DNA of 64,000 nucleotides from Psychrobacter cibarius. Lineage in GTDB: Bacteria; Pseudomonadota; Gammaproteobacteria; Pseudomonadales; Moraxellaceae. A program made the translations under genes and the position numbers. Where the stretch lies: assembly GCF_016107535.1 (NCBI RefSeq), contig NZ_JABASQ010000002.1, forward strand, positions 248,001-312,000, read 5' to 3'. The number at the start of each line of letters is the position of its first letter. Positions within the stretch are counted from its first letter, which is position 1. This document shows, in pieces, positions 1 through 64,000 of this stretch. Under the pieces are notes generated by a model, which ran no database searches, had not been told where the DNA came from, and saw nothing but the letters and a program-made list of their open reading frames with translations.

Positions 1-1
1 T

Positions 2-1840
2 ATCAAACACCTGCGTAACATTGCAATTATTGCCCACGTTGACCACGGTAAAACAACTTTGGTTGATAAGTTATTACATCAGTCTGGTACTTTTGGCGAC
101 CGTGCAAACATTGCTGAACGTGCAATGGATTCAGGCGATATTGAGCAAGAACGTGGTATTACCATTTTGGCTAAAAATACAGCCATCCGCTGGACAGATA
201 AGACTGATGATACTGAATATCGTATCAACATTGTTGACACCCCAGGTCACGCCGACTTTGGTGGTGAAGTTGAGCGTGTAATGTCTATGGTTGACTGCGT
301 GCTTCTAGTCGTTGATGCGGTGGATGGCCCAATGCCACAGACCCGTTTTGTGACGCAAAAAGCGTTCGAACAAGGTCTAAAACCTATCGTTGTCATCAAT
401 AAAATTGACCGTCCTGGCTCACGCCCTGACTGGGTAATGGATCAAATCTTTGATCTTTTTGATAACTTGGGTGCAACTGATGAACAGCTTGATTTCCCAG
501 TTGTTTATGCCTCAGCATTGAATGGTATTGCAGGTTTGGAAGCTGACGATTTAGCTGATGACATGACACCGCTTTTCAAAACAATTGTTGATGTGGTTCA
601 GCCTCCTCAAGTTGATGCTGACGCACCGTTCCGTATGCAAATCTCAAGCCTTGATTACAACAGTTTTGTTGGCGTTATCGGCATTGGTCGTATTCAGCGT
701 GGTAAAGTCAAAACCAATACTCAAGTAACTGTAATCGACAAAAATGGCAATACCCGTAATGGCCGTATTTTAAAAATTATGGGTTATCATGGTCTTGATC
801 GTATTGATGTTGAAGATGCACAAGCTGGTGACATCGTTTGTATTACTGGTATTGATTCGCTTAATATCTCAGATACGATTTGTGATCCTAGTGCTGTCGA
901 AGCATTACCAGCATTAACGGTTGATGAACCTACCGTTTCTATGAACTTCCAAGTAAATAACTCACCTTTTGCTGGTCGTGATGGCAAGTTTGTGACCTCG
1001 CGTAATATCCGTGAGCGTCTTGAGCGTGAATTGATTCATAACGTAGCATTACGTGTAGAAGATACAGAATCTCCTGATAAATTCAAAGTATCAGGTCGCG
1101 GTGAGCTGCATCTGTCTGTATTGATTGAAAACATGCGCCGTGAAGGTTTTGAGATGGGTGTTTCAGGCCCAGAAGTTATCGTCAAAGAAGTGGATGGTAA
1201 ATTACAAGAGCCGTATGAAAACGTTGTTTTTGATATTGAAGATGAGCATCAAGGTTCTATCATGGAGCAGGTTGGCTTGCGTAAAGGCGAGATGACCAAT
1301 ATGGAGCTTGATGGTAAAGGTCGTATGCGTATCGAAGCGACGATGCCTGCCCGTGGTTTGATCGGTTTCCGTTCTGAGTTCTTAACGTTGACCTCAGGAA
1401 CTGGTATCATGACGTCAAGCTTCTCACATTACGGTCCACAAAAGATCGGTGATGTTGGTGGTCGCTCGAATGGTGTCTTGGTTTCTATGGCGAAGGGTGT
1501 TTGCTTAGGTTTCGCGCTATTTAACCTGCAAAAACGCGGTAAGTTATTTGCTGAGCCACAGCTTGAAGTTTACGAAGGTATGATTGTTGGTCTTAACTCA
1601 CGTAACGATGATATGGCTGTTAATCCAACGACTGCTAAGCAGTTAACCAACGTTCGTGCGAGTGGTACTGATGAAGCATTGACGTTGACTCCAGCAGTCA
1701 AGTTCACACTTGAGCAAGCGCTTGAATTCATTCAAGATGATGAATTGGTTGAAGTAACACCTAAGGCGATTCGTCTGCGTAAGCGTTATTTGACTGAAAG
1801 TGAGCGTAAGCGTCACGGCCGTGGTAAAAAAGGTGCTTAA
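2..1840 (+). CDS. typA: Ribosome-associated GTPase TypA/BipA (5' end outside window)
   Basis: Translational GTPase of the EF-G superfamily that binds the ribosome and acts in 50S assembly and in cold or stress growth. The reading frame is open from base 2, so 612 residues are visible and probably only a few N-terminal residues are missing (family length about 605-615). G1 is AHVDHGKTT near visible residue 12, G3 is DTPGHADF near residue 80, and G4 is NKID near residue 134. The EF-G-like domain III/V region and a basic C-terminus ([11 protein letters not shown]) follow. The downstream TTG or ATG codons are not real starts because G1 lies upstream of them. A strong terminator follows about 100 bases after the stop, so the transcript probably ends there. 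Identity is certain at family level. Confidence 0.97.
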
Positions 1841-1942
1841 TATTGAGCCATGAATTACTGAGTAATTTATTGGATTGATGTTTTATAGAAGCATTTGATG
1901 CCATTATTATTTAAGAATAGGCATCAAGATAACTAAAAAATT

Positions 1943-1990
1943 AGCAGTATAGAGTGAACTGAATATGGTTCATTTTATGCTGCTTTTTTT
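1943..1990 (+). terminator. Intrinsic terminator of typA
   Basis: A long imperfect stem with arms AGCAGTATAGAGTGAAC and GTTCATTTTATGCTGCT is followed directly by a run of eight T. It lies 103 bases after the typA stop and ahead of mscL, which therefore should have its own promoter. Confidence 0.8.
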
Positions 1991-2125
1991 TGTTGTAATT
2001 TCCATAGAATATAGACAGAATAACTGACAGTAGTAGTGTTTCTCACTATTACTCTTAAGGCTCAAGATTGGGTCGACTGTTGAGATACTTATTCGATTAT
2101 AGATTGGTATTTTGAGGAGAAAATA

Positions 2126-2569
2126 ATGAGTATGGTTTCTGAGTTTAAAGAATTCGCTCTAAAAGGTAATGTGATGGACTTAGCGGTCGGTGTCATTATC
2201 GGTGGGGCATTTGCTACTATCACAACGTCCTTAGTTGAAGACATTATTATGCCAATAGTGGCCTTCATAGCAGGTGGCGAAATCAATTTCAAAAACATGT
2301 TCTTAGTGTTGGGTGATGCGCCTGAAGGTGTTGCCATGACCTATGATGCCCTCAAAGCAGCTGGCGTTCCTGTATTAGCCTATGGCAGTTTCATTACTGT
2401 ACTGATTAATTTCTTAATTTTAGCATTCATTATTTTTATGATGGTTAGAATGGTTAATAAAATGCGTCGTAAAGAAGAAGTGCAAGAGTTGGTAAAACAA
2501 CCTTCAGAAGAGGTGCAATTGCTTCGTGAGATTAGTGCTAAGTTAAGTAACAACACTGTTTCAAAATAA
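2126..2569 (+). CDS. mscL: Large-conductance mechanosensitive channel MscL
   Basis: Homopentameric inner-membrane channel that opens under membrane tension and releases solutes during hypo-osmotic shock. The protein is 147 residues, typical for the family (about 130-150). The N-terminal amphipathic helix ends in [17 protein letters not shown], the family signature. TM1 spans about residues 18-45 and TM2 about 88-112, separated by a periplasmic loop, and a charged cytoplasmic helix ([11 protein letters not shown]) follows. A GAGGAG ribosome-binding site lies 6-8 bases upstream of ATG 2126, and starting at the second Met (2132) would still fit. It is monocistronic, bounded by the typA terminator and its own terminator. 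Confidence 0.96.
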
Positions 2570-2594
2570 AATATGGTGATTTGATTAAAAACAC

Positions 2595-2626
2595 AAAAAA
2601 GGCTAACACGACGTTAGCCTTTTTTA
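2595..2626. terminator. Bidirectional terminator between mscL and the 2693-3133 gene
   Basis: AAAAAAGGCTAAC, a short loop, then GTTAGCCTTTTTT forms a perfect stem with A and T tracts on both sides. It lies between the convergent mscL (+) and the small exported-protein gene (-) and can serve both. Confidence 0.9.
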
Positions 2627-2692
2627 TGGATATTTTATAAATGCATTGTCTTTAGCGCAGTTGTATCATTTAACCAGCTGTTAATATAAAGA

Positions 2693-3133
2693 CTATGGTG
2701 TAACTACGACATAATCGTTGGTATTAATCAAAATCTCAGATGGTTGATCAACGACAATACGGACAACATTATCATTAGTCACTTGTGATTTGTAATAGTT
2801 GTCTTCAGCCACAGTACAACCTAAACAACGTCCCATCGCATCCCAAGGTTCAACAAAAAGTTTCTGCTGCGCCTGATCCGCATTACCACCGATAAGCGAG
2901 AAGGGTAGACTAACTAGGTAGGCGGCAGTACCAGCAACGGCACTGACCAGTTGTAAAGGTTTACCCACTACAGTATCAACCACCATTGTCTCATAAGAAG
3001 GCCCAAAGTCTGTCTCATCAATTTCTATGGCTGCCAAGGCAGGATGCATAGTAGCAGCCATTAAACTTAAGCTTGCGGCTATAGTAAAGGCTTTTTGCTT
3101 AACTGTGCGTTGGTTTTTGGCTTTAACAGTCAT
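2693..3133 (-). CDS. Small exported protein of unknown function
   Basis: 146 residues. Residues 1-34 look like a Sec signal peptide, with a basic start (KAKNQRTVKQK), a hydrophobic core and an ALA-A cleavage site near 34. The predicted mature protein of about 112 residues has a hydrophobic, glycine-rich segment (about 63-84, VSAVAGTAAYLVSLPFSLIGG region) and a CLGC pair near residues 103-106. The C-terminus ends in VVVTP. AGGA lies 8 bases upstream of the ATG, supporting this start. I do not recognise a named family. The two close cysteines could form a disulfide or bind metal, but nothing around the gene says which. It is a single gene convergent with mscL. Confidence 0.7.
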   Translation of the reverse strand: MTVKAKNQRTVKQKAFTIAASLSLMAATMHPALAAIEIDETDFGPSYETMVVDTVVGKPLQLVSAVAGTAAYLVSLPFSLIGGNADQAQQKLFVEPWDAMGRCLGCTVAEDNYYKSQVTNDNVVRIVVDQPSEILINTNDYVVVTP

Positions 3134-3461
3134 AACGATGTCCTAAAATTCATAATTGGTATGATTATTAGCTGCTGCTATTTCCACACAGAGACAATTT
3201 CCCTATATAAACAATGCGCAACGATAAGTAAGCTAAATATATTACAGATGTATAAACATTATGCACTATTTATGTAAGTGCTCATACTATTAAAGCAAGA
3301 TGTGTGTCAATAAGCAACAAAAATGGCGCGCGATATAATAATCTTAGTGCAAAATAATAAGACACTTGGTAAAGAGTATTGTGCTGCCATATTCTACGAC
3401 TTGATACCTAAGTTATTCTGGTACTTAAGGCGAAACAGATAGTGATAGTTTCAGATAATAT
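3134..3461. other. Intergenic region upstream of the exported-protein gene, downstream of mutM
   Basis: 328 bases, AT-rich. It must hold the minus-strand promoter for the 2693-3133 gene. No convincing RNA gene, terminator or repeat was seen, and no clear T-tract hairpin follows mutM. Confidence 0.5.
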
Positions 3462-4400
3462 TTAAAGGATTGGCTGACAGTTGGGGCAGAATACACTGGC
3501 GCGACCATTAATTTTGATATTCTCAAGCACAGCATCACAATGCGGACAAGTTTCCCCTTGTCTACCATAAACATTTAATGTCTGCTGGAAGTAACCGGTT
3601 TGACCATCTGCTACGGTGAAGTCTCGTAGTGTCGAGCCACCAAGCGCTATCGCCTTTTGTAAAATAACTTTAATATGATCGACCAAAATAATCATCTGAG
3701 CATAGGACAGTTGGTGAGCGGGGGTGGCTGGATGAATAGCTGATAAATATAGGCTTTCAGTTGCATAGATATTACCGACACCCACGACGACCTGTTGTTC
3801 CATGATGACTGATTTTATAGCGCGAGCAATGGGCTGCTTCTTTGGTTTGGCTTTGCCAATTGCTACAGTATCAGCACTGTGATCAAGCAAGTTTGACCGT
3901 TGAATAAATTGATACAGGTAGTCTGCAGTAAATTCATCTGATAATGGTTCAGGACCTAAATGATTTAATAGCTTAGCACTATAATCTTTGTGCCATAACA
4001 CTGATCCAAAACGTCTTGGGTCATAGTAATGTAGTTGGGATTTTGTATTATTAACGCCCTTAAAAACAATGATGAGATGATCATGCTTGCGCTTTTCAGT
4101 ACCGTAGCTTTGCTGTTGCAGGCTGCCCGACATACCTAAATGAACCAAAAGTTGACGCGGTACTAACGTAGCAGTTTGAGCCGCAGCGCTATCATCATTG
4201 GGTAATAAAGGTAAAAAGTTAAGAATTAAATATTTTGCGCGGCGCTCAACGCTATCTAGCGTGTAATCAATCAAGCTATCTAAATCATCTGGCATCGCCC
4301 AACGCAGCTTTGGCTGAAAAACTTTTATATCGATAATGCGTTGCCCTAATAACGGTGCAAGGCTGGTTTTGGTTGTTTCTACTTCAGGCAATTCAGGCAT
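3462..4400 (-). CDS. mutM: Formamidopyrimidine-DNA glycosylase MutM (Fpg)
   Basis: Base-excision repair enzyme that removes 8-oxoguanine and formamidopyrimidines and cleaves the AP site. The mature N-terminus starts PELPEVE, with the catalytic Pro and Glu immediately after Met1, which fixes the start. The beta-domain lysine lies in RRAKYLIL near residue 58. The H2TH region holds VVVGVGNIYATESLY, and the C-terminal zinc finger has four cysteines (CPHC ... CPNC, about residues 287-307). At 312 residues it is longer than the usual 270, through insertions near 65-80 (a D/A/T-rich loop) and near 182-190 (KAKPKKQP). It follows relA on the same strand by 53 bases and may share its transcript. Confidence 0.96.
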   Translation of the reverse strand: MPELPEVETTKTSLAPLLGQRIIDIKVFQPKLRWAMPDDLDSLIDYTLDSVERRAKYLILNFLPLLPNDDSAAAQTATLVPRQLLVHLGMSGSLQQQSYGTEKRKHDHLIIVFKGVNNTKSQLHYYDPRRFGSVLWHKDYSAKLLNHLGPEPLSDEFTADYLYQFIQRSNLLDHSADTVAIGKAKPKKQPIARAIKSVIMEQQVVVGVGNIYATESLYLSAIHPATPAHQLSYAQMIILVDHIKVILQKAIALGGSTLRDFTVADGQTGYFQQTLNVYGRQGETCPHCDAVLENIKINGRASVFCPNCQPIL

Positions 4401-4453
4401 GATGTTTTTATAATAACCTTATGATTCAGTGGACATACTTTATGAGTTTATAT

Positions 4454-7006
4454 CTAAGCGACGGCGCGGCGAGCATGCAAGATACCATGCTGCTGCTCTA
4501 GTTTCGCTAAAAGCTTAGATAGGTGTGCCAATCCTGAAACCTCAATATGAAATTTTAAAAAGGCAATGTTATCATCATTACTAAGCGTCTCAACTTGACG
4601 AATATTGACATTTTCTTTATCAATAATTTGCGTCAAGTCACGCAACAGTCCGCGTCTATCATAGGCTTCTACGTGAATATCAACGGGTTGATAACGACCA
4701 GCTTGTACCCGCCACGAAGCCTCTATTTCGCGCTCAGGATCGCGTTCAATCAAGCGTGAATATTCAGGGCAACCACGATTATGGACACTGACACCTCGTG
4801 ATAAGGTAATGTAACCAGCAATTGGCTCACCATGCACAGGGTGGCAACAGCCTGCTAGATTGATTTCTATATTATCCAGCCCATCGATACGAATTTTATA
4901 AGCATCAATTTTGCCTGCCTCTCTAGCATCTATACTTGGCGCAAAATTTTCTGGCGGTCTTTCAGGTTCTAGGTGCAGCTGGCGGGAGATGTGGCTGGTG
5001 AGTTGGTTGAGACCAATGTCGCCTGTGACCAAGCCAACGATAATATCATCAGTCGTATTGACATGGAAATGCTGAATATAGTCGTTTAAATCGATGCTAT
5101 TGGGATGTACCGATAGTCTTTCAAGCTCTTTACTGAGCATTTGACGACCAATTTCAATGTTCTTATCACGGTCTTGCTTATTGAACCATTGACGCAATTT
5201 TGAACGTGCACGGTTGGTATGAATGTATCCAAGTGAAGCAACTAGCCAATCACGGTTGGGCTCACGTGATGCTTTGGTGATAATTTCAACTTGTTCACCC
5301 GTTTTGAGTTGATAGGTTAATGGTACATAGCGCTGATTGACTCGCGCAGCTTGGGCACGATTACCGACTTGTGTATGTACATAATAAGCAAAATCAAGAA
5401 CGGTTGCCCCTTTTGGCAGTTCAGTAATGTCACCATCACGGCTAAAGATATAGATGCGTTCGAGCTCGTCAAAGTCAACGAGTTGCTCTTCTTCGTCAAA
5501 CTCCATACCCTCTATTTCTTCACCAGTTAGTAAAGATGAGCGAGGTTGGTTACGGGTTTCATTATTGATCGATAACAGTTGGCGCAGCGAGCTGATTCTT
5601 TGATTAAGATAATTATCTTTTTTATTCTTTAGACCTTCTTTGTAGTTAACATGAGCACACATACCAAGCTCAGCTTCGAAATGCATTTCATGAGTACGAA
5701 TTTGTACTTCCAGTGACTTGTTTTCAGCAATGACTGCCGTATGTAGTGAGCGATAACCATTGGACTTGGGGTTGGTAATATAGTCATCGAATTGTTCAGG
5801 AATATATCGCCACAAGCCATGTACCAATCCAAGCACGTGGTAACAGTCTGATGGGTTGGTGACCAATACTCGCAGCGCGCGAATGTCATAAAGCTGATCA
5901 AACGATAAGCCTTTGAGCTTCATTTTTCGGTAGATAGAGTAGATATGCTTGACTCGTCCAGAGACCTCACCTTCGATATTAGCCTCTGCTAGTGCTTCAT
6001 TAAGCTTATCTTGTACACGCTGAATATAGGACTCGCGTTCGCTGCGTTTTTCGGAGAGCAGTTTGGCAATCTCTTTATAGCGTTCAGGCGCAAGGTAGCG
6101 AAAGGCTAAGTCTTCTAGCTCCCATTTAAGTTGCGCGATGCCCAAGCGGTGAGCTAGTGGAGCATAAATAGTCATGACTTCACGCGCCACCCGATTCTGT
6201 CGCTCTTCATTAGAAAAGGTCAATTCGCGCATGGCAAAAGTACGCTCAGCCAATTTGATAAGCACGACGCGTACATCATTGGTGACGGAAATTAGCATGC
6301 TATAAATATTAGATAGCTGGTCGCGCTGATTGTTTACGAAGTGATCTTCTAGACGCTTATTGCTTTCAATAATCTCAGACAGCTTACCCATTGCCAAGGT
6401 GTCTTTGACTAGGGTCGATATGTCTGCACCGAATTTTTTCTCGATATCAGCGAGGCTTATGATTGATTTTCGCGCACTACGATAGAGCATTGCAGCCACA
6501 AGAGCGTCTTCGTCTTGGTAGAGATAGGTCAATATGTCTGTCATGCCAATACCAGTGACATAAGCGCCTGAACGCTCAGACTCTCTAGTATTCATATGAC
6601 TGCGAATAAATTCACAAGCAGCACTCAAGTGAGGTACAGACTCTTGTCCGATACGTTTGGCGACGTTGTCTAACCAAGTGGGAACATCAATATTGACTTG
6701 ATCTAAATCAATCGCTTCGAGCTCTTTATCTGACAGAGCATTATTTTTATCTAAAAGCGGGTTATCAGAATATTCGTTTTCAAGCTTTGGATCATGACTA
6801 TGAAAGGCATGTAGTGCTGAGCGATCAAAAGTGGTGTGTAGCTTATGAGTGGACAGCTGGTATTTGATATCGAGGGGGATTTGGGCATAGCTATTGGCAG
6901 ACTGGTGCGAGCGTTGGCTCGCGACCAGTTGAGCGGCAAGTGCTGCACTATCGGCTTGGGTGGTCTGTCCATCCACCAGCGGTAATCCTTCACGAATTTT
7001 TACCAT
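4454..7006 (-). CDS. relA: GTP pyrophosphokinase RelA, (p)ppGpp synthetase
   Basis: Ribosome-associated stringent-response enzyme making pppGpp/ppGpp from GTP/GDP and ATP. It is 850 residues. The N-terminal HD hydrolase domain is degenerate: where SpoT has the His-Asp pair, this protein reads AAMLYRSARKS, so no hydrolase activity is expected. The synthetase domain has YDIRALRVLV, the E-x-D-D motif (EQFDD) typical of monofunctional RelA rather than SpoT, and GYRSLHTAV. A TGS domain (IYIFSRDGDITELPKG onward), a zinc-finger-like segment (AGCCHPVHGEPI, RGCPEY) and a C-terminal ACT domain (last about 70 residues) follow. An AGGAG site lies 8 bases before the ATG. Gene order with rlmD and cysM matches the Pseudomonas relA locus. 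Confidence 0.96.
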   Translation of the reverse strand: MVKIREGLPLVDGQTTQADSAALAAQLVASQRSHQSANSYAQIPLDIKYQLSTHKLHTTFDRSALHAFHSHDPKLENEYSDNPLLDKNNALSDKELEAIDLDQVNIDVPTWLDNVAKRIGQESVPHLSAACEFIRSHMNTRESERSGAYVTGIGMTDILTYLYQDEDALVAAMLYRSARKSIISLADIEKKFGADISTLVKDTLAMGKLSEIIESNKRLEDHFVNNQRDQLSNIYSMLISVTNDVRVVLIKLAERTFAMRELTFSNEERQNRVAREVMTIYAPLAHRLGIAQLKWELEDLAFRYLAPERYKEIAKLLSEKRSERESYIQRVQDKLNEALAEANIEGEVSGRVKHIYSIYRKMKLKGLSFDQLYDIRALRVLVTNPSDCYHVLGLVHGLWRYIPEQFDDYITNPKSNGYRSLHTAVIAENKSLEVQIRTHEMHFEAELGMCAHVNYKEGLKNKKDNYLNQRISSLRQLLSINNETRNQPRSSLLTGEEIEGMEFDEEEQLVDFDELERIYIFSRDGDITELPKGATVLDFAYYVHTQVGNRAQAARVNQRYVPLTYQLKTGEQVEIITKASREPNRDWLVASLGYIHTNRARSKLRQWFNKQDRDKNIEIGRQMLSKELERLSVHPNSIDLNDYIQHFHVNTTDDIIVGLVTGDIGLNQLTSHISRQLHLEPERPPENFAPSIDAREAGKIDAYKIRIDGLDNIEINLAGCCHPVHGEPIAGYITLSRGVSVHNRGCPEYSRLIERDPEREIEASWRVQAGRYQPVDIHVEAYDRRGLLRDLTQIIDKENVNIRQVETLSNDDNIAFLKFHIEVSGLAHLSKLLAKLEQQHGILHARRAVA

Positions 7007-7389
7007 AGCCGACTCCTCTTAGCTATTTTGAATTGATTATAACCTCATCTACTATGCACACACGTTGAACTTACGATTCATAAAGTATCAGCTATAAACC
7101 AATATAACTGCTAAAAAATCTGTTTTTTAGCAGTCATAAAATGCGCGTAAAATATATAAAGCTATGAGTGCAAACGTTCACAAGAATGGAAAAAACCAGC
7201 CTAGGAATACTGTTTACTATTATCTCACTTTAAAGAGACAAATCAAGCGAGGCTATGTAATGTCTGCGGTTAATCAGGATAAATAACCATCATTTTTTGC
7301 CACCGCTTGACTCAAATTTTGAATCAAGCTCAGTGACATGCAGTATGGCTATTTAACGCTCTGAACCGCTCACTTAACCGTAAATTGAA
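7007..7389. other. Intergenic region between rlmD and relA
   Basis: 383 bases between two minus-strand genes, so it holds the relA promoter and the rlmD 3' untranslated region. It contains a perfect 11 bp inverted repeat (CTGCTAAAAAA/TTTTTTAGCAG, 7110-7135) without a clear T tract on the minus strand. A short stretch near 7237-7252 (CAAGCGAGGCT) matches part of the repeat family listed at 56376 in reverse orientation. Nothing else was recognised. Confidence 0.45.
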
Positions 7390-8931
7390 TTACACCGCTA
7401 CTTTTTCAAAACGAGCGATGGACTCAACATGACCGGTATGACAGAACATGTCCATTACGCCAGCATGAGTCAGACGATAGCCTTGCTCTAACAATGCTTT
7501 TGTATCACGGGCGAGGGTTGCAGGGTTGCAAGAGACATAAACGATTCGCTCAGCGTTAAATTTCGGCAAGTACTGCATAATTTCCCAAGCACCAGAACGC
7601 GGCGGGTCGATCAATAGCGCATCAAAGCCCTGATTTGCCCAAGGTTTATCAGTACAGTCTTGCGTCAAATCTTGGCTATAAAATTCTGTATTATTGATGC
7701 CATTACGACGTGCGTTATCGGCTGCACGTGCGGTCATCGCTTCGCTGCCTTCAACACCAACCACAGAACCTGTCTCACCAACGAGGCGCGCAAGTGGCAA
7801 GCTAAAGTTGCCTAGACCACTGAATAAATCAAGTACGCGTTCACCTGCTTTTAAGTCTAACAAATCGCAAGCAAGCTTGGTCATTTGACGATTAACGGAC
7901 AGGTTCACTTGGGTAAAATCTGTCGGGATAAACTCGAAAGTCAAATCGTATTCTGGCAATTGGTAATATAAACGACCAAATTGCTGGCTCATGTCATCAT
8001 CTGCAGTCAATGCAATACGCTGGATACTGTCCGCACCCTTAGACTGCAAATATAGCTGCCAGTTGCGTGCGGCAAAAAATACTTTTAGCTTTTCTATATC
8101 AGCGTCTGATAACGGCTCCAAGTTGCGTACGATAAGGGCAACGGGCTGATTGCCATCTGGCAGCTCAGGCATTTCCTCACCCATGGCCAACTCAAGCTGA
8201 GCAATCTTATTACGACTCTCTAGCGTACTAATCAGTGTTTTTAAGTTTTCAATCTCAAAACCAATTCTTGGATCTAAAATATGACACTCATTTAATTCTG
8301 CCAAAAAGTTACTTGAGCGCTCACGAAAACCGACAAGCGCGGTTTCTTTTTTGGTGACATAACGCACACCCAATCGTGCTTTGGTACGATAACCAAGACG
8401 ATCACCAACCACTGGAGCGAGCCAGTTATCAGGCGTGACATTGGCTTGGTGTATCAGCATTTCAGCCAGTACAGATTGCTTAAAGTTGATTTGACCGTCT
8501 GGCTGCCAGTGTTGCAAATTACAGCCACCACACACCCCAAAATGTGGGCAGGGCGGTACGGCACGTTCAGAATTTGGATTGGCAGTAATACTGACAGCCT
8601 CGCCTTCTTCAAAGCTGGCACGGCTATTGGTTATTTTGACCAAGGCACTTTCACCTGGCAATGCAAAGCTTACAAAGATTTTTTTGCCATGTTTGTCTTC
8701 GATATGGCCATCGTCTATACCAAAACCATTACCATAAACGGCAACGCCGCGACCATCATGCGACAAACCATCAATGGTGAAGGGCAGAGGTTCTGCATCC
8801 TTTAGACGGCGGCGTGTCTTTGATGAGGGTTTAGATTTTTTCTTATTAGGCGGAATAGTAATCGTTTGGGTCTCGCTCGTTGCTGGCGTAACATCAGAGG
8901 TTGTAGACGTTTTTGAATCGGTGGGTTGCAT
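7390..8931 (-). CDS. rlmD: 23S rRNA (uracil-1939-C5)-methyltransferase RlmD
   Basis: SAM-dependent RNA methyltransferase (RumA/RlmD) modifying U1939 of 23S rRNA. It is 513 residues against 433 in E. coli; the excess is mostly a 45-residue Ser/Thr/Lys-rich N-terminal tail. A TRAM domain follows (about 55-120, [19 protein letters not shown]). Then comes an iron-sulfur motif [15 protein letters not shown] near residues 137-150 and the SAM motif [15 protein letters not shown]. The RNA methyltransferase signature DPPRSGA precedes [11 protein letters not shown], which carries the catalytic Cys. It sits between cysM/exonuclease and relA on the minus strand, as in Pseudomonas. The tail has no obvious homology and may bind RNA by charge. 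Confidence 0.95.
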
Positions 8932-9019
8932 AAACCTGCCTTAATAATAAATGATAAATAACTAAAGAAGTGAGGATAAACGCGATGTCTTATAACGCGC
9001 CTTCATATAACTTCATTTG

Positions 9020-9844
9020 TTATGATGTGGGCGCAGATGACCAATCAGCGATGAAGTCTTGATGGCGAGCATGACCATCCGCTTGGGTATATTTTACTAA
9101 ATAGTCATAGCTCTGCTGCTGCCAAGCGTCAAAATCTTGTGAGGATAATTGTCCAGTTAAACGCAACCAGCGCAAATAGATTAGCCATGTATTCATGACG
9201 TCAGACTCGCAATAAATAGACAGCGTTTGCCAGTCATCGTTATTGACAAGCTCACCAACCATACTACCGTCGACAGCTGTTTTACCCGGTAGACCATATA
9301 AACTTGCGACAATATCCATGGCTTCGCGGCGGCTGGCACCATACTGGCTAAATCTGTCCATCAAATCAAGGTGACGGGTGTGGAAGCGATTGACATAATT
9401 ATCAAAGCGCATGTTTTTGATGCGCTCGCCTTCTTCAAATAACCATGGCGCTGATAAATCGTATTGCATAGCCCGATATATCAGTACAGGAATATCGAAA
9501 CCTGAGCCATTCCAACTAATAAGCTGTGGCAGTTTTTCGATGTCACTAAATGCCCGAAAAAATTTGGCAAGAATATCTTTTTCACTGAATTTATCAGCGG
9601 TCAATGAGAACAACGAAAACTTGCCATCTTTGATATATAACGCTGAGATACAGACAATACGCTGCAGTGGCAAGCGCATAAAGTCATGCCCAGCTTCTTG
9701 TATTCGAAGCGCTGTGAGTGCGCTCAATGCATCTGCATCATTCAACTCTGCCAATTGCGGATAGATACGGCGCGCCGCATCGGTATCAGCGACAGTTTCG
9801 ATATCAAAGACCAATATAGGGTCGGATGGTAGAGCTTGTGACAT
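9020..9844 (-). CDS. Predicted 3'-5' exonuclease, PolB-type (DNA_pol_B_exo2 family)
   Basis: DnaQ-fold exonuclease related to the proofreading domain of family B polymerases. Conserved metal-ligand motifs are visible: VFDIETVAD near residue 15 (DxE, motif ExoI), ISWNGSGFDIPVL near 115 (ExoII) and YCESDVMNTWLIYLR near 205 (ExoIII). The length of 274 residues suits the family. I chose ATG 9844 over an in-frame ATG at 9865 because CAGGA lies 8 bases upstream of the internal one. It is 47 bases downstream of cysM on the same strand and 88 bases upstream of rlmD, so cotranscription is plausible. Its substrate in vivo is not known to me. Confidence 0.88.
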   Translation of the reverse strand: MSQALPSDPILVFDIETVADTDAARRIYPQLAELNDADALSALTALRIQEAGHDFMRLPLQRIVCISALYIKDGKFSLFSLTADKFSEKDILAKFFRAFSDIEKLPQLISWNGSGFDIPVLIYRAMQYDLSAPWLFEEGERIKNMRFDNYVNRFHTRHLDLMDRFSQYGASRREAMDIVASLYGLPGKTAVDGSMVGELVNNDDWQTLSIYCESDVMNTWLIYLRWLRLTGQLSSQDFDAWQQQSYDYLVKYTQADGHARHQDFIADWSSAPTS

Positions 9845-9891
9845 AAGAAATCCTGATTGAATCAACTAAACTTAGCAGCGTTGTCTGTGCG

Positions 9892-10875
9892 TTAATTAAC
9901 TTCTATATTGTTATCGACATTGCTGGCGTCAATATTGTCGTCGTGAATATTGTATAAACCCGTCGACAAATAACGATCGCCGCGATCACAGACAATAAAG
10001 GCGATGACAGCATCAGGGTTTTCTTTAGCGACTTGTACGGCAGCCCATGCTGCAGCACCTGATGAAACGCCCGCGAAAATACCTTCGGTTTTGGCCAGTT
10101 TGCGCATATAAACTTCTGCGATACGCTGATCCACATCCATGATTTCATCAACCAAATCTGCGTTAAAGATACCCGGCATGTAAGCTGCAGGCCAGCGGCG
10201 AATACCAGCAATCGAAGCTTCTTCATCAGGCTGTAGTCCAATGATTTTGATATCTGGATTTTGTTCTTTGAGGTATTGCGATACACCAGTAATGGTACCA
10301 GTGGTGCCCATTGAGCTAATAAAATGAGTGATTTTTCCTGCCGTTTGCGCCCACAGTTCAGGCCCTGTGGTCAGGTAATGGGCATGACTGTTATCAGGGT
10401 TATTAAACTGATCTAATACGATGCCTTTGCCATCTGCTTGCATTTGCAGCGCCAAATCGCGTGCGGCTTCCATGCCTTCATCCACCTCGATTAACGTCGC
10501 ACCATACGCAATCATGGCGTCTTTGCGCTCTTGAGTTGAATTGGTTGGCATCAGTAGCGTTATCGGATAGCCACGCATCGCCGCGACCATGGCTAACGCG
10601 ATACCAGTGTTGCCACTCGTGGCTTCAATCAGCATGTCGCCCGCTTTGATGTCACCGCGCTGTTCTGCTTGATAAATCATATTAAAAGCAGGACGATCTT
10701 TAACAGAGCCCGCTGGATTGTTACCTTCAAGCTTGGCCAGTAACGCAGCACCATTGGTCAGCTGCTCTTGCTCAGGTAAGCGCTGTAATTTAACCAATGG
10801 CGTCTGACCGACGCAATCAGCAAGTTTGATGACTTGAGTAATGAAATTAGAGTTGGAGATAGCCGTTGCGGACAT
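9892..10875 (-). CDS. cysM: Cysteine synthase B (O-acetylserine sulfhydrylase) CysM
   Basis: PLP enzyme that condenses O-acetylserine with sulfide or thiosulfate to form cysteine. It is 327 residues. The PLP lysine is in NPAGSVKDRPAFNM near residue 59. EATSGNTGIALAM binds the phosphate and substrate carboxylate, and SMGTTGTITG with GVSSGAAAWAA completes the cofactor site. The fold-type II pattern and the RRWPAAYMPGIF stretch favour CysM over CysK. AAGGA sits 8 bases before ATG 10875. The gene is divergent from the GacS/BarA-like kinase with 513 bases between, an arrangement known in Pseudomonadales. The last 20 residues (DNIDASNVDNNIEVN) are a polar tail. Confidence 0.94.
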   Translation of the reverse strand: MSATAISNSNFITQVIKLADCVGQTPLVKLQRLPEQEQLTNGAALLAKLEGNNPAGSVKDRPAFNMIYQAEQRGDIKAGDMLIEATSGNTGIALAMVAAMRGYPITLLMPTNSTQERKDAMIAYGATLIEVDEGMEAARDLALQMQADGKGIVLDQFNNPDNSHAHYLTTGPELWAQTAGKITHFISSMGTTGTITGVSQYLKEQNPDIKIIGLQPDEEASIAGIRRWPAAYMPGIFNADLVDEIMDVDQRIAEVYMRKLAKTEGIFAGVSSGAAAWAAVQVAKENPDAVIAFIVCDRGDRYLSTGLYNIHDDNIDASNVDNNIEVN

Positions 10876-11388
10876 AAAGTATCCTTGTTAATTTTTAAAA
10901 TTGATTTTTAATTACCGTTTATTTTTTAATTGTCATTTTGATTTTTGAATAAATATCTTGATACGGCTGCTATTGAGTGAAGTGAGTGATTTGATCGTTA
11001 ATGACATTTCTGTCGCTTTAACGAAATAGCAATAAATGAAAAGTTGCGTCATTATATCATTTTGTTTTTGGCTACGCTGAAGGCATCAAGAGATTTTGGT
11101 AAATGAGTGGTGTTTAAAAAGGGCTGGACAGTTAAAATGCCTTTGCGTCATAGCCACTCACCATGATCGATGAAATGCGTTATAGTTATGGCAATATATA
11201 GGTACGGCAATAACAAGAACCATTAAATTTTATCATGGGTAGGCAGTTATTATTTTTAAAATGACGATAGCTTTGAAATGAGAATAGCTTTGAAATGAGC
11301 ACAGCCCCTAAAAAAATTATGATTGGCTAACACCGCTTACCGCCGCTATTGATTCATAGTGCAATTTTCTGTAGAGAGTAAAGCTAGC
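10876..11388. other. Divergent intergenic region, cysM / hybrid kinase
   Basis: 513 bases carrying both divergent promoters, not assigned to exact hexamers. Near 11267-11299 there are two copies of a 16-base unit, ATAGCTTTGAAATGAG, at a 17-base period, close to the kinase start. A GTG at 11359 is in frame with the kinase but has no ribosome-binding site. No RNA gene was recognised. Confidence 0.5.
11267..11299. repeat. Two-copy 16 bp direct repeat
   Basis: ATAGCTTTGAAATGAG occurs at 11267-11282 and again at 11284-11299, identical in both copies. It lies about 90 bases upstream of the kinase ATG, where an activator or repressor could bind. Function is inferred only from position. Confidence 0.7.
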
Positions 11389-14300
11389 ATGGCATACAAA
11401 AAACGTTTTGATACTAGCAGTGCGTATGGCCAGTTGATTATATTGGTGTTTCTACCCATTTGTATCTTGGCAGCGGTGGGCGGTATTTTGGTCTTTTATG
11501 AGACCATGCGTGCCAGCAATTCCGAACAAGAAGTATTGGCGGAGGCGGTGCTGATTCGTTATACCCCAGCGATTGCAGAGCTAATCCCTGAGCTGTTAGC
11601 GCAAGAGCGCCAGCAAGCAGACGGCGAACCCAATGCTGATGGCGAAGTCAGAGCAAATGATGCCACTCAAACGACCATCACGAAGCTTGAGGAAATTCAA
11701 GATAAGCTGGGTCGTATGCAGTCCGAGCAACATGTACAGCGAATTGCGATCATCAATGAAAGTAATCAGGTGCTCGCCGCAGTCGGTTATGGACTGAACG
11801 AAGCATGGCCTGCAATAGACACAACAAAGAATTTTTTATCGCAGCAACCAACGCCTATTGGAACCGCTTATGGCAGTGTATTAGGAGAGTTTGAAGGACA
11901 AAAACTGTGGCTGCTCGTCGATATGGACAATGAACCACTCTATATCGCCCGCTACCGTATCGCCATGGCATTAGTGATTACCGGCTTGTTCACCATTTTG
12001 ATTTTATTGCTGAGTTTAAACATTTATTCAAAGCGCTGGATAGCACCAATTTATGAGCTGCGTTTGCAGTTGCAGCGTACCCATGTCGACAATTTGTATC
12101 AGCCTATTCCCGTTGAGTCAGATGGTGAGCTAAACTTATTGCAGCAAGACTTGGTCAAAACGTTACGCCGCTTGCATAGGAGTTTTCAGGAATTAAAAGA
12201 CCATGCCGAGCAAACCGAGGATGATTTGCGCCTTGCGTTTGATGAGATGGAAATGCAAAACATCTCTATTCGTAATGCACGTGATGCGGCAATTTCAACC
12301 AGCCAAGCCAAATCGGCGTTTTTGGCGAATATTAGCCACGAGCTGCGCACGCCATTAAACAGTATCGATGGCTTTATCAATTTGCTAGCAAGGCATGGCG
12401 AATTGAATCCTGAACAAGATTTGTACGTGCAAACCATACGTAAGTCATCAGCACACTTGCTTGCCTTGGTTAACGATGTTTTGGATTTCTCTAAGATTGA
12501 AGCAGGCAAGCTGGTACTTGACCGTCATGAGTTTGACCTTTATGACACCATTTATGACGTGGTCGATATGCTTTCGCCTGTATCCGCAGAAAAAGGTCTG
12601 CGCATGGCGGTGCTGTTTTATAATGATGTGCCGATGCGTATCAATGGCGATGCCCTGCGCCTCAAGCAAGTATTGACCAATATCGTCGGCAATGCGATTA
12701 AATTTACCGACAGTGGCGATGTGGTGGTGCGTGTCAGCTTGGATGATCATCGTGATAATTATCTCATGATCAGTGTGCAAGACAGCGGTAAGGGCATCTC
12801 TTTAGCTGATCAAAAGATGCTGTTCCAAAGCTTTAGCCAAGGTGACCCTTCAATCACTCGTCAGTATGGCGGCACAGGGTTGGGGCTCGTTATCTCCAAG
12901 CAATTAACGCGGCTGATGGGCGGTGATATTGGCTTTCATGATAACGCTCAAGAGAATATTGCCAATCAGGGCGCGACGTTTTGGTTTCGGATGCCAGCAC
13001 ATGTCGATGTGTTGGAAGCCGCTACTGGTCAGACAATTGAGCTACCGGTCTTGGCTCCATTGGCGAGTGAGACCGATGAGTTTAATGTATTGGTATGGAT
13101 CAATCATACCGCCTCTATCCAAGTGCTCAAAGCCAGCTTGCAATATTTGCCGATTAAATTGACCCAAGCCAACTCCTTACCGGGCGTACTTGAGTCATTA
13201 AAAGAGCATGGTAATTATTGGGATTGGGTCATCGTCGATGATGATACCCAAGACGATATGATGGCGTTACTCAAACAAATTCGTCTGCATTACCAAGGCA
13301 AGCTTGCGGTATTTGGTTATCAAGTTGCTGCCGATCAAGCATTACTAAATCGTTATCATGCCAATATTTTGTATGAACCTTTAGACAAAAGACAGCTCTA
13401 TGCCATGCTCGACACCCAAAATCGCAGTACCAAAAAAAGCGTGCAAGAACCGCGCTGGACAGGGGTGACGGTACTGGCAGTCGACGATCATCTGCCCAAT
13501 TTGTTGGTGCTCGATGCATTACTTAGTGAGCTTGGTATTCAGGTCATCACAGCGAGTAGTGGTTTTGACGCCATAGAAATTATCAGCAAACAACAAACCA
13601 AAAATCTTAAAACCACAAAGAATGATAAGCAAAGTCTGTCGAATAAAACGCAAATCTCTAAAGCTGAAACGCGCGATGAGGTGAATAAAAAATCAAATAG
13701 TACGCTTTATGAAGAGATGAATACCGATGATAAAGTCGCTATTCAGGATAAAGGACATATTGATCTAATATTCATGGACATCCAAATGCCGCGTATGTCA
13801 GGGCATGAAGCCGCAAGACAAATTCGTAATATTGAAAATGATGATAACCGTATCCCGATTATTGCGTTGACTGCACATGGTTTGGCTGATGAGCGAGACA
13901 AACTGATCGCCAGTGGCATTAATGACTATGTAGGTAAACCCATTAGCCAGCCTCAGTTGTTACAAGTGCTGCAAAAATGGCTTGGACGCACAACGACAAT
14001 GCCGCAGTTAACAGCGTTGCCTGCTACCAATCTGCACAGTACGGATGTGCACAATACTGATGTGCAGGTTATCGATTTATCAAAAGAGAATTCACACTCT
14101 ACCGACTCACAAAATAGGGAGGCTGAAACGTATTCAACGTGGCCATCAGACTCTACAACCATTGCTTATCCTATGGTGAAAGGGGATGAAAATAACCGTC
14201 ATAGCGGTTCTAATACAATCAATCAGCCAAAAATAACGCGTCCTTTATCATTGAAGAAAATTCGTGATAATTACTTGCGAGATAGCCAACCTCGTGAGGA

Positions 14301-14937
14301 TTATAGACGCGAAACACCGCGCGACACCCAGCCACGCTATGAAAACTTACGCTTATATAAACAAGGACAGTCGCCACTATTAAAGCCATCGGAAACACCG
14401 ATAAATAGTGCTCACGATGGAGTGGCAATGCCTACAGACTCCCACACATATGCGCAAGAAACAAAGGGTTGGGACAGCAGTCACCACCATTTAAGCCATC
14501 ACTCTTTGGGGGCTAATGAAGGTGATGGGTTTGCTATTTTAGATTGGCAAGACGCGTTGACCCGCTCAGCGAATAAGCCCGACTTGGCAGCCAAGCTTAT
14601 CATTATGATGCTCGATACTATTAATGATGAAAAGCAGGCGCTGACGCAAGCGTGGGACGCCCGTGATCGCAGTATGCTAGCGCAAATTGCCCATCGCATC
14701 TTAGGCGGCAGTCGTTATACTGGTGTGCCGCAATTACGTCAGGCCAGTCAAGACCTAGAAGATAAATGCTTGCTGAATGTCCAACACACCACCCCTGCGC
14801 AGTTTGCCATGCTTGAGCCATATTATGCCGCATTAATAACAGCGTTAAATAATTTGCAGGCGCTGGATTTATCAGCCTATCCTCAGCTCAATTATCATCG
14901 TTTGAGTGAAAATGATATGACGTGGAAAATGATTTAG
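11389..14937 (+). CDS. gacS: Hybrid sensor histidine kinase, GacS/BarA-like
   Basis: Tripartite membrane sensor kinase, 1182 residues from ATG 11389. The start is chosen for the GAGAG about 11 bases upstream; a GTG at 11359 would add 10 residues. TM1 is about 10-38, a periplasmic segment follows, TM2 is about 190-212, then HAMP. The HisKA H-box NISHELRTPLN has its His at 317. The ATPase boxes are NIVGNAIKFT, DSGKGI and GGTGLGLVISKQL. A degenerate receiver-like stretch follows, then a true receiver with VDDH and the phospho-acceptor Asp797 in FMDIQMPRMSG. A C-terminal Hpt domain has His1102 in AHRILGGSR. The true receiver carries an inserted polar loop of about 55 residues, and a 170-residue disordered linker precedes Hpt. 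Synteny with cysM-rlmD-relA matches Pseudomonas gacS. The partner GacA is not in the window. Confidence 0.88.
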   Translation: MAYKKRFDTSSAYGQLIILVFLPICILAAVGGILVFYETMRASNSEQEVLAEAVLIRYTPAIAELIPELLAQERQQADGEPNADGEVRANDATQTTITKLEEIQDKLGRMQSEQHVQRIAIINESNQVLAAVGYGLNEAWPAIDTTKNFLSQQPTPIGTAYGSVLGEFEGQKLWLLVDMDNEPLYIARYRIAMALVITGLFTILILLLSLNIYSKRWIAPIYELRLQLQRTHVDNLYQPIPVESDGELNLLQQDLVKTLRRLHRSFQELKDHAEQTEDDLRLAFDEMEMQNISIRNARDAAISTSQAKSAFLANISHELRTPLNSIDGFINLLARHGELNPEQDLYVQTIRKSSAHLLALVNDVLDFSKIEAGKLVLDRHEFDLYDTIYDVVDMLSPVSAEKGLRMAVLFYNDVPMRINGDALRLKQVLTNIVGNAIKFTDSGDVVVRVSLDDHRDNYLMISVQDSGKGISLADQKMLFQSFSQGDPSITRQYGGTGLGLVISKQLTRLMGGDIGFHDNAQENIANQGATFWFRMPAHVDVLEAATGQTIELPVLAPLASETDEFNVLVWINHTASIQVLKASLQYLPIKLTQANSLPGVLESLKEHGNYWDWVIVDDDTQDDMMALLKQIRLHYQGKLAVFGYQVAADQALLNRYHANILYEPLDKRQLYAMLDTQNRSTKKSVQEPRWTGVTVLAVDDHLPNLLVLDALLSELGIQVITASSGFDAIEIISKQQTKNLKTTKNDKQSLSNKTQISKAETRDEVNKKSNSTLYEEMNTDDKVAIQDKGHIDLIFMDIQMPRMSGHEAARQIRNIENDDNRIPIIALTAHGLADERDKLIASGINDYVGKPISQPQLLQVLQKWLGRTTTMPQLTALPATNLHSTDVHNTDVQVIDLSKENSHSTDSQNREAETYSTWPSDSTTIAYPMVKGDENNRHSGSNTINQPKITRPLSLKKIRDNYLRDSQPREDYRRETPRDTQPRYENLRLYKQGQSPLLKPSETPINSAHDGVAMPTDSHTYAQETKGWDSSHHHLSHHSLGANEGDGFAILDWQDALTRSANKPDLAAKLIIMMLDTINDEKQALTQAWDARDRSMLAQIAHRILGGSRYTGVPQLRQASQDLEDKCLLNVQHTTPAQFAMLEPYYAALITALNNLQALDLSAYPQLNYHRLSENDMTWKMI

Positions 14938-15098
14938 AAGTGATGGTTTTATGACATAAATGGTGAATCGAATCGTTGCAGTCAGTTATTGATGAGGTAG
15001 CGTCGTAACAAGGCTGTTAATATTGTTGCCATCAGCTTTAGACGTATCGGCATCGTATTTAGATGCCATTTCTATTTTATTCATGAATAAGGATTGTT

Positions 15099-15911
15099 AT
15101 GAACGCGATTGCCACTTACCAATATGAAACCTTACAAGTTAGTATGACCGACAATATACTCACGGTAACCTTAAATCGCCCACACAAAAAAAATGCCATG
15201 AGCTTTAAAGTGGTGAAAGAGTTGATTGCTGTCGCAGAACGCATTGGTAAAGATAAAACGATACGTGCGGTGATTTTAAATGGTGCTGAAGGCACGTTTT
15301 GTGCGGGCATAGACTTGGGTGATTTGAATCATCCAAAAAATCAAGCGTTCGCCGTTTGGGAGCTGGTCAAACCGTGGCAGAGCTCATTCCAGCGTGTTTG
15401 TCTGGTATGGCGCGATGTGCCTGTACCAGTCATTGCCGTACTAGAAGGCTATTGTATCGGTGCAGGGCTTCAGCTAGCGCTGGCTTGCGATGTGCGTATC
15501 AGTCATCCAGATTGCAAACTGTCTATTATGGAAGCTAAGTGGGGGCTGGTACCAGACATGGGTTTGACGCAATCGGCGTTTGGCGTGGTACGTGAAGATG
15601 TGCTAAAAGAGCTTGCCATGAGTGCACGTATCGTGACTGCCAGTGAGGGCAAAGCATTGGGTCTTGTCAGCCATTGCAATGAAGCGCCACTTGAGCAGGC
15701 GCAAGAGCTCGCTGCCGAATTTGCAGAGCGCTCTCCTGATGCGGTGTTGGCGAGTAAGCGTGTGGTCAACGCTATGTTCCAGCAGCCAGCCACTACTTTA
15801 TATAAAGAAAAAGTATGGCAGCTTAAAATGATGCTCGGTCGTAATCGCAAGCTTGCGTTAAGAAAAGCCAAGCAAGCCAGTACGGCATTTGGTAAGCGCC
15901 AGTTCCGCTAA
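15099..15911 (+). CDS. Crotonase-family enoyl-CoA hydratase/isomerase
   Basis: 270-residue member of the enoyl-CoA hydratase/isomerase superfamily, acting on an acyl-CoA thioester in the cytoplasm. Oxyanion-hole motifs are present: GTFCAGIDLGDL near residue 69 and EGYCIGAGLQLALACDVRI near 117. MEAKWGLVPDMG near 145 holds a Glu at the second catalytic position. The first catalytic Glu of classical hydratase (GGxCEL) is replaced by Gln here (GAGLQL), so isomerase or another activity is as likely as hydratase. AAGGA sits 8 bases before the ATG. It stands alone between the kinase and an efflux pump with no beta-oxidation genes nearby, so the substrate is unknown. Confidence 0.85.
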   Translation: MNAIATYQYETLQVSMTDNILTVTLNRPHKKNAMSFKVVKELIAVAERIGKDKTIRAVILNGAEGTFCAGIDLGDLNHPKNQAFAVWELVKPWQSSFQRVCLVWRDVPVPVIAVLEGYCIGAGLQLALACDVRISHPDCKLSIMEAKWGLVPDMGLTQSAFGVVREDVLKELAMSARIVTASEGKALGLVSHCNEAPLEQAQELAAEFAERSPDAVLASKRVVNAMFQQPATTLYKEKVWQLKMMLGRNRKLALRKAKQASTAFGKRQFR

Positions 15912-16228
15912 ATATCTTTTACTAATTATGCCGCTATGCTGACGCTCAGACCTATTTTGACAAATTATTGTGATTGTTTTTAGTTGTTATTGTTTGTTTT
16001 ATTCACGTCATACCTCTATTGAAATGTGAGCGGATAGTACGATATAACACTGTCCACTTGCGCCGCTGTATGCAAATGTGCACTAATGGTGGCAATGACC
16101 CTTGTTTTCAGTATTGAGTAAAGACCAAATATTAAAGACAATGGAAGCCTGAATACTACAATAACAATCACTAGAGTGTATTGAACCTTTATAACGATTT
16201 AATACACTCTATATAAAATGGTCTGAAT
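15912..16228. other. Intergenic region before the Bcr/CflA gene
   Basis: 317 bases between two plus-strand genes. It should contain the efflux-gene promoter. A short inverted pair around 16170-16210 (AGTGTATTGAA ... AATACACTCTAT) could be an operator or hairpin just upstream of the start. Nothing else was recognised. Confidence 0.4.
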
Positions 16229-17488
16229 ATGTCTGCTCCAAAATCCTCTCTACCCAATCGACCCATTGCTTCTGAGCGCGTACGCTCTGCTGATTTGCCT
16301 GTTGCATGGATTATGATGCTTGGACTTATCGTGGCAGTGGGGCCATTGTCTATTGATATGTATCTGCCTGCATTACCATCGATGGCAGATGACTTTGGTG
16401 TCTCCACAGCCTTTATGGCCAACTCTGTTCCTGCTTATTTTTTAGGCTTGGTATTTGGCCAGCTATTTTATGGTCCATTTAGTGATCGTGTTGGTCGCGT
16501 TAAGCCTTTATATATCGGCATGACGCTATATGTCATCGCCTCCATTGTTTGTGCGACTACTAATAACGAGTATGTATTATTCGTTGGGCGGACGATGCAA
16601 GCGCTTGGTGCGTGTGTCGGCGCGGTGGTCACTCGTGCTGCGATTCGCGATCGATTGACTGCCAAACAAACCGCAAAAGCCTTTTCTATTATGATTTTGG
16701 TGATGGGTTTAGCGCCGATATTAGCCCCATCGCTTGGTGCGCTATTTCTACAGTTTTTTAGCTGGCACTCTATTTTTTGGTTTTTGGCTGCTTTTGGCAC
16801 GTTGAATTTATTACTCACAAAGTTTTTCTTCTTTGAAACGTTGACGGAAGAAAATCGTAATGTACGTCCTGCAAGAGAAGTACTGAGTCAGTACTGGGAC
16901 TTATTAAAAGACCCGACGTTCAATTATCCAGCGATTGGTGGTGGCCTGCTAATGGGGGCGATGTTTGTTTATATCAGTTCAGCCTCTGAGTTGATTATGG
17001 ATACCTATGGGGTATCCGCAACCCACTTTGCTTGGTTATTTGGGATGAATGCTGCTGGTTTTGTGGGTTTGACTCAGCTGAATCAGTGGCTCACCAATCG
17101 CTTTCGTATTTTGAGTATTTTGCGCTTTGGTGCGATGATGCAGGTTATTTCTGCAGGCGTACTATTTGTAATAGGTCTATTTTTGGGTACTGATGCTTGG
17201 CTTCCACTGGTGCTGGCTTGTATTTTCTTCTGTATCGCAGGCTTAGGTCTGACTCAGCCCAATGCCTCTGCTATTGCGCTGGCCTTTCAAAAACGCCGAG
17301 CGGGCATGGCAAGTGCGCTACAAGGCTCGCTCATGTTTTCAGTCGGTATCTTTGGTGGATTATTATTAAACCTATTTCCAGTTAATCCCGTACTCAAAAT
17401 TGGTATTGCGATGTTCGCTTTGATGAGTCTTGGCTGTTTTTTAATTTGGCAGATAGATCGTAATTTAAATCTGGACGATGCGGAGTAA
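16229..17488 (+). CDS. Bcr/CflA-type MFS drug efflux transporter
   Basis: Inner-membrane proton-coupled transporter of the DHA1 (12-TMS) group; the Bcr/CflA branch exports bicyclomycin, chloramphenicol and other compounds. It is 419 residues with about 12 hydrophobic helices. The Bcr signature GPLSIDMYLPALPSMADDF follows TM1 (about residues 33-52). The loop 2-3 MFS motif reads FYGPFSDRVGRVKP near 80-93, and R-A-A-I-R-D-R (about 131-137) lies in TM4-5. The C-terminus is short and charged (DRNLNLDDAE). No strong Shine-Dalgarno is visible, so the start is the first in-frame ATG. A terminator follows at once. Actual substrates cannot be told from sequence. Confidence 0.92.
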   Translation: MSAPKSSLPNRPIASERVRSADLPVAWIMMLGLIVAVGPLSIDMYLPALPSMADDFGVSTAFMANSVPAYFLGLVFGQLFYGPFSDRVGRVKPLYIGMTLYVIASIVCATTNNEYVLFVGRTMQALGACVGAVVTRAAIRDRLTAKQTAKAFSIMILVMGLAPILAPSLGALFLQFFSWHSIFWFLAAFGTLNLLLTKFFFFETLTEENRNVRPAREVLSQYWDLLKDPTFNYPAIGGGLLMGAMFVYISSASELIMDTYGVSATHFAWLFGMNAAGFVGLTQLNQWLTNRFRILSILRFGAMMQVISAGVLFVIGLFLGTDAWLPLVLACIFFCIAGLGLTQPNASAIALAFQKRRAGMASALQGSLMFSVGIFGGLLLNLFPVNPVLKIGIAMFALMSLGCFLIWQIDRNLNLDDAE

Positions 17489-17523
17489 GCCAGAGACTTT
17501 ATAATTCTTGCACTAGCATCTTA

Positions 17524-17567
17524 AAAGGCATTCTTACATTGATTATGTAAGGATGCTTTTTTTGTGC
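17524..17567 (+). terminator. Terminator of the Bcr/CflA gene
   Basis: AAGGCATTCTTACAT, a five-base loop, then ATGTAAGGATGC followed by seven T. The stem is near perfect and lies 36 bases after the transporter stop. Confidence 0.88.
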
Positions 17568-17843
17568 TTTTTATTTTATTTTTTGCCTAAAAATGCTCAT
17601 AAAACAAGACCATATTACAAGTTTTCAGTCGTAAAGGTAGACTTATGTACGCCCTTAATATCCTTTATTTGCCATATATAACAAATTGTACGTAATAACT
17701 AAACATAATTATTGCAATCATAAAGTTAGGCAAGTATTATCAAACGTAACTTTCTGTAAGTAAGTATTGTGAAGATATTGCCTAACCTTGCTAGATTGTC
17801 ATTAATTAATATGTACAACCACGTGAAGCTTTAAGGGTAAATT
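17568..17843. other. Upstream region of the solute-binding/CheA-like cluster
   Basis: This holds the promoter for the five-gene signalling cluster, since a terminator closes the preceding gene. The region is strongly AT-rich with several TTATT/AATAA stretches. I could not fix -35/-10 boxes with confidence. AAGGG lies about 9 bases before ATG 17844. Confidence 0.4.
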
Positions 17844-18728
17844 ATGATGCAGTTATATCGAGTGTTACCAATTGTATTGAGTGTTGGCCTGTTTGGCTGC
17901 GGTAACTCTTCCACTCAAGAAAATGCCAATTCGACTGGTACGCCAGTAACAGAAAATAAAGATAATTTTGTCAGTAATTTGCCTGATACGGCACCAACAT
18001 TAAAGGTCGCTATGACGGGTGATTTACCACCTTTCTCATTTCAAGATGACTATGGCAATATGCAGGGCACGGACGTTGATTCCATTAGAGCTATCGGCGA
18101 GGAGCAAGGCTTTAAAGTCGAGTTTTATAAAGAAACTTGGCAAGATATGTTCGATAGTGTGGAGTCAGGAAAACGTGATTTAGCTATTTCTGGTATCTCT
18201 TATAAAGATGATCGTGCGGTAAGATATGGTCTATCAACGCCTTACTTTTTTAACCCAGCTACCATCATGTACTTGGAAGGTAAGTTTGATATCAAAGGCT
18301 TAAACGATATAAAGGGTCTAAAAACTGGTACGTTGGCAGGTTCTAAAGAAGAAGATACTCTAAAACAGATGGGTAGCTCGGTTGAGTTGGTTTCAAGATC
18401 TACTGCATTTTTGGCTTATCAGGACTTAGTACAAGGTAAGACTGATGTTTTCTTATACGACATGCCAGTGCTGCAGTACATCATAAAAGGTTATCCAGAA
18501 CATAAAGTGAAGATTGTACCTTATGAAGCGGCAGACGCACCTTCAGCGCAACAAGTCGTATTAATGGCAAAAGAAAATACTCAGTTGATTAATACGGTTA
18601 ATGAGGGTATTGCTAAACTGAAAGCAAAAGGGACATTTAAGGAAATTGAAGCGCGCTGGTTAGGTGAGGCTGTACCTGCATCTGCTGATAAGAGCAATTC
18701 TGATACTAATACTACGCAATTGAACTAA
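17844..18728 (+). CDS. Solute-binding lipoprotein, family 3 (amino-acid type)
   Basis: Periplasmic-type binding protein anchored as a lipoprotein. Residues 1-19 form a lipoprotein signal ending in the lipobox LFGC, with Cys19 or 20 depending on which of the two initial Met codons is used. An Asn/Thr/Ser-rich linker follows to about 50. The SBP_bac_3 fold starts at LKVAMTGDLPPFSFQDDYG and continues through GTDVDSIRAIGEEQGF, AISGISYKDDRAVRYGLSTPYF and GLKTGTLAGSKEEDTLKQMG. It is 294 residues. No permease or ATPase gene is adjacent. Instead, 12 bases downstream starts a membrane CheA-like kinase, so I infer a sensing role, handing ligand-bound state to the kinase, rather than uptake. Ligand unknown; polar amino acids are typical of the family. 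Confidence 0.85.
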   Translation: MMQLYRVLPIVLSVGLFGCGNSSTQENANSTGTPVTENKDNFVSNLPDTAPTLKVAMTGDLPPFSFQDDYGNMQGTDVDSIRAIGEEQGFKVEFYKETWQDMFDSVESGKRDLAISGISYKDDRAVRYGLSTPYFFNPATIMYLEGKFDIKGLNDIKGLKTGTLAGSKEEDTLKQMGSSVELVSRSTAFLAYQDLVQGKTDVFLYDMPVLQYIIKGYPEHKVKIVPYEAADAPSAQQVVLMAKENTQLINTVNEGIAKLKAKGTFKEIEARWLGEAVPASADKSNSDTNTTQLN

Positions 18729-18740
18729 GGAATTCTGAAG

Positions 18741-20936
18741 ATGGCAACCACTCCCAATGTTGACAATAAGCGCTATCAAGGTCTGATCATTTCAATTGCA
18801 CTATTTTTATCGCTCATCGGTGCTTTGTTAGCCTTTACGTTCTATACCTCAAACTTATTAGAAAGAAATACCGCTTTAATTGACCAAACCAACCAAGTCG
18901 CTAATAGCGCGCAGGCGGTAATTAAAGATTTATTTGACTTAGATAATAGCTATGGCGAAGATACGAACTCTCCGCATATTCAGCGCGTTTTGGAGCGTTT
19001 GGAGGAAAATACGGCGTTGATTACCAGCTCTATTGCTGCTATTGAGCAAGGTGCAACGATCACTGACGTTGATGGCAAAACTTATGATCTGCCAAAGATT
19101 GACAGTAACGCACAAGTAAACATTACCGCGGCTAATGAGCAGTGGAAAGCGTTAGAGCCTAAGATTCAAGCATATCTCAAAGATGCTGATAATATTATGG
19201 TTTCCTCTGAAGATGATCTGACCCAAGCCGTTGAACAAGCCAAGACGTCAAGTCTATTGATTAACGATTCGTTAGATAATTTGACCAAAGATGTTTTTAA
19301 TAGTGCCGAACGCCAAGCGACGACCATTCGTCTTATTCAGGTACTTGGTGTTGCCGCCATCTTTACCTACTTTCTAATTTTTGTATTCTTCTTTGTACGC
19401 CGTTTACGTGAAACCGATGCTGAAGCGTTCGCTGCTCGTCGCGAGACACAAGAGATTATGGAAACGGTAAATACGGGTCTATTCTTACTTGATAAAGACT
19501 TGAATATTGGTCAGCAGCATTCTCGCGCACTGAATGATATTATCGGTGAGGACAGATTGTCAGGAGAGAACTTTACTAACGTTTTACGTGGGCGTATTTC
19601 TGATAAAGATCTGAAAACCACACAGCAATTTATTGAGCAGCTTTACAATCCACGCGTTAAAGAAAAATTGGTAGATTCTCTCAATCCACTGCACAAAGTC
19701 ATGCTACACAACAATGCTGGTGATAAAGCACAGAATAATCGCTTCTTAGACTTCAAGTTCTCACGTGTTTATGACAACAAAGACATTGCCCGTATTTTGG
19801 TCAACGTTAACGATGTATCGGATGCCGTATATTTAGAGCAGCGTCTAGAAAAAGAGCGCTCGCAAAACGACATGCAGATTGAGATGCTCACCACTATCTT
19901 GAATGTAAATCCAAAAATCATTAATGAGTTTATTGATAATACTCAGATGCATATTGAGAAGATGAACAATATCTTGAAAAATCCTGGTAGCTCACAATAC
20001 GAGCTTGAGGGCAAACTAAAAGCCATTTACCGCGAAATGCATAGCTTAAAAGGTGAAGCTTCTGCGCTAAAACTGCACAGCTTTACTAAAATTGCCTCAG
20101 ATGCGGAAGACAAACTGCACGCATTGCAAAACCAAGGTCAATTATCTGGTAACGATTTCTTGCCATTGGCCGTACATTTGGATGACTTGTTAAGCTTATC
20201 AAATACCATTGCAACGTTAGGTGAGCGTATCAACCGCTCAGCACCAGCAGCCGCAAAATCTAGCGTATCAGCAGCAATTTCTGAAAGTCAGTCAATTGCC
20301 AGATCGGCTACCAGCTCAAGTAATGGCATGGCCACTGATGGTGGTTTGGACATCAATTTGGGTAGTGATGCAGACGATGCAAATAATGATCACTTGGTTT
20401 TTTATAAAGACTTTGCCGATGATATCGCAACTAGGCAAGGCAAACAGGTCACGCTCAAAAGCCTGACATTAACCCAAGCCAATATACCAGAGCATCTGGT
20501 AAAGCCGATTAAAGAGATTAGCATTCAGCTACTACGTAATGCTGTGGTACATGGTATTGAAGCGCCAAGTGTTCGTCAGACGACGGGTAAAGCAGTCGTC
20601 GGTACGATTGATTTAGAGGTGCAAGACAGTGGCGCAGATGTGACGCTGATTGTGCAAGATGATGGTCAAGGTATTGATTATGACAGCATTCGTGCCAAGT
20701 TAAGCAGTGATGGTCGTTTTAGTACGGAAGAAGCTAGCCAGCTCAGTCAGGGCGATTTGCTCAAGCAACTATTTGTATCGGGTTTCTCTACCCGAGACGA
20801 CGCGGATGAAGATGGCGGACGCGGCGTTGGTCTCGATATTATCAAAGCAAAAGTAAAAGAGTATGGTGGCAAGCTGAATGTAAACAGCGAATTTGGTCAG
20901 ATGACACGGTTTGTGGTTACTTTACCCAAAGCTTAA
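18741..20936 (+). CDS. Membrane-bound CheA-like histidine kinase (Hpt + HATPase, no CheW domain)
   Basis: 731 residues. TM1 is about 13-35. A periplasmic helical domain of about 160 residues follows, then TM2 at about 197-219. A PAS-like segment (about 238-360, TGLFLLDKDLNIG) leads through a coiled stretch to an Hpt domain whose H-box REMHSLKGEASALKL places the phospho-His at 434. A Ser/Ala-rich linker (about 500-545) precedes a CheA-type ATPase, with LLRNAVVHGIE near 597, DDGQGID near 638 and GGRGVGLDIIK near 693. As in CheA, His is on an Hpt domain rather than a HisKA helix. Unlike CheA there are no P2 or CheW-like domains, and it has its own membrane sensor. The start has GGAATTC 8-12 bases upstream and lies 12 bases after the lipoprotein gene. 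Its likely phospho-acceptor is the CheY-like gene that follows. Confidence 0.88.
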   Translation: MATTPNVDNKRYQGLIISIALFLSLIGALLAFTFYTSNLLERNTALIDQTNQVANSAQAVIKDLFDLDNSYGEDTNSPHIQRVLERLEENTALITSSIAAIEQGATITDVDGKTYDLPKIDSNAQVNITAANEQWKALEPKIQAYLKDADNIMVSSEDDLTQAVEQAKTSSLLINDSLDNLTKDVFNSAERQATTIRLIQVLGVAAIFTYFLIFVFFFVRRLRETDAEAFAARRETQEIMETVNTGLFLLDKDLNIGQQHSRALNDIIGEDRLSGENFTNVLRGRISDKDLKTTQQFIEQLYNPRVKEKLVDSLNPLHKVMLHNNAGDKAQNNRFLDFKFSRVYDNKDIARILVNVNDVSDAVYLEQRLEKERSQNDMQIEMLTTILNVNPKIINEFIDNTQMHIEKMNNILKNPGSSQYELEGKLKAIYREMHSLKGEASALKLHSFTKIASDAEDKLHALQNQGQLSGNDFLPLAVHLDDLLSLSNTIATLGERINRSAPAAAKSSVSAAISESQSIARSATSSSNGMATDGGLDINLGSDADDANNDHLVFYKDFADDIATRQGKQVTLKSLTLTQANIPEHLVKPIKEISIQLLRNAVVHGIEAPSVRQTTGKAVVGTIDLEVQDSGADVTLIVQDDGQGIDYDSIRAKLSSDGRFSTEEASQLSQGDLLKQLFVSGFSTRDDADEDGGRGVGLDIIKAKVKEYGGKLNVNSEFGQMTRFVVTLPKA

Positions 20937-20998
20937 TTAACAACAGTAGGTATATTGTCAAGGACGACAAACACTTCATTAAAGGTAATAGATCAGTT

Positions 20999-21361
20999 AT
21001 GCATAAGTTAATGATTGTTGATGATTCAAATATTATTAGAAATCGTATTCAACGCGCGTACGATTCAGGGCAGTTTATGCTGGTTGCGACGGCAACCAGT
21101 GGTGTTCAAGCCATTGAAAAGTTCAATGTCCATCGTCCTGATGTAATCACCATGGACTTGACCATGCCACAAATGGACGGACTTGAATGCATTGAGAAAA
21201 TCATTGCGATTGACCCTGAAGTACGCATTTTAGTGGTGTCAGCACTGTCTGATAAAGCCACTGGCATTGAAGCATTGTCGTTGGGTGCCAGCGGATTTTT
21301 GTGCAAGCCTTTTTCAGAAGAAGAGCTTGTAGAGTCTTTGTATGAGCTAATGCAAGACTAA
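20999..21361 (+). CDS. CheY-like single-domain response regulator
   Basis: A 120-residue receiver without output domain. The acidic pair is Asp8/Asp9 (MIVDDS), the phospho-acceptor is Asp53 (TMDLTMPQMDG), the switch Ser is Ser81 (VVSALSD) and the conserved Lys is Lys103 (LCKPFSEEEL). All key residues are intact. It is 62 bases after the kinase gene and 29 bases before the first cheX-like gene. The natural reading is that the kinase phosphorylates it and the two CheX-like proteins dephosphorylate it. With no output domain, it should act by binding a partner protein, not identified here. Confidence 0.9.
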   Translation: MHKLMIVDDSNIIRNRIQRAYDSGQFMLVATATSGVQAIEKFNVHRPDVITMDLTMPQMDGLECIEKIIAIDPEVRILVVSALSDKATGIEALSLGASGFLCKPFSEEELVESLYELMQD

Positions 21362-21390
21362 ACCATTCAACGACTTAAGTAGATGTCATT

Positions 21391-21840
21391 ATGAAAGAAC
21401 AAAAGCTACAGATTTTTTTAAGTATTATTAGTAATTATTTTAATCAGTTTGGGGGCGAGGAGCTTGTCGCTGATACCCCATATCTGTTAGAGAACAAACA
21501 GCCAAAAGTTCATGATTATACGGGTGTGATCGGTATATCGGGTGGACAAAAAGGCGTGGTGTATTTTTCCGCAACCCGTCAGTTATTGTCCGCTATACTG
21601 GATAGCATGGGTGAAACGGATAAAAGCGATGAGAATTATATCGATTTGGCTGGTGAAGTGGCCAATACAATCGCTGGTAACGCGCGTAAAGAGTTTGGCT
21701 CAGAGTTTCATATTTCTGTGCCGTTTGTATTTAAAGGCTCTCCACAAAGTATTGTGTTGCCGAATGATGAGCGTTCTTTTATCATTCCCATCACTTGGAA
21801 CTCGCAGATAGGCGAGATTGTGGTCTGTTTGCAGGATTAA
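21391..21840 (+). CDS. CheX-like phosphatase, copy 1
   Basis: 149-residue protein of the CheC/CheX/FliY phosphatase superfamily, which removes phosphate from CheY-P. The E-x-x-N catalytic pair of the family is present: Glu89 and Asn92 in AGEVANTIAGNARKEFG. YTGVIGISGGQKGVVYFSA (about 43-61) is the preceding beta-hairpin. Only one ExxN helix is present, as in CheX (CheC has two). It is adjacent to a CheY-like receiver and followed 41 bases later by a paralogue, so a heterodimer or two specificities are both possible. The gene start has no strong ribosome-binding site, so translational coupling to the regulator gene is possible. Confidence 0.87.
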   Translation: MKEQKLQIFLSIISNYFNQFGGEELVADTPYLLENKQPKVHDYTGVIGISGGQKGVVYFSATRQLLSAILDSMGETDKSDENYIDLAGEVANTIAGNARKEFGSEFHISVPFVFKGSPQSIVLPNDERSFIIPITWNSQIGEIVVCLQD

Positions 21841-21881
21841 CGTTGCTGCCACCGCGTCATAAAGATGGATATTAATATATT

Positions 21882-22331
21882 ATGGTTAAAGTAGAAAAAT
21901 TGGGTGTGTTTCTGAGCTCAATCAATGCATTTTTTGCACAAATTGATGGCTCGGAAGTGTCCATTGATACCCCTTATTTAAATCATAACAAGAGTGCTGT
22001 TGGTTATGATTATAGCGGCGTTATCGAGATATCAGGGCCTATTGAAGGCTGTGTGTATGTGAGTGCGCCAAGCGTGATGTTGCGAGAGGTCATAAAAGTG
22101 ATGGGCGAGCCTGACTCATCGATCACGATGATGAAAGATCTGCTCGGTGAGATGGCCAACACTATCTCTGGTAATGCTCGTACTGAGTTTGGCTCAGAGT
22201 TTATTATCTCGCCGCCGCATATTGTTGAGAGCGCACCAAGCGTGTCTTATTTGCCAAAAGATCGCCAAAGTTACGTCACGCCATTTACGTGGCGTGGGTA
22301 TAAAGCGGTCATTGGTATCTGTATAGCTTAA
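21882..22331 (+). CDS. CheX-like phosphatase, copy 2
   Basis: 149-residue paralogue of the preceding gene with the same layout. The catalytic pair is Glu90 and Asn93 in LGEMANTISGNARTEFGSEF, and YDYSGVIEISGPIEGCVYVS matches the first copy's beta-hairpin. Shared blocks at DTPYL and GNAR-EFGSEF indicate tandem duplication, and the divergence elsewhere shows it is old. A terminator follows the stop by 30 bases, closing the signalling cluster. Confidence 0.87.
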   Translation: MVKVEKLGVFLSSINAFFAQIDGSEVSIDTPYLNHNKSAVGYDYSGVIEISGPIEGCVYVSAPSVMLREVIKVMGEPDSSITMMKDLLGEMANTISGNARTEFGSEFIISPPHIVESAPSVSYLPKDRQSYVTPFTWRGYKAVIGICIA

Positions 22332-22361
22332 TCTACAGCTGCTCATTTATTCAGTATAAAG

Positions 22362-22387
22362 AACGACGTTAATGCGTCGTTTTTTTA
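22362..22387 (+). terminator. Terminator of the CheA-like/CheX cluster
   Basis: AACGACG, a short loop, CGTCGTT and seven T. It separates the signalling cluster from rpsB. Confidence 0.85.
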
Positions 22388-22693
22388 TGCGTTATCATCT
22401 ACTTAAACAGCATAATAGCGCTAGCAGTCGCTAAGCATTATGTGATAAAATACAGCCCAGCTATTTTTTATCACATCGTATTTTTACGTTCAAACGATAG
22501 CTAAATTTTTTAAACCAACCCATCAACCAATGACACACACATCATGGCAAAAAATTGCTGGGTGTTTGGCGACTTGATTAATTTGCAAAAAAGTTAGTGC
22601 TGCCACAATGAGCATTAACCGTTAGCAGATGCGTGTCGCTAGATAGGCAGTTTTTGTGATGTGGAGGCATAACCCAACCAATAGGAATTTCAC
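22388..22693. other. rpsB promoter and leader region
   Basis: About 306 bases ahead of rpsB. The first part holds an 11 bp perfect inverted repeat, listed separately. The rest is a long potential leader. A candidate promoter is TTGCAA at about 22582 followed after 17 bases by CAATGA, but the -10 match is poor. AGGAATTTCAC precedes ATG 22694. Ribosomal protein S2 regulates its own operon in E. coli; whether this leader carries such a site cannot be shown from sequence alone. Confidence 0.4.
22440..22476. repeat. Perfect 11 bp inverted repeat upstream of rpsB
   Basis: ATGTGATAAAA (22440-22450) and TTTTATCACAT (22466-22476) are exact reverse complements separated by 15 bases. It may be a hairpin in the transcript or a regulator site. 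It has no T tract beyond the stem, so a terminator is unlikely. Confidence 0.7.
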
Positions 22694-23491
22694 ATGTCTA
22701 CAAAGAATCCAACCAAAATCGAAATGCGCGACTTACTACAAGCCGGCGCTCACTTTGGTCACCAAACACGTTTTTGGAATCCAAAAATGGGACCATACAT
22801 CTTTGGTGCCCGTAACAAGATTCACATCATTAACCTTGAGCACACAGTAAAAGCGTTTAACGAAGCATTGACTTACGTTAACGGCTTAGCTGCCAAGAAA
22901 AACAAAGTATTGTTCGTAGGTACTAAACGCGCAGCAAGCGGTATCATCGCTGAGCAAGCAGCACGCGCTGGCATGCCATACGTTGACCATCGCTGGTTAG
23001 GTGGTATGTTGACTAACTGGAAAACACTTCGCCAGTCAATCAACCGTCTAAAAGAGCTAGAAAAGCAAGCAGAAGACGGTACTTTCGCCAAGCTTACTAA
23101 GCGTGAAGCGTTAGAGCGTACTCGCGATATGGAAAAACTTGAGCGTTCACTAGGCGGTATTAAAGATATGGGCGGCCTACCTGACGCAATCTTCGTTGTA
23201 GACGTAGATCATGAAGCGATTGCTATCAAAGAAGCTAAAAATCTAGGTATCCCAGTTATCGGTATCGTTGATACTAACTCTAGCCCAGATAACGTTGATT
23301 ACATCATCCCAGCAAACGATGATGCTATCCGTGCTGTGACATTGTATGTGACTTCTATGGCTGATGCGATTATCGCTGGTAAAGAATACGCACAGACTCA
23401 AGCGGGCGGCAAAGCTGAGCAAGAAGCACCTGCTACTGAAGAAGCACCAGTTGAAGCCAAAGCAGAAGAAGCGGCGACTCCAGCAGAATAA
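22694..23491 (+). CDS. rpsB: 30S ribosomal protein S2
   Basis: Essential small-subunit protein at the head-body junction that recruits S1. It is 265 residues; the family body is about 225-240. It opens with the family signature [21 protein letters not shown]. Downstream signatures are [34 protein letters not shown] and [27 protein letters not shown]. The last 30 residues are an Ala/Glu-rich acidic tail ([23 protein letters not shown]) beyond the conserved core. AGGAATTT lies about 8 bases before the ATG. tsf follows after 332 bases, the classic rpsB-tsf order. Confidence 0.98.
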
Positions 23492-23823
23492 TTGGCTGAC
23501 CCAAAAGGTTTAACTTTGTAAGGATAGCTTGATAGTCACACTATCTGCATCCATATAACGTTATTAACAGCGTATAAGCTCACAATAGGCATGATGTAGT
23601 TTTACTCGTCATGCCTTATTGTTGATGGAACACTCGTCAATAAGCGAGTATTATCGCTTATATATGCCCTCGTGATGCACAATATCTGTCATTACAATGA
23701 TGTCTGTTATCACGATCAACCATGAGTGCTTCCATTACTATAAGAGCGATATAGTACCAATAGATAGCAAAGATATATCTCATAGAAATTAAGCACTCCC
23801 ATACATAATAAAAGGTAACTCTT
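23492..23823. other. rpsB-tsf intergenic region with hairpin
   Basis: 332 bases between two genes normally cotranscribed. The notable content is a long hairpin at 23581-23624. The remainder is AT-rich, with AAGGTAACTCTT just before ATG 23824 giving a good ribosome-binding site. A separate tsf promoter may be present but is not resolved. Confidence 0.5.
23581..23624. other. Stable stem-loop between rpsB and tsf
   Basis: CAATAGGCATGA and TCATGCCTTATTG pair with a single bulged base across a 14-base loop. There is no T tract on either side, so it is not a classical terminator. It may attenuate, or be an mRNA-processing or stability element between the two genes. Confidence 0.6.
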
Positions 23824-24708
23824 ATGTCAGAAGTAAAAGTATCTGCCAAAATGGTAAAAGAATTGCGTGACCGTACTGGTCTTGGCATGATGGAATGTAA
23901 AAAAGCGTTAGAAGAATCAAACGGCGATGTAGAAACTGCCATTGATAACCTACGTAAATCTGGTCAAGCCAAAGCAGCTAAAAAAGCTGGTAACATTGCA
24001 GCTGATGGCGCTATCATCATCGCTCAAGGCGACAACAAAGCATTCTTGTTAGAAGTGAACTGCCAAACTGACTTCGTTGCAAAAGACGAAAACTTTACGG
24101 CATTTGCAGAAGCAGTAGCGAACATTGCATTAGAAAACAATGTGACTGACGTAGCTGCTATTGCTGAATTGCCATATGGCAATGGTCAGACTGTTGAAGA
24201 AGCTCGTGTATCTTTGGTACAAAAAATCGGCGAAAACATCCAAGTACGCCGCGTTGAAGTATTAGAAGGTAGCAACCTTGCTTCATACCGTCATGGTCTA
24301 CGTATCGGTGTTGTGGTATCTTTTGAAGGCGGCAATGCAGAGACTGGCAAAAACCTTGCCATGCATATCGCTGCGTTTAATCCAGTTGCGGTTGATGACG
24401 AAAGTGTCGATGCTGATTTATTAGCACGCGAAAAAGACATCATCGAAGCAAAAGCTCGTGAGTCTGGCAAGCCTGATAACATCGTTGAAAAAATGATCGA
24501 AGGTGGCCTACGTAAGTACCTAGAAGAAGTGACTTTACTACGTCAGCCATATGTTATGGACAACGAGAAGAAAGTTGGTGATGTACTAAAAGCTGAAGGC
24601 GTAAAAGTACTTGCTTTCAAACGTCTAGAAGTTGGTGAAGGCATTGAGAAAAAGCAAGAAGATTTCGCTGCTGAAGTTGCTGCAACACAAGCACTGGCTA
24701 ACAAGTAA
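23824..24708 (+). CDS. tsf: Translation elongation factor Ts
   Basis: Nucleotide exchange factor that regenerates EF-Tu-GTP. It is 294 residues. An N-terminal UBA-like domain carries VKELRDRTGLGMMECKKALEE, the EF-Ts signature 1, at about residues 10-30. GAIIIAQGDNKAFLLEVNCQTDFVAKDENF (about 58-87) holds the TDF motif that contacts EF-Tu. The C-terminal domain contains LLRQPYVMDNEKKVGDVLK. AAGGT lies 7 bases before the ATG. It follows rpsB as usual; pyrH and frr, often next, are absent, because a terminator and an opposite-strand gene come right after. Confidence 0.98.
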   Translation: MSEVKVSAKMVKELRDRTGLGMMECKKALEESNGDVETAIDNLRKSGQAKAAKKAGNIAADGAIIIAQGDNKAFLLEVNCQTDFVAKDENFTAFAEAVANIALENNVTDVAAIAELPYGNGQTVEEARVSLVQKIGENIQVRRVEVLEGSNLASYRHGLRIGVVVSFEGGNAETGKNLAMHIAAFNPVAVDDESVDADLLAREKDIIEAKARESGKPDNIVEKMIEGGLRKYLEEVTLLRQPYVMDNEKKVGDVLKAEGVKVLAFKRLEVGEGIEKKQEDFAAEVAATQALANK

Positions 24709-24732
24709 TTTTTAAATTTTGCTAAGAAGAAT

Positions 24733-24766
24733 GGTGAGTGCTAAACTTTTTGGTTTGGTACTCACC
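24733..24766. other. 14 bp stem-loop after tsf
   Basis: GGTGAGTGCTAAAC and GTTTGGTACTCACC pair along 14 positions with two G-U wobbles around a six-base loop. There is no T tract. It lies 25 bases after tsf and ahead of the true terminator, so it may protect the mRNA 3' end. Confidence 0.6.
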
Positions 24767-24849
24767 GATCAGCTTTATTGTTAATCTTGTATCGAACTCA
24801 AAAAATATGACAAGATAGATTATGAATTACTAGATAAAGCCTCTTAGCA

Positions 24850-24885
24850 CAAAAAAGCCCGTTAATATAATTAACGGGCTTTTTT
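24850..24885. terminator. Bidirectional terminator, tsf / lytic transglycosylase
   Basis: AAAAAAGCCCGTTAAT and ATTAACGGGCTTTTTT are exact reverse complements around a four-base loop. It lies between convergent genes and ends both. Confidence 0.93.
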
Positions 24886-24919
24886 ACGTTTGGATTCAAC
24901 GGTTCATGTAGTCTTCATT

Positions 24920-25756
24920 TTAGCGTAGCGCATCATATGCTGAGTTGGCATAGCTGGCACTATTGCTATTACTGCTGGTACCATAGCTGACGTTTTGTAA
25001 GCCACTACTGAGACTAGGATTGGCGATTTGATTGCTAGCGTTCATGGTACTGCCTGATAGCCCTGAGTCGTTTTTATACAAGCTATGGTAACGGCTCATG
25101 ACATTTTTGACATAGTTACGGGTTTCCTTAAAAGGCGGGATGCCGTTATATTTATCAACGTTACCTTCACCCGCATTGTAGCCCGCAACCGCAAATTCTA
25201 CGTTGTTATTAAAACGCTTCATCAGCCATGCAATATATTTAGCAGAGCCTTCGATATTATCTGCAGGGTTCCAAGGATTGCTGACTTTAAAGCGTCGCGC
25301 AGTCGCTGGCATTAGCTGCATGAGACCTTGCGCACCGACAGGTGAGCGTGCATTCGGGTTAAAGGCGGATTCGCTATGCATCATTGCTTTTATAAGCCCA
25401 GGATCTACTCCATGACGCTGAGCTGAGGCGCGAATATAACTGTCGTATGAGTTGCGGCTTCCGCTACTGCTGGCAGAGCTACTACCGTAATTACTGCTGC
25501 TATTGTCACTACTACCGTCATACATTTTAGAATCTTTGTAGTAAGTGACTTTTACCTTTTTGGTGAATTTGTCAAAATTACCACTTGGATTGACGTTAGT
25601 GAGTAAGACTTGTCCGCCTTTGTCTTTGTAAATATACATATTACCTGCTTGAGCAGCAACAGATAGGCTGGATAAGGCGACAGCGGTCAATAAAACAGGA
25701 GACAAGCAGCGAGTCACTAAGGTTGTAACATTTATCATAGGGTTATCACTTTTCAT
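24920..25756 (-). CDS. Lytic transglycosylase, SLT domain, with DUF4124-like N-terminus
   Basis: Exported murein-cleaving enzyme of 278 residues. A signal peptide covers about residues 1-38 (VALSSLSVAAQAG). A DUF4124-like segment (about 39-75, MYIYKDKGGQVLLTNVNPSG) and a Ser/Asn-rich linker (about 78-105) follow. The SLT domain begins at YDSYIRASAQRHGVDPGLIKAMMHSESAFNP, with the catalytic Glu in HSES. GAQGLMQLMPATARRF and AVAGYNAGEGNV are the other family motifs. The C-terminal 45 residues are low-complexity Ser/Asn. Two possible starts (25756 and ATG 25738) both leave the signal intact. Single gene. Confidence 0.92.
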   Translation of the reverse strand: MKSDNPMINVTTLVTRCLSPVLLTAVALSSLSVAAQAGNMYIYKDKGGQVLLTNVNPSGNFDKFTKKVKVTYYKDSKMYDGSSDNSSSNYGSSSASSSGSRNSYDSYIRASAQRHGVDPGLIKAMMHSESAFNPNARSPVGAQGLMQLMPATARRFKVSNPWNPADNIEGSAKYIAWLMKRFNNNVEFAVAGYNAGEGNVDKYNGIPPFKETRNYVKNVMSRYHSLYKNDSGLSGSTMNASNQIANPSLSSGLQNVSYGTSSNSNSASYANSAYDALR

Positions 25757-26144
25757 CGAGTAATAGCAAATTGCTTTGCCTATAGGCGCGTCGTTCTGCG
25801 CATTTAAGCGGTTATCGTGCTGGTAGGATTTTATCGCTATAAACGATAGAGCACCCTAGCAAAAACCACGTCTAACTAGAAACCACTCGCATTGGATACA
25901 AAAAATAATAGTTGCTTACTATAACATATAATAACTTTTCGACGCATACGATTATCAGTACAAAGCATAAAAGTCATTTTTAATTTGTAAAAAAATCAAC
26001 ACACTACCGTTTTTGAGTACGTTGATTGAGTATCGGCTTTATTGTTTTTAGGCGTATGTGGTACGTGAATATTCTGGCTGTGGCAATGAATGAATCATGA
26101 GAAATAAAAGCTGTTTGGAGCACTGGGAAGTGCTTTGAACAGGG
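25757..26144. other. Intergenic region, upstream of the transglycosylase and downstream of the lrgB-like gene
   Basis: 388 bases. It must contain the transglycosylase promoter on the minus strand. No hairpin with T tract was seen after the lrgB-like gene, and no RNA gene or repeat of the listed families was recognised. Confidence 0.4.
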
Positions 26145-26834
26145 TTATATAAAAAGTGCACTGATAAAAATAGGCACCCAAACGGCGGTGACCAGCCCGT
26201 TTACTGCCAATCCAAATGCCGCATAACGCCCAGCAGTGTGGCTAATTTGCCATGCTTCGACGGTACCAAAAGCATGCGCTGCCAATCCAAGTGCTAAGCC
26301 CTTGGCGCGGTCATCATCGATACCGCGAAATAAAAAGCGCGCCAAAGTACCACCGATAAGCCCTGAGACAATAATAATTAAGTTCGCCATGGCTAGTGGT
26401 GCTTTAATTAGATCTGCGACACTCAGACCGATTGGGGTGGTCACTGAACGCGTTGCGAAAGCGAGTATGGTGTCGTGACTTAATGAAAATAAATAAGCCA
26501 ATGACATCGGTAGCAATGCACCAACCACACTTGCAAGGATAACTATGAGAGTAAGCTTTTTGACTGGCAGACCTTTAAAGTTCATTGCTGCTAATGGTAC
26601 TGCCAACAGTACGGTGACATATCCCAATAAGTGATCAAATACAGGCTTGGCAACATCGTAATAATCGTTGTAATCCCATTGTAGGATAAACAAAAATAAG
26701 AGAACAAGCGCCAACGCCGTAATCACCATCGGCAGCCATGAGAGCTTACGTGCCAATACACGAGCAGTCACATGGGCGATTAGCGTTAATAATATCGCCG
26801 CAAAGGTTGCCACAAACACGTTATCAAAAGTCAT
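26145..26834 (-). CDS. LrgB/CidB-family membrane protein
   Basis: 229 residues from ATG 26834, chosen because GGAAATG lies a few bases upstream and because the 35 residues ahead of it in the open frame overlap the preceding gene and look non-native. The protein has about six to seven hydrophobic helices and the LrgB family segment (ATRSVTTPIGLSVADLIKAP; GTARFLFRG-like and GLALGLAAHAFGTVEAW). LrgB/CidB proteins are linked to holin/antiholin-like control of murein hydrolases and, in some bacteria and plants, to glycolate or pyruvate transport. It pairs with the LrgA-like gene just upstream (22 bases). The exact role is not deducible here. Confidence 0.86.
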   Translation of the reverse strand: MTFDNVFVATFAAILLTLIAHVTARVLARKLSWLPMVITALALVLLFLFILQWDYNDYYDVAKPVFDHLLGYVTVLLAVPLAAMNFKGLPVKKLTLIVILASVVGALLPMSLAYLFSLSHDTILAFATRSVTTPIGLSVADLIKAPLAMANLIIIVSGLIGGTLARFLFRGIDDDRAKGLALGLAAHAFGTVEAWQISHTAGRYAAFGLAVNGLVTAVWVPIFISALFI

Positions 26835-26856
26835 TGCATTTCCTTGTTCATGCAGC

Positions 26857-27351
26857 TCATAGCTGTTCTTTGTGCTCTTCAACGGTGGTGCTATCGATGC
26901 TAACATCGTGATTGAGCGAACGGTTGGCAAGTATGGCAAGTCCCCAAAGCGGTATGAGTGTGCTAATAATCATCGTCAGCATAACGCCCCAAAGCTCATC
27001 ACCTAAAGCGAATAGCAGTAAACCTGCACCTGCAGACACGGGCAAAAAAGCAAAACCGCTATCCACCAATAAAGTATTACTGGCTTGGGTGAGCCAACTG
27101 GGCAACCCTTTAAGTAATCGCCATGTCATCAAAATAAAGAACATGGCGACCAATCCAACGATGTTGGCAGCCTTTTCTATTCCTGCTAATTGACAGATGA
27201 TAACGGCTGATTCACGAACCACGATGACCATCGTGAGTGTCAGGATTAATGCAAGCCATAGCGGCAAATGGGCGGAGTGAGTAGATTTCATAAGAAATAC
27301 TGGCCGATTTAGAAAGAGATAGGATAGGAGCAACAAAATAGGTAACCACAT
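26857..27351 (-). CDS. LrgA/CidA-family membrane protein
   Basis: Up to 164 residues; an internal ATG at 27291 would give 144, nearer the usual 120-140. Neither start has a good ribosome-binding site. The LrgA core has four helices with LLKGLPSWLTQASNTLLVDSGFAFLPVSAGAGLL in the middle, matching the family pattern of a proline-rich stretch before the third helix. Paired with the LrgB-like gene, it forms a two-gene lrgAB/cidAB-type operon. No LytTR or CidR regulator lies beside it, so regulation is unknown. Confidence 0.8.
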   Translation of the reverse strand: MWLPILLLLSYLFLNRPVFLMKSTHSAHLPLWLALILTLTMVIVVRESAVIICQLAGIEKAANIVGLVAMFFILMTWRLLKGLPSWLTQASNTLLVDSGFAFLPVSAGAGLLLFALGDELWGVMLTMIISTLIPLWGLAILANRSLNHDVSIDSTTVEEHKEQL

Positions 27352-27479
27352 TCTAATGAGTGTGTTCTATCTATCAATGATATGAATATTGGTTGAACCT
27401 ATAGCCGATGATTATATAGAGAGTAGGCAAACTAATAAAGCTTATAGCATATCGTCAGTGCGATTATAAATAGCAACAG

Positions 27480-27560
27480 CGTTAAGCTCGCTTAATATAA
27501 TGAATGTATCATTTGCGCCAGGCTACCTTGTGCTCACTTTAAACGACGTCAACTATGGTA
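27480..27560. repeat. Intergenic repeat family, copy A
   Basis: About 81 bases aligning without gaps to 43864-43943 and 56376-56455. Conserved blocks are CGTTA.CCTC.(C/T)TT near the start, a GG(C/T)T.C(T/C)TTGT core and a TTTAAA...(A/G)ACTA end. This copy lies between hflX and the lrgA-like gene in the lrgA promoter area. No open frame is shared between copies, so it looks like a diverged non-coding element. Confidence 0.6.
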
Positions 27561-27607
27561 GCGCGTTTTCGTGATCGGGTAACCTATAAAATTTAATGCT
27601 ATGTGCC

Positions 27608-27643
27608 AAAAAAAGGATGATATCAATGGATATCATCCTTTTG
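27608..27643 (-). terminator. Terminator of hflX
   Basis: On the minus strand, AAAAGGATGATATCC and GGATATCATCC-type arms (GATGATATC/GATATCATC) are followed by eight T. It lies 34 bases past the hflX stop. Confidence 0.9.
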
Positions 27644-27676
27644 TCTTTTATAAAGCTATTTTACAGATTCAGTCAT

Positions 27677-29140
27677 TTATATCTTTGAGTCAGGAGTTTC
27701 CGCTTCTACTGCTAATTCCTCTGACTTAGCGGCTTCAGAATTCAGCGCATCAAACTCATCAAACGCTTTTTCTTCTGCTTCGGTCATCGTCGGCTCTTCA
27801 ACCTCGTCAGGCTTTTCGAAGTCTTCAAGTACTGGCATCAATAATGTGGCTTGTGCTAATGGCAGTACATCTAAAGGCTCTAAATTGGCCTGACCCAATA
27901 GTTGTCTTAGCGTATCGCTTGGCAAGCGAATCGTTAAACACTCATGCCCGCTGTCATCGTAGCTCTCTTCCTGAATAACACCCAGCTCATATAAGGCGTT
28001 TTTTAACTGACCTGCATGATAAGGTAAGGTCAACTCAAAGGTGGTGAGTGTACCAGTAAGTAACTGCTGGACGGCTAACGACAACTCTTCCATACCTAGA
28101 TTTTCTCTAGAAGAAACATAGACGCGATTGGGTTGTCCTTCGCTAGCATAACCAATATGTGCAGGCTCATCTGTCAAATCAATCTTGTTGTAGACATTGA
28201 GCACTGGTACATCATTATCAATCTCTGCTAATACGTCTTTGACCGCTTGAATTTGCTCATGCATATCTTCACTAGAAGAATCGATAACGTGTAGCAATAA
28301 ATCTGCTTCCAAGGTTTCTTCTAATGTCGCATGAAAGGATTCGACCAACTCATGCGGCAGATGACGGACAAAACCTACCGTATCGACTAAAACAACACGA
28401 CCAACACCCTGCCAGTCTAAACGGCGTAAAGTAGGATCAAGCGTGGCAAATAGTTTATCCGCTGCGTAGATATTCTCGTCGACCAAGCGGTTAAATAGTG
28501 TCGATTTACCAGCGTTGGTATAACCGACAAGCGAAATCGTCGGCACATCTGATTTTTGGCGGCGGGCTCGACCTTGCGCACGTGTCTGTCTGACTTTCTC
28601 GATTCTGCTTTTAAGCTGATTCACGCGCACTTGTAGCAAGCGACGATCGGTCTCAAGCTGGGTTTCACCGGGTCCACGTAGACCAATACCGCCTTTTTGA
28701 CGCTCCAAATGCGTCCAACCTCGTACCAAACGCGTCGATAAATGGTTGAGCTGCGCCAGCTCTACTTGTAGCTTACCTTCATAAGTACGGGCACGCTGCG
28801 CGAAAATATCCAATATCAAACCCGTACGATCCAGTACGCGACATTTTACCAAGGCTTCAATATTACGCTCTTGTGATGGCGATAAGCTATGGTTAAATAA
28901 GACGATGTCCGCATCATGTTCGCGTACCAATTCTGCTATTTCTTCTGCTTTACCGCTACCAACGAAGTATCTGGCGTCGGGTCTTTGGCGTGAGCCTGTG
29001 ACTAAAGCCAAACGATCAGCCCCTGCTGAGTCTGCTAACAGCTCAAATTCACCTAAATCATCAGGATCTTGAATTTGACGGATGTCTAAATGTACTATAA
29101 TGGCGCGCTCGCCACCTTCGTGTCTTTCAAAATAATCCAA
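27677..29140 (-). CDS. hflX: Ribosome-associated GTPase HflX
   Basis: GTPase that splits stalled or stress-damaged 70S ribosomes. It is 487 residues. The N-terminal HflX domain contains DARYFVGSGKAEEIAELV and FNHSLSPSQERNIEALVKCRVLDRTGLILDIFAQRA. A glycine-rich linker with KGGIGLRGPGETQLETDRR precedes the G domain. G1 is GYTNAGKSTLFN (about residue 203), G3 is DTVGFVRHLP, G4 is NKIDL. The C-terminal about 60 residues are acidic (EEPTMTEAEEKAFDEFDALNSE). hfq, which commonly precedes hflX in gammaproteobacteria, is not beside it here. Its own terminator follows. Confidence 0.95.
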   Translation of the reverse strand: MDYFERHEGGERAIIVHLDIRQIQDPDDLGEFELLADSAGADRLALVTGSRQRPDARYFVGSGKAEEIAELVREHDADIVLFNHSLSPSQERNIEALVKCRVLDRTGLILDIFAQRARTYEGKLQVELAQLNHLSTRLVRGWTHLERQKGGIGLRGPGETQLETDRRLLQVRVNQLKSRIEKVRQTRAQGRARRQKSDVPTISLVGYTNAGKSTLFNRLVDENIYAADKLFATLDPTLRRLDWQGVGRVVLVDTVGFVRHLPHELVESFHATLEETLEADLLLHVIDSSSEDMHEQIQAVKDVLAEIDNDVPVLNVYNKIDLTDEPAHIGYASEGQPNRVYVSSRENLGMEELSLAVQQLLTGTLTTFELTLPYHAGQLKNALYELGVIQEESYDDSGHECLTIRLPSDTLRQLLGQANLEPLDVLPLAQATLLMPVLEDFEKPDEVEEPTMTEAEEKAFDEFDALNSEAAKSEELAVEAETPDSKI

Positions 29141-29444
29141 AGAGTATCACCTATTTAATAAAGTAAATATATCGCTATTATCCATTCAGTAAACGTCGAT
29201 ATAGCGTTCATATGACCATATATATGTGGTCTTATCAGTTAATATTAAAGCGTTCTAGCACAATTAACGATGGTTTTATGTTACAGCGTAAATGAAAGCC
29301 ATAGGCAAATCAGTGAACGCAGTAGAACTGGTTGAATAAACAGCAACTCAGTGAACAAATCGTCACTGACTGAATAAATTTTGTTATACTCATGGCGCTT
29401 GTTTACGATATATAATCATAAGTTTTTAACCACGAGGGACACAG
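29141..29444. other. Divergent intergenic region, hflX / acyltransferase
   Basis: 304 bases with divergent promoters. TATACT at about 29384 is a plausible -10 for the plus-strand acyltransferase gene, though its -35 is weak. AT-rich; no RNA gene or repeat recognised. Confidence 0.4.
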
Positions 29445-30245
29445 ATGAGCCAATCTAAGTCAGGCTTCTCACTCAGACAACAGTTGGGGCGCGGCAAACA
29501 AATTGCTGGCATGACCACCACTATCGCTGGTGGATTGCGCGCCGCCCAACGTATTGGAGCATTTAAGCAGCCACCACGCGAAAAATTGCCGCGCTATATT
29601 CAAGCCTTTTGCCGCAAAATGGCAGGCTCTTTTGGCGTCAAGGTTGTGGCAGTCGAGCGGGTAGAGCAGCACCACGGATTATGGGTATCCAATCATGTGT
29701 CATGGATGGATATCCCTGTGGTGGGTACACTGAGTCCTGCTTTTTTCTTATCCAAAGCCGAAATCGGTGAATGGCCTGTATTTGGCAAGCTGGCTCATGC
29801 AGCAGGCACGGTATTTATCGAGCGTGGTTCCGGTGATGCAGGGTCGGTCGCCGCCCAAATTGCCAGTTTTTTGACCAAAGGTTTCTCAGTCATATTCTTC
29901 CCTGAGGCGACCACCACCGATGGCAAAAAAATCAAGCGTATTCATGGCACGTTGCTACAAGCTGCCATAGATGCTGACGTGCCCGTACGCCCGATGGTAA
30001 TTGCTTATGTCAATAAAGACGGCACGTTAAGTGAAGAGTTGCCTTACTATGGCAAGCTTACGATGAAAGAGAGCCTAAAAAAGGTACTCGATACGAAAGA
30101 TGTGACCGCCTATGTATTGCCACTTGAGCCAATAGATCCCAAAGGGTTGAGCAAAAGTGAATTGACGGACTTGTTACAAGCCCGTATGCAAGAAGGTTTG
30201 GCCGAACTACATTCGCGAGTCTTAACGAAAGTCGCTAAAGTTTAA
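29445..30245 (+). CDS. 1-acyl-sn-glycerol-3-phosphate acyltransferase-family protein (PlsC-like)
   Basis: 266-residue glycerolipid acyltransferase. The catalytic NHVSWMDIP (HX4D) lies near residue 84. The substrate motif FPEATTTDG near 153 is an EG-to-EA variant of FPEGT, and KAEIGEWPVFGKLAHAAGTVFIERG is block II. PlsC family members acylate lysophosphatidate or other lyso-lipids at the inner membrane. Here there is no long N-terminal TM, only a modest hydrophobic stretch around the N-terminus, so it is probably membrane-associated. GAGGGA lies 8 bases before the ATG. The family also includes OlsA-type ornithine-lipid acyltransferases, which cannot be excluded. Confidence 0.88.
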   Translation: MSQSKSGFSLRQQLGRGKQIAGMTTTIAGGLRAAQRIGAFKQPPREKLPRYIQAFCRKMAGSFGVKVVAVERVEQHHGLWVSNHVSWMDIPVVGTLSPAFFLSKAEIGEWPVFGKLAHAAGTVFIERGSGDAGSVAAQIASFLTKGFSVIFFPEATTTDGKKIKRIHGTLLQAAIDADVPVRPMVIAYVNKDGTLSEELPYYGKLTMKESLKKVLDTKDVTAYVLPLEPIDPKGLSKSELTDLLQARMQEGLAELHSRVLTKVAKV

Positions 30246-30287
30246 GCGGTGACAGCATAATAGTTGCGAATATTTAACACGCTCTAA

Positions 30288-30338
30288 TAAAAAGGCGCAA
30301 ATCGCTCAGTTCATAACTGCGATTTGCGCCTTTTTTTG
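30288..30338 (+). terminator. Terminator of the acyltransferase gene
   Basis: AAAAAGGCGCAAATCGC and GCGATTTGCGCCTTTTTTT form a 12+ bp perfect GC-rich stem with a T tract. It lies 43 bases past the stop and can also act on the opposite strand for the reductase gene (A tract on the other side). Confidence 0.93.
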
Positions 30339-30413
30339 TCGATTATAAATGCTACAGCCTCAATGCGCTAAAGTCGGGTTTGCATCAGACCATGGTGTTA
30401 CATCAAGCTAAAA

Positions 30414-31454
30414 TTAGGGTGATGGATTGGGATGCTGGGTATGCACCGCTTCAATCGCTTCCAATACTTCTGAGCTTAAGGTTAAATGGATACTATCGAT
30501 GTTAGATTTTAGCTGCTCGATCGTAGTAGAGCCAATAATGTTACTGGTGACAAATGAGCGTGAGTTAACGAAAGCCAATGCCATCTGTGCCATATCTAAA
30601 CCTGCATCCGCTGCAATTTTGGCGTATTGAGCAGTGGCTGATAGCGCTTGTTCATTGGTATAGCGCGCAAAGCGATCATACATCGTCAGACGCGCACCAG
30701 TTGGGCGTTTGCCATCGAGATATTTACCAGATAAGACACCAAAGCCAAGCGGTGAATAAGCCAATAGACCCACATTCTCACGGTGCGTAATCTCGGCCAT
30801 AGCGACTTCATATAAGCGATTTAGCAAACTATACGGATTTTGCACCGTGATAGGGGCGATCAAACCATTTTTATCAGCCTCCCATAGATAGCGCATCAGT
30901 CCCCAAGCCGTGTCGTTCGATAGCCCATAAGCACGAATACGACCTTTTTTAATCTCATCATTTAGCGCTTGAATGGTCTCTAAAAAAGGCGTCAAATCAT
31001 CTAATGGTTGCGATGCCATCTCTTCGGTATAACCAAGTTGACTAAAAAAATTCGCCTGACGTTCAGGCCAATGCAGCTGGTAAATATCAATATAATCGGT
31101 TTGTAAACGCTGAAGATTGCCATCGATGGCGCTGCTAATATGTTCGGCATTAAGACGCGTTTGCCCATCACGCAAAAAATCCATCGGCGATATTTTGCTA
31201 GCAAGAATGACTTTATCGCGCTGTTTGGTTTTATTAAACCATGTACCCATAAATCGTTCAGTATCGCCTTGCTTGTCTTTATCTGGCGGCGATGGATACA
31301 TCTCCGCCGTATCCCAAAAATTCACCCCTTCGCTTAGCGCCATGTCCATTTGTTCATGTGCTTGGGTCTCGGTATTTTGCTGTCCCCATGTCATCGTGCC
31401 TAAACAAATCTTAGAAACTTTTTCATTGAGTTGTGGCAACATTTGATATTGCAT
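30414..31454 (-). CDS. Aldo/keto reductase (Tas-like)
   Basis: 346-residue NADPH-dependent aldo/keto reductase of the TIM-barrel superfamily. It starts MQYQMLPQLNEKVSKICLGTMTWG. The catalytic tetrad can be seen: Asp in NFWDTAEMYP with Tyr four residues later, Lys in VILASKIS, and His in YIDIYQLHWPE. The cofactor-binding tail includes IIGSTTIEQLKSNID. PP/DKDKQGDTERFMGTW follows the tetrad Tyr as in Tas of E. coli. Substrate unknown. It sits 49 bases downstream of fkpB on the same strand. A terminator-type hairpin lies beyond its 3' end. Confidence 0.9.
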   Translation of the reverse strand: MQYQMLPQLNEKVSKICLGTMTWGQQNTETQAHEQMDMALSEGVNFWDTAEMYPSPPDKDKQGDTERFMGTWFNKTKQRDKVILASKISPMDFLRDGQTRLNAEHISSAIDGNLQRLQTDYIDIYQLHWPERQANFFSQLGYTEEMASQPLDDLTPFLETIQALNDEIKKGRIRAYGLSNDTAWGLMRYLWEADKNGLIAPITVQNPYSLLNRLYEVAMAEITHRENVGLLAYSPLGFGVLSGKYLDGKRPTGARLTMYDRFARYTNEQALSATAQYAKIAADAGLDMAQMALAFVNSRSFVTSNIIGSTTIEQLKSNIDSIHLTLSSEVLEAIEAVHTQHPNPSP

Positions 31455-31503
31455 ATGAATGTCCTTTGTAAATGTATTTTTATAGCTGACAGTTTTTAAG
31501 CGA

Positions 31504-32001
31504 TTACATGAGCTTTATGCCAGTGACACCAGGCGGGGTAACTTTAAAGATTTTTACTTTAAATAACAGGGATTGTCCGGCAAGGGGATGGTTAAAATCC
31601 ACTTCGACTTGATCGTCATCGAGTGCACTAATCGTACCCGGCAGCGTGTTTTTGCCTTTGTCTTCGAACTCTACCATCATGCCGATTTCTGGATTATCAG
31701 CGATTAACGCAAACTGAGTACGGCTGAAATGTTGGATATTGTCAGGATTCCAATCGCCAAATGCCTGCTCCGGCTCAAGGTGGGCAGAGCGCGTATCACC
31801 AGCACGTAGGTTCATTAACACCTGCTCAAAGCCAGGTAACAAACTTTCATCACCAATGGTGAGCGTCACAGGCGCATCACGGCTAAAGGTAGAATCAATC
31901 ATCGTACCGTTCTCTAGTGATACTTCAAAGTGCAGCTTTACAAGGCTGCCAAAAGTGATACGGGTGTCTTCATTGGGAGTGATAAATTGTGAGTCGGTCA
32001 T
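31504..32001 (-). CDS. fkpB: FKBP-type peptidyl-prolyl isomerase, SlpA/FkpB-like
   Basis: 165 residues from ATG 32001; an upstream ATG at 32031 would add 10 residues but has no better ribosome-binding site. FKBP core: VKLHFEVSLENGTMIDSTF and LTIGDESLLPGFEQVLMNLRAGDTRSAHLEPEQAFG. The IF-loop insert is characteristic of the SlyD/SlpA group, and FNHPLAGQSLLFKVKIFKV closes the fold. There is no His-rich metal tail as in SlyD, so SlpA/FkpB is preferred. In many gammaproteobacteria this gene directly follows lspA; here a plus-strand patch of three genes separates them. Confidence 0.87.
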   Translation of the reverse strand: MTDSQFITPNEDTRITFGSLVKLHFEVSLENGTMIDSTFSRDAPVTLTIGDESLLPGFEQVLMNLRAGDTRSAHLEPEQAFGDWNPDNIQHFSRTQFALIADNPEIGMMVEFEDKGKNTLPGTISALDDDQVEVDFNHPLAGQSLLFKVKIFKVTPPGVTGIKLM

Positions 32002-32330
32002 AGTAATGTGTCTTTTATAGAATAGGATCAAGAGGGTTCATTATAATAGAGAGTTTAGCATAGCTCATAGGCTAAACGTCTTGATGTGACAGATATGTAT
32101 TAGGCCACTTTTATAAGCTGTTACTGATATTTTTACCAACCTACTTTATATATCTTTTTAAAAAATTAATAAATACAATGCGTTAATAGCTCAACTAAAA
32201 ATTATCAATAATTAAAGTTATTCAATAATGAAATTAAGTTGACATTATCTTTCTTAATGTATATAAATGTAAACTTAATTTAAGCAACGTAACTTATCTA
32301 TTAATAATTGTAAGTTAAACAACTTCTGAG
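32002..32330. other. AT-rich divergent region, fkpB / small lipoprotein
   Basis: 329 bases with very high AT content from about 32100 on, rich in AATTAA/TTAATT words. It carries divergent promoters. No RNA gene or terminator recognised. It marks the left border of the 32.3-34.4 kb plus-strand patch. Confidence 0.45.
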
Positions 32331-32654
32331 ATGACTATGAAAAAAGCGGTTTTGGTAATTGGAATGTTCGCATTATTGGCTCAAGGGTGTGCTACGCCAC
32401 ATGTTGTACAAACTAAAAAGATAAGTGATGTTAACTTATCTTGTCAGCAAATTCTTAGCGAAATAGCTGAAGCTGATGACTTTGAGCAAAAAGCACGTGC
32501 TGAGCGTAAAGCGACTGGTAAAAATGTGGCTGCCGCAATTTTATTTTGGCCAGCTTTGATTGGTACCTATTCTAATACTGAAGAAGCTATCAATGCAGCA
32601 AAAGATCGTCGCAATAATTTGACCAATTTGTATGAGCAGAAAAAATGCCGTTAA
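32331..32654 (+). CDS. Small lipoprotein of unknown function
   Basis: 107 residues from ATG 32331, or 105 from the second ATG (MKKAVLV) at 32337. A type II signal peptide is clear: KK, hydrophobic core, lipobox LAQGC with Cys near residue 20. The mature part has a short disordered start, a charged helix (EIAEADDFEQKARAERKATGKN), a hydrophobic stretch (VAAAILFWPALIGTY) and a basic helix ending in Cys. One hydrophobic helix flanked by charged helices resembles small envelope lipoproteins of Acinetobacter/Psychrobacter, but I cannot name a family. A terminator follows. Confidence 0.75.
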   Translation: MTMKKAVLVIGMFALLAQGCATPHVVQTKKISDVNLSCQQILSEIAEADDFEQKARAERKATGKNVAAAILFWPALIGTYSNTEEAINAAKDRRNNLTNLYEQKKCR

Positions 32655-32699
32655 TATCTTAATATCTTAATATCTTGTTAAGGTGTTTTTATGGTCACT

Positions 32700-32732
32700 A
32701 AAAAGCTAAGAGCTTTACTCTTAGCTTTTTTT
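32700..32732 (+). terminator. Terminator of the small lipoprotein gene
   Basis: AAAAAGCTAAGAG, a loop, then CTCTTAGC followed by seven T. It lies 46 bases past the stop. Confidence 0.88.
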
Positions 32733-32786
32733 ATGAGTGCAGAAAAGTTATATAATAGTTGTAAAAATAATCGATGATAAAAAACT

Positions 32787-33479
32787 ATGGATATTAAAAC
32801 GAAAAACCTAAGCACTAAACAACAAGGTCACATTAAAAAGTGGCAAGACGACAAAGGCTTTGGTTTTATCGAAACACAGAATGGTGATTCAATATTCTTT
32901 CATATCAATGAGTTTAAAGCGCGTCGTCGCCCTGAGGTCGGTGAGCCCGTTGTTTTTACGTTTGGGCAAGACAATCAAGGGCGTATGCAAGCAAAAGATG
33001 TACAAGAGCTGAGCTTTGTACAGCAAAAAATGGCGCAAAAAAATCAGAAAATCCGTCAGCGTAATCACAAACGTAGCATGCAAGCAGACTTTGAAGCGGG
33101 ACAAAAGAAACGTTTGTTCCTTGGTGTGGGCTTTTATGGCGTATTAATCTTGTTGGCTGCCATGAACAAGCTCAGCTGGCTGGTTGTGGGTTGGTATGTG
33201 GCCTTGGGTCTCATTACTTATATGATGTATGCCAAGGACAAAGCCGCTGCTCAGAATAATGATTGGCGCACACCTGAATCAACCTTGCATCTGCTAAGTG
33301 CGCTGGGCGGTTGGGTCGGTGCTATGGTTGCGCAAACGTATCTACGCCACAAGTCGCAAAAGCCTGAATTTCGAGTGACTTATTATTTGACCGTCGTTGT
33401 GAACATGGCAGGCTTGCTATTTTTATTAGCAGGTGGTGGCTTAGAGACGTTGACCGATTTACTATCAGAGTTGCTATAA
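32787..33479 (+). CDS. Cold-shock-domain protein fused to DUF1294 membrane domain
   Basis: 230 residues. The N-terminal OB-fold (about 10-72) has cold-shock RNP-type motifs KGFGFIET and IFFHINEF. A basic helix (QKNQKIRQRNHKRSMQ, about 83-100) precedes a DUF1294 region of about four membrane helices (about 112-225) with the family pattern YAKDKAAAQNNDWRTPESTLHLLSALGGW and RHKSQKPEFR. It should tether a nucleic-acid-binding domain to the inner membrane. This fusion is known in many proteobacteria but its role is not established. Only 20 bases separate it from the next gene. Confidence 0.88.
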   Translation: MDIKTKNLSTKQQGHIKKWQDDKGFGFIETQNGDSIFFHINEFKARRRPEVGEPVVFTFGQDNQGRMQAKDVQELSFVQQKMAQKNQKIRQRNHKRSMQADFEAGQKKRLFLGVGFYGVLILLAAMNKLSWLVVGWYVALGLITYMMYAKDKAAAQNNDWRTPESTLHLLSALGGWVGAMVAQTYLRHKSQKPEFRVTYYLTVVVNMAGLLFLLAGGGLETLTDLLSELL

Positions 33480-33499
33480 ATGAGAACTAAGACACAAAT

Positions 33500-34306
33500 A
33501 TGGATGACGTGATTATGAATAAGTCAGGCTTCGTCGGTGGCACATTAGTACATACTGAAATAGGTTTAGTACCAATAGAACAACTAAAGGTTGGAGATAA
33601 AGTATTATCCAAACCTGCTGATGGCTCAGGTGAACTGATATATAAAGCAATAACTAATACTATGAGTACTGAGAATATATCGGTATGGTTACTTGAGCTT
33701 TCTATCGCTGTAGACTCTTTTTTACCAATTAAAGAGAGAATTAGATTAAGAGAGTTATCTGATAGCCAACCTTTGACTCGATTATTGATAACAGAGAATC
33801 ATCCATTATGGGTATATGACAAGCAATGGATAAATGCTAAAGAGGTAAAATCTCAAGATGTTTTAATTAACAAAGACTTGATTAAGTATTCGGCTGAGTC
33901 TGGTAATAATCCCTATGACACTACATCACTAAGAAAAATTTATAGAACGGATAGATCTAATATTGGTTTTGTACCAAAGTTTGACGAAGACAGTCCTGCT
34001 CAATATGGCAGCCTGATTGATTTAACCACAGGTGCAGAGATCGAAAATGGCGTCACTTATCAAGCAGTGACAGACAAATTATATGAGTACGATAAGGAGT
34101 GGGAGCAACGCCTATTAGAACAAACACCTGAAGACGAACGTGAACATGCTGAGTTCTTTGGTTTCCGTCAAGGTGAATGGAAAGATCCTGATGCCATAGA
34201 TTGGGTAGAGGGCGAAGGTCCTCTTACTATGACGGTATATAACATCGAGGTCGAAGACACACACACTTACTTTGTCGGTGAGGCTGGTATTTGGGTGCAT
34301 GAATAG
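33500..34306 (+). CDS. Orphan Hint-domain protein, splicing residues lost
   Basis: 268 residues resembling the pretoxin/HINT region of polymorphic toxins and the Hedgehog/intein fold. It opens KSGFVGGTLVHTEIGLVPIEQLKVGDKVLSKP, the family N-block. A middle TENHPLWV motif and the ending VEDTHTYFVGEAGIWVHE are the other two family blocks. In active members the first residue of the N-block is Cys and the last two are His-Asn; here they are Gly and Glu, so self-cleavage is not expected. No toxin domain follows. The DNA is AT-rich, especially in its first half. It lacks a signal peptide and a good ribosome-binding site; an ATG at 33515 is equally possible. Decayed toxin fragment or a non-cleaving binding module are both open. 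Confidence 0.8.
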   Translation: MDDVIMNKSGFVGGTLVHTEIGLVPIEQLKVGDKVLSKPADGSGELIYKAITNTMSTENISVWLLELSIAVDSFLPIKERIRLRELSDSQPLTRLLITENHPLWVYDKQWINAKEVKSQDVLINKDLIKYSAESGNNPYDTTSLRKIYRTDRSNIGFVPKFDEDSPAQYGSLIDLTTGAEIENGVTYQAVTDKLYEYDKEWEQRLLEQTPEDEREHAEFFGFRQGEWKDPDAIDWVEGEGPLTMTVYNIEVEDTHTYFVGEAGIWVHE

Positions 34307-34360
34307 AGACTGTACCAATGGGGCAAATTGATATACATATTCAATCGTCAAAAATAGAAT

Positions 34361-34396
34361 AAAAAGGTGGGTTACGACTGCGTAACCCACCTTTCT
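34361..34396. terminator. Bidirectional terminator, Hint gene / lspA
   Basis: AAAAAGGTGGGTTACG, short loop, CGTAACCCACCTTTCTT. Perfect 11 bp stem between convergent genes, ending the ileS-lspA operon and the plus-strand patch. Confidence 0.9.
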
Positions 34397-34432
34397 TATT
34401 TGTGAATCTAACTGTATTAATGCGATTTAAAA

Positions 34433-35080
34433 TTATGACCGCGGCATTTCACGCTTTTTTTCCAAAAACAGCATATCAATGACAATCAACGCCACACCGA
34501 TACTAATGCCCATATCCGCAATATTAAAGATAGGGTAATGCCAGACATCAGCGTTGTGTACATGAATGAAGTCGATGACGTGACCATGTAGCAAGCGGTC
34601 AATGAGATTGCCAACCGCACCGCCAAGCACTAGCGCTAGACCTGTCGATAGTAGCTTGGCTTGGCGCGGGGCTTTTATCAGGTAGCCAATTAAGAACAAT
34701 GACATCAATAATGCCAATCCCGAAAAAAACCACTTCTGCCAACCACCAGCATCTGCCAAAAAGCTAAATGCCGCGCCATAGTTGTATGCCAATGTCCAAT
34801 TCAGAAAAGGCTCAATCACAGGCACTGGCTCATGAAAAGTCAGCTTAGTTTCAGCCAGCCACTTCGTCCATTGATCGATGATTAGCACGACCAACGATAG
34901 GAGATACCACGTAAACGCACGACGGCCATTCGCAATCATTTTTGGCGTCTTATTCAGACGACTTTTCGGTGTCGTTGAGCTGCCTGTGGTTGCATGAGCT
35001 GGCTCAGGTGATTTATCGACTTCACCATATGGCGGCTTGTTGTCTGATGATTCTGTTGAGTTAGGCGTATGGTTAGGCAT
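34433..35080 (-). CDS. lspA: Prolipoprotein signal peptidase LspA
   Basis: Inner-membrane aspartic protease that removes lipoprotein signal peptides. It is 215 residues from ATG 35080, against about 160-170 in E. coli. The start overlaps the ileS stop by 8 bases (start ATG inside the last ileS codons), implying translational coupling. The 55-residue Thr/Ser/Pro-rich N-terminal tail is extra. The body has four helices, with catalytic Asp residues in [17 protein letters not shown] and [13 protein letters not shown] start at 35101 would add 7 residues and lie deeper in ileS. The downstream terminator ends the operon. Confidence 0.95.
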
Positions 35081-37919
35081 AGTGGCGCACCTCACCATCA
35101 CCGCTGACGTTAGTCACGCAGCGTGCGCATAATTCTGGATGTGCACTATCGGTACCGATATCATCACGGATATGCCAGCAGCGTACGCACTTGGTGCCAG
35201 CTGCGGCGCTCACATTGACCACTAAGTCTACTGATTCATCCGTGCTGGCGTCAGTTTGCTCATCTGTGCTTGTTTTATCGGCAGGAGCGTCGCTCATAGG
35301 TTTCAAAGTTGCGCTACTAGTGATTAGTACAAAGCGCAGTTCTTCACCCAGCTTGGCCAAGCTTTCATGCATTGCCCCGTCAGCATACAGATTGACATCG
35401 GCAGACAAGTTAGCGTTGATGATTTTTTCACCACGTGCGGTCTCGATATGTTTATTGACCATATCCTTTGCCAGCATGATACGTTGCCAGTCATCGTTGC
35501 TGATCGCGCTTAGCTCAAATTCTGGAAATTTATACCATTCTTCAGTAAACACATAACTGTCAGCGCCATGCAATACTTCCCACGCTTCTTGTGCGGTGAA
35601 TGACAAAATCGGCGTAATCCAGCGAATGAGTGCCTGAACGATATGGTAAATCGCCGTTTGCGCAGAGCGACGCGGCTGTCCATCAGTCTGAGTCGTATAC
35701 TGACGATCTTTGATAATATCTAAATAGAAGCTACCCAAGTCTTGCGAACAGAACGCAGTAATATGCTGGGTGACTTGGTGAAAATCCATTGCATCATAAG
35801 CACTGATGATTTGTGCTTGCACGGTTTGCGCGCGCTCAATGATGAATTTATCAAGGCTGACCAGCTCATTGATATCGACGCTGTTGGTCGCAGGATCAAA
35901 GTCATCGGTATTGGCAAGTAAGAAACGCAGGGTGTTACGAATACGGCGATACATATCGATCGCACCTTTAAAGACCGTTTTGCCCGCGCTCATCTCATAA
36001 CGATAGTCGCTTGAGGCAATCCACAAACGCAGCATGTCCGCACCTGTTTTATTGATCTCTTCCTGCGGCGTGATGATATTGCCAAGTGACTTACTCATCT
36101 TGCGACCGTTTTCATCAACCACAAAACCATGCGTCAGTACTTGCTTAAATGGTGGGCGACCGTACATGGCTTCTGAGGTCAATAATGAAGTCTGGAACCA
36201 ACCGCGATGTTGGTCAGAGCCTTCCAAGTAGATATCTGCTGGGTTGGTCAATTCATCGCGTTGTTCAAGTACGGCAAAATGCGTCGTGCCAGAGTCAAAC
36301 CAAACGTCTAAGGTGTCGGTTGCTTTGTCATAGTCCGCGGCTTCCGCCCCTAAGAAATCTTCACAGCTGGCATCAAACCAAGCTTCCACACCGCCCGCAT
36401 CGATTTTTTGTGCAGCGACTTCCATCAGCTCAAGCGTGTTTGGATGCAGCTCGCCTGTTTCTTTATGGGTAAAGAAAGTAATCGGCACGCCCCATGTACG
36501 CTGACGTGAGATACACCAGTCTGGGCGACCCGTCATCATGGCTTCAATACGGTTTTGTCCCCATGCTGGTGTCCAGCTTACTGCTGGAATATCAGCAAGG
36601 GCACGCTCACGCAGACCTTTGGTTTCCATATTAATAAACCACTGCGGCGTTGCGCGGAAAATAATCGGCGACTTATGACGCCAGCAATGTGGATAGCTAT
36701 GCTCAATCTTGGTATGACTGATTAGATGTCCATTGTCGTGCAGTGCGGCGATGATTTTTGGATTGGCCTTATAAATGTGCTCGCCCGCAAATACCGCTGC
36801 GCTGTCTAGGTAGACGCCCGTACCACTGACTGGGTTTTCAACGGGTAAGTTATATTTAAGACCGACGATATAATCGTCAAGACCGTGACCGGGTGCTGTA
36901 TGGACGAGGCCAGTACCACTATCTGTGGTTACGTGATCGCCTAGGATTAATGGCACTTGACGGTCTTCAATTAGTGGATGCTGAGCACGCAAGCCTTCAA
37001 GCTCGCGCCCTGATACAGTTGCTAGCACGCCTTGATTGCTAAGTTTGAGTTCAGTTAATGCCGTTTCAACAAGGTCAGTCGCTAATAGGAAGTTACCTTT
37101 TTCAGTCGCAACTACGCTATAGTCATGCTCAGGATGTACGGCGATGGCTTGGTTAGCAGGTAAAGTCCAAGGGGTCGTCGTCCAAATAACAGCGGCGATG
37201 TTGCCCGCTATTTCAGCCAATGGGGCAACCTTATCGGTGTCCAAAACATCGAAGCTCACATAGATAGCGTCTGAGACTTTGTCTTGGTATTCAACTTCGG
37301 CTTCAGCCAGCGCAGAACTACAGTCCAAGCACCAGTTGACTGGCTTCATACCGCGAGTCACATGACCATTGTCATAAATTTTGGCCAGTGCGCGCACGAT
37401 GTTGGCTTCTTGATGGAAGTTCATCGTTAGATAGGGATTGTCCCAATCGCCAAATACGCCTAGACGTTTAAAGTCTGCCTTTTGCAATTCAATCTGGGTA
37501 CTCGCATACTCGCGGCACAGGCCACGGAATTCGGTAGCAGAGACTTTTTGACCAACCTTGCCGACTTTGGCTTCGACCTTTTGCTCGATAGGCAGACCAT
37601 GACAGTCCCAACCAGGGACATAAGGCGCATCAAAGCCTGATAGCGTTTTTGACTTGACGATAATGTCTTTTAGTACTTTATTAACCGCGTGACCCAAGTG
37701 AATCTGACCGTTGGCGTAGGGAGGGCCATCGTGCAAAATATATTTGGTCGCGCCAGCACGAGCCTGACGAATTTTGCCATACACGTCATCCGCTTCCCAA
37801 GCCGCCAGCCAATCAGGCTCGCGCTTGGCAAGGTTGGCACGCATTGCAAAGGGCGTATCGGCAAGGTTTAGCGTGTCTTTATAATCCTGGCTTGGCGTAT
37901 CAGTACTTTTATCAGTCAT
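35073..37919 (-). CDS. ileS: Isoleucyl-tRNA synthetase
   Basis: Class Ia synthetase charging tRNA-Ile, 948 residues. The HIGH motif is in [13 protein letters not shown] (about residue 68) and KMSKSLGN is the KMSKS loop (about 620). The editing CP1 domain has [17 protein letters not shown] and [16 protein letters not shown]. The C-terminal zinc finger has four Cys (CVRCWHI ... CARC, about 906-935). The C-terminal region 870-905 (an Asp/Thr/Ser-rich insert, [20 protein letters not shown]) is a low-complexity loop before the finger. Complete gene with lspA overlapping its end. No ribF lies upstream; the preceding region is 425 bases without genes. Confidence 0.97.
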
Positions 37920-38344
37920 AGAAGGTGTCTTTTTAGAAGATGGATTAAAAATCGATGTAAAGTCAGATGTGACATTTAGGGTAATGCTTAGCTGGCTGCT
38001 TAACCGTTGATGATCGCTTTCTCGCTTATAATATATCGCTGTGCATCAACGTCATAAATATGCTCACGTCAATAATAAATGCTATCGAGACGAATGCAAC
38101 ATAAAATATGCTTATGGATAATAAAATACCGTGATAGCAATAAACTAAAAAGAGGCAATGAGATTGGCAGCTATTATATGACAAAAAGGCTAGGGTAAAA
38201 AGAGCTGGTCAGTATTGTCCTTATTTTAGCTAAAACCAATCATTTATATGAGTGATGAATCACCTATTGAATCATACGGATGGCAAGCGCCATTGTCTAC
38301 CGACTGGAGTCTAAATAATTGGACTCTAAGCAGCAGGCTAAGCG
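37920..38344. other. Intergenic region upstream of ileS
   Basis: 425 bases between ileS and the ScsD-like gene, both minus strand. Contains the ileS promoter and the 3' end of the ScsD-like transcript. AGACACC-type sequence ahead of ATG 37919 gives a weak ribosome-binding site. No terminator hairpin with T tract, RNA gene or listed repeat was recognised. Confidence 0.4.
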
Positions 38345-38932
38345 TTAAAAAACTGATGATAACCATAAGCGCAATTTCAGCGACCATAAGGGTTGAATGC
38401 CCGTCAAACCTTGAGTCATCTCGCCATTCTTTAAGATGACATACGAAGGCGTCACTTGTCCTTGCCAATCAGCGAAGATGCTGCCTTCTTGATCATTTAT
38501 CGTCGTAAAGCGATAGGTGTTTTCATTAAGGTAGCGGTGCAGCTCTTGGTCAGTGCCTGATTTAATGGCAATCGTAACGACTGGATAATCATTTGCGGCG
38601 GCAAGTTTGTCTATCGTCGGCGAGGTGATACTACAAATGGGACACCACGTGCCCCAAAAATACACCAGCGTTGGTTGTTCATTGCTCAGCGCCGCTAAGT
38701 CAACGACTTGCCCTTGATAATCGGTCAGTTGCAATTGCGGGTTGGCTGGCATGATAGGCTGTCGCCACCAATTAACAGCGGTATAAATGACAGCAAATAC
38801 CAAGCCATATATGAGTAGGTTTTTAGCGATAGACAACCCCTTTTGCTTGGGTGTTTTCTTTGGCTTTTTAATAGATTTTTCAGTATCAGTATCAGTATCA
38901 GTATCAGTATCAGTATCAGTATCAGTCGTCAT
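38345..38932 (-). CDS. Membrane-anchored thioredoxin-like protein, ScsD/TlpA-type
   Basis: 195 residues. The N-terminal cytoplasmic tail is MTTDTDTD..., about seven Thr-Asp repeats coded by a hexanucleotide microsatellite, then a basic stretch (KSIKKPKKTPKQKG). One TM helix (about 33-54, NLLIYGLVFAVIYTAVNWW) places the thioredoxin fold in the periplasm. The redox motif is WCPIC in VYFWGTWCPICSITSP (about residue 97). GTDQELHRYLNENTYRFTTIND and the cis-Pro in VTPSYVI complete the fold. Length and layout match ScsD (copper-sensitivity suppressor) proteins; ScsB/ScsC partners are not in the window. Likely thiol-disulfide exchange. Confidence 0.85.
   Translation of the reverse strand: MTTDTDTDTDTDTDTDTEKSIKKPKKTPKQKGLSIAKNLLIYGLVFAVIYTAVNWWRQPIMPANPQLQLTDYQGQVVDLAALSNEQPTLVYFWGTWCPICSITSPTIDKLAAANDYPVVTIAIKSGTDQELHRYLNENTYRFTTINDQEGSIFADWQGQVTPSYVILKNGEMTQGLTGIQPLWSLKLRLWLSSVF
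38881..38926. repeat. Hexanucleotide tandem repeat inside the ScsD-like gene
   Basis: About 7.7 copies of CAGTAT (38881-38926). On the coding strand it reads as alternating Thr-Asp codons. Six-base slippage keeps the frame, so copy number would vary the tail length only. Confidence 0.95.
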
Positions 38933-39077
38933 AATGGCTGCTTTTTTGCTATAGGTATTGTATAAATGGCTTTAATAAGTGGTTGTTGATAGATAAAAAT
39001 AAACGGCTGAAATGTCAGCCGTATTACTCATAAATTTTATTAAACCGTGTTCAGTGTTGGTATTTTAAAGTGACTGA

Positions 39078-40715
39078 TTAAGGTTTTTGCGCACGGTTTT
39101 GTAATGGGTCACCGAGCAGGACACTACCAGAGTTTTCAAGGCGCTCATCATCGCTTAGCTTACTGGCTGATACTTTAGATTTTCTCTTCCATTTCAAACT
39201 ATACAAGTCATCACGGCGATCAAGCAGATTATGTACCGAGCCTTCGTTACGGACATGAATAAGCTTGTCTAAGTTCACATCTGAAAAGAATACCATCTCA
39301 GTGTTGGCGGTGGTTTCTGCCATAATCGCATCATGCGGGAAAGCAAAATCTGATGGCGAGAAGATAGAGGACTGCGCATATTGAATATCGAGACTTTCAA
39401 CCTGTGGTAAGTTACCAACCGAACCACAAATCATCACATAACATTCGTTTTCAATCGCACGTGCTTGGGCGCAGTGGCGCACGCGTAGATAGCCGTTTTG
39501 CGTGTCTGTCCAAAATGGCACGAACAAGATGTCCATGTCATCAAGTGCCATGAGGCGGGCAAGCTCAGGGAATTCAACGTCATAACAGACCAAAATACCA
39601 ATACGACCGGCATCGGTATCAAACACCTTAACCTCGTCACCGCCTTCGATGACCCAAGCGCTACGCTCATGCGGGGTAATATGGATTTTGCGCTGCTCTT
39701 CGACCGTACCATCGCGGCGGCACAAGTAACTGACATTATATAACGTATCGTCCTCGTCCAAGTACGGCATAGAGCCTGTAATGACGTTGACGTTGTAGCT
39801 GACCGCTAAATGCGATATCTCATTTTTAAACCATTCGGTATAACCGGCTAAAAATCGAATAGCGACGTTTTGATCCGTCGATTCACACAGACCCATCAAA
39901 GGTGCGTTAAAGAACTCTGGTAAACAAGCAAAGTCAGAATTGTAATCAGCCATAATATCGACAAAGAACTCGACTTGCTGCAGCAGCTCTTCAGGTGACT
40001 CGACTTCACGCATTTGCCATTGGATACCACCAATACGCACCTCAGACTTACGAGTGTTTGGCTTATAATCTTGCGGCTCATAATAAATATTTGCCCACTC
40101 AAGTAGAGTAGCAAAACCTTTAGATTGTTTATCGTCAGGCAAATAAGCCGTTAAGATACGCTTGACGATAAAGCCATTTGAGAGTTGGAAAGACAATGCA
40201 GAATCATGAATTTCACGAGCCGCGACGGCTTCAATATATTCGCCAGGTGTGAGATCTTGATGGTTATGATAGTTCGGGATACGACCACCAGCCAAAATAG
40301 CTCGGAAGTTTAACTGGCGACACAGCTCTTTACGGGCATCATACAATCGACGTCCTAGGCGATAACCACGGTATTCAGGGTCGATCAGCGCATCTAAACC
40401 GTAAATGGCATCGCCTTCAGGGTTGTCTCTGATAATCTCTTTATGACCAATCAAGTCGTCGTAGGTGTGCGGGTTAGAAAACGTGGCATAATCAACACGC
40501 ATAGATAACACGATGCCAATCAATTGATCATGATCAAATAAAGCGATCTGACCTTCAGGGAAGGCATCGATTAAGGTATTAATAGTGTTCTTTGACCATG
40601 CACCGCCCAAGTTGACATAGACACGATCCATTAATGCTTTTAATTGTGGATAGTCTTTTTTCTTGATTTCAGCGATGGTTAGATGAAAGTCGTCTAGTTT
40701 TTCTATTTTGCTCAT
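39078..40715 (-). CDS. Fusion of GNAT acetyltransferase and carbon-nitrogen hydrolase
   Basis: 545 residues from ATG 40715, chosen because AGGAAC lies 6-8 bases upstream; the open frame extends 36 residues further without signals. The N-terminal half (about 1-205) is a GNAT domain with LIDPEYRGYRLGRRLYDARKELCRQ as the acetyl-CoA loop. The C-terminal half (about 225-520) is a nitrilase-type domain. Its Glu-Lys-Cys triad is seen in ACLPEFFN, EQRKIHITPHE and GILVCYDVEFPELARL. Proteins with both domains are found across bacteria, but their substrates are not established. The gene stands alone; the combination suggests an amide or acyl-transfer pathway. Confidence 0.9.
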   Translation of the reverse strand: MSKIEKLDDFHLTIAEIKKKDYPQLKALMDRVYVNLGGAWSKNTINTLIDAFPEGQIALFDHDQLIGIVLSMRVDYATFSNPHTYDDLIGHKEIIRDNPEGDAIYGLDALIDPEYRGYRLGRRLYDARKELCRQLNFRAILAGGRIPNYHNHQDLTPGEYIEAVAAREIHDSALSFQLSNGFIVKRILTAYLPDDKQSKGFATLLEWANIYYEPQDYKPNTRKSEVRIGGIQWQMREVESPEELLQQVEFFVDIMADYNSDFACLPEFFNAPLMGLCESTDQNVAIRFLAGYTEWFKNEISHLAVSYNVNVITGSMPYLDEDDTLYNVSYLCRRDGTVEEQRKIHITPHERSAWVIEGGDEVKVFDTDAGRIGILVCYDVEFPELARLMALDDMDILFVPFWTDTQNGYLRVRHCAQARAIENECYVMICGSVGNLPQVESLDIQYAQSSIFSPSDFAFPHDAIMAETTANTEMVFFSDVNLDKLIHVRNEGSVHNLLDRRDDLYSLKWKRKSKVSASKLSDDERLENSGSVLLGDPLQNRAQKP

Positions 40716-41338
40716 AATGTTCCTGTTTTGGATCTTTATTAATTTTAGTGATATCAAATAGCATGCGTTGCCACAATTCGGTTGGCAATTTTTTGTGTAA
40801 AAAAAGTGATAAAAATATTCCAATCATAAAATATTATCGTTACAATCAATTATCACTGTATTTACAATAAGTTATGAAAATGATTTATCTTATGAATTCT
40901 GTCAGATTTGGCGTTACTGACCGTGTTTTTTGAACCTCATATCATTTTAAAGTAGCTATAAATTTAAATTAAAGTGACTATAAGTTGAAGTAACTATAAA
41001 TTGAAGTGACTATAAAATTTTTCATAATGTTCACAAACAGTCGTTGGGGTTAAGACAAGCCAAGTGTTTGGTACAGATTCTAACCTGAGGATGTCAGTAC
41101 AGATATTTTGTTAGCTTAACATTATTTTTAAATAGCATATCTTAGAATGCTTAATTTTGATCTATTTGGTTTTGGTCTATTTGTTTTGCTGGTTATCATA
41201 ACAAGCTACTCAAGTAATGACAGTTTAACGTGGTAACTATTTGCTACGTTTTTGTGAGTCGCTGTCTTTTTTCATTGGGGCGTCGTTGTGTTTGTTTTGT
41301 TTAGCCGTATTTAATCGGTTTTTTAGGATTTTTTTATT
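40716..41338. other. Divergent intergenic region, GNAT-nitrilase gene / BLUF gene
   Basis: 623 bases. Its notable content is a four-copy 16 bp repeat at 40950-41019. The stretch from about 41100 to 41330 is T-rich on the plus strand (TTTTGTT, TTTTTAGG) and contains the BLUF promoter. No RNA gene was recognised. Confidence 0.5.
40950..41019. repeat. 16 bp direct-repeat cluster upstream of the BLUF gene
   Basis: Units AAGTAGCTATAAATTT, then after six bases AAGTGACTATAAGTTG, AAGTAACTATAAATTG and AAGTGACTATAAAATT. The last three are in strict 16-base tandem. They lie 320-390 bases upstream of the BLUF start and 235 upstream of the divergent gene. Confidence 0.85.
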
Positions 41339-41968
41339 ATGCCCTCAAGTCACAACAATAGAGTCAGTAGCTGGGATGAGATAGAAGACTCAGCGCTGGT
41401 TCAATTGGTGTATGTTAGTAGTTTGACGCTTGTCTCACGTTTAAGCGCCTCTATATTTGATGAAGTAGAATGTCATGCGCGTAACTATAATCAACAGCAT
41501 GGCATTACAGGTACTCTATGTTATGGTAGTGGTCATTTTTTGCAATGCATCGAAGGTGAGAAAGCGCACGTATTTGCCTTAAAGCAACGCATATTTGCGG
41601 ATAAGCGCCATAAGAATACTGAAATATTGCTGTTACAGACGATAGAACATCGCCGTTTTGCGGATTGGCGTATGCGCTTATTATTTTTAGAGCGTTGGTT
41701 ATGGTCACCAGCGAGCAAAAAGCAAGCCGCACAGTTATCGCTATATTTGCCATTTGCGCCGCATAATTGGTCGCCTGATCGTACCGAGAATTTTTTACAA
41801 ATCATCAAAACCTTTGATACGCCGCCACATATTAAAGCGGCTGGTATTACCTATAATGCACTGGGCAACATGTTTCGTCATATCGCCGCCCCGCACCAAG
41901 CATTTTTAATCGTCCAAGGTGTTTTAAGTGTGTTATTAGTGGTAGCGCTAGTGTTGTTATTTTTATAA
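41339..41968 (+). CDS. BLUF-domain blue-light sensor with C-terminal membrane helix
   Basis: 209 residues. The BLUF domain (about 20-115) binds FAD and responds to blue light. The signal Tyr is in LVQLVYVSSLT (about residue 24), the Asn in ARNYNQQHGITGTLCY, and the Gln in GHFLQCIEGEK (about 65). All three residues of the photocycle network are present. After the BLUF core come linker helices and a C-terminal hydrophobic helix (FLIVQGVLSVLLVVALVLLFL, about 188-208) ending almost at the C-terminus. No GGDEF, EAL or DNA-binding domain is attached, so the output should be a partner protein. The tail helix would anchor it in the inner membrane with the sensor in the cytoplasm. Confidence 0.92.
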   Translation: MPSSHNNRVSSWDEIEDSALVQLVYVSSLTLVSRLSASIFDEVECHARNYNQQHGITGTLCYGSGHFLQCIEGEKAHVFALKQRIFADKRHKNTEILLLQTIEHRRFADWRMRLLFLERWLWSPASKKQAAQLSLYLPFAPHNWSPDRTENFLQIIKTFDTPPHIKAAGITYNALGNMFRHIAAPHQAFLIVQGVLSVLLVVALVLLFL

Positions 41969-41987
41969 ATAATCACTTTTATAAGAC

Positions 41988-42026
41988 AAAAAAAGACGCT
42001 AAACCATCACGTTTAGCGTCTTTTCC
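41988..42026. terminator. Bidirectional terminator, BLUF gene / D-2-hydroxyglutarate dehydrogenase gene
   Basis: AAAAAAAGACGCTAAAC, a six-base loop, GTTTAGCGTCTTTTCC. Perfect stem of 11 bp between convergent genes, with a T tract on both strands. Confidence 0.92.
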
Positions 42027-42065
42027 ATACTCGCTTATTTATTACTTTAATTATTAAATAAGCGC

Positions 42066-43514
42066 TTACATATCAAAAATCTTGCCACGGTTCATAATGT
42101 TATTTGGATCAAAGACTTTTTTTACCTCTCGTAAGTACTCAATCTCAGTCTCACTGCGGCTATATTGTAAATAAGGCTTTTTAGTCATACCGACGCCATG
42201 TTCAGCCGAAACCGAACCACCATACTTTTGCACGGTTTCAAACACGTGTTTGTTGACGATTTGACACTCTGCAAAGAAATCATCTTTACTCATGTTTTCA
42301 GGCTTTAAGATATTAAGATGCAAGTTGCCATCGCCAATATGACCGAACCAGCAAACCTCAAAGTCAGGGTAATTGCTGCTGACGATGTGATCAATCTCGG
42401 TGATAAACTCAGGGACATAGCTTATCAGTACGGATACATCGTTCTTATAAGGGGTAAATACTGAGATGGTCTCAGAAATGTATTCGCGCAATTTCCACAG
42501 CTCTTCAGCCTGTGCCAAGCTTTGGCTCATGACACCATCGACGACCCAACCTTGTTCCATACAATGCTCAAATATCGCCATGGCTTTATCCATGATCGGC
42601 TCGTACGGCGCTTCGAACTCTAATAGCGTATAGAACTTGGTGCGCGACTCAAATGGCTCTTGTACTTGACCGTGTGCCATCAATTTATCAATCGCCACAT
42701 CATCAAAGAACTCAAAAGCGGTCAAATCAATCTCTGCTTGAAAGGCTGATAGCACATTCATGACATCATTAAAGCTGTCCATACCAAGTACCATGACATT
42801 TAAGTCTTGCGGCTGACGCTCAAGCTTGATTTGCGCGTGGGTGACAAGCCCAAGTGTGCCTTCGCTACCGATAAATAATTGGCGCAAATCATAACCCGTG
42901 GCGTTCTTGACCATACCGCGATTGAGCTGCAAGATATCGCCTTTACCAGTGACCACTGTCAGCCCCATGATCCATTGACGAGTCATGCCGTAGCGTATGA
43001 CTTTGATGCCGCCTGCATTGGTGCCAATATTGCCACCGACTTGACTTGAGCCAGCTGAGGCAAAGTCGACAGGGTAGTAGAGGTCTTTCGATTCAGCGAA
43101 TTGCTGCAACTGCTGCGTGATGACGCCTGCTTCGACTTCAACTATTCGATCGGCCGGATAAAACTGTCCGATATGGTTCATCTTATCCATACTGACGACA
43201 ATCTCGCCATTGGCGGCGACAGCACCAGCAGATAGACCAGTACGACCGCCACTTGGCGTTAACACCACATTGTGCTCATTGGCAAGCAATACGATGGCTT
43301 GTACTTGCTCAGTAGTCTTCGGAAAGACGATGGCAGCAGCAGCAGGGGCAAAGTGCTTGGTCCAGTCCTTGCCCCAATACTCTAAGCTCTCAGGGTCGGT
43401 TTTGATTTGGCTGGCGTCAAACTGATGAACATCCATCAAAGTGCTCAAAATAGTTTGAACCGCAGCTGTATGGGTTGCAGAGGTGCTTTGGCTAGATAAA
43501 GAAGTCATGGTCAA
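42066..43514 (-). CDS. FAD-binding oxidoreductase, D-2-hydroxyglutarate/D-lactate dehydrogenase type
   Basis: 482 residues. The FAD PCMH domain (about 50-235) has VLTPSGGRTGLSAGAV and the signature GGNIGTNAGGIKVIRYGMTRQWIMGLTVV. The FAD-oxidase C-terminal half ends with WFGHIGDGNLHLNIL (His-containing catalytic region) and SAEHGVGMTKKPYL. These match GlcD/D2HGDH/D-LDH type 2 enzymes. Its divergent neighbour is serA with about 475 bases between. In Pseudomonas this pairing is known, where D2HGDH removes the D-2-hydroxyglutarate that SerA makes from 2-oxoglutarate and so drives serine synthesis. I therefore favour D-2-hydroxyglutarate as substrate; D-lactate is the alternative. Confidence 0.87.
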   Translation of the reverse strand: MTMTSLSSQSTSATHTAAVQTILSTLMDVHQFDASQIKTDPESLEYWGKDWTKHFAPAAAAIVFPKTTEQVQAIVLLANEHNVVLTPSGGRTGLSAGAVAANGEIVVSMDKMNHIGQFYPADRIVEVEAGVITQQLQQFAESKDLYYPVDFASAGSSQVGGNIGTNAGGIKVIRYGMTRQWIMGLTVVTGKGDILQLNRGMVKNATGYDLRQLFIGSEGTLGLVTHAQIKLERQPQDLNVMVLGMDSFNDVMNVLSAFQAEIDLTAFEFFDDVAIDKLMAHGQVQEPFESRTKFYTLLEFEAPYEPIMDKAMAIFEHCMEQGWVVDGVMSQSLAQAEELWKLREYISETISVFTPYKNDVSVLISYVPEFITEIDHIVSSNYPDFEVCWFGHIGDGNLHLNILKPENMSKDDFFAECQIVNKHVFETVQKYGGSVSAEHGVGMTKKPYLQYSRSETEIEYLREVKKVFDPNNIMNRGKIFDM

Positions 43515-43989
43515 ATCTCGGTATAAACGTAAGCGCTATGCCTAAAGGGGATTATTATATCGCTAAATGGATATAAACATAGCCACATAGGTATGTTTAT
43601 ATAGTACGTATTTATATGATTATAAGTGAGCCAGTAAAGCAATGATAGAAAGATGTCATGTTGCGTGCTTACATGGCGATAAATGGCAAAAAATAGTTTA
43701 ATAAACGTTGAACAGCGTGATTTACTATAGCATAAAAAGTTTTCAGGCTTGATAACCAATAATTCATCTAATCTGCTAACATCGCCGCCCAATTTTGTGT
43801 AAGATATCCAGACTGTTTTCGTTTCACCCACCCTATAGTTAAAGCATTGGTAAGTGGTTACGACGTTAACCTCATTTAATGTACTCAGTGTATGGTTTGC
43901 GCTTGGTTACTTTGTACCTACTTTAAACGGCTTCGACTACAGATTATCCCTCAGATAATTTTACAAGACAATTATAGGACAGTTCTCAT
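43515..43989. other. Divergent intergenic region, FAD oxidoreductase / serA
   Basis: 475 bases with both promoters. It contains repeat copy B at 43864-43943, ending 46 bases before the serA start, and TATATAG/TATATGATTATAAG stretches nearer the other gene. AGGACAG about 10 bases before ATG 43990 is the serA ribosome-binding site. Confidence 0.5.
43864..43943. repeat. Intergenic repeat family, copy B
   Basis: 80 bases aligning without gaps to copies at 27480 and 56376. Shared blocks are CGTTA(A/G)CCTC, GGTT(A/G)CTTTGTAC and TTTAAA with a CGACTA end. It ends 46 bases before serA, so it may carry or modify the serA promoter. Confidence 0.65.
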
Positions 43990-45216
43990 ATGGCGTTATC
44001 ACTACAAAAAGACAAAATCCGGTTTTTATTGCTTGAAGGTCTACATGACAATGCTTTAAAAGTATTGGAAGGGGCTGGTTATCATAATATCGAAAATATC
44101 AGTCACGCATTAGATCAAGATGAGCTGATCGAAAAAATTAAAGACGCTCACTTTATCGGTATTCGTTCGCGTACTCAATTGACGCGCGATGTACTTGAGC
44201 ATGCAAACAAACTTATCGGCATTGGTTGCTTTTGTATTGGTACCAACCAAGTCGATCTAGATGCCGCTCGTGACTTAGGTATTCCCGTCTTTAACGCGCC
44301 ATACTCAAATACCCGTTCGGTGGCTGAATTGGTATTGGCCGAAGCCATCATGCTATATCGCGGCATTCCTGAAAAGAACGCGACCGTACATCGTGGCGGT
44401 TGGGGCAAGTCTGCGACCAACTCACATGAAGTACGTGGTAAGACGATCGGTATCGTCGGTTATGGTTCTATCGGCTCGCAACTGTCTGTCTTGGCAGAAA
44501 GCTTTGGTATGAAAGTCATTTATCATGATGCTGTGACCAAATTGCCACTAGGTAATGCGGTACAAGTAGGTAGCTTAGAAGAGCTACTATCAACGGCTGA
44601 CATCGTGACTTTGCATGTACCTGATGTACCAAGCACCCGCTATATGATGAAAGCTGAGCAGTTCGCCCATATGAAAGACGGCAGCTACTTCATCAATGCC
44701 GCTCGTGGTACTTGCGTAGAGATTGATGATTTAGCCGCTGTGCTTGAATCTGGTAAAATACTGGGCGCGGCGATTGACGTGTTCCCGAAAGAGCCAAAAT
44801 CAGCTGATGAAGAGTTTGAATCTCCACTACGTAAGTTTGATAACGTTATCTTGACGCCGCATATTGGTGGTTCAACGCAAGAAGCGCAGGCCAATATCGG
44901 ACTTGAAGTCGCTGATAAGTTCGTTAGATACTCTGACCAAGGTGATACGGCAACCGCAGTCAACTTCCCAGAAGTTTCTGTTCCGTTCAAAGAAAACTCA
45001 CACCGTCTGCTACATATTCATAGAAACGTACCAGGCGTGCTGTCACAGATTAACCGTCTGTTTGCAGAAGCAGGGATTAACATCCTCGCGCAAAGCCTGA
45101 TGACAGAGGGCGATGTCGGTTATCTAGTGATGGATGTTGATTATAACGATTCAGATGCCGCACTAGATCAACTAAAAGACGTAGAAGAAACGATTCGTGT
45201 GCGTATTTTGTTTTAA
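43990..45216 (+). CDS. serA: D-3-phosphoglycerate dehydrogenase SerA
   Basis: First enzyme of serine synthesis, oxidising 3-phosphoglycerate with NAD. It is 408 residues, the E. coli-type form with one C-terminal ACT domain (about 335-408, HRNVPGVLSQINRLFAEAGINIL) used for serine feedback inhibition. The NAD fold has TIGIVGYGSIGSQLSVLAESFGM. Catalytic residues lie in INAARGTCVEIDDL (Arg), the Glu about 30 residues on in FPKEP, and LTPHIGGST (His). Like the E. coli enzyme it may also reduce 2-oxoglutarate to D-2-hydroxyglutarate, consistent with its divergent neighbour. Confidence 0.97.
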   Translation: MALSLQKDKIRFLLLEGLHDNALKVLEGAGYHNIENISHALDQDELIEKIKDAHFIGIRSRTQLTRDVLEHANKLIGIGCFCIGTNQVDLDAARDLGIPVFNAPYSNTRSVAELVLAEAIMLYRGIPEKNATVHRGGWGKSATNSHEVRGKTIGIVGYGSIGSQLSVLAESFGMKVIYHDAVTKLPLGNAVQVGSLEELLSTADIVTLHVPDVPSTRYMMKAEQFAHMKDGSYFINAARGTCVEIDDLAAVLESGKILGAAIDVFPKEPKSADEEFESPLRKFDNVILTPHIGGSTQEAQANIGLEVADKFVRYSDQGDTATAVNFPEVSVPFKENSHRLLHIHRNVPGVLSQINRLFAEAGINILAQSLMTEGDVGYLVMDVDYNDSDAALDQLKDVEETIRVRILF

Positions 45217-45238
45217 GTTATAGTGATAACTTATTCAT

Positions 45239-45268
45239 AAAAAAGAGGCTAATAAGCCTCTTTTTTAT
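45239..45268 (+). terminator. Terminator of serA
   Basis: AAAAAAGAGGCT, loop, AGCCTCTTTTTT. Eight-base GC-containing stem followed by six T, 23 bases past the stop. Confidence 0.88.
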
Positions 45269-45355
45269 TTTTAAACTATTATTCAGTAAATGCTTACGAT
45301 ATCATTACTACTCAATTGTTGATTAATTATTCATGGACTACTACAGGAACATATT

Positions 45356-45784
45356 ATGTCAATGGCTTTTGGCTTCTGCACAGCATCTGATGACCAACTA
45401 GAAAATATAATTAATGGTAATATCGACCTTCATGAAATGCGTTGGAATACTGACAATCAGTATGAAAATTTCATTCAAGAATCATTCGAGTTTTATTCCA
45501 TGGAAGTGCTAGAAATTTTGGGAAGTGGTGATTACCCGTTATCCAACTTATTATTTTTAGCAAAGGAAGATAAAGAGTTTTATGAGGCACAGGAAGGTCT
45601 TTTATACGATTCTGATGCAGTGACGCAAATTGTATCAGACTTTCAAGAGACAGACTTAAATGAAGTGGTATCAGATATGGGTTATGCAGAAGATCAAGAT
45701 GTAATTAACCTGTTCCAAAAAGTTCAAAAACTATTTGAGTTCGCAAATGAGAAAGATATTAATGTGATAGGTTTCATAATTTAA
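45356..45784 (+). CDS. Small acidic protein of unknown function (possible DUF1877 relative)
   Basis: 142 residues, AT-rich codons, acidic, no signal peptide or membrane helix, predicted mostly helical. It starts MSMAFGFCTASDDQLENIING and ends FEFANEKDINVIGFII. The layout of an opening GF/Y-C-x-A segment, a run of acidic helices and a beta-strand end is reminiscent of DUF1877 (YfbM-type) proteins, but no clear motif proves it. AGGAAC lies 9 bases before the ATG. It is placed as a single gene between serA's terminator and trhO. Such small acidic proteins are sometimes immunity proteins; that is a guess. Confidence 0.65.
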   Translation: MSMAFGFCTASDDQLENIINGNIDLHEMRWNTDNQYENFIQESFEFYSMEVLEILGSGDYPLSNLLFLAKEDKEFYEAQEGLLYDSDAVTQIVSDFQETDLNEVVSDMGYAEDQDVINLFQKVQKLFEFANEKDINVIGFII

Positions 45785-45787
45785 AGT

Positions 45788-45829
45788 AATGTGGCAAGTT
45801 TTCTTACAATAAATCTGCCACATTTTTTA
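45788..45829 (+). terminator. Terminator of the 45356-45784 gene
   Basis: AATGTGGCA and TGCCACATT, nine-base perfect stem with a long loop, then a T tract. Starts three bases after the stop. Confidence 0.75.
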
Positions 45830-45850
45830 ATAGACAATATTTACTTGCAA

Positions 45851-46933
45851 TTATTTTTTAGCTTGATTAGCGTCTTCCGCTTGACGACGTGCTTCAATTT
45901 TAGCGGCTTTGCGTTTCTCAATCACATCAATCACATCACTACCAATATGCGCTTCGCCACGTTTCTTCGCCAGCTGCATTTGATGCTCGCGCTCACGAAA
46001 GCGTGCTTTTTGCTCGTCGGTCGCTTTATCAATGCAGTGTGGGCATGACTCGCCTTTGATGTAAGCAAGGCTTTGCATGTCATCGACAGTAATGGGCATA
46101 CGGCAGGCGAAGCATTGCTCATAGTTGCCTTTTTCTAAGTTATGATTGACCGACACGCGGTTATCAAAAACGAAGCAATCGCCTTGCCACATAGAGTCGC
46201 TGGCTGGGATTTCTTCTAGATACTTCAAGATGCCGCCCTCTAAATGATACACCTCTTCAAAGCCTTGCTCACGCATATAAGCAGTCGACTTCTCACAGCG
46301 TATACCACCAGTACAGAACATCGCGACTTTTTTATGTTTGGCTGGATCCATCTCTTTTGCGACGTATTCTGGGAACTCGCGGAACGTTTCGGTATTTGGA
46401 TTGACGGCATTTTGGAACGTACCGATTTTAACTTCATAATCATTACGGGTGTCGATAAGAATGACGTCAGGGTCTGAGATTAACGCATTCCATTCGCTTG
46501 GTTTTACATAGCGTCCAACTGATTGCAATGGATCAATATTCTCTACGCCCATTGTAACGATTTCTTTTTTGAGCTTCACTTTGGTACGATAAAAAGGCTG
46601 AGCATCGGTATAAGATTCTTTAAAGGTAAAGCTACCAATCGCTTCGATACTGCGCAGATACTCAAGGACGTTATCGATACCTTGGCGTGTGCCAGAAATC
46701 GTACCATTAATGCCTTCATTGGCAATCAATAACGTGCCTTTGACATCATTATCGAGCATATTATTTAAAATTGGCTCGCGGTATTGCTCAAAATCAGCAA
46801 AACGCGTGAACTTATATAGAGCGGCAACGACGATGTTATTGGTGACGCTATCGTAGGCTGGGGCTGATTTGTTGTCGGTGACAGTGCTGTTTTGGATATT
46901 GCTAGCTGTATTATGGTCTTGAATGGTACTCAT
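45851..46933 (-). CDS. trhO: tRNA uridine(34) hydroxylase TrhO (rhodanese family, YceA)
   Basis: Oxygen-dependent hydroxylase acting on U34 of tRNA in the first step to 5-carboxymethoxy- or methoxyuridine. It is 360 residues from ATG 46933, chosen for the CAGGAG site six bases upstream; an in-frame start at 46960 has no such site. An N-terminal acylphosphatase-like domain (about 25-120, [15 protein letters not shown]) precedes a rhodanese domain (about 140-235). The active-site Cys is in [20 protein letters not shown]-terminal Cys-rich patch ([13 protein letters not shown] ... GESCPHC) looks like a zinc site. The C-terminal charged helix is typical of proteobacterial members. Confidence 0.93.
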
Positions 46934-47198
46934 TTTTTTCTCCTGCTGGCTAGGTCGCAAACCTAGTGCGTTGGGTTTAAGGTGCTTTTTAAAATTAACG
47001 GTTGAAACTAATTGGTAAGATTCATAACACTAGCGCAATTGTGGAATTGGCTAATGGGGGCGTAGTGTAGCAAATTTTGCAGAGTTTTTGAACATAACTC
47101 ATACCCATAATGTTCGCAATATGAAGATATAGTGTACGAAAAACCTCTCATGGATTGAAATCTCTACAGTTGAAACAAAAAATAGGTAATTGTAGTCA

Positions 47199-47702
47199 TC
47201 ACAGTTCTTTCACAAAAGTAGCTTGTACTCGCTTCGAAATAAGAATGTAGGGTATCCATATAAGACAAGCGACAAGCGTTCGAACCAGCTCTTTAGTCGT
47301 ATCAGGATCGAAAATAGGATCATTAGGGAAAATAATTTTAACCGCCATCGCATCGATAATGATGAATACGAGAGTAAACAGTAGAATGCCGATATAGAAC
47401 TTTGGAAAGACAGCCTTCTTCAAGAAGAATAAGAATCCAACAAATATCCATGTGAGCACTAATGCACCATTAATAGTCATTTCTGCTAATATGATTGGCG
47501 CCCACATAGGATGATACGCTTCGGTTCCTGATGAGGTCAATATATCCCAAGAACCATCTTTGAATATTTCAGAATAAAGTGGAAAAATCAGAAAGATGAT
47601 TCGTAAAGGTGAAGCTACTATCCCAAGAGCGACCAACCACAGCCAACCGCCTATCCCTTCTAACGGTTCTTCGCCTATCCCTTTTAAGTGTTCTGCCACC
47701 AA
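47199..47702 (-). CDS. DUF2569 family membrane protein
   Basis: 167 residues, four membrane helices. The family signature is in the first helix region, EGIGGWLWLVALGIVASPLRI (about residues 15-35), followed by three further helices at about 70-95, 100-125 and 135-160. Function of DUF2569 is unknown. AAGGAGAATTTG directly precedes the ATG, giving a strong ribosome-binding site. Codons are AT-rich, like the 45356 gene. Single gene between trhO and the Sel1-repeat gene. Confidence 0.82.
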   Translation of the reverse strand: MVAEHLKGIGEEPLEGIGGWLWLVALGIVASPLRIIFLIFPLYSEIFKDGSWDILTSSGTEAYHPMWAPIILAEMTINGALVLTWIFVGFLFFLKKAVFPKFYIGILLFTLVFIIIDAMAVKIIFPNDPIFDPDTTKELVRTLVACLIWIPYILISKRVQATFVKEL

Positions 47703-47791
47703 ATTCTCCTTTAGTCATTGATTTAAAATTAAGCTGTAACTAGTAAACGTTGTCTCATGATAAGTCAACCTAAGCTGATATTATAGATAAT

Positions 47792-47820
47792 AAAAAACCC
47801 AGCAGTTACGCTGGGTCTTT
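47792..47820 (-). terminator. Terminator of the Sel1-repeat gene
   Basis: On the minus strand AGACCCAGCGTAACTGCTGGGTTTTTT: CCCAGC/GCTGGG stem plus six T. It is 26 bases past the Sel1 gene stop. Confidence 0.88.
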
Positions 47821-47845
47821 ATTGTCTATAATTTTATTAACTGGT

Positions 47846-48427
47846 TTACTTACTCTGGAACCAAGTATCCGCTTTGCTACGAGCGCTAGCGATATCTGAG
47901 CTTGATAAGTTCAATGCCAATTGTCCGATTTTACCGCGTGCTTTATTACGTACTTTTTCATCAAGCATGCCATCACGGGCAGCCAAATCGTACCATTTAT
48001 AAGCATCGACGAGATTTTTTTGCTTTTCATCGAGCAATGCAAGGGTATAGCTGGCACGGTTATCGCCACGCATAGCGGCTTTTTCTAACCAAACTTTCGC
48101 TTGTTGCAAGTTAGGCTGCACACCTTCACCACGCAAATACATGATGGCAAGATTCAACTGAGCAGGGGCAACGCCTTGCTGAGCCGCTTTGGTATACCAC
48201 TGGATAGCTTGTTGGGTATTCTTTGCAATGCCTTCGCCTTTCTGTAAGCGCTTGGCTAAATAAAACTGAGCGTGATCGTTACCTTGGGCAGCGCGGTTAG
48301 ACAGTTCACTAACTGGCATTAGCTCAAAACGTGACGTATCAAGTGGCACGTTTGATATTAACTCAGCGTTTGCTAGACCTGCACAAGAAAATAAGGCAGT
48401 AAACAACGCAGCTTTTAATAATTTCAT
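47846..48427 (-). CDS. Exported Sel1-like repeat protein
   Basis: 193 residues. A Sec signal peptide spans residues 1-21 (MKLLKAALFTALFSCAGLANA). Three Sel1-like (SLR) repeats follow: AQFYLAKRLQKGEGIAKNTQQAIQWYTKAAQQG, then LNLAIMYLRGEGVQPNLQQAKVWLEKAAMRG and SYTLALLDEKQKNLVDAYKWYDLAARDG. These are alpha/alpha superhelical repeats that mediate protein-protein contact. The last about 35 residues are a basic, helical tail. The protein should be periplasmic. Partner unknown. It is monocistronic, with a terminator after it and 560 non-coding bases before it. Confidence 0.9.
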   Translation of the reverse strand: MKLLKAALFTALFSCAGLANAELISNVPLDTSRFELMPVSELSNRAAQGNDHAQFYLAKRLQKGEGIAKNTQQAIQWYTKAAQQGVAPAQLNLAIMYLRGEGVQPNLQQAKVWLEKAAMRGDNRASYTLALLDEKQKNLVDAYKWYDLAARDGMLDEKVRNKARGKIGQLALNLSSSDIASARSKADTWFQSK

Positions 48428-48987
48428 AGCAGCTCCAAAATTAGGCAGTTAATAAGCAAAAAAAGTTGCACCGCTAAAAGGGTTTAGACGGCGATAACAA
48501 TTAGGTGAAATCTTGCGATACCAACTTACCTAATCATTAGCAATATAATTAATCGATGTGTTGTGGCAAATTCCTTTAATCGAACCGATAAACGGTCAGA
48601 ATCAGGGTGCGATTGACACTATTTTGCTAGCTTAACACCCAAACTTACGAAACTCAAATACTAATTACATGATTTAATGCTTATTCATACCTCATTGTCC
48701 TCAATAAAATCATAGAGTTACTTAAGCGTAAGAATAAATTAATAAGTCATTAAGGTTAAAATTTGTATTTATGAGTCGTGCTACCGCTTTGAACCAATGC
48801 TAGGGCGTGTCTTCAATTCAATCGATTATCTTCTAAATGGGCAAAAATGATTAAATTTTGCCAAACATCGTCAAATAGCTTAGCAATATCTCGATATTAT
48901 TTGCGCTACTATCCTTGTTTGACGGCAATTTATCTCACTTTTATCACCATTTTTAAAATGAAGATACGCCCCAAGTAGATAAATCTA
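48428..48987. other. Gene-free region between metW and the Sel1-repeat gene
   Basis: 560 bases. It holds the Sel1-gene promoter on the minus strand and, at 48802-48972, a MITE-like element. No convincing small open frame with a ribosome-binding site, RNA gene or terminator for metW was seen, though the MITE lies immediately past the metW stop. Confidence 0.5.
48802..48972. mobile_element. MITE-like element with terminal inverted repeats
   Basis: About 171 bases bounded by AGGGCGTGTCTTCAATT at the left and, as reverse complement of the right end, GGGGCGTATCTTCATTT. The 17-base ends match at about 14 positions. There is no open frame for a transposase inside. A clear target duplication was not found, so transposition is inferred from the ends only. 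It lies 15 bases beyond the metW stop. Confidence 0.6.
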
Positions 48988-49605
48988 TTATTCAGGTTTT
49001 TGTTTGGTGACACGATAGATAGCGACGTCTGCCAATAGGTTGGGTGCTTGGCGTATCAATGCTTTCATAAGTGGCGTATGACCTTTCTCAGAATCGCTAA
49101 CGGCAAAGCGGTTGACGATATGAATATCATGCTGCGCACAAAGCTGCTCAAAATCTTTAAACGTACACAGATGAATGTTTGGGGTGTTATACCACTCATA
49201 AGGCAATGCCTCTGAGACAGGCATCATGCCTTTAAGCCCTAAATGAATGCGGTTTTGCCAATGAGCAAAATTGGGGAAGGTGATAACGGCTTCGCGGGCA
49301 ACACGTAGCATGTCAAGCAAGAGCACATCAGGTGATTTGACCGCTTGCAGCGCCCGTGCCATGACGACGGTGTCGAAACTGTTATCAGCGAAACGTGCCA
49401 GACCATCATTCAGGTCTTGCTCGATGATAGATAAGCCTTTGGCGATACCATCATTGATTTTTTCTTCGTCAATCTCAAGTCCGTAGCCTGTGACGCCGCG
49501 ATTTTGTTGTAAATGCGCGAGTAGCTCACCATTGCCGCAGCCCAAGTCGAGTACATGTGAGTGCGGCGCAATCCAGCGCTCAGCCAATTGATGATCCATT
49601 CTCAT
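48988..49605 (-). CDS. metW: Methionine biosynthesis protein MetW
   Basis: 205-residue SAM-type methyltransferase-fold protein. The SAM motif [17 protein letters not shown] lies near residue 19. MetW's partner role is activation of, or complex formation with, MetX for homoserine acylation. The start ATG overlaps the metX stop by four bases, the usual metXW coupling. The middle [31 protein letters not shown] region is the family-specific block, and [26 protein letters not shown] is near 135. The MITE-like element starts 15 bases after its stop. Confidence 0.93.
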
Positions 49606-51056
49606 GAGCGTGCTCCTGATTTTTGCTGGCTGCTTTGATTTGTGCTTTGTGCTGGTTGTTTTGATTTGCTGTCGGTGATAAATGGCGCAGTCAAAAATCC
49701 TCGGACGGCACCCATATAACGGGGAATATCAAATAAGAAGGAATCATGACCATGCGGCGCATCGACATTGATGTAGCTAACTGGTTTGCCAGTGGCCATC
49801 AGTGCATCGACAATCTCTTGTGAGCGCTCCGGTGCAAAGCGCCAATCCGTGGTAAATGAGACCACTAGGTATTGGCATTGCGTATGGGCAAAGGCGGCTT
49901 TGAGCGCAGACAGCTCTTGCTGACGATTCTGTTCACTTTCATCTATCGTTGCCACCGTATCTTCTAACGCAGGTTGCGTGCTTTGTTTACTAGATTCCAC
50001 TGATGTGGCAATCGAGTCCTTAAGCTGTGCTGCTGATTTTGTCGAATCTGTTGCCATGGCTGATGGATAATCACGTGTTGGATCAAAATAATCCAAAGCT
50101 TTGGTCATGAGCAAATAAGTATTGGCATCGAAATTTTCGCTAAAGCGCTCACCTTGATAGCGTAAATAGCTCTCCACTTGGAACTCAACATCGTAGCCAT
50201 ACATAAATTTGCCAGACTTTAAATCACGACCAAATTTCGCCTTCATCGCGTCATCGGTTAAGTAGGTGATATGCCCAACCATCCGAGCCAATATTAGCCC
50301 GCGACGAGGGTAGGTGCCTGCTTGTAAATAGCGTCCGTCTTTAAAATCAGGGTCAGACAATATTGACTGACGCGCCACCTCATTAAAGGCGATGTTTTGT
50401 GCTGAGAGCTTTGGCGTGCTGGCAATGACCACGCAGCGTTTTAACCGATTTGGATAATCGACTGACCATTGCAGCGCCTGCATACCACCCATGGAACCAC
50501 CAACAATGGCGTGCCAAACTTCAATACCGAGACGATCTGACAGCATCGCTTGGGTTTTTACCCAGTCCTTAATAGTGACGAGCGGAAAGTCAGGACCATA
50601 AACTTGCGGTTCATTGCTATCTGGATTAATCGTTGTCGGACCAGTAGAGCCGAAACAGCTGCCGATGTTGTTGACACATACGACATAAAACCGATTGGTA
50701 TCGATCGCTTTATTAGGGCCAATCATATTGTCCCACCAGCCGGCTTTTTTATCATCAGCACTATGAAAACCGGCTGCGTGATGACTGCCGGATAGGGCGT
50801 GGCAAATGAGTACCGCGTTTGATTTGTCGTTATTTAGCGTGCCATAAGTTTCGATGATTAAATCAAACGATGGCAAAGTACGATTACATTCTAACGTCAA
50901 GGGCTCAGCGAAATGAAAAATCTGAGGCGTGATAATGCCGACTGAACCGACTGAGTCCACAGGATTAACTAAGCTCGCCGAATGAAGCGTATCTGTCGGG
51001 GACTGGTCACTGGTATTATTAGGGCGTGCGTTCAAAGCTACCTCGCAAGACAACAA
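49602..51056 (-). CDS. metX: Homoserine O-acyltransferase MetX
   Basis: Alpha/beta-hydrolase-fold enzyme acylating homoserine (acetyl- or succinyl-CoA) for methionine synthesis. It is 484 residues, about 100 longer than usual. The nucleophile Ser is in [12 protein letters not shown], the Asp in [10 protein letters not shown] and the His in [11 protein letters not shown]. An insertion of about 60 residues (about 330-392) rich in Ser, Thr, Gln and Asp precedes the region carrying the catalytic Asp. An N-terminal tail (about 1-40) is also extra. MetX from sequence alone could use acetyl- or succinyl-CoA. The start ATG at 51056 has AGGTAGC nearby. metW overlaps its end. Confidence 0.93.
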
Positions 51057-51448
51057 TCATCAATAAAATAAAAAGGGCAAACTGTCGATAGGCAGTGTTG
51101 CCAATACTGCTTTGCCGACACTGTTTTCTAAATGTTTTTCTTACAATGTGCTTGCCTATTGTATGGTGATGCGCGTAGGAGTACAACCGTCGAGCGAGTC
51201 TTTTGAGCATAGTCTTTTAAGCATGGTTCTTAGGGTCGATGGATGGTAGGTAGAGAAGGGTTAGGGTGAATCAATGATTGATGACTGTCAATAAATAGCA
51301 ACTAAGTATCAAATTGTATAAGGGTGCTTTTACCATGCGTTATTAATGGATAAAATGCTACACTAACAAAGCATTTAATCAATCATGACTTAATAATCTT
51401 TTATCGCATATTCTTCTTTAATTAACCTAATAATAAAATAGTGCTGCT
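51057..51448. other. Divergent intergenic region, metX / hemH
   Basis: 392 bases with both promoters. Around 51085-51125 overlapping short inverted repeats occur (GCAGTGTTGCC ... GCCGACACTGTT) that could form a hairpin in the metX leader. TACACT near 51358 is a possible -10 for hemH. No RNA gene or riboswitch was identified. Confidence 0.45.
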
Positions 51449-52468
51449 ATGAAACCTGAACTGCCTCCCCGTATTGCCGTCCTATTAGTGAACCTAGGTA
51501 CGCCAGATGAGCCAACAGCGCCAGCTGTCCGTCGTTACTTAAAACAGTTTTTGTCTGACCCCCGTGTCATCGAGATTCCGAAATTCTTGTGGGCGATTAT
51601 TCTCAATTTGTTTGTATTGCCAAGCCGCCCTAAACGTGTGGCAAAAGCCTATGCCAGTATTTGGGAAGGCGACTCACCGATTCGTAAGATACTAAAGAGC
51701 CAAGTGGAGCTATTGGAACCACGGCTTGCAAATAGTGCCGCGCCATTTCGGGTTTCTGTCCATCCGGCGATGAGCTATGGTAATCCTGGTCTACCTGATG
51801 TGATGGATACTTTGCGCGGTGAAGGCGTTGATCACTTTGTTATCTTGCCATTATTTCCACAGTATTCTGCTTCCTCTGGTGGTGCTGTTTATGATGCACT
51901 GACAAAGTGGACGCTCAAGCAGCGTAATTTGCCGAATTATACTATTGTCAAAGATTACTTTGCGCATCCGCGGTACATTCAAGCATTGGCTGATTCGATT
52001 CGCCGCTTTCAAGCAGAGCATGGCAAGCCTGACAAGCTGATGTTTAGCTTCCACGGTATCCCGCAGCCTTATGCTGATAAAGGTGATCCGTATCCTAAGC
52101 GTTGTAAATGTACCGCTGCACAAGTGGCTCACGCGCTTGGTCTAAAGGATGACGAATGGATTATCAGTTTTCAATCACGCTTTGGCAAGCAAGAATGGGT
52201 CAAGCCCTATACCGACGTGGTATTAGAAGAGTGGGGCAAGTCAGGTGTGCGCTCGGTACAAATCATTAGTCCGGCTTTTTCTGCTGATTGTCTGGAAACG
52301 CTAGAAGAGCTGGCCATCGAAAATCGTGAAAACTTTCTTCACGCGGGTGGACAAGAATATCACTATATTCCTGCATTAAACTTGGATGAGGCGCACATTG
52401 ATTTGCTCGAAGCGCTTAGTGCGCCATTGGTCAAAGGCTGGGCGGGAACGCTAGATGGTTGGGCTTAA
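51449..52468 (+). CDS. hemH: Ferrochelatase HemH
   Basis: Terminal heme-synthesis enzyme inserting ferrous iron into protoporphyrin IX. It is 339 residues. The catalytic His is in [19 protein letters not shown] (about residue 200), the ferrochelatase signature. C-terminal Glu residues lie in [53 protein letters not shown] at the N-terminus is the family opening. A CKC near 215 might bind a cluster in some relatives, but this is uncertain. No strong ribosome-binding site precedes the ATG. A terminator follows. Confidence 0.97.
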
Positions 52469-52488
52469 TTGACTGTATTTGTAAATCA

Positions 52489-52525
52489 TAAAAAATACCG
52501 GACATCATGTTCGGTATTTTTTTTG
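52489..52525 (+). terminator. Terminator of hemH
   Basis: AAAAAATACCG, gacatcatgt loop region, CGGTATTTTTTTT. Seven-base stem plus eight T, 21 bases past the stop. Confidence 0.85.
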
Positions 52526-52668
52526 ACTAAATAATTTTAATGAGTTTTATTAAAATAGAATAAAGTTGGGATTTTTTGTGACTGATATGTAAGACTATGC
52601 CAAATAAACTTTTGTTTCATTGTCATTGTTAGTTTCACGTTTGCTTAACTTTATTTTTGAGGATAAAC

Positions 52669-53484
52669 ATGTCCAGCTCTAATTATTCACAACTCTCTGT
52701 GTCTCTACAAAAACCTAACGGTCAACCACCGAACTTACCGCCCACTGACGAGTATGGCGGCCTATTACCGCAGTTATTGGTAGAACCTCGAATGTGCCAA
52801 GCAGCATGGGGTATAAGTTGGATTACCAAAGCATTTGCAATATTTAAAGATCAATTTTTATTATGGTTAGCTATTGGTGTTGTTTATTTAATCATTGCTA
52901 TGATTGGTAGTAGCGTACCCGTGATAAATTTCATTTTCCCTTTTCTTTCCTTTGTGTTTGTTGGTGGAATAATAAAAGGTTGTGCCGATCAAGCTATAGG
53001 TAACGAGCTGAGGTTTGACCATCTTTTTTCAGCCTTTTATACGCATCTCAAGCCATTAGTTATTTTATTCGTCTTGTATTTAGTGGCTGTTATTGTTGCA
53101 ATGATACCTATGCTGATTATATTCGGTGGTATGGCTTTGTCTTTAGCTCAAGAGTCAAGTGACGTTGCGATTGCAGGTATGGTATTGGGTGTTTTATTGG
53201 TTTTTGTACTACTATTTCCTGTACTTATGGCTATCTGGTTTGCACCTGCTTTAATTGTGCTTCACAACATTGAGCCTGTTCAGGCAATGAAAATGAGTTT
53301 TAAAGGGTGTTTAAAAAATATCTTACCATTTTTCGTTTTTTGGTTAATTGCTCCTATAATAATGATATTGATGGTAGTTTTTACACTAGGACTAGGTATG
53401 TTAGCACTGCTTCCAATAGGTATGATTACCTACTACACCAGTTACCGAGACGTTTGGACAGATCAGCCATTGTCAGCGCTATAG
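52669..53484 (+). CDS. BPSS1780-type membrane protein of unknown function
   Basis: 271 residues from ATG 52669; AGGATAA lies about 7 bases upstream, and an earlier frame start at 52657 is overlapped by that site. The N-terminus is polar (about 1-60) and contains LPPTDEYGGLLPQLLVEPRMCQAAWGISWITKAFAIFK, a BPSS1780-like conserved opening. Six or so membrane helices follow to the end, including VPVINFIFPFLSFVFVGGIIKGC and a YTSYRDVW C-terminal motif. Function is not established for the family. Single gene; the terminator at 53532 follows. Confidence 0.8.
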   Translation: MSSSNYSQLSVSLQKPNGQPPNLPPTDEYGGLLPQLLVEPRMCQAAWGISWITKAFAIFKDQFLLWLAIGVVYLIIAMIGSSVPVINFIFPFLSFVFVGGIIKGCADQAIGNELRFDHLFSAFYTHLKPLVILFVLYLVAVIVAMIPMLIIFGGMALSLAQESSDVAIAGMVLGVLLVFVLLFPVLMAIWFAPALIVLHNIEPVQAMKMSFKGCLKNILPFFVFWLIAPIIMILMVVFTLGLGMLALLPIGMITYYTSYRDVWTDQPLSAL

Positions 53485-53531
53485 TTGGTTGCTTAACAGA
53501 CCCTGATATCAGAAGTAATGTAAGCACAATG

Positions 53532-53566
53532 AAAAAGCACGCCCGTTATATCGAGCGTGCTTTTTT
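53532..53566. terminator. Bidirectional terminator, BPSS1780-type gene / acidic protein gene
   Basis: AAAAAGCACGC and GCGTGCTTTTTT around a 12-base loop, with A and T tracts on opposite sides. Lies between convergent genes. Confidence 0.88.
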
Positions 53567-53583
53567 ATCATGAAAGAGCGTGG

Positions 53584-53916
53584 TTAAAAATCGTCATCAT
53601 TGCTAAGCTTAGCAGCGTCTCTATCAGCGATATCGACAATATCTGGATAATCGCTGTCATCCAAATTATCATCCACTAATACTTCATCGATTCGCGATTC
53701 GTCTATATTTTGATGATGGATAGGGGTTAGCCCTTGAATTGCATCACTTCCGGCTTGCGAGTTGTCAAATCCTGCGCTATTGTCAATCACGTCATCATTA
53801 TCAATCGTGTGCAACATTGGATCGTCTAAATCCAATTCTTGACGGTTATTATTGAGGTCAGTGTCACCTTCAATATGATCCATTGCTTCTGGTAGCGGGC
53901 TTTTTGAATGGTCCAT
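53584..53916 (-). CDS. Small highly acidic protein
   Basis: 110 residues from ATG 53916; AAGGA seven bases upstream supports it and the adjacent ATG at 53919 is equally in frame. About a quarter of residues are Asp (blocks such as LDLDDPMLHTIDNDDVIDN, VDDNLDDSDYPDIVDIADRD and a DDDF end), so the isoelectric point is very low. No signal peptide, membrane helix or known domain is visible; it is predicted largely disordered. The presence of a ribosome-binding site and a shared terminator supports a real gene. No homologue recognised. Confidence 0.6.
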   Translation of the reverse strand: MDHSKSPLPEAMDHIEGDTDLNNNRQELDLDDPMLHTIDNDDVIDNSAGFDNSQAGSDAIQGLTPIHHQNIDESRIDEVLVDDNLDDSDYPDIVDIADRDAAKLSNDDDF

Positions 53917-54115
53917 CATGGTTTCCTTATTATCGATAGTTATTATTAATGGATGTAGCTGATTTTATTTATTAAGATTTATTTATTAAAAGCATTATGA
54001 CTTTATTAAAAATATTGTGACGTGTTATGACGCTTGCTAATAGTAGTAAGGTGTCACAGGATGTTCAAAAAATGTAAGACAAGTACAAGATAGACATAAA
54101 AATAGGAAATATACG

Positions 54116-55417
54116 ATGGTATCAAGTAGTAGGTTGTTCGTCACAATATCCTTAATCAGTGCCACAATAGGGTTGACTGCTTGTGAAGGTGTACCTTTTT
54201 CTGGTAGCAGCACCCATAGCAGCTTGGATAATGCTGATTTAAAACAGCCGTTAATTATCGATGCCAAACTGCCAAAAGACACGACAGCCATAGACTGCGC
54301 ACAATTAACGCCGAAGCAAATAGTTAAGGTAAAAGGTCACAGCGTACTCAGTGCAAGCTGTGATTTGACAGCCAAGTCGATACGCTTTGAGTTGAATGAT
54401 TCGCACAGCTCTCTCGACTGTCAGGGCGCACTACTCAGTACTCGCGCTGATGATGCGTCAACGGCCAGCGCAATTATGATTAAGCCCAAAACAGATAGCG
54501 CTATCGAAGATATTACCGTTGCCAATTGTCATGTGGATGGCTATGGTCATGCGCTACATATTCGCCAATATAGCCAGCCCAACCAGCGTTATGCGCGCGG
54601 CTTGATAGACCCTGCTGCCAATCGTGCGCTTGCACCAAGCGATATTCGTGTGATTAATGTGAGTAGTCAAAACAGTATCAATAGTGGCATGTTCGTCGGT
54701 GATCATGTGCATGGCGTGAGCTTTGATAAAGTACGTATTCAAAACGCAGGCACCGTTGGATTATATCTGGAATTTGGTAGCCGCGATAACGTGATTAAAA
54801 ATTCGGTGTTTGTCGGTAATGGTTTCCGTACCTTTAAGCCCAATCGTGAGGCGATAGCAGTTGATTCGTCGAGTAATAACCGTATCGAAAACAATCAATT
54901 TATCCATAATGGAGCAGGCAGTATTTTGCTGTATCGCAATTGCTTTGAGCATGCCGATGACAGTACGCTGGGTAATCACTTTAAGCGTACCGAATCAAGC
55001 CGTGACAACATCATTCGTGGCAATATTTTTAACGACGAGCCAGTCGGGGTTTGGGTCGCATCACGACAGTCGCGCAATCTCAAAGGTTTTGAATGCGGTG
55101 CTTATTTGCTTAAGCAAACGCCATTTGCGAGCTATCATTTAGACAGCGCTAAGGACAATGAAATCATCGATAATCGCTTTGAGCAAGTCGAGCAGGGTAT
55201 TATCGTGGAGGATGATGGCACACTAATAGCTGGCAATAAGTTTGCAGCGAACGTGCGTTTACCTATTTATGTCGGTTCTGAAATTCGGGAAGACAGCGCA
55301 GCAGGAGCGATAAAAGGGACGGTTATTCAAAACAATGTTTTCATTGATAAGACCGCTGAGCAAGCCATAAAAATTCGTGAGGCAAGCAAAACGGCCACTC
55401 ATATTGAGCAGCCGTAA
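54116..55417 (+). CDS. Lipoprotein with right-handed parallel beta-helix
   Basis: 433 residues. A lipoprotein signal ends at LTAC (Cys near residue 24). A short linker leads to a beta-helix of NosD/pectate-lyase-like type with repeated N-x-I/V-x-x-N rungs such as SRDNVIKNSVFVGN, SSNNRIENNQFIHNGAG, SRDNIIRGNIFNDEPVGV and AKDNEIIDNRFEQVEQGI. Such folds occur in carbohydrate-active enzymes and adhesins. No catalytic residues can be assigned. AGGAAA lies 7 bases before the ATG. Single gene with no polysaccharide locus adjacent. It is probably attached to the outer membrane. Confidence 0.85.
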   Translation: MVSSSRLFVTISLISATIGLTACEGVPFSGSSTHSSLDNADLKQPLIIDAKLPKDTTAIDCAQLTPKQIVKVKGHSVLSASCDLTAKSIRFELNDSHSSLDCQGALLSTRADDASTASAIMIKPKTDSAIEDITVANCHVDGYGHALHIRQYSQPNQRYARGLIDPAANRALAPSDIRVINVSSQNSINSGMFVGDHVHGVSFDKVRIQNAGTVGLYLEFGSRDNVIKNSVFVGNGFRTFKPNREAIAVDSSSNNRIENNQFIHNGAGSILLYRNCFEHADDSTLGNHFKRTESSRDNIIRGNIFNDEPVGVWVASRQSRNLKGFECGAYLLKQTPFASYHLDSAKDNEIIDNRFEQVEQGIIVEDDGTLIAGNKFAANVRLPIYVGSEIREDSAAGAIKGTVIQNNVFIDKTAEQAIKIREASKTATHIEQP

Positions 55418-55482
55418 GTGTGGCTTTATATTAAATAAGCGTTATCGGTAAACAACAGTATAACGAATAGGCGATGTTGTTA

Positions 55483-56268
55483 TTAAGCACCAACCTTGGT
55501 ATTGACCCAGCGGATTACAGAATCTGGCGTGACTTGCGAGACTGCTTGAAAGATTTTTGCTGGCATGCCCACAGAGTAATGCGTACTTTTGAGTTTACGA
55601 TTGGGACTGGTCGTCAATTTACACAATGTTTTGGCGACATCGTTGACCGTTAGATGGATGCCCAAGCGATCCATACTGGTCACTTCGATATCGGCAGTCA
55701 TGTCAGATTTGACCCACAGCGGCATCACATCGATCACCTTGATACCCAATTTTTCGTACTCAATATTAAGGCCTTCTGTGAGACCTCGCACAAAAAACTT
55801 ACTGGCCGCATAAGTCGCAACTTCGGGTTGACCATAGATAGCAGAAGCAGAGGACACATTGATAATTTTGCCGTCTTTGCTATCAGCTAGATAAGGTGCC
55901 AGTTTATGACAGCCAATCAAAACACCTTTACAGTTGACGTCAATTAAAGCCAATTGCTCATCTAGATTGGTCGTTGGCAATGCGCCACTGACCAGCACCC
56001 CAGCATTATTAATGAGTGCATCAATACCACCGAAATGTTCAATCATTTGCTTGATCGCATTGTCCCACGAATCAGGCTGGTTGACATCCAGCTGACCTGT
56101 GATAACACGCTGTTGTTTGACGGCTTTCTTAAAAGATTTGTCTTTAATGGCGCTTTCAAGTGTGGCAGTATTGGTCGCAAATAACCCAATATGATGACCT
56201 TTTTCCGCCAGCCTTTTGGCGGTGGCCAAGCCGATACCACGTGATGCGCCTGTAATCAATATATTCAT
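55483..56268 (-). CDS. Short-chain dehydrogenase/reductase
   Basis: 261-residue classical SDR. The NAD(P) motif is TGASRGIGLATAKRL (about 7-20), with NNAGVLVSG (about 89-97). Catalytic Ser in NVSSASAIYG, and Tyr-Lys in YAASKFFVRGL (about 155-160). The cofactor preference is not clear; the second-strand FATN suggests no strong phosphate site. Substrate unknown. It is convergent with the beta-helix gene. The upstream region contains repeat copy C. Confidence 0.92.
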   Translation of the reverse strand: MNILITGASRGIGLATAKRLAEKGHHIGLFATNTATLESAIKDKSFKKAVKQQRVITGQLDVNQPDSWDNAIKQMIEHFGGIDALINNAGVLVSGALPTTNLDEQLALIDVNCKGVLIGCHKLAPYLADSKDGKIINVSSASAIYGQPEVATYAASKFFVRGLTEGLNIEYEKLGIKVIDVMPLWVKSDMTADIEVTSMDRLGIHLTVNDVAKTLCKLTTSPNRKLKSTHYSVGMPAKIFQAVSQVTPDSVIRWVNTKVGA

Positions 56269-56375
56269 AATAAGTGACTTAATCGTTATTAATCATGAGT
56301 AAATCGAGGTCGTATATTAGGATGCTTATCCCTCGGACTTATTATTATAGTCATTCCACTATAATAATATTACTG

Positions 56376-56455
56376 CGTTAGCCTCGCTTGAAGTATTAAA
56401 TATACATCTACACTCGGTTGCTTTGTACTGTTTTTAAATTGAACCGACTATAGTA
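56376..56455. repeat. Intergenic repeat family, copy C
   Basis: 80 bases aligning without gaps to 27480 and 43864. Immediately to its left (56342-56368) lies a perfect 10 bp hairpin TTATTATAGT/ACTATAATAA, and its right end carries GACTATAGTATA, similar to the hairpin arms. This suggests that the full element runs from about 56342 to 56459. Confidence 0.68.
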
Positions 56456-56562
56456 TAACAAATTCGTCTAAATGTATTTTGCTAGAGAGTATAACTATTG
56501 ATGTAGAGCGCATGGTGATTAATATAACGAGTAGTTATCACTGTTAGCAGAGACACTCTGCG

Positions 56563-57111
56563 TTAGTGTGAAGCCGTTTGACAATGCAGCTCGCTCGTCT
56601 CTTCTGCTTGACAGTCGTACTCGTTTAAGTTTAAGCGCCACAAATAAATCAAGGCAATGCCATAAATAGCAGTCTCTGATAGCTCTTCTGTAATGACGCC
56701 AAAAGCTTCGGGAATCATAATGGCGTTTTCGCCCATATATTCTAATAATGCCAAGGCAGCGACGCTAAAATACAAAGAAACGGGTACTTTTTTTAATATT
56801 GCCCAAAGATAACGCCATGAATAAGCCAATAAACCAACGATCAGCACATAAACGATGGTCAGGATGAGGTCTTCCCACCAGTCATAAGAATGGCTGAACA
56901 ACACAAAATCAGCGGGAACCAATAAGTCTGGTAGATAATTTAACTCACGGCGTATCACAGCAAAGAATACCAGCACCGCTGCCAACCAAAAAGCTCGAAT
57001 CTGTTTAAACGTATTTGTGGCAGAGCGCTGTAGTAAACACTGCACGCAACGTAGCAGACAGGCGAATAAAATAATAATGCCAGGGATTTCGATGATGCCA
57101 TCTGAACTCAA
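56563..57111 (-). CDS. Membrane protein of unknown function, TTG start
   Basis: 182 residues if started at the TTG at 57111, which has a perfect AGGAGG nine bases upstream; an in-frame ATG at 57153 precedes that site and lies in a hairpin, so it is unlikely. About four membrane helices: IIILFACLLRCVQCLL, FWLAAVLVFFAVI, DLILTIVYVLIVGLLAYSWRY and SLYFSVAALALLEYMG, then a further one and a polar tail (CQAEETSELHCQTASH). No family recognised. The region just upstream is a short leader with a terminator-like hairpin, listed separately. Single gene. Confidence 0.75.
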   Translation of the reverse strand: MSSDGIIEIPGIIILFACLLRCVQCLLQRSATNTFKQIRAFWLAAVLVFFAVIRRELNYLPDLLVPADFVLFSHSYDWWEDLILTIVYVLIVGLLAYSWRYLWAILKKVPVSLYFSVAALALLEYMGENAIMIPEAFGVITEELSETAIYGIALIYLWRLNLNEYDCQAEETSELHCQTASH

Positions 57112-57214
57112 AATAAAAACCTCCTGATTTTTTAAAATAAAAAAAGTGAGCACAAAGGCTCACTTTAGACCGAACATTATCCAATGACATATAACGCAAT
57201 AAGCCGCTATTATA
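57112..57214 (-). promoter_or_regulatory. Leader with perfect -10 box and terminator-like hairpin
   Basis: On the minus strand a perfect TATAAT lies at 57214-57209, with no strong -35. About 40-65 bases downstream is the hairpin AAAGTGAGC/GCTCACTTT followed by TTTTTATTTT, then AGGAGG and the TTG start. The hairpin could end the upstream 57363-58523 transcript, or attenuate the 57111 gene. Confidence 0.5.
57133..57166 (-). terminator. Terminator-like hairpin upstream of the 57111 gene
   Basis: AAAGTGAGC, six-base loop, GCTCACTTT then TTTTATTTT on the minus strand. Nine-base perfect stem. It is about 200 bases past the upstream gene's stop and 7 bases before an AGGAGG site. Confidence 0.75.
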
Positions 57215-57362
57215 ACGCCAATGTCAGCGCTATAACGTTATTTAATATAACTAATGAGTCATATGTCATTGTTAATACAAGCAAACAAATGCTCTTTGTT
57301 GTGCACATTGCTATCGGCTATGTATACCTATGATGATACAACCAATTCAATAGATAGTAGGG

Positions 57363-58523
57363 TTAAAATAACGCTTCCATCCGTAATAATGCTGACGGGT
57401 AATGGTCCTTATCCGCTGTTTTATCATTGTAATAATTTAGCTCTGTTTGTACATAAAGCCACTCTCGCCAGACAGGTTGGCGGTAGCTTATAGCAGGGCC
57501 ATAGCTGTTTAATGTTGATTTATCACGATCAAAGTAACCGCCAGTAGAGACACCATAAGCCAACTGTTTTTCATTGCCCAAATAGTGCACTTGTCTGAGG
57601 TCGCTGCTCCAGTCTGTGCTTTCTTCATTGTCGTGGTTGCGATAACGGATGGCGGTGCGATTATTGATGAACTGGTCAGCATTTGTACCATATTGCAGAT
57701 TTAGCCCTCCTTTTGCATAGTGCTCACTATCGAGTCCATAACGATAGTAACTATCACTAGTGACAGTCCATTTTTTGCTGTCATACCAGTCTTTATCGAC
57801 GCCCACTTTTACGTATAAGTCATCGAGCGAGCGAACCCCGACATCGATATCTGTTTTGACCCCTAACTGCTGCTCAACCTCATGACTAAAACGTGACCAA
57901 CGAAGGGCGATAGAACCATTGTCTTCTCGCGTTTTTCTTCTGTTGACGAGTCCATCTTGGTTACTGGTACTTGCTTGGTAAGTATCGCCCGTCACATTCT
58001 GTTTTAAGAAAGTATCTTCATCCAAATCCTCATCACCGATAATCAGACTCAATCTTTTTTCTAATACTGGCAATCGTAAGCGGCCGCGAATCCTAGGTTC
58101 AACGCTCACGTCACTGCCTGATTGTGGATCGATGACCCAGCGGGTATCTAGTACAACTCGTAAACTGGCTTTGGCGGGTTTTTTTGGATCCGGTTCGCCG
58201 AACCAACCGTCCATTTTGTGTGCCCATTCATGCAGCTGCTCTTGGACCTCTTCACGGCGTTCGTCCGTCCAATTTTGTGCTCCTTGTACTGATGGAGCAG
58301 ACTGCTCGGTAGATGTTTCGGTAGGTTGAGGTAGATAGCCAAATTGATTGAGGTTTTCATCTCGATTAGAGTTAGCATCATGAGATAACGAAGCCGTGTC
58401 AGATTTTAGCGGTTCGACTTTCGGTTCTGTGGTGGGCGTAGTATCCGCCCATACCTGCGTGCATAAACTTAAGCTGGCAAGTGTGTAAAGGGTAATGGTG
58501 TTGAGATTTGCTGGTTTAATCAT
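57363..58523 (-). CDS. Exported protein, probably outer-membrane beta-barrel
   Basis: 386 residues from ATG 58523; a TTG at 58535 is a weaker option. The signal peptide ends around QVWA-D near residue 27. A Thr/Ser/Pro/Glu-rich linker (about 30-85) follows. The rest has alternating polar and hydrophobic strands ending in aromatic residues (RWSRFSHEVEQQLGV, WTVTSDSYYRYGLD, TAIRYRNHDNEESTDW, LYVQTELNYYNDKT) and a final F, the pattern of a small outer-membrane barrel. Cys is absent in the mature part. I know no named family. It lies between polA and an unknown membrane protein gene, on the same strand. Confidence 0.75.
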   Translation of the reverse strand: MIKPANLNTITLYTLASLSLCTQVWADTTPTTEPKVEPLKSDTASLSHDANSNRDENLNQFGYLPQPTETSTEQSAPSVQGAQNWTDERREEVQEQLHEWAHKMDGWFGEPDPKKPAKASLRVVLDTRWVIDPQSGSDVSVEPRIRGRLRLPVLEKRLSLIIGDEDLDEDTFLKQNVTGDTYQASTSNQDGLVNRRKTREDNGSIALRWSRFSHEVEQQLGVKTDIDVGVRSLDDLYVKVGVDKDWYDSKKWTVTSDSYYRYGLDSEHYAKGGLNLQYGTNADQFINNRTAIRYRNHDNEESTDWSSDLRQVHYLGNEKQLAYGVSTGGYFDRDKSTLNSYGPAISYRQPVWREWLYVQTELNYYNDKTADKDHYPSALLRMEALF

Positions 58524-58633
58524 GGAGAGCTTCAATTACTTTGGGTAGCTAAAAAGGACAAACAAAAGTATTATGCCATAGGTCGTTAGGCATAAGAAGG
58601 TCGTGATGTGAGATGCTTTAAATCTGCTAATAA

Positions 58634-58672
58634 GAAAAAGGCTAGACATTGTGCCTAGCCTTTTTCAATCTC
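58634..58672 (-). terminator. Terminator of polA
   Basis: On the minus strand GAAAAAGGCTAGGCAC, loop, then GTCTAGCCTTTTTC. Eight to nine base stem with T tract, 24 bases past the polA stop. Confidence 0.88.
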
Positions 58673-58695
58673 ATTTATTCATAATTAGGAATGCT

Positions 58696-61686
58696 TCAAT
58701 GCGCCTTATCCCAATTTTCGCCAGCACCTGTCTCAACCAATAATGGCACTGCAAAGTCGACGTTCCAGCCTTGTTCAACGGCAGTGGTCATTAAGACGTC
58801 TTGCATCGCAGTAGTAATGAGTTGGCTAATCTCATCTACCTTGTCACTATCCACTTCAAACACCAGTTCATCATGGACTTGTAGCAGCATTTTGGCTTGC
58901 GCTTTTGGCAGTACTTTATCGACGGCAATCATAGCCAGCTTAATCAAATCAGCCGCTGAGCCTTGTAGTGGGGCGTTGATAGCTGCACGTTCAGCGCCTT
59001 GCTTGACCATGCGGTTGCTGTGAGTAATATCAGGCGTGTAGAGCTTACGACCCAATATCGTCTTGACATAGCCTTGCTCGTGAGCACTGGCACGGGTATT
59101 GATCATATAGTTTTTGACACCAGGATAGCGATCAAAATACATATCGATATAGTCTTGCGCCTCATTGCGGCTCATTTGTAACTGCTTAGCCAGTCCAAAA
59201 GCGCTCATACCGTATAGTAGACCAAAATTAATGGCTTTGGCATTACGGCGCTCGGTCGAGGTTACGTCGGCAACATCCTTGCCAAGTACTTCAGCGGCAG
59301 TCGCAGCGTGAATATCTAACCCTTCATTAAAGGCGTCAGTTAAGTTTTTATCGCCTGAGAAATGTGCCATGAGACGCAATTCAATTTGTGAATAATCCGC
59401 CGCCAAAATAACGCGACCTTCTGGGGCGATAAAGGCCTGACGAATCAAGCGCCCAGTCGCGGTACGAATCGGAATATTTTGTAAATTGGGATCAGTCGAA
59501 GACAAACGCCCAGTACTGGTCAATGCTTGATGATAGCTGGTATGTACGCGATCAGTTTTGCTATCTGCGACATTATCAAGCGCATCGGTATAAGTGCTTT
59601 TGAGCTTAGATAGACCGCGATACTCTAAGGTAATATCGACCAATGGGTGATCGATTTTTGACAAGACCGCTTCACCAGTAGAGTATTGACCTGATTTGGT
59701 CTTTTTGCCACCTGGTACGCCGAGTTTTTCAAATAGCATCTCACCGAGCTGCTTAGGTGAGCCGAGGTTAAACTCTTCTCCTGCCAATTCATAAGCGCGT
59801 TTTTCAAGGGCAATAATTTCTTCATCGAAGCGCTTTGATAGCTCATTTAAAAATGGGCGTTTGATTAAAATTCCGTTTGCTTCCATTTGACAAAGTATTT
59901 CGGCGGTTGGTATTTCTAGCTCGTGTAGCAATTTGGCATTATTGGCATCGTTCGCCAGCTCAACGCTGAACACCTCAAATAGCTGATAAGTAATGTCAGC
60001 ATCTTCACAAGCATAGTCGCTAGCGATATCGATGGCGACTTGATCAAAGGTGACTTGCTTAGCGCCTTTACCAGCGACGTCTTCATAGCTGATGGTTTGC
60101 GTTTGTAGATAATGGCGTGCCAAATCATCCATGCCATGACGAGTGATAGCGGCATTAATTACATAGCTGGCAAGCATGGTATCCATCGCCCAATTATTGG
60201 GACGAGCATGAATGCTACCCAATAAATCGATATCATAATGGCTGAGAATATGCGCATCGTATTTTAAATGCTGACCGATTTTACCGATATTTGGGTTTTC
60301 TAAAATAGGTTTTAGACGTGTTAAAACGCTATCGCGGTCGAGCTGTTTAGCCGTCAGCTCGTCACCCTCTAGCGCATGTGTCAGTGGTATATAATAGGCT
60401 TCATGCGCTTGTACCGCAAAAGACAAACCGACGATTTGTGCTTGACGCCAATGGACGCTAGTGGTTTCGGTATCAATGACAAAGTGCGGCGCAGACTCTA
60501 ATAATTCAATCAAACTGTCAAACGCATGCTCATCTAAAACGGTGTGCCACGCTCTATCATGCTGTTTGCCGTTTTGGACATTCTCAATACTGCTTGATTG
60601 TATCGACTTAGCGATTTGTGCTTGTGATTCAGCATCTGCTTGGCTACTTGCAACACTTTGTACGCCGTTCCCATTAGCATTGGCTGGATGGTTTGGGTGG
60701 TCAAGAGAAGCAAGCTCATTTCTAAATTCAAGCTCGCTATACAGCTCGCGCAGTTCATCTATATGGGCACAAGGATTGGTATCGATCTTCAAATCATTCC
60801 AGTCTTGACCGATGTCTAAGTCTGTGACGATAGTGGCCAGTTTGGCATTGAATGGAATTTCCTCTGCATGCTCAATTAAGCCTTTAGCGCCGCGTCCTTT
60901 AATAAAGCCAATATGCTTTAACATATTGTCGATATCACCATACTCAACGAGTAAGTCTTTCGCCGTCTTTTTACCGATACCCGGCACGCCTTTAATACCG
61001 TCAGAGGCATCACCCATCAAGGTCAAAAAATCAATCATTTGGTTTGGATTAATACCGAATTTTTCGATGACCGCTTGGGTGTCTGTCACTTTTCCCGTAA
61101 AGCTGTCTTCCAATATGACGCAGTCATTGACCAGTTGCATCATGTCTTTATCGCCAGTGGAGATGACCACATGATGACCTTGCTCAACCGCACGGTGCGC
61201 CAGTGTGCCGATAATGTCATCCGCTTCTGCACCTTCGATGCGTAACAGTGGAATGCCCAAAGCGGTTACCAAGCGATGGATATAAGGAATTTGCTCCACC
61301 AGCTCTATGTCGATGGGTGGACGAGCCGCCTTATAGTCAGCAGACATATGATGACGAAAAGTGGGTGACTTGGTATCAAAACAGACCGCCATGTGAGTAG
61401 GATGATATCGACGCATCAATTTTAACAGCGCATTGAGCGTGCCACGGATGGCATTCGTTATTAGCCCCTGCGAGTTTTGCATAGTCTTTGGCAAGGCGTG
61501 ATACGTGCGAAACAGATAATAAGAGCCATCAACCAAAATAAAAGGTGGCTGATTTTTGTCCACGTGACTGGTGTCCATAGTCGCTACGTTGGGCATGGTA
61601 TCAAAATTCGGTAAGGCTTTAGGGTCAAGCGCTTGATGCGAGTTGTGGTTATTGTCTGCGGAGGATTCGGTCATATGGTCAGTCAT
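58696..61686 (-). CDS. polA: DNA polymerase I
   Basis: Repair and Okazaki-fragment-processing polymerase, 996 residues from ATG 61686 (a GTG at 61695 would add three). The 5'-3' exonuclease domain begins FILVDGSYYLFRTYHALP and has GEDxx-type metal sites including AEADDIIGTLA and GDKDMMQLV. The 3'-5' exonuclease domain keeps its metal residues: FVIDTETTSV and YACEDADITYQ, so proofreading should be active. The polymerase domain shows ADYSQIELRLMAHFSGD (motif A), RRNAKAINFGLLYGMSAFGL (O-helix) and LLQVHDELVFEVD (motif C). The first 40 residues and a 60-residue linker between the two exonuclease domains are extra. Confidence 0.97.
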   Translation of the reverse strand: MTDHMTESSADNNHNSHQALDPKALPNFDTMPNVATMDTSHVDKNQPPFILVDGSYYLFRTYHALPKTMQNSQGLITNAIRGTLNALLKLMRRYHPTHMAVCFDTKSPTFRHHMSADYKAARPPIDIELVEQIPYIHRLVTALGIPLLRIEGAEADDIIGTLAHRAVEQGHHVVISTGDKDMMQLVNDCVILEDSFTGKVTDTQAVIEKFGINPNQMIDFLTLMGDASDGIKGVPGIGKKTAKDLLVEYGDIDNMLKHIGFIKGRGAKGLIEHAEEIPFNAKLATIVTDLDIGQDWNDLKIDTNPCAHIDELRELYSELEFRNELASLDHPNHPANANGNGVQSVASSQADAESQAQIAKSIQSSSIENVQNGKQHDRAWHTVLDEHAFDSLIELLESAPHFVIDTETTSVHWRQAQIVGLSFAVQAHEAYYIPLTHALEGDELTAKQLDRDSVLTRLKPILENPNIGKIGQHLKYDAHILSHYDIDLLGSIHARPNNWAMDTMLASYVINAAITRHGMDDLARHYLQTQTISYEDVAGKGAKQVTFDQVAIDIASDYACEDADITYQLFEVFSVELANDANNAKLLHELEIPTAEILCQMEANGILIKRPFLNELSKRFDEEIIALEKRAYELAGEEFNLGSPKQLGEMLFEKLGVPGGKKTKSGQYSTGEAVLSKIDHPLVDITLEYRGLSKLKSTYTDALDNVADSKTDRVHTSYHQALTSTGRLSSTDPNLQNIPIRTATGRLIRQAFIAPEGRVILAADYSQIELRLMAHFSGDKNLTDAFNEGLDIHAATAAEVLGKDVADVTSTERRNAKAINFGLLYGMSAFGLAKQLQMSRNEAQDYIDMYFDRYPGVKNYMINTRASAHEQGYVKTILGRKLYTPDITHSNRMVKQGAERAAINAPLQGSAADLIKLAMIAVDKVLPKAQAKMLLQVHDELVFEVDSDKVDEISQLITTAMQDVLMTTAVEQGWNVDFAVPLLVETGAGENWDKAH

Positions 61687-61816
61687 AAAGGTCACTTATT
61701 ATTAGGTATCAGATAGAGTAAATATCAGATAAAACGATGCTTCCATTATAACGATAAAATCAGACCTTGCCGAACTTCTCGATAGTTATGATATTTCTAC
61801 TGCTGACAGCCGCTCA

Positions 61817-61855
61817 TAAAAAAAGAACCCAGTATTCACTGAGTTCTCTTATAGA
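61817..61855 (-). terminator. Terminator of ohr
   Basis: On the minus strand GAACTCAGT, four-base loop, ACTGGGTTC then seven T. It is 29 bases past the ohr stop. Confidence 0.85.
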
Positions 61856-61883
61856 TAAAGCCGACATTGTTATTATTAAAAAT

Positions 61884-62297
61884 CTATCTCACTTCTGAAG
61901 TCACTTCACTATCGATATTACCGTGAGTCGCTTTAGAATATGGGCAAACTTTATTGGCTTTTTCGACCAACTTTTGGAACTCATCCGCTGATAGCTCTGT
62001 GTTTTCAGCAGTGACATGAATTTTCACGGCTAATTGAAAATCTAAGCCTTCACCTTTCATTAAATCTACGGATACTTCAGTGGTAGAGTCAAACTTTGCT
62101 TTTTCTGCCCCTTTGACCGCAGCAAGTGCGCCATCAAAGCAAGCTGCATAGCCCATCGCAAATAACTGTTCTGGATTATTACCGTCTTTACTGGAACCCG
62201 GCGCGACCATATTAATCGTCAAATCACTGTCTTGCAGACTGGCATTACCTGTACGACCGCCAGTAACTGTTGCTTTGGTGGAATATAGTGTTTTCAT
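61884..62297 (-). CDS. ohr: Organic hydroperoxide resistance protein Ohr
   Basis: OsmC/Ohr-family thiol peroxidase reducing organic hydroperoxides. It is 137 residues. The two active Cys are in MGYAACFDGALAAV (about residue 54) and KVCPYSKATHGNID (about 118), and the catalytic Arg is in GGRTGNASLQDSDL (about 15). The one-protein-per-monomer length and the VCPYSKAT motif separate Ohr from OsmC. AGGAT lies about 7 bases before ATG 62297. No OhrR regulator lies in the window, so control by OhrR is unproven. Single gene. Confidence 0.95.
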   Translation of the reverse strand: MKTLYSTKATVTGGRTGNASLQDSDLTINMVAPGSSKDGNNPEQLFAMGYAACFDGALAAVKGAEKAKFDSTTEVSVDLMKGEGLDFQLAVKIHVTAENTELSADEFQKLVEKANKVCPYSKATHGNIDSEVTSEVR

Positions 62298-62576
62298 AAC
62301 ATATCCTTTGTTGTGAGTTTTTATGTTTAAGCATTAAATTTTGATAGGGGATTCAGCATAACAAACCAGTGCATGAGCAATATAGGTCAGTCGTAAGTAT
62401 ATACTGTGGATTTGTAAGTGAACTGTTAGTAGAATCTTTAGCTGCATTTAACTATCGCAGGAAAAGCTTAATCGCTATAAGTAACAGAAGTATTAATGTA
62501 ATATAGGAATATAGCTGTAAAAAATAAAGTTATCAAAATAGATGATAAAAAATCTAACCAATAAAGGTCTTATTCG

Positions 62577-63500
62577 ATGAATAAATCAATGGTGTTACCT
62601 ATTGCACTTTCTTTGCTGACATTTACTCTTGCTGGCTGCGGCGGGGAGGATGATGGTATTTATGGTTCGGGTAATAATAAGATTACGCTGACCAGCTTTG
62701 ACAATAGCTATGATAAGCAAGCGAAAGATAGCGCCATTGCACGCATCGATGAGACCTACCGTACTGGTGAGCGTGAAATCAAGATAAAAAATATCGTTAA
62801 TAATTATAGTAATCAAGGTTTGAATACTTTGGACAGAACGGTATTGGCAGACAACTTCGAAGGGCGACTGGATAATAAAAATATTGAAGTTGATAACCGC
62901 ACTGTCAAACGTCCTATCTATGAAAAAGACAGTAATAACAAGCTAGACTATGAAACCAATTATAAGATGCTTAACTTATCAGGCTTGCAGGCAAACAGTT
63001 ATAGCGCTGGTACAAACATAAATAACAGTCGCGGTATTCTCACGGACTTAAATAATTATCCTAAGATTCAAGCCAATGCAGAGTTTCCGATAGGCTCTGT
63101 TTGCTATATTCCAGTAGTCGAGAGCGAACGCTCGTTTTTAGCCTTTAACGACAAAAACAAGACGGGATATACATCGCTCGATAAGTGGATCGATGCAGCT
63201 GAAGACCGCTTTAGCGATGATAGAGGCTACAGAACCTCTGAGTTTGGTGTAGGCATCGGCAATAAGCAAAAAGCGGCACAAGTGACGTTCTTAGAATACC
63301 GAAATCAGCCTGCTTATCAGTACAATGGGGTCGAATATAACGATGGCACGAATGATAAAAATGCTATTTATGAAGCAAATTATGTTGCCGAAGGTGTGAT
63401 AAATCCGAATACCAACAGTATTCGCGGTGTGGTGGATTGTACGATAGTCAATGAAGTCGCAGGAGATTTCTTGGCCGCACAAATCAAACGCTACTATTAA
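62577..63500 (+). CDS. Lipoprotein of unknown function
   Basis: 307 residues. The signal peptide ends in the lipobox LAGC with Cys near residue 21, followed by GGEDDG. The mature region is Asn/Asp/Tyr-rich with no recognised domain; FPIGSVCYIPVVESERSFLAFN and GVGIGNKQKAAQVTFLEYRN are its most ordered-looking segments. Cys occurs only at the lipid anchor, near 180 (SVCYIP) and near 290 (VDCTIV), the last two possibly forming a disulfide. No strong ribosome-binding site. Single gene with a terminator. Envelope location is inferred from the lipobox; function unknown. Confidence 0.78.
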   Translation: MNKSMVLPIALSLLTFTLAGCGGEDDGIYGSGNNKITLTSFDNSYDKQAKDSAIARIDETYRTGEREIKIKNIVNNYSNQGLNTLDRTVLADNFEGRLDNKNIEVDNRTVKRPIYEKDSNNKLDYETNYKMLNLSGLQANSYSAGTNINNSRGILTDLNNYPKIQANAEFPIGSVCYIPVVESERSFLAFNDKNKTGYTSLDKWIDAAEDRFSDDRGYRTSEFGVGIGNKQKAAQVTFLEYRNQPAYQYNGVEYNDGTNDKNAIYEANYVAEGVINPNTNSIRGVVDCTIVNEVAGDFLAAQIKRYY

Positions 63501-63532
63501 TCATAAAAACGCATCATGTTAAAAAACTGACC

Positions 63533-63568
63533 AACACTCTCTATTTGACTATCTAGGGAGTGTTTTTT
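63533..63568 (+). terminator. Terminator of the 62577-63500 lipoprotein gene
   Basis: AACACTCTCTA, loop, TAGGGAGTGTT followed by six T. Near-perfect stem, 32 bases past the stop, separating it from prfC. Confidence 0.85.
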
Positions 63569-63688
63569 TATGCGCTAATTCTGCACCTTGACGCTAAATC
63601 CGCTACAATACGCTCATTATTTATTCTATTTAGTTAGATTACTGTCTAAAAGACAGCCTTTTTGAAGTTAAGGTTGAAGCCAAAAATT

Positions 63689-64000
63689 ATGAGCGTAGAT
63701 CCAAAGAAATTAAACAAAGAAGTGGCTAAACGCCGTACTTTCGCCATTATCTCGCATCCCGATGCAGGTAAGACCACCATGACTGAAAAGTTACTGTTAT
63801 GGGGTCAGGCAATTCAGGTAGTAGGCGAGGTCAAAGGCCGCAAAACTGATCGACATGCGACATCAGACTGGATGAGTATGGAGCAAGAGCGTGGTATCTC
63901 GATCACCACTTCTGTCATGCAGTTTCCTTATCAAGACCATGTGGTCAATCTATTGGATACACCGGGTCACGCCGATTTTAGTGAAGATACCTATCGTACC
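63689..64000 (+). CDS. prfC: Peptide chain release factor 3 (3' end outside window)
   Basis: GTPase that recycles class-1 release factors, here with only the first 104 residues visible. It starts [23 protein letters not shown]1 is [18 protein letters not shown] and G2 is ERGISITTS, with [20 protein letters not shown] as G3. RF3 rather than EF-G is indicated by [21 protein letters not shown] and the [13 protein letters not shown] spacing. The ATG at 63689 is preceded by GTTAAGGTTGAAG, with AAGG 14 bases upstream, a slightly long spacing. The frame remains open to the window end. Confidence 0.96.

Follow-up and report, generated by a model that had tools for sequence, protein, structure and literature searches.

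A CheA-type membrane kinase whose sensing half is exchanged together with a neighbouring lipoprotein in Psychrobacter

Could a CheA-type kinase sense and signal without chemoreceptors or CheW? The question is raised by a locus of Psychrobacter cibarius in the 64,000-nucleotide stretch of DNA analysed here (the window). A preliminary description had read it as a solute-binding lipoprotein, a membrane kinase, a CheY-like regulator and two CheX-type proteins. ORF coordinates and Pfam searches confirm this gene set: the five ORFs are intact at the positions first given, and each protein exceeds the Pfam curated cut-off for its family. The features, in window positions, are as follows.

17844..18728, + strand: solute-binding lipoprotein, family 3 (class I); Pfam SBP_bac_3, 4e-33, 114 bits
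18741..20936, + strand: membrane kinase, 731 aa; Pfam Hpt and HATPase_c, AlphaFold2 model, Foldseek to CheA P4
18846..19334, + strand: kinase periplasmic helical domain, aa 36-198, the exchanged part; models, DNA breakpoints, PilJ-N in relatives
19476..19814, + strand: kinase PAS-like domain, aa 246-358; mixed alpha/beta segment in the AlphaFold2 model
20040..20042, + strand: kinase His434, Hpt phospho-acceptor; H in all aligned kinases
20406..20933, + strand: kinase CheA-type P4 ATPase domain, aa 556-731; phmmer to CheA 4e-26, Foldseek
20999..21361, + strand: stand-alone CheY-like receiver, phospho-site D53; Pfam Response_reg 100 bits, conservation
21391..21840, + strand: CheX 1, E89/N92; Pfam CheX 1e-21, 77 bits, E and N in all aligned CheX sequences
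21882..22331, + strand: CheX 2, E90/N93; Pfam CheX 8e-20, 71 bits, conservation

The spacing of 12 bases between lipoprotein and kinase (18728 to 18741) is as described. A promoter and terminator scan of the locus gave no enrichment over shuffled sequences.

The kinase consists of a helical periplasmic sensor, a PAS-like domain, an Hpt domain and a CheA-type P4 domain, in that order, with membrane helices at about aa 10-35 and 199-222 as sequence and model suggest. Pfam scores HATPase_c at 60 bits and Hpt at 32 bits. It finds no P2, P3 or CheW (P5) domain in the kinase, CheW being absent at 1e-3, and no HisKA-type dimerisation/phosphoacceptor domain, the Hpt domain standing instead. Among the P4-only CheA chains listed by Foldseek, the P4 domain reaches target TM scores of 0.74-0.86. 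His434, the Hpt histidine, is H in 164/164 aligned kinases (152 distinct, some genomes being present twice). The N-box residues N600 and H604 and the G-box residues D640, D641, G642, G644, G693, G695 and G697 are likewise invariant, and Phe682 of the F-box is conserved in 137 of the 164. Pfam, phmmer, Foldseek and conservation agree with the earlier assignment of a phospho-accepting Hpt histidine and a CheA-type ATPase, and the reported lack of CheW and P2 domains is matched by the Pfam result.

The preliminary description mentions neither the PAS-like domain nor the relationship between the periplasmic domain and PilJ-N. A PAS_8 match in the relative L066 is weak and below cut-off. PilJ-N (PF13675) is matched in the relatives L066, L061, L052 and L112, and Pfam gives no such match in the window kinase itself. 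NarQ fragments are among the best Foldseek matches of the window sensor domain, although all are weak (best E of any match, 0.006). Unlike the NarQ/PilJ-N helical sensors to which these matches point, the window kinase has lost the motif NLAGRQRMLSQRM that several relatives carry, and a lipoprotein has been added.

The receiver and CheX were compared in aligned sets in which some genomes are present twice. Receiver residues D53 and S81 occur in 171/171 sequences (127 distinct) and D8, D9 and K103 in 169/171, the remaining two being gaps; a serine occupies the position of CheY Thr87. All 241 aligned CheX sequences (186 distinct) have the E-x-x-N pair. The key residues of the CheY-like receiver and the ExxN pairs of two CheX-type proteins, both above the Pfam cut-off, stand as described.

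Two kinds of known system resemble this arrangement. With MCP-CheW-CheA systems, including Pil-Chp, it shares the Hpt (P1-like) histidine, the CheA-type P4 ATPase, the CheY-like receiver and CheX. It differs in that the window cluster has no MCP, CheW or CheR/CheB, and in that the kinase has no P2, P3 or P5 match and bears a membrane sensor and a PAS-like domain of its own. TorT-TorS and LuxP-LuxQ are binding-protein-dependent sensor kinases. Here too a solute-binding protein adjoins a membrane kinase with a periplasmic domain, but the window kinase has a CheA-type Hpt-P4 core rather than HisKA, its receiver is a stand-alone CheY-like protein without output domain, and CheX is in the operon. 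One membrane protein seems to combine the roles of chemoreceptor and chemotaxis kinase. The earlier proposal of a kinase that carries a sensor of its own and lacks a CheW-type coupling domain is supported.

The best explanation, which we hold to be probable, is a CheW- and receptor-free pathway with a CheA-type core, a ligand-reporting lipoprotein and an exchangeable sensing half. The lipoprotein, anchored in the periplasm, would bind a small ligand, presumably an amino acid or a related compound, and dock on the periplasmic helical domain of the kinase. Docking would alter autophosphorylation of His434 by way of the membrane helices and the PAS-like domain. Phosphoryl transfer to the CheY-like receiver would follow, and CheX would remove the group and reset the receiver. 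If this is true, neither receptors nor CheW nor arrays are indispensable to a CheA-type kinase, a point that matters for the origin of chemosensory systems and for what the array adds. In a broader reading, for which we find the case evenly balanced, the pathway belongs to an undescribed class that lies between two-component and chemosensory systems. In it the receptor array gives way to a single membrane CheA-type kinase acting with CheY and CheX, and sensory input comes from a plug-in lipoprotein-periplasm cassette, which recombination exchanges and which has drawn in binding proteins from three Pfam families. Judging by titles and the beginnings of abstracts in the open-licence PMC literature, no description of the gene set was found. 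A 2016 genome paper reports cheX and cheY in 16 of its Psychrobacter strains and the absence of other chemotaxis and flagellar assembly genes, save cheR in some (PMC4754876). The kinase pathway would be a likely place for those cheX and cheY genes.

Genome-wide searches matched two CheW, one MCP, one CheR and one CheB, all within about 11 kb on another contig (C76), with the MCP match adjoining CheW. These positions bear out the earlier statement that the kinase cluster itself contains none of the four. The frames on C76 are arranged as in Pil-Chp, and we take this cluster, the only other one found in the genome by these searches, to be Pil-Chp-like. Pili are one candidate target of the receiver because this sole other che-type cluster is Pil-Chp-like. 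The same fact favours a rival explanation, in which the kinase is an accessory Pil-Chp input that phosphorylates its own receiver or PilG/PilH-type receivers and tunes type IV pili. The receiver is 33% identical to the PilG-like protein, and CheW was found in 30/30 genomes searched via the named loci, 7 of which hold just two CheW matches, one to a short CheW and one to a long ChpA-like frame. Against it, the ChpA N-terminal region did not co-occur significantly with the kinase in the class sample (6/11 kinase genomes, the genome of the window excluded, versus 122/357 kinase-less genomes; Fisher p 0.20), and a type IV pili link by co-occurrence was set aside on that ground. We regard the accessory-input explanation as possible though doubtful.

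Cys19, Arg124 and Asp206 are present in 68/68 aligned lipoproteins; the ligand-binding part of the window lipoprotein is aa 52-275. We take Cys19 to be the lipobox cysteine that is lipidated, and Arg124 and Asp206 presumably serve amino-acid binding. The lipoprotein and the kinase periplasmic domain were each assigned to classes in 77 same-genus loci; five of 82 were left out, L164 and L167 at contig ends and L170, L172 and L178 as broken. Kinase-lipoprotein class pairs were I-I in 57 loci, II-II in 7, III without lipoprotein in 8, other-other in 1, other-none in 1, and I beside a truncated or disrupted lipoprotein frame in 3. Periplasmic classes I and II merge when the threshold is 50%, and class III is a lump of three clusters at 55-60%. 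There was no mismatch in the 77 loci, and 11 class changes are needed on a tree of PAS-Hpt, receiver and CheX. Distances across 63 loci gave a partial r of 0.88 between the kinase periplasm and the lipoprotein binding part (0/999 permutations as high), compared with 0.00 for the ATPase domain (503/999) and -0.02 for PAS-Hpt (620/999).

Related strains have exchanged the sensing half en bloc and kept the signalling half. Strain locus L149 is identical to the window locus in PAS-Hpt (100%), receiver (100%) and CheX1 (100%) and nearly so in CheX2 (99%), versus 49% identity in the kinase periplasm and 36% in the lipoprotein binding part. DNA identity between L012 and L149 drops near codon 50 of the lipoprotein gene and is back at 99% from near codon 200 of the kinase gene. 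The two sensing parts act as a single interchangeable cassette mounted on a constant kinase-receiver-CheX chassis. Across lineages, the lipoproteins encoded upstream of the kinase come from three Pfam families: SBP_bac_3, Peripla_BP_4 and DctP. Class concordance, sharp-edged block exchange and these three families in one slot back the lipoprotein as the co-sensor first proposed; concordance and exchange are indirect signs that it may interact with the sensor domain as in binding-protein-dependent kinases. These naturally occurring exchanges of sensor, with the signalling core left as it was, would be a ready design for testing the dialogue between binding protein and membrane kinase.

The lipoprotein and the exchanged part of the kinase are neighbours; a single recombination event can therefore carry both along through linkage, and linkage can mimic co-variation. 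The lipoprotein might then be an ordinary orphan nutrient-binding protein, with the kinase sensing on its own, as may be the case in its PilJ-N relatives, and gene order alone accounting for block exchange. Gene adjacency does not imply a functional link: a Pseudomonas study that tested an adjacent binding protein and kinase found no binding (PMC11113362). Nearly all named kinase loci outside Moraxellaceae have no recognised lipoprotein, the listed upstream same-strand ORFs placing one next to the kinase only in Wenzhouxiangella, and neither queried lipoprotein family lies in the 1600 bases upstream of the 8 class III loci and L042. The kinase elsewhere without the lipoprotein had been named as a finding that would speak against a partnership; such kinases do exist, but in the genus the absence accompanies a different sensor domain. 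Breakpoints inside the lipoprotein gene, with lobe 2 varying alone, also seem to occur (L055 versus L056: kinase periplasm 98%, lobe 1 80%, lobe 2 52%), and still no class mismatch arises. With three lipoprotein families in the same slot and no ABC permease recognised on reading the neighbouring ORFs, we judge mere linkage unlikely. A contact through lobe 1 was suggested at first and then weakened: in 55 class I loci the signal/linker (partial r 0.58) and the tail (0.58) correlate with the kinase periplasm no less than lobe 1 (0.55-0.56), so the within-class figures cannot show contact.

The conserved unit is kinase-receiver-CheX, which occurs together in 48/55 named loci, and not the five-gene set proposed at first: the second CheX was found in Moraxellaceae loci only, and 8/77 genus loci combine a third sensor class with the lack of a lipoprotein. 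Among 105 genomes of the genus, CheX is present in 84 and the kinase in 82, all within those 84. A search of viral contigs gave no relative. The P4 domains of the kinase split from all 27 sampled CheA/ChpA domains with 100/100 support in an unrooted tree, which cannot tell whether the kinase lineage predates CheA, and in which six long kinase branches are flagged, as are two places where such branches join each other. Both rows labelled HK are kinase-family P4 domains from the same loci, not an outgroup. Given this separation, the kinase does not look like a trimmed CheA, and the "reduced" chemosensory route of the preliminary description is not upheld. A drifting, degraded chemotaxis system, CheA minus P2, P3, P5 and receptors, could draw on 3/82 broken genus kinases (one, L172, from an 86% complete assembly) and on sporadic presence in the class sample (12/369 genomes), but is highly improbable given the conserved catalytic residues, an operon kept across distant groups and the separate P4 lineage. 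In the same tree, L222 and L223, labelled CheA, group with ChpA.

Pfam analysis confirmed the five-gene cluster at 17844..22331 on the forward strand as first described: all ORFs are present, and all five proteins exceed the Pfam curated cut-off for their families.

Lipoprotein, SBP_bac_3 family, first of the five ORFs (Pfam)
Membrane kinase, 731 residues (Pfam, structural model)
Receiver, 120 residues (Pfam)
Two CheX proteins, 149 residues each (Pfam)

The kinase model, built from 33 sequences (mean pLDDT 81), predicts a periplasmic domain that is long and helical, followed by PAS-like, Hpt and P4 (CheA-type ATPase) domains. The modeled P4 domain resembles CheA P4 structures (Foldseek, E about 1e-12), and the sensor modeled alone matched helical sensors, Vc1313 and NarQ among them, only weakly (best E 0.006). 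P2, P3 and CheW-type domains were not found in the kinase using Pfam at E 0.001. An unrooted P4 tree was used to place the kinase family relative to CheA sampled from genomes that hold this kinase or belong to its order. A branch of 100/100 support splits the kinase-family domains from all 27 CheA/ChpA domains. This separation does not sustain the term "reduced" chemosensory route used in the preliminary description, and the kinase family does not appear to be an obvious trimmed CheA.

The matches to CheW (2), MCP (1), CheR (1) and CheB (1) in the same genome all lie at 50.6-61.7 kb of contig C76, apart from the kinase cluster on contig C22. The run of frames on contig C76 (125, 120, 176, 476, 330, 2302 and 334 aa) has a Pil-Chp-like layout. 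CheW was present in all 30 genomes searched, which were reached through 31 named loci; seven of them have just two CheW matches, one in a short frame and one in a long ChpA-like frame.

The kinase (threshold E 1e-30) occurs in 99/299 Moraxellaceae genomes, 82 of them in the genus of the window, and all 82 are included among the 84/105 genus genomes with CheX. The PAS-Hpt part was detected in 12/369 genomes of the class sample, counting the genome of the window. A scan of named genomes, some with two loci, gave 55 loci from Zhongshania, Reinekea, Cellvibrio, Marinobacter, Steroidobacter, Wenzhouxiangella, Arenicella, Thauera, Comamonadaceae, a Desulfobulbaceae MAG and others. Kinase, receiver and CheX occur together in 48 of these loci; four are Moraxella loci without CheX, and three that lack the other triad genes lie at the end of a contig or close to it. 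Within the 48, a second CheX gene is confined to the two Psychrobacter loci, and two loci (L084, L134) have a split or fragmented kinase frame. Broken kinase genes were also seen in three same-genus genomes (L170, L172, L178), one with its two parts about 1.8 kb apart. Locus L043 has two kinase-receiver pairs in tandem, with a Peripla_BP_4 lipoprotein before the first and none listed before the second. In Arenicella (L119, L126) the triad is followed by a gene for an ammonium transporter and by an unknown gene, and in Steroidobacter (L101, L109) by one for a TonB_C protein; these genes are possible hints to output or ligand.

The sensor modules vary among relatives. PilJ-N (PF13675) is found in the kinases of L066, L061, L052 and L112, dCache_1 in L071, and the motif NLAGRQRMLSQRM, present in several relatives, is absent from the window kinase. 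Upstream lipoproteins belong to three Pfam families: SBP_bac_3, as in the window; Peripla_BP_4, in loci of Moraxella and elsewhere in the same family (L043, L046, L047, L118 by Pfam; L122, L124, L188 with a profile derived from five of these lipoproteins); and DctP, in three Wenzhouxiangella loci (L127 and L129 whole, L128 a fragment at a contig end; Pfam). We term these families different, not unrelated, because two of them may have a remote fold in common. Four other same-strand ORFs checked within 300 bases upstream are ordinary genes (rho, L099; nadA, L090/L095; PepSY, L081). Several same-genus loci have another family-3 lipoprotein gene, or a part of one at the stretch edge, upstream of the first (L102:1779-4341; partial copies in L147, L150, L152, L153, L168 and L058).

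Sequence classes of the kinase periplasmic domain and of the lipoprotein were compared after alignment of 88 kinase loci, using 77 genus loci (five of 82 dropped). The classes are concordant: kinase-lipoprotein pairs are I-I (57), II-II (7), III-none (8), other-other (1) and other-none (1), and beside three class I kinases (L013, L018, L031) the lipoprotein frame is shortened or broken. The periplasmic domains of class II share 46-49% identity with that of the window; classes I and II merge at a 50% threshold, and class III becomes three at 55-60%. A quick tree built from PAS-Hpt, the receiver and the two CheX proteins requires 11 changes of class, and the well-supported branches force seven between class I and the rest. 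Locus L149 equals L009-L012 in its PAS-Hpt, receiver and CheX parts, yet carries a class II block. DNA identity between L012 and L149 (75-base windows) is 81-99% until about lipoprotein codon 50 (28% in the first, edge window), 36-67% within the block (75% in its last window), and 95-100% from about kinase codon 200 on (one window 89%). L026 and L059 have the same edges; identity dips to 55-71% ahead of the lipoprotein gene and is 87-100% beyond the block. In the comparison of L144 with L036 the lipoprotein is missing, the left flank is 88-97% identical and the right edge falls at about kinase codon 225-250; L140 and L173 have that right edge and no similar left flank inside the stretch. Distances over 63 loci gave a partial r of 0.88 between kinase periplasm and the binding part of the lipoprotein; the ATPase domain gave 0.00 and PAS-Hpt -0.02.

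The main point of the preliminary description, that a CheA-type kinase senses directly and has a lipoprotein as its partner, is the best-supported reading of these sequence data. The five-gene set did not hold as the unit, and the cluster is better described as a conserved chassis of kinase, receiver and CheX on which sensory cassettes can be exchanged. Within class I, linkage may account for the correlation of lipoprotein lobe 1 with the kinase periplasm, because the signal/linker and tail correlate with it as strongly. Lobe 2 is more variable than lobe 1 within class I. Subclass Ib is 36-61% identical to the window lipoprotein over aa 136-233, and L055/L056 differ in lobe 2 with nearly identical kinase periplasms. 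Such a pattern would suit a ligand-binding part that diversifies while the docking part stays constant, but it may also reflect linkage. Arg124 and Asp206 are kept in 68/68 lipoproteins and align with an Arg and an Asp that contact the ligand in amino-acid-binding relatives; an amino-acid-like ligand is therefore a fair guess.

A literature search of open-licence papers, by title or abstract start, found no description of this gene set. One paper reports cheX and cheY in 16 Psychrobacter strains that have no other chemotaxis or flagellar assembly genes, cheR in some strains excepted (PMC4754876).

The kinase ATPase domain (aa 555-731) of L003-L014 is 83-84, 92 or 100% identical to that of the window. 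PAS-Hpt is 98-100% identical despite this variation, which suggests the ATPase domain as a second exchanged segment among these loci. Elsewhere in the window, 11359-14937 encodes a large hybrid histidine kinase that reads as BarA/GacS type.
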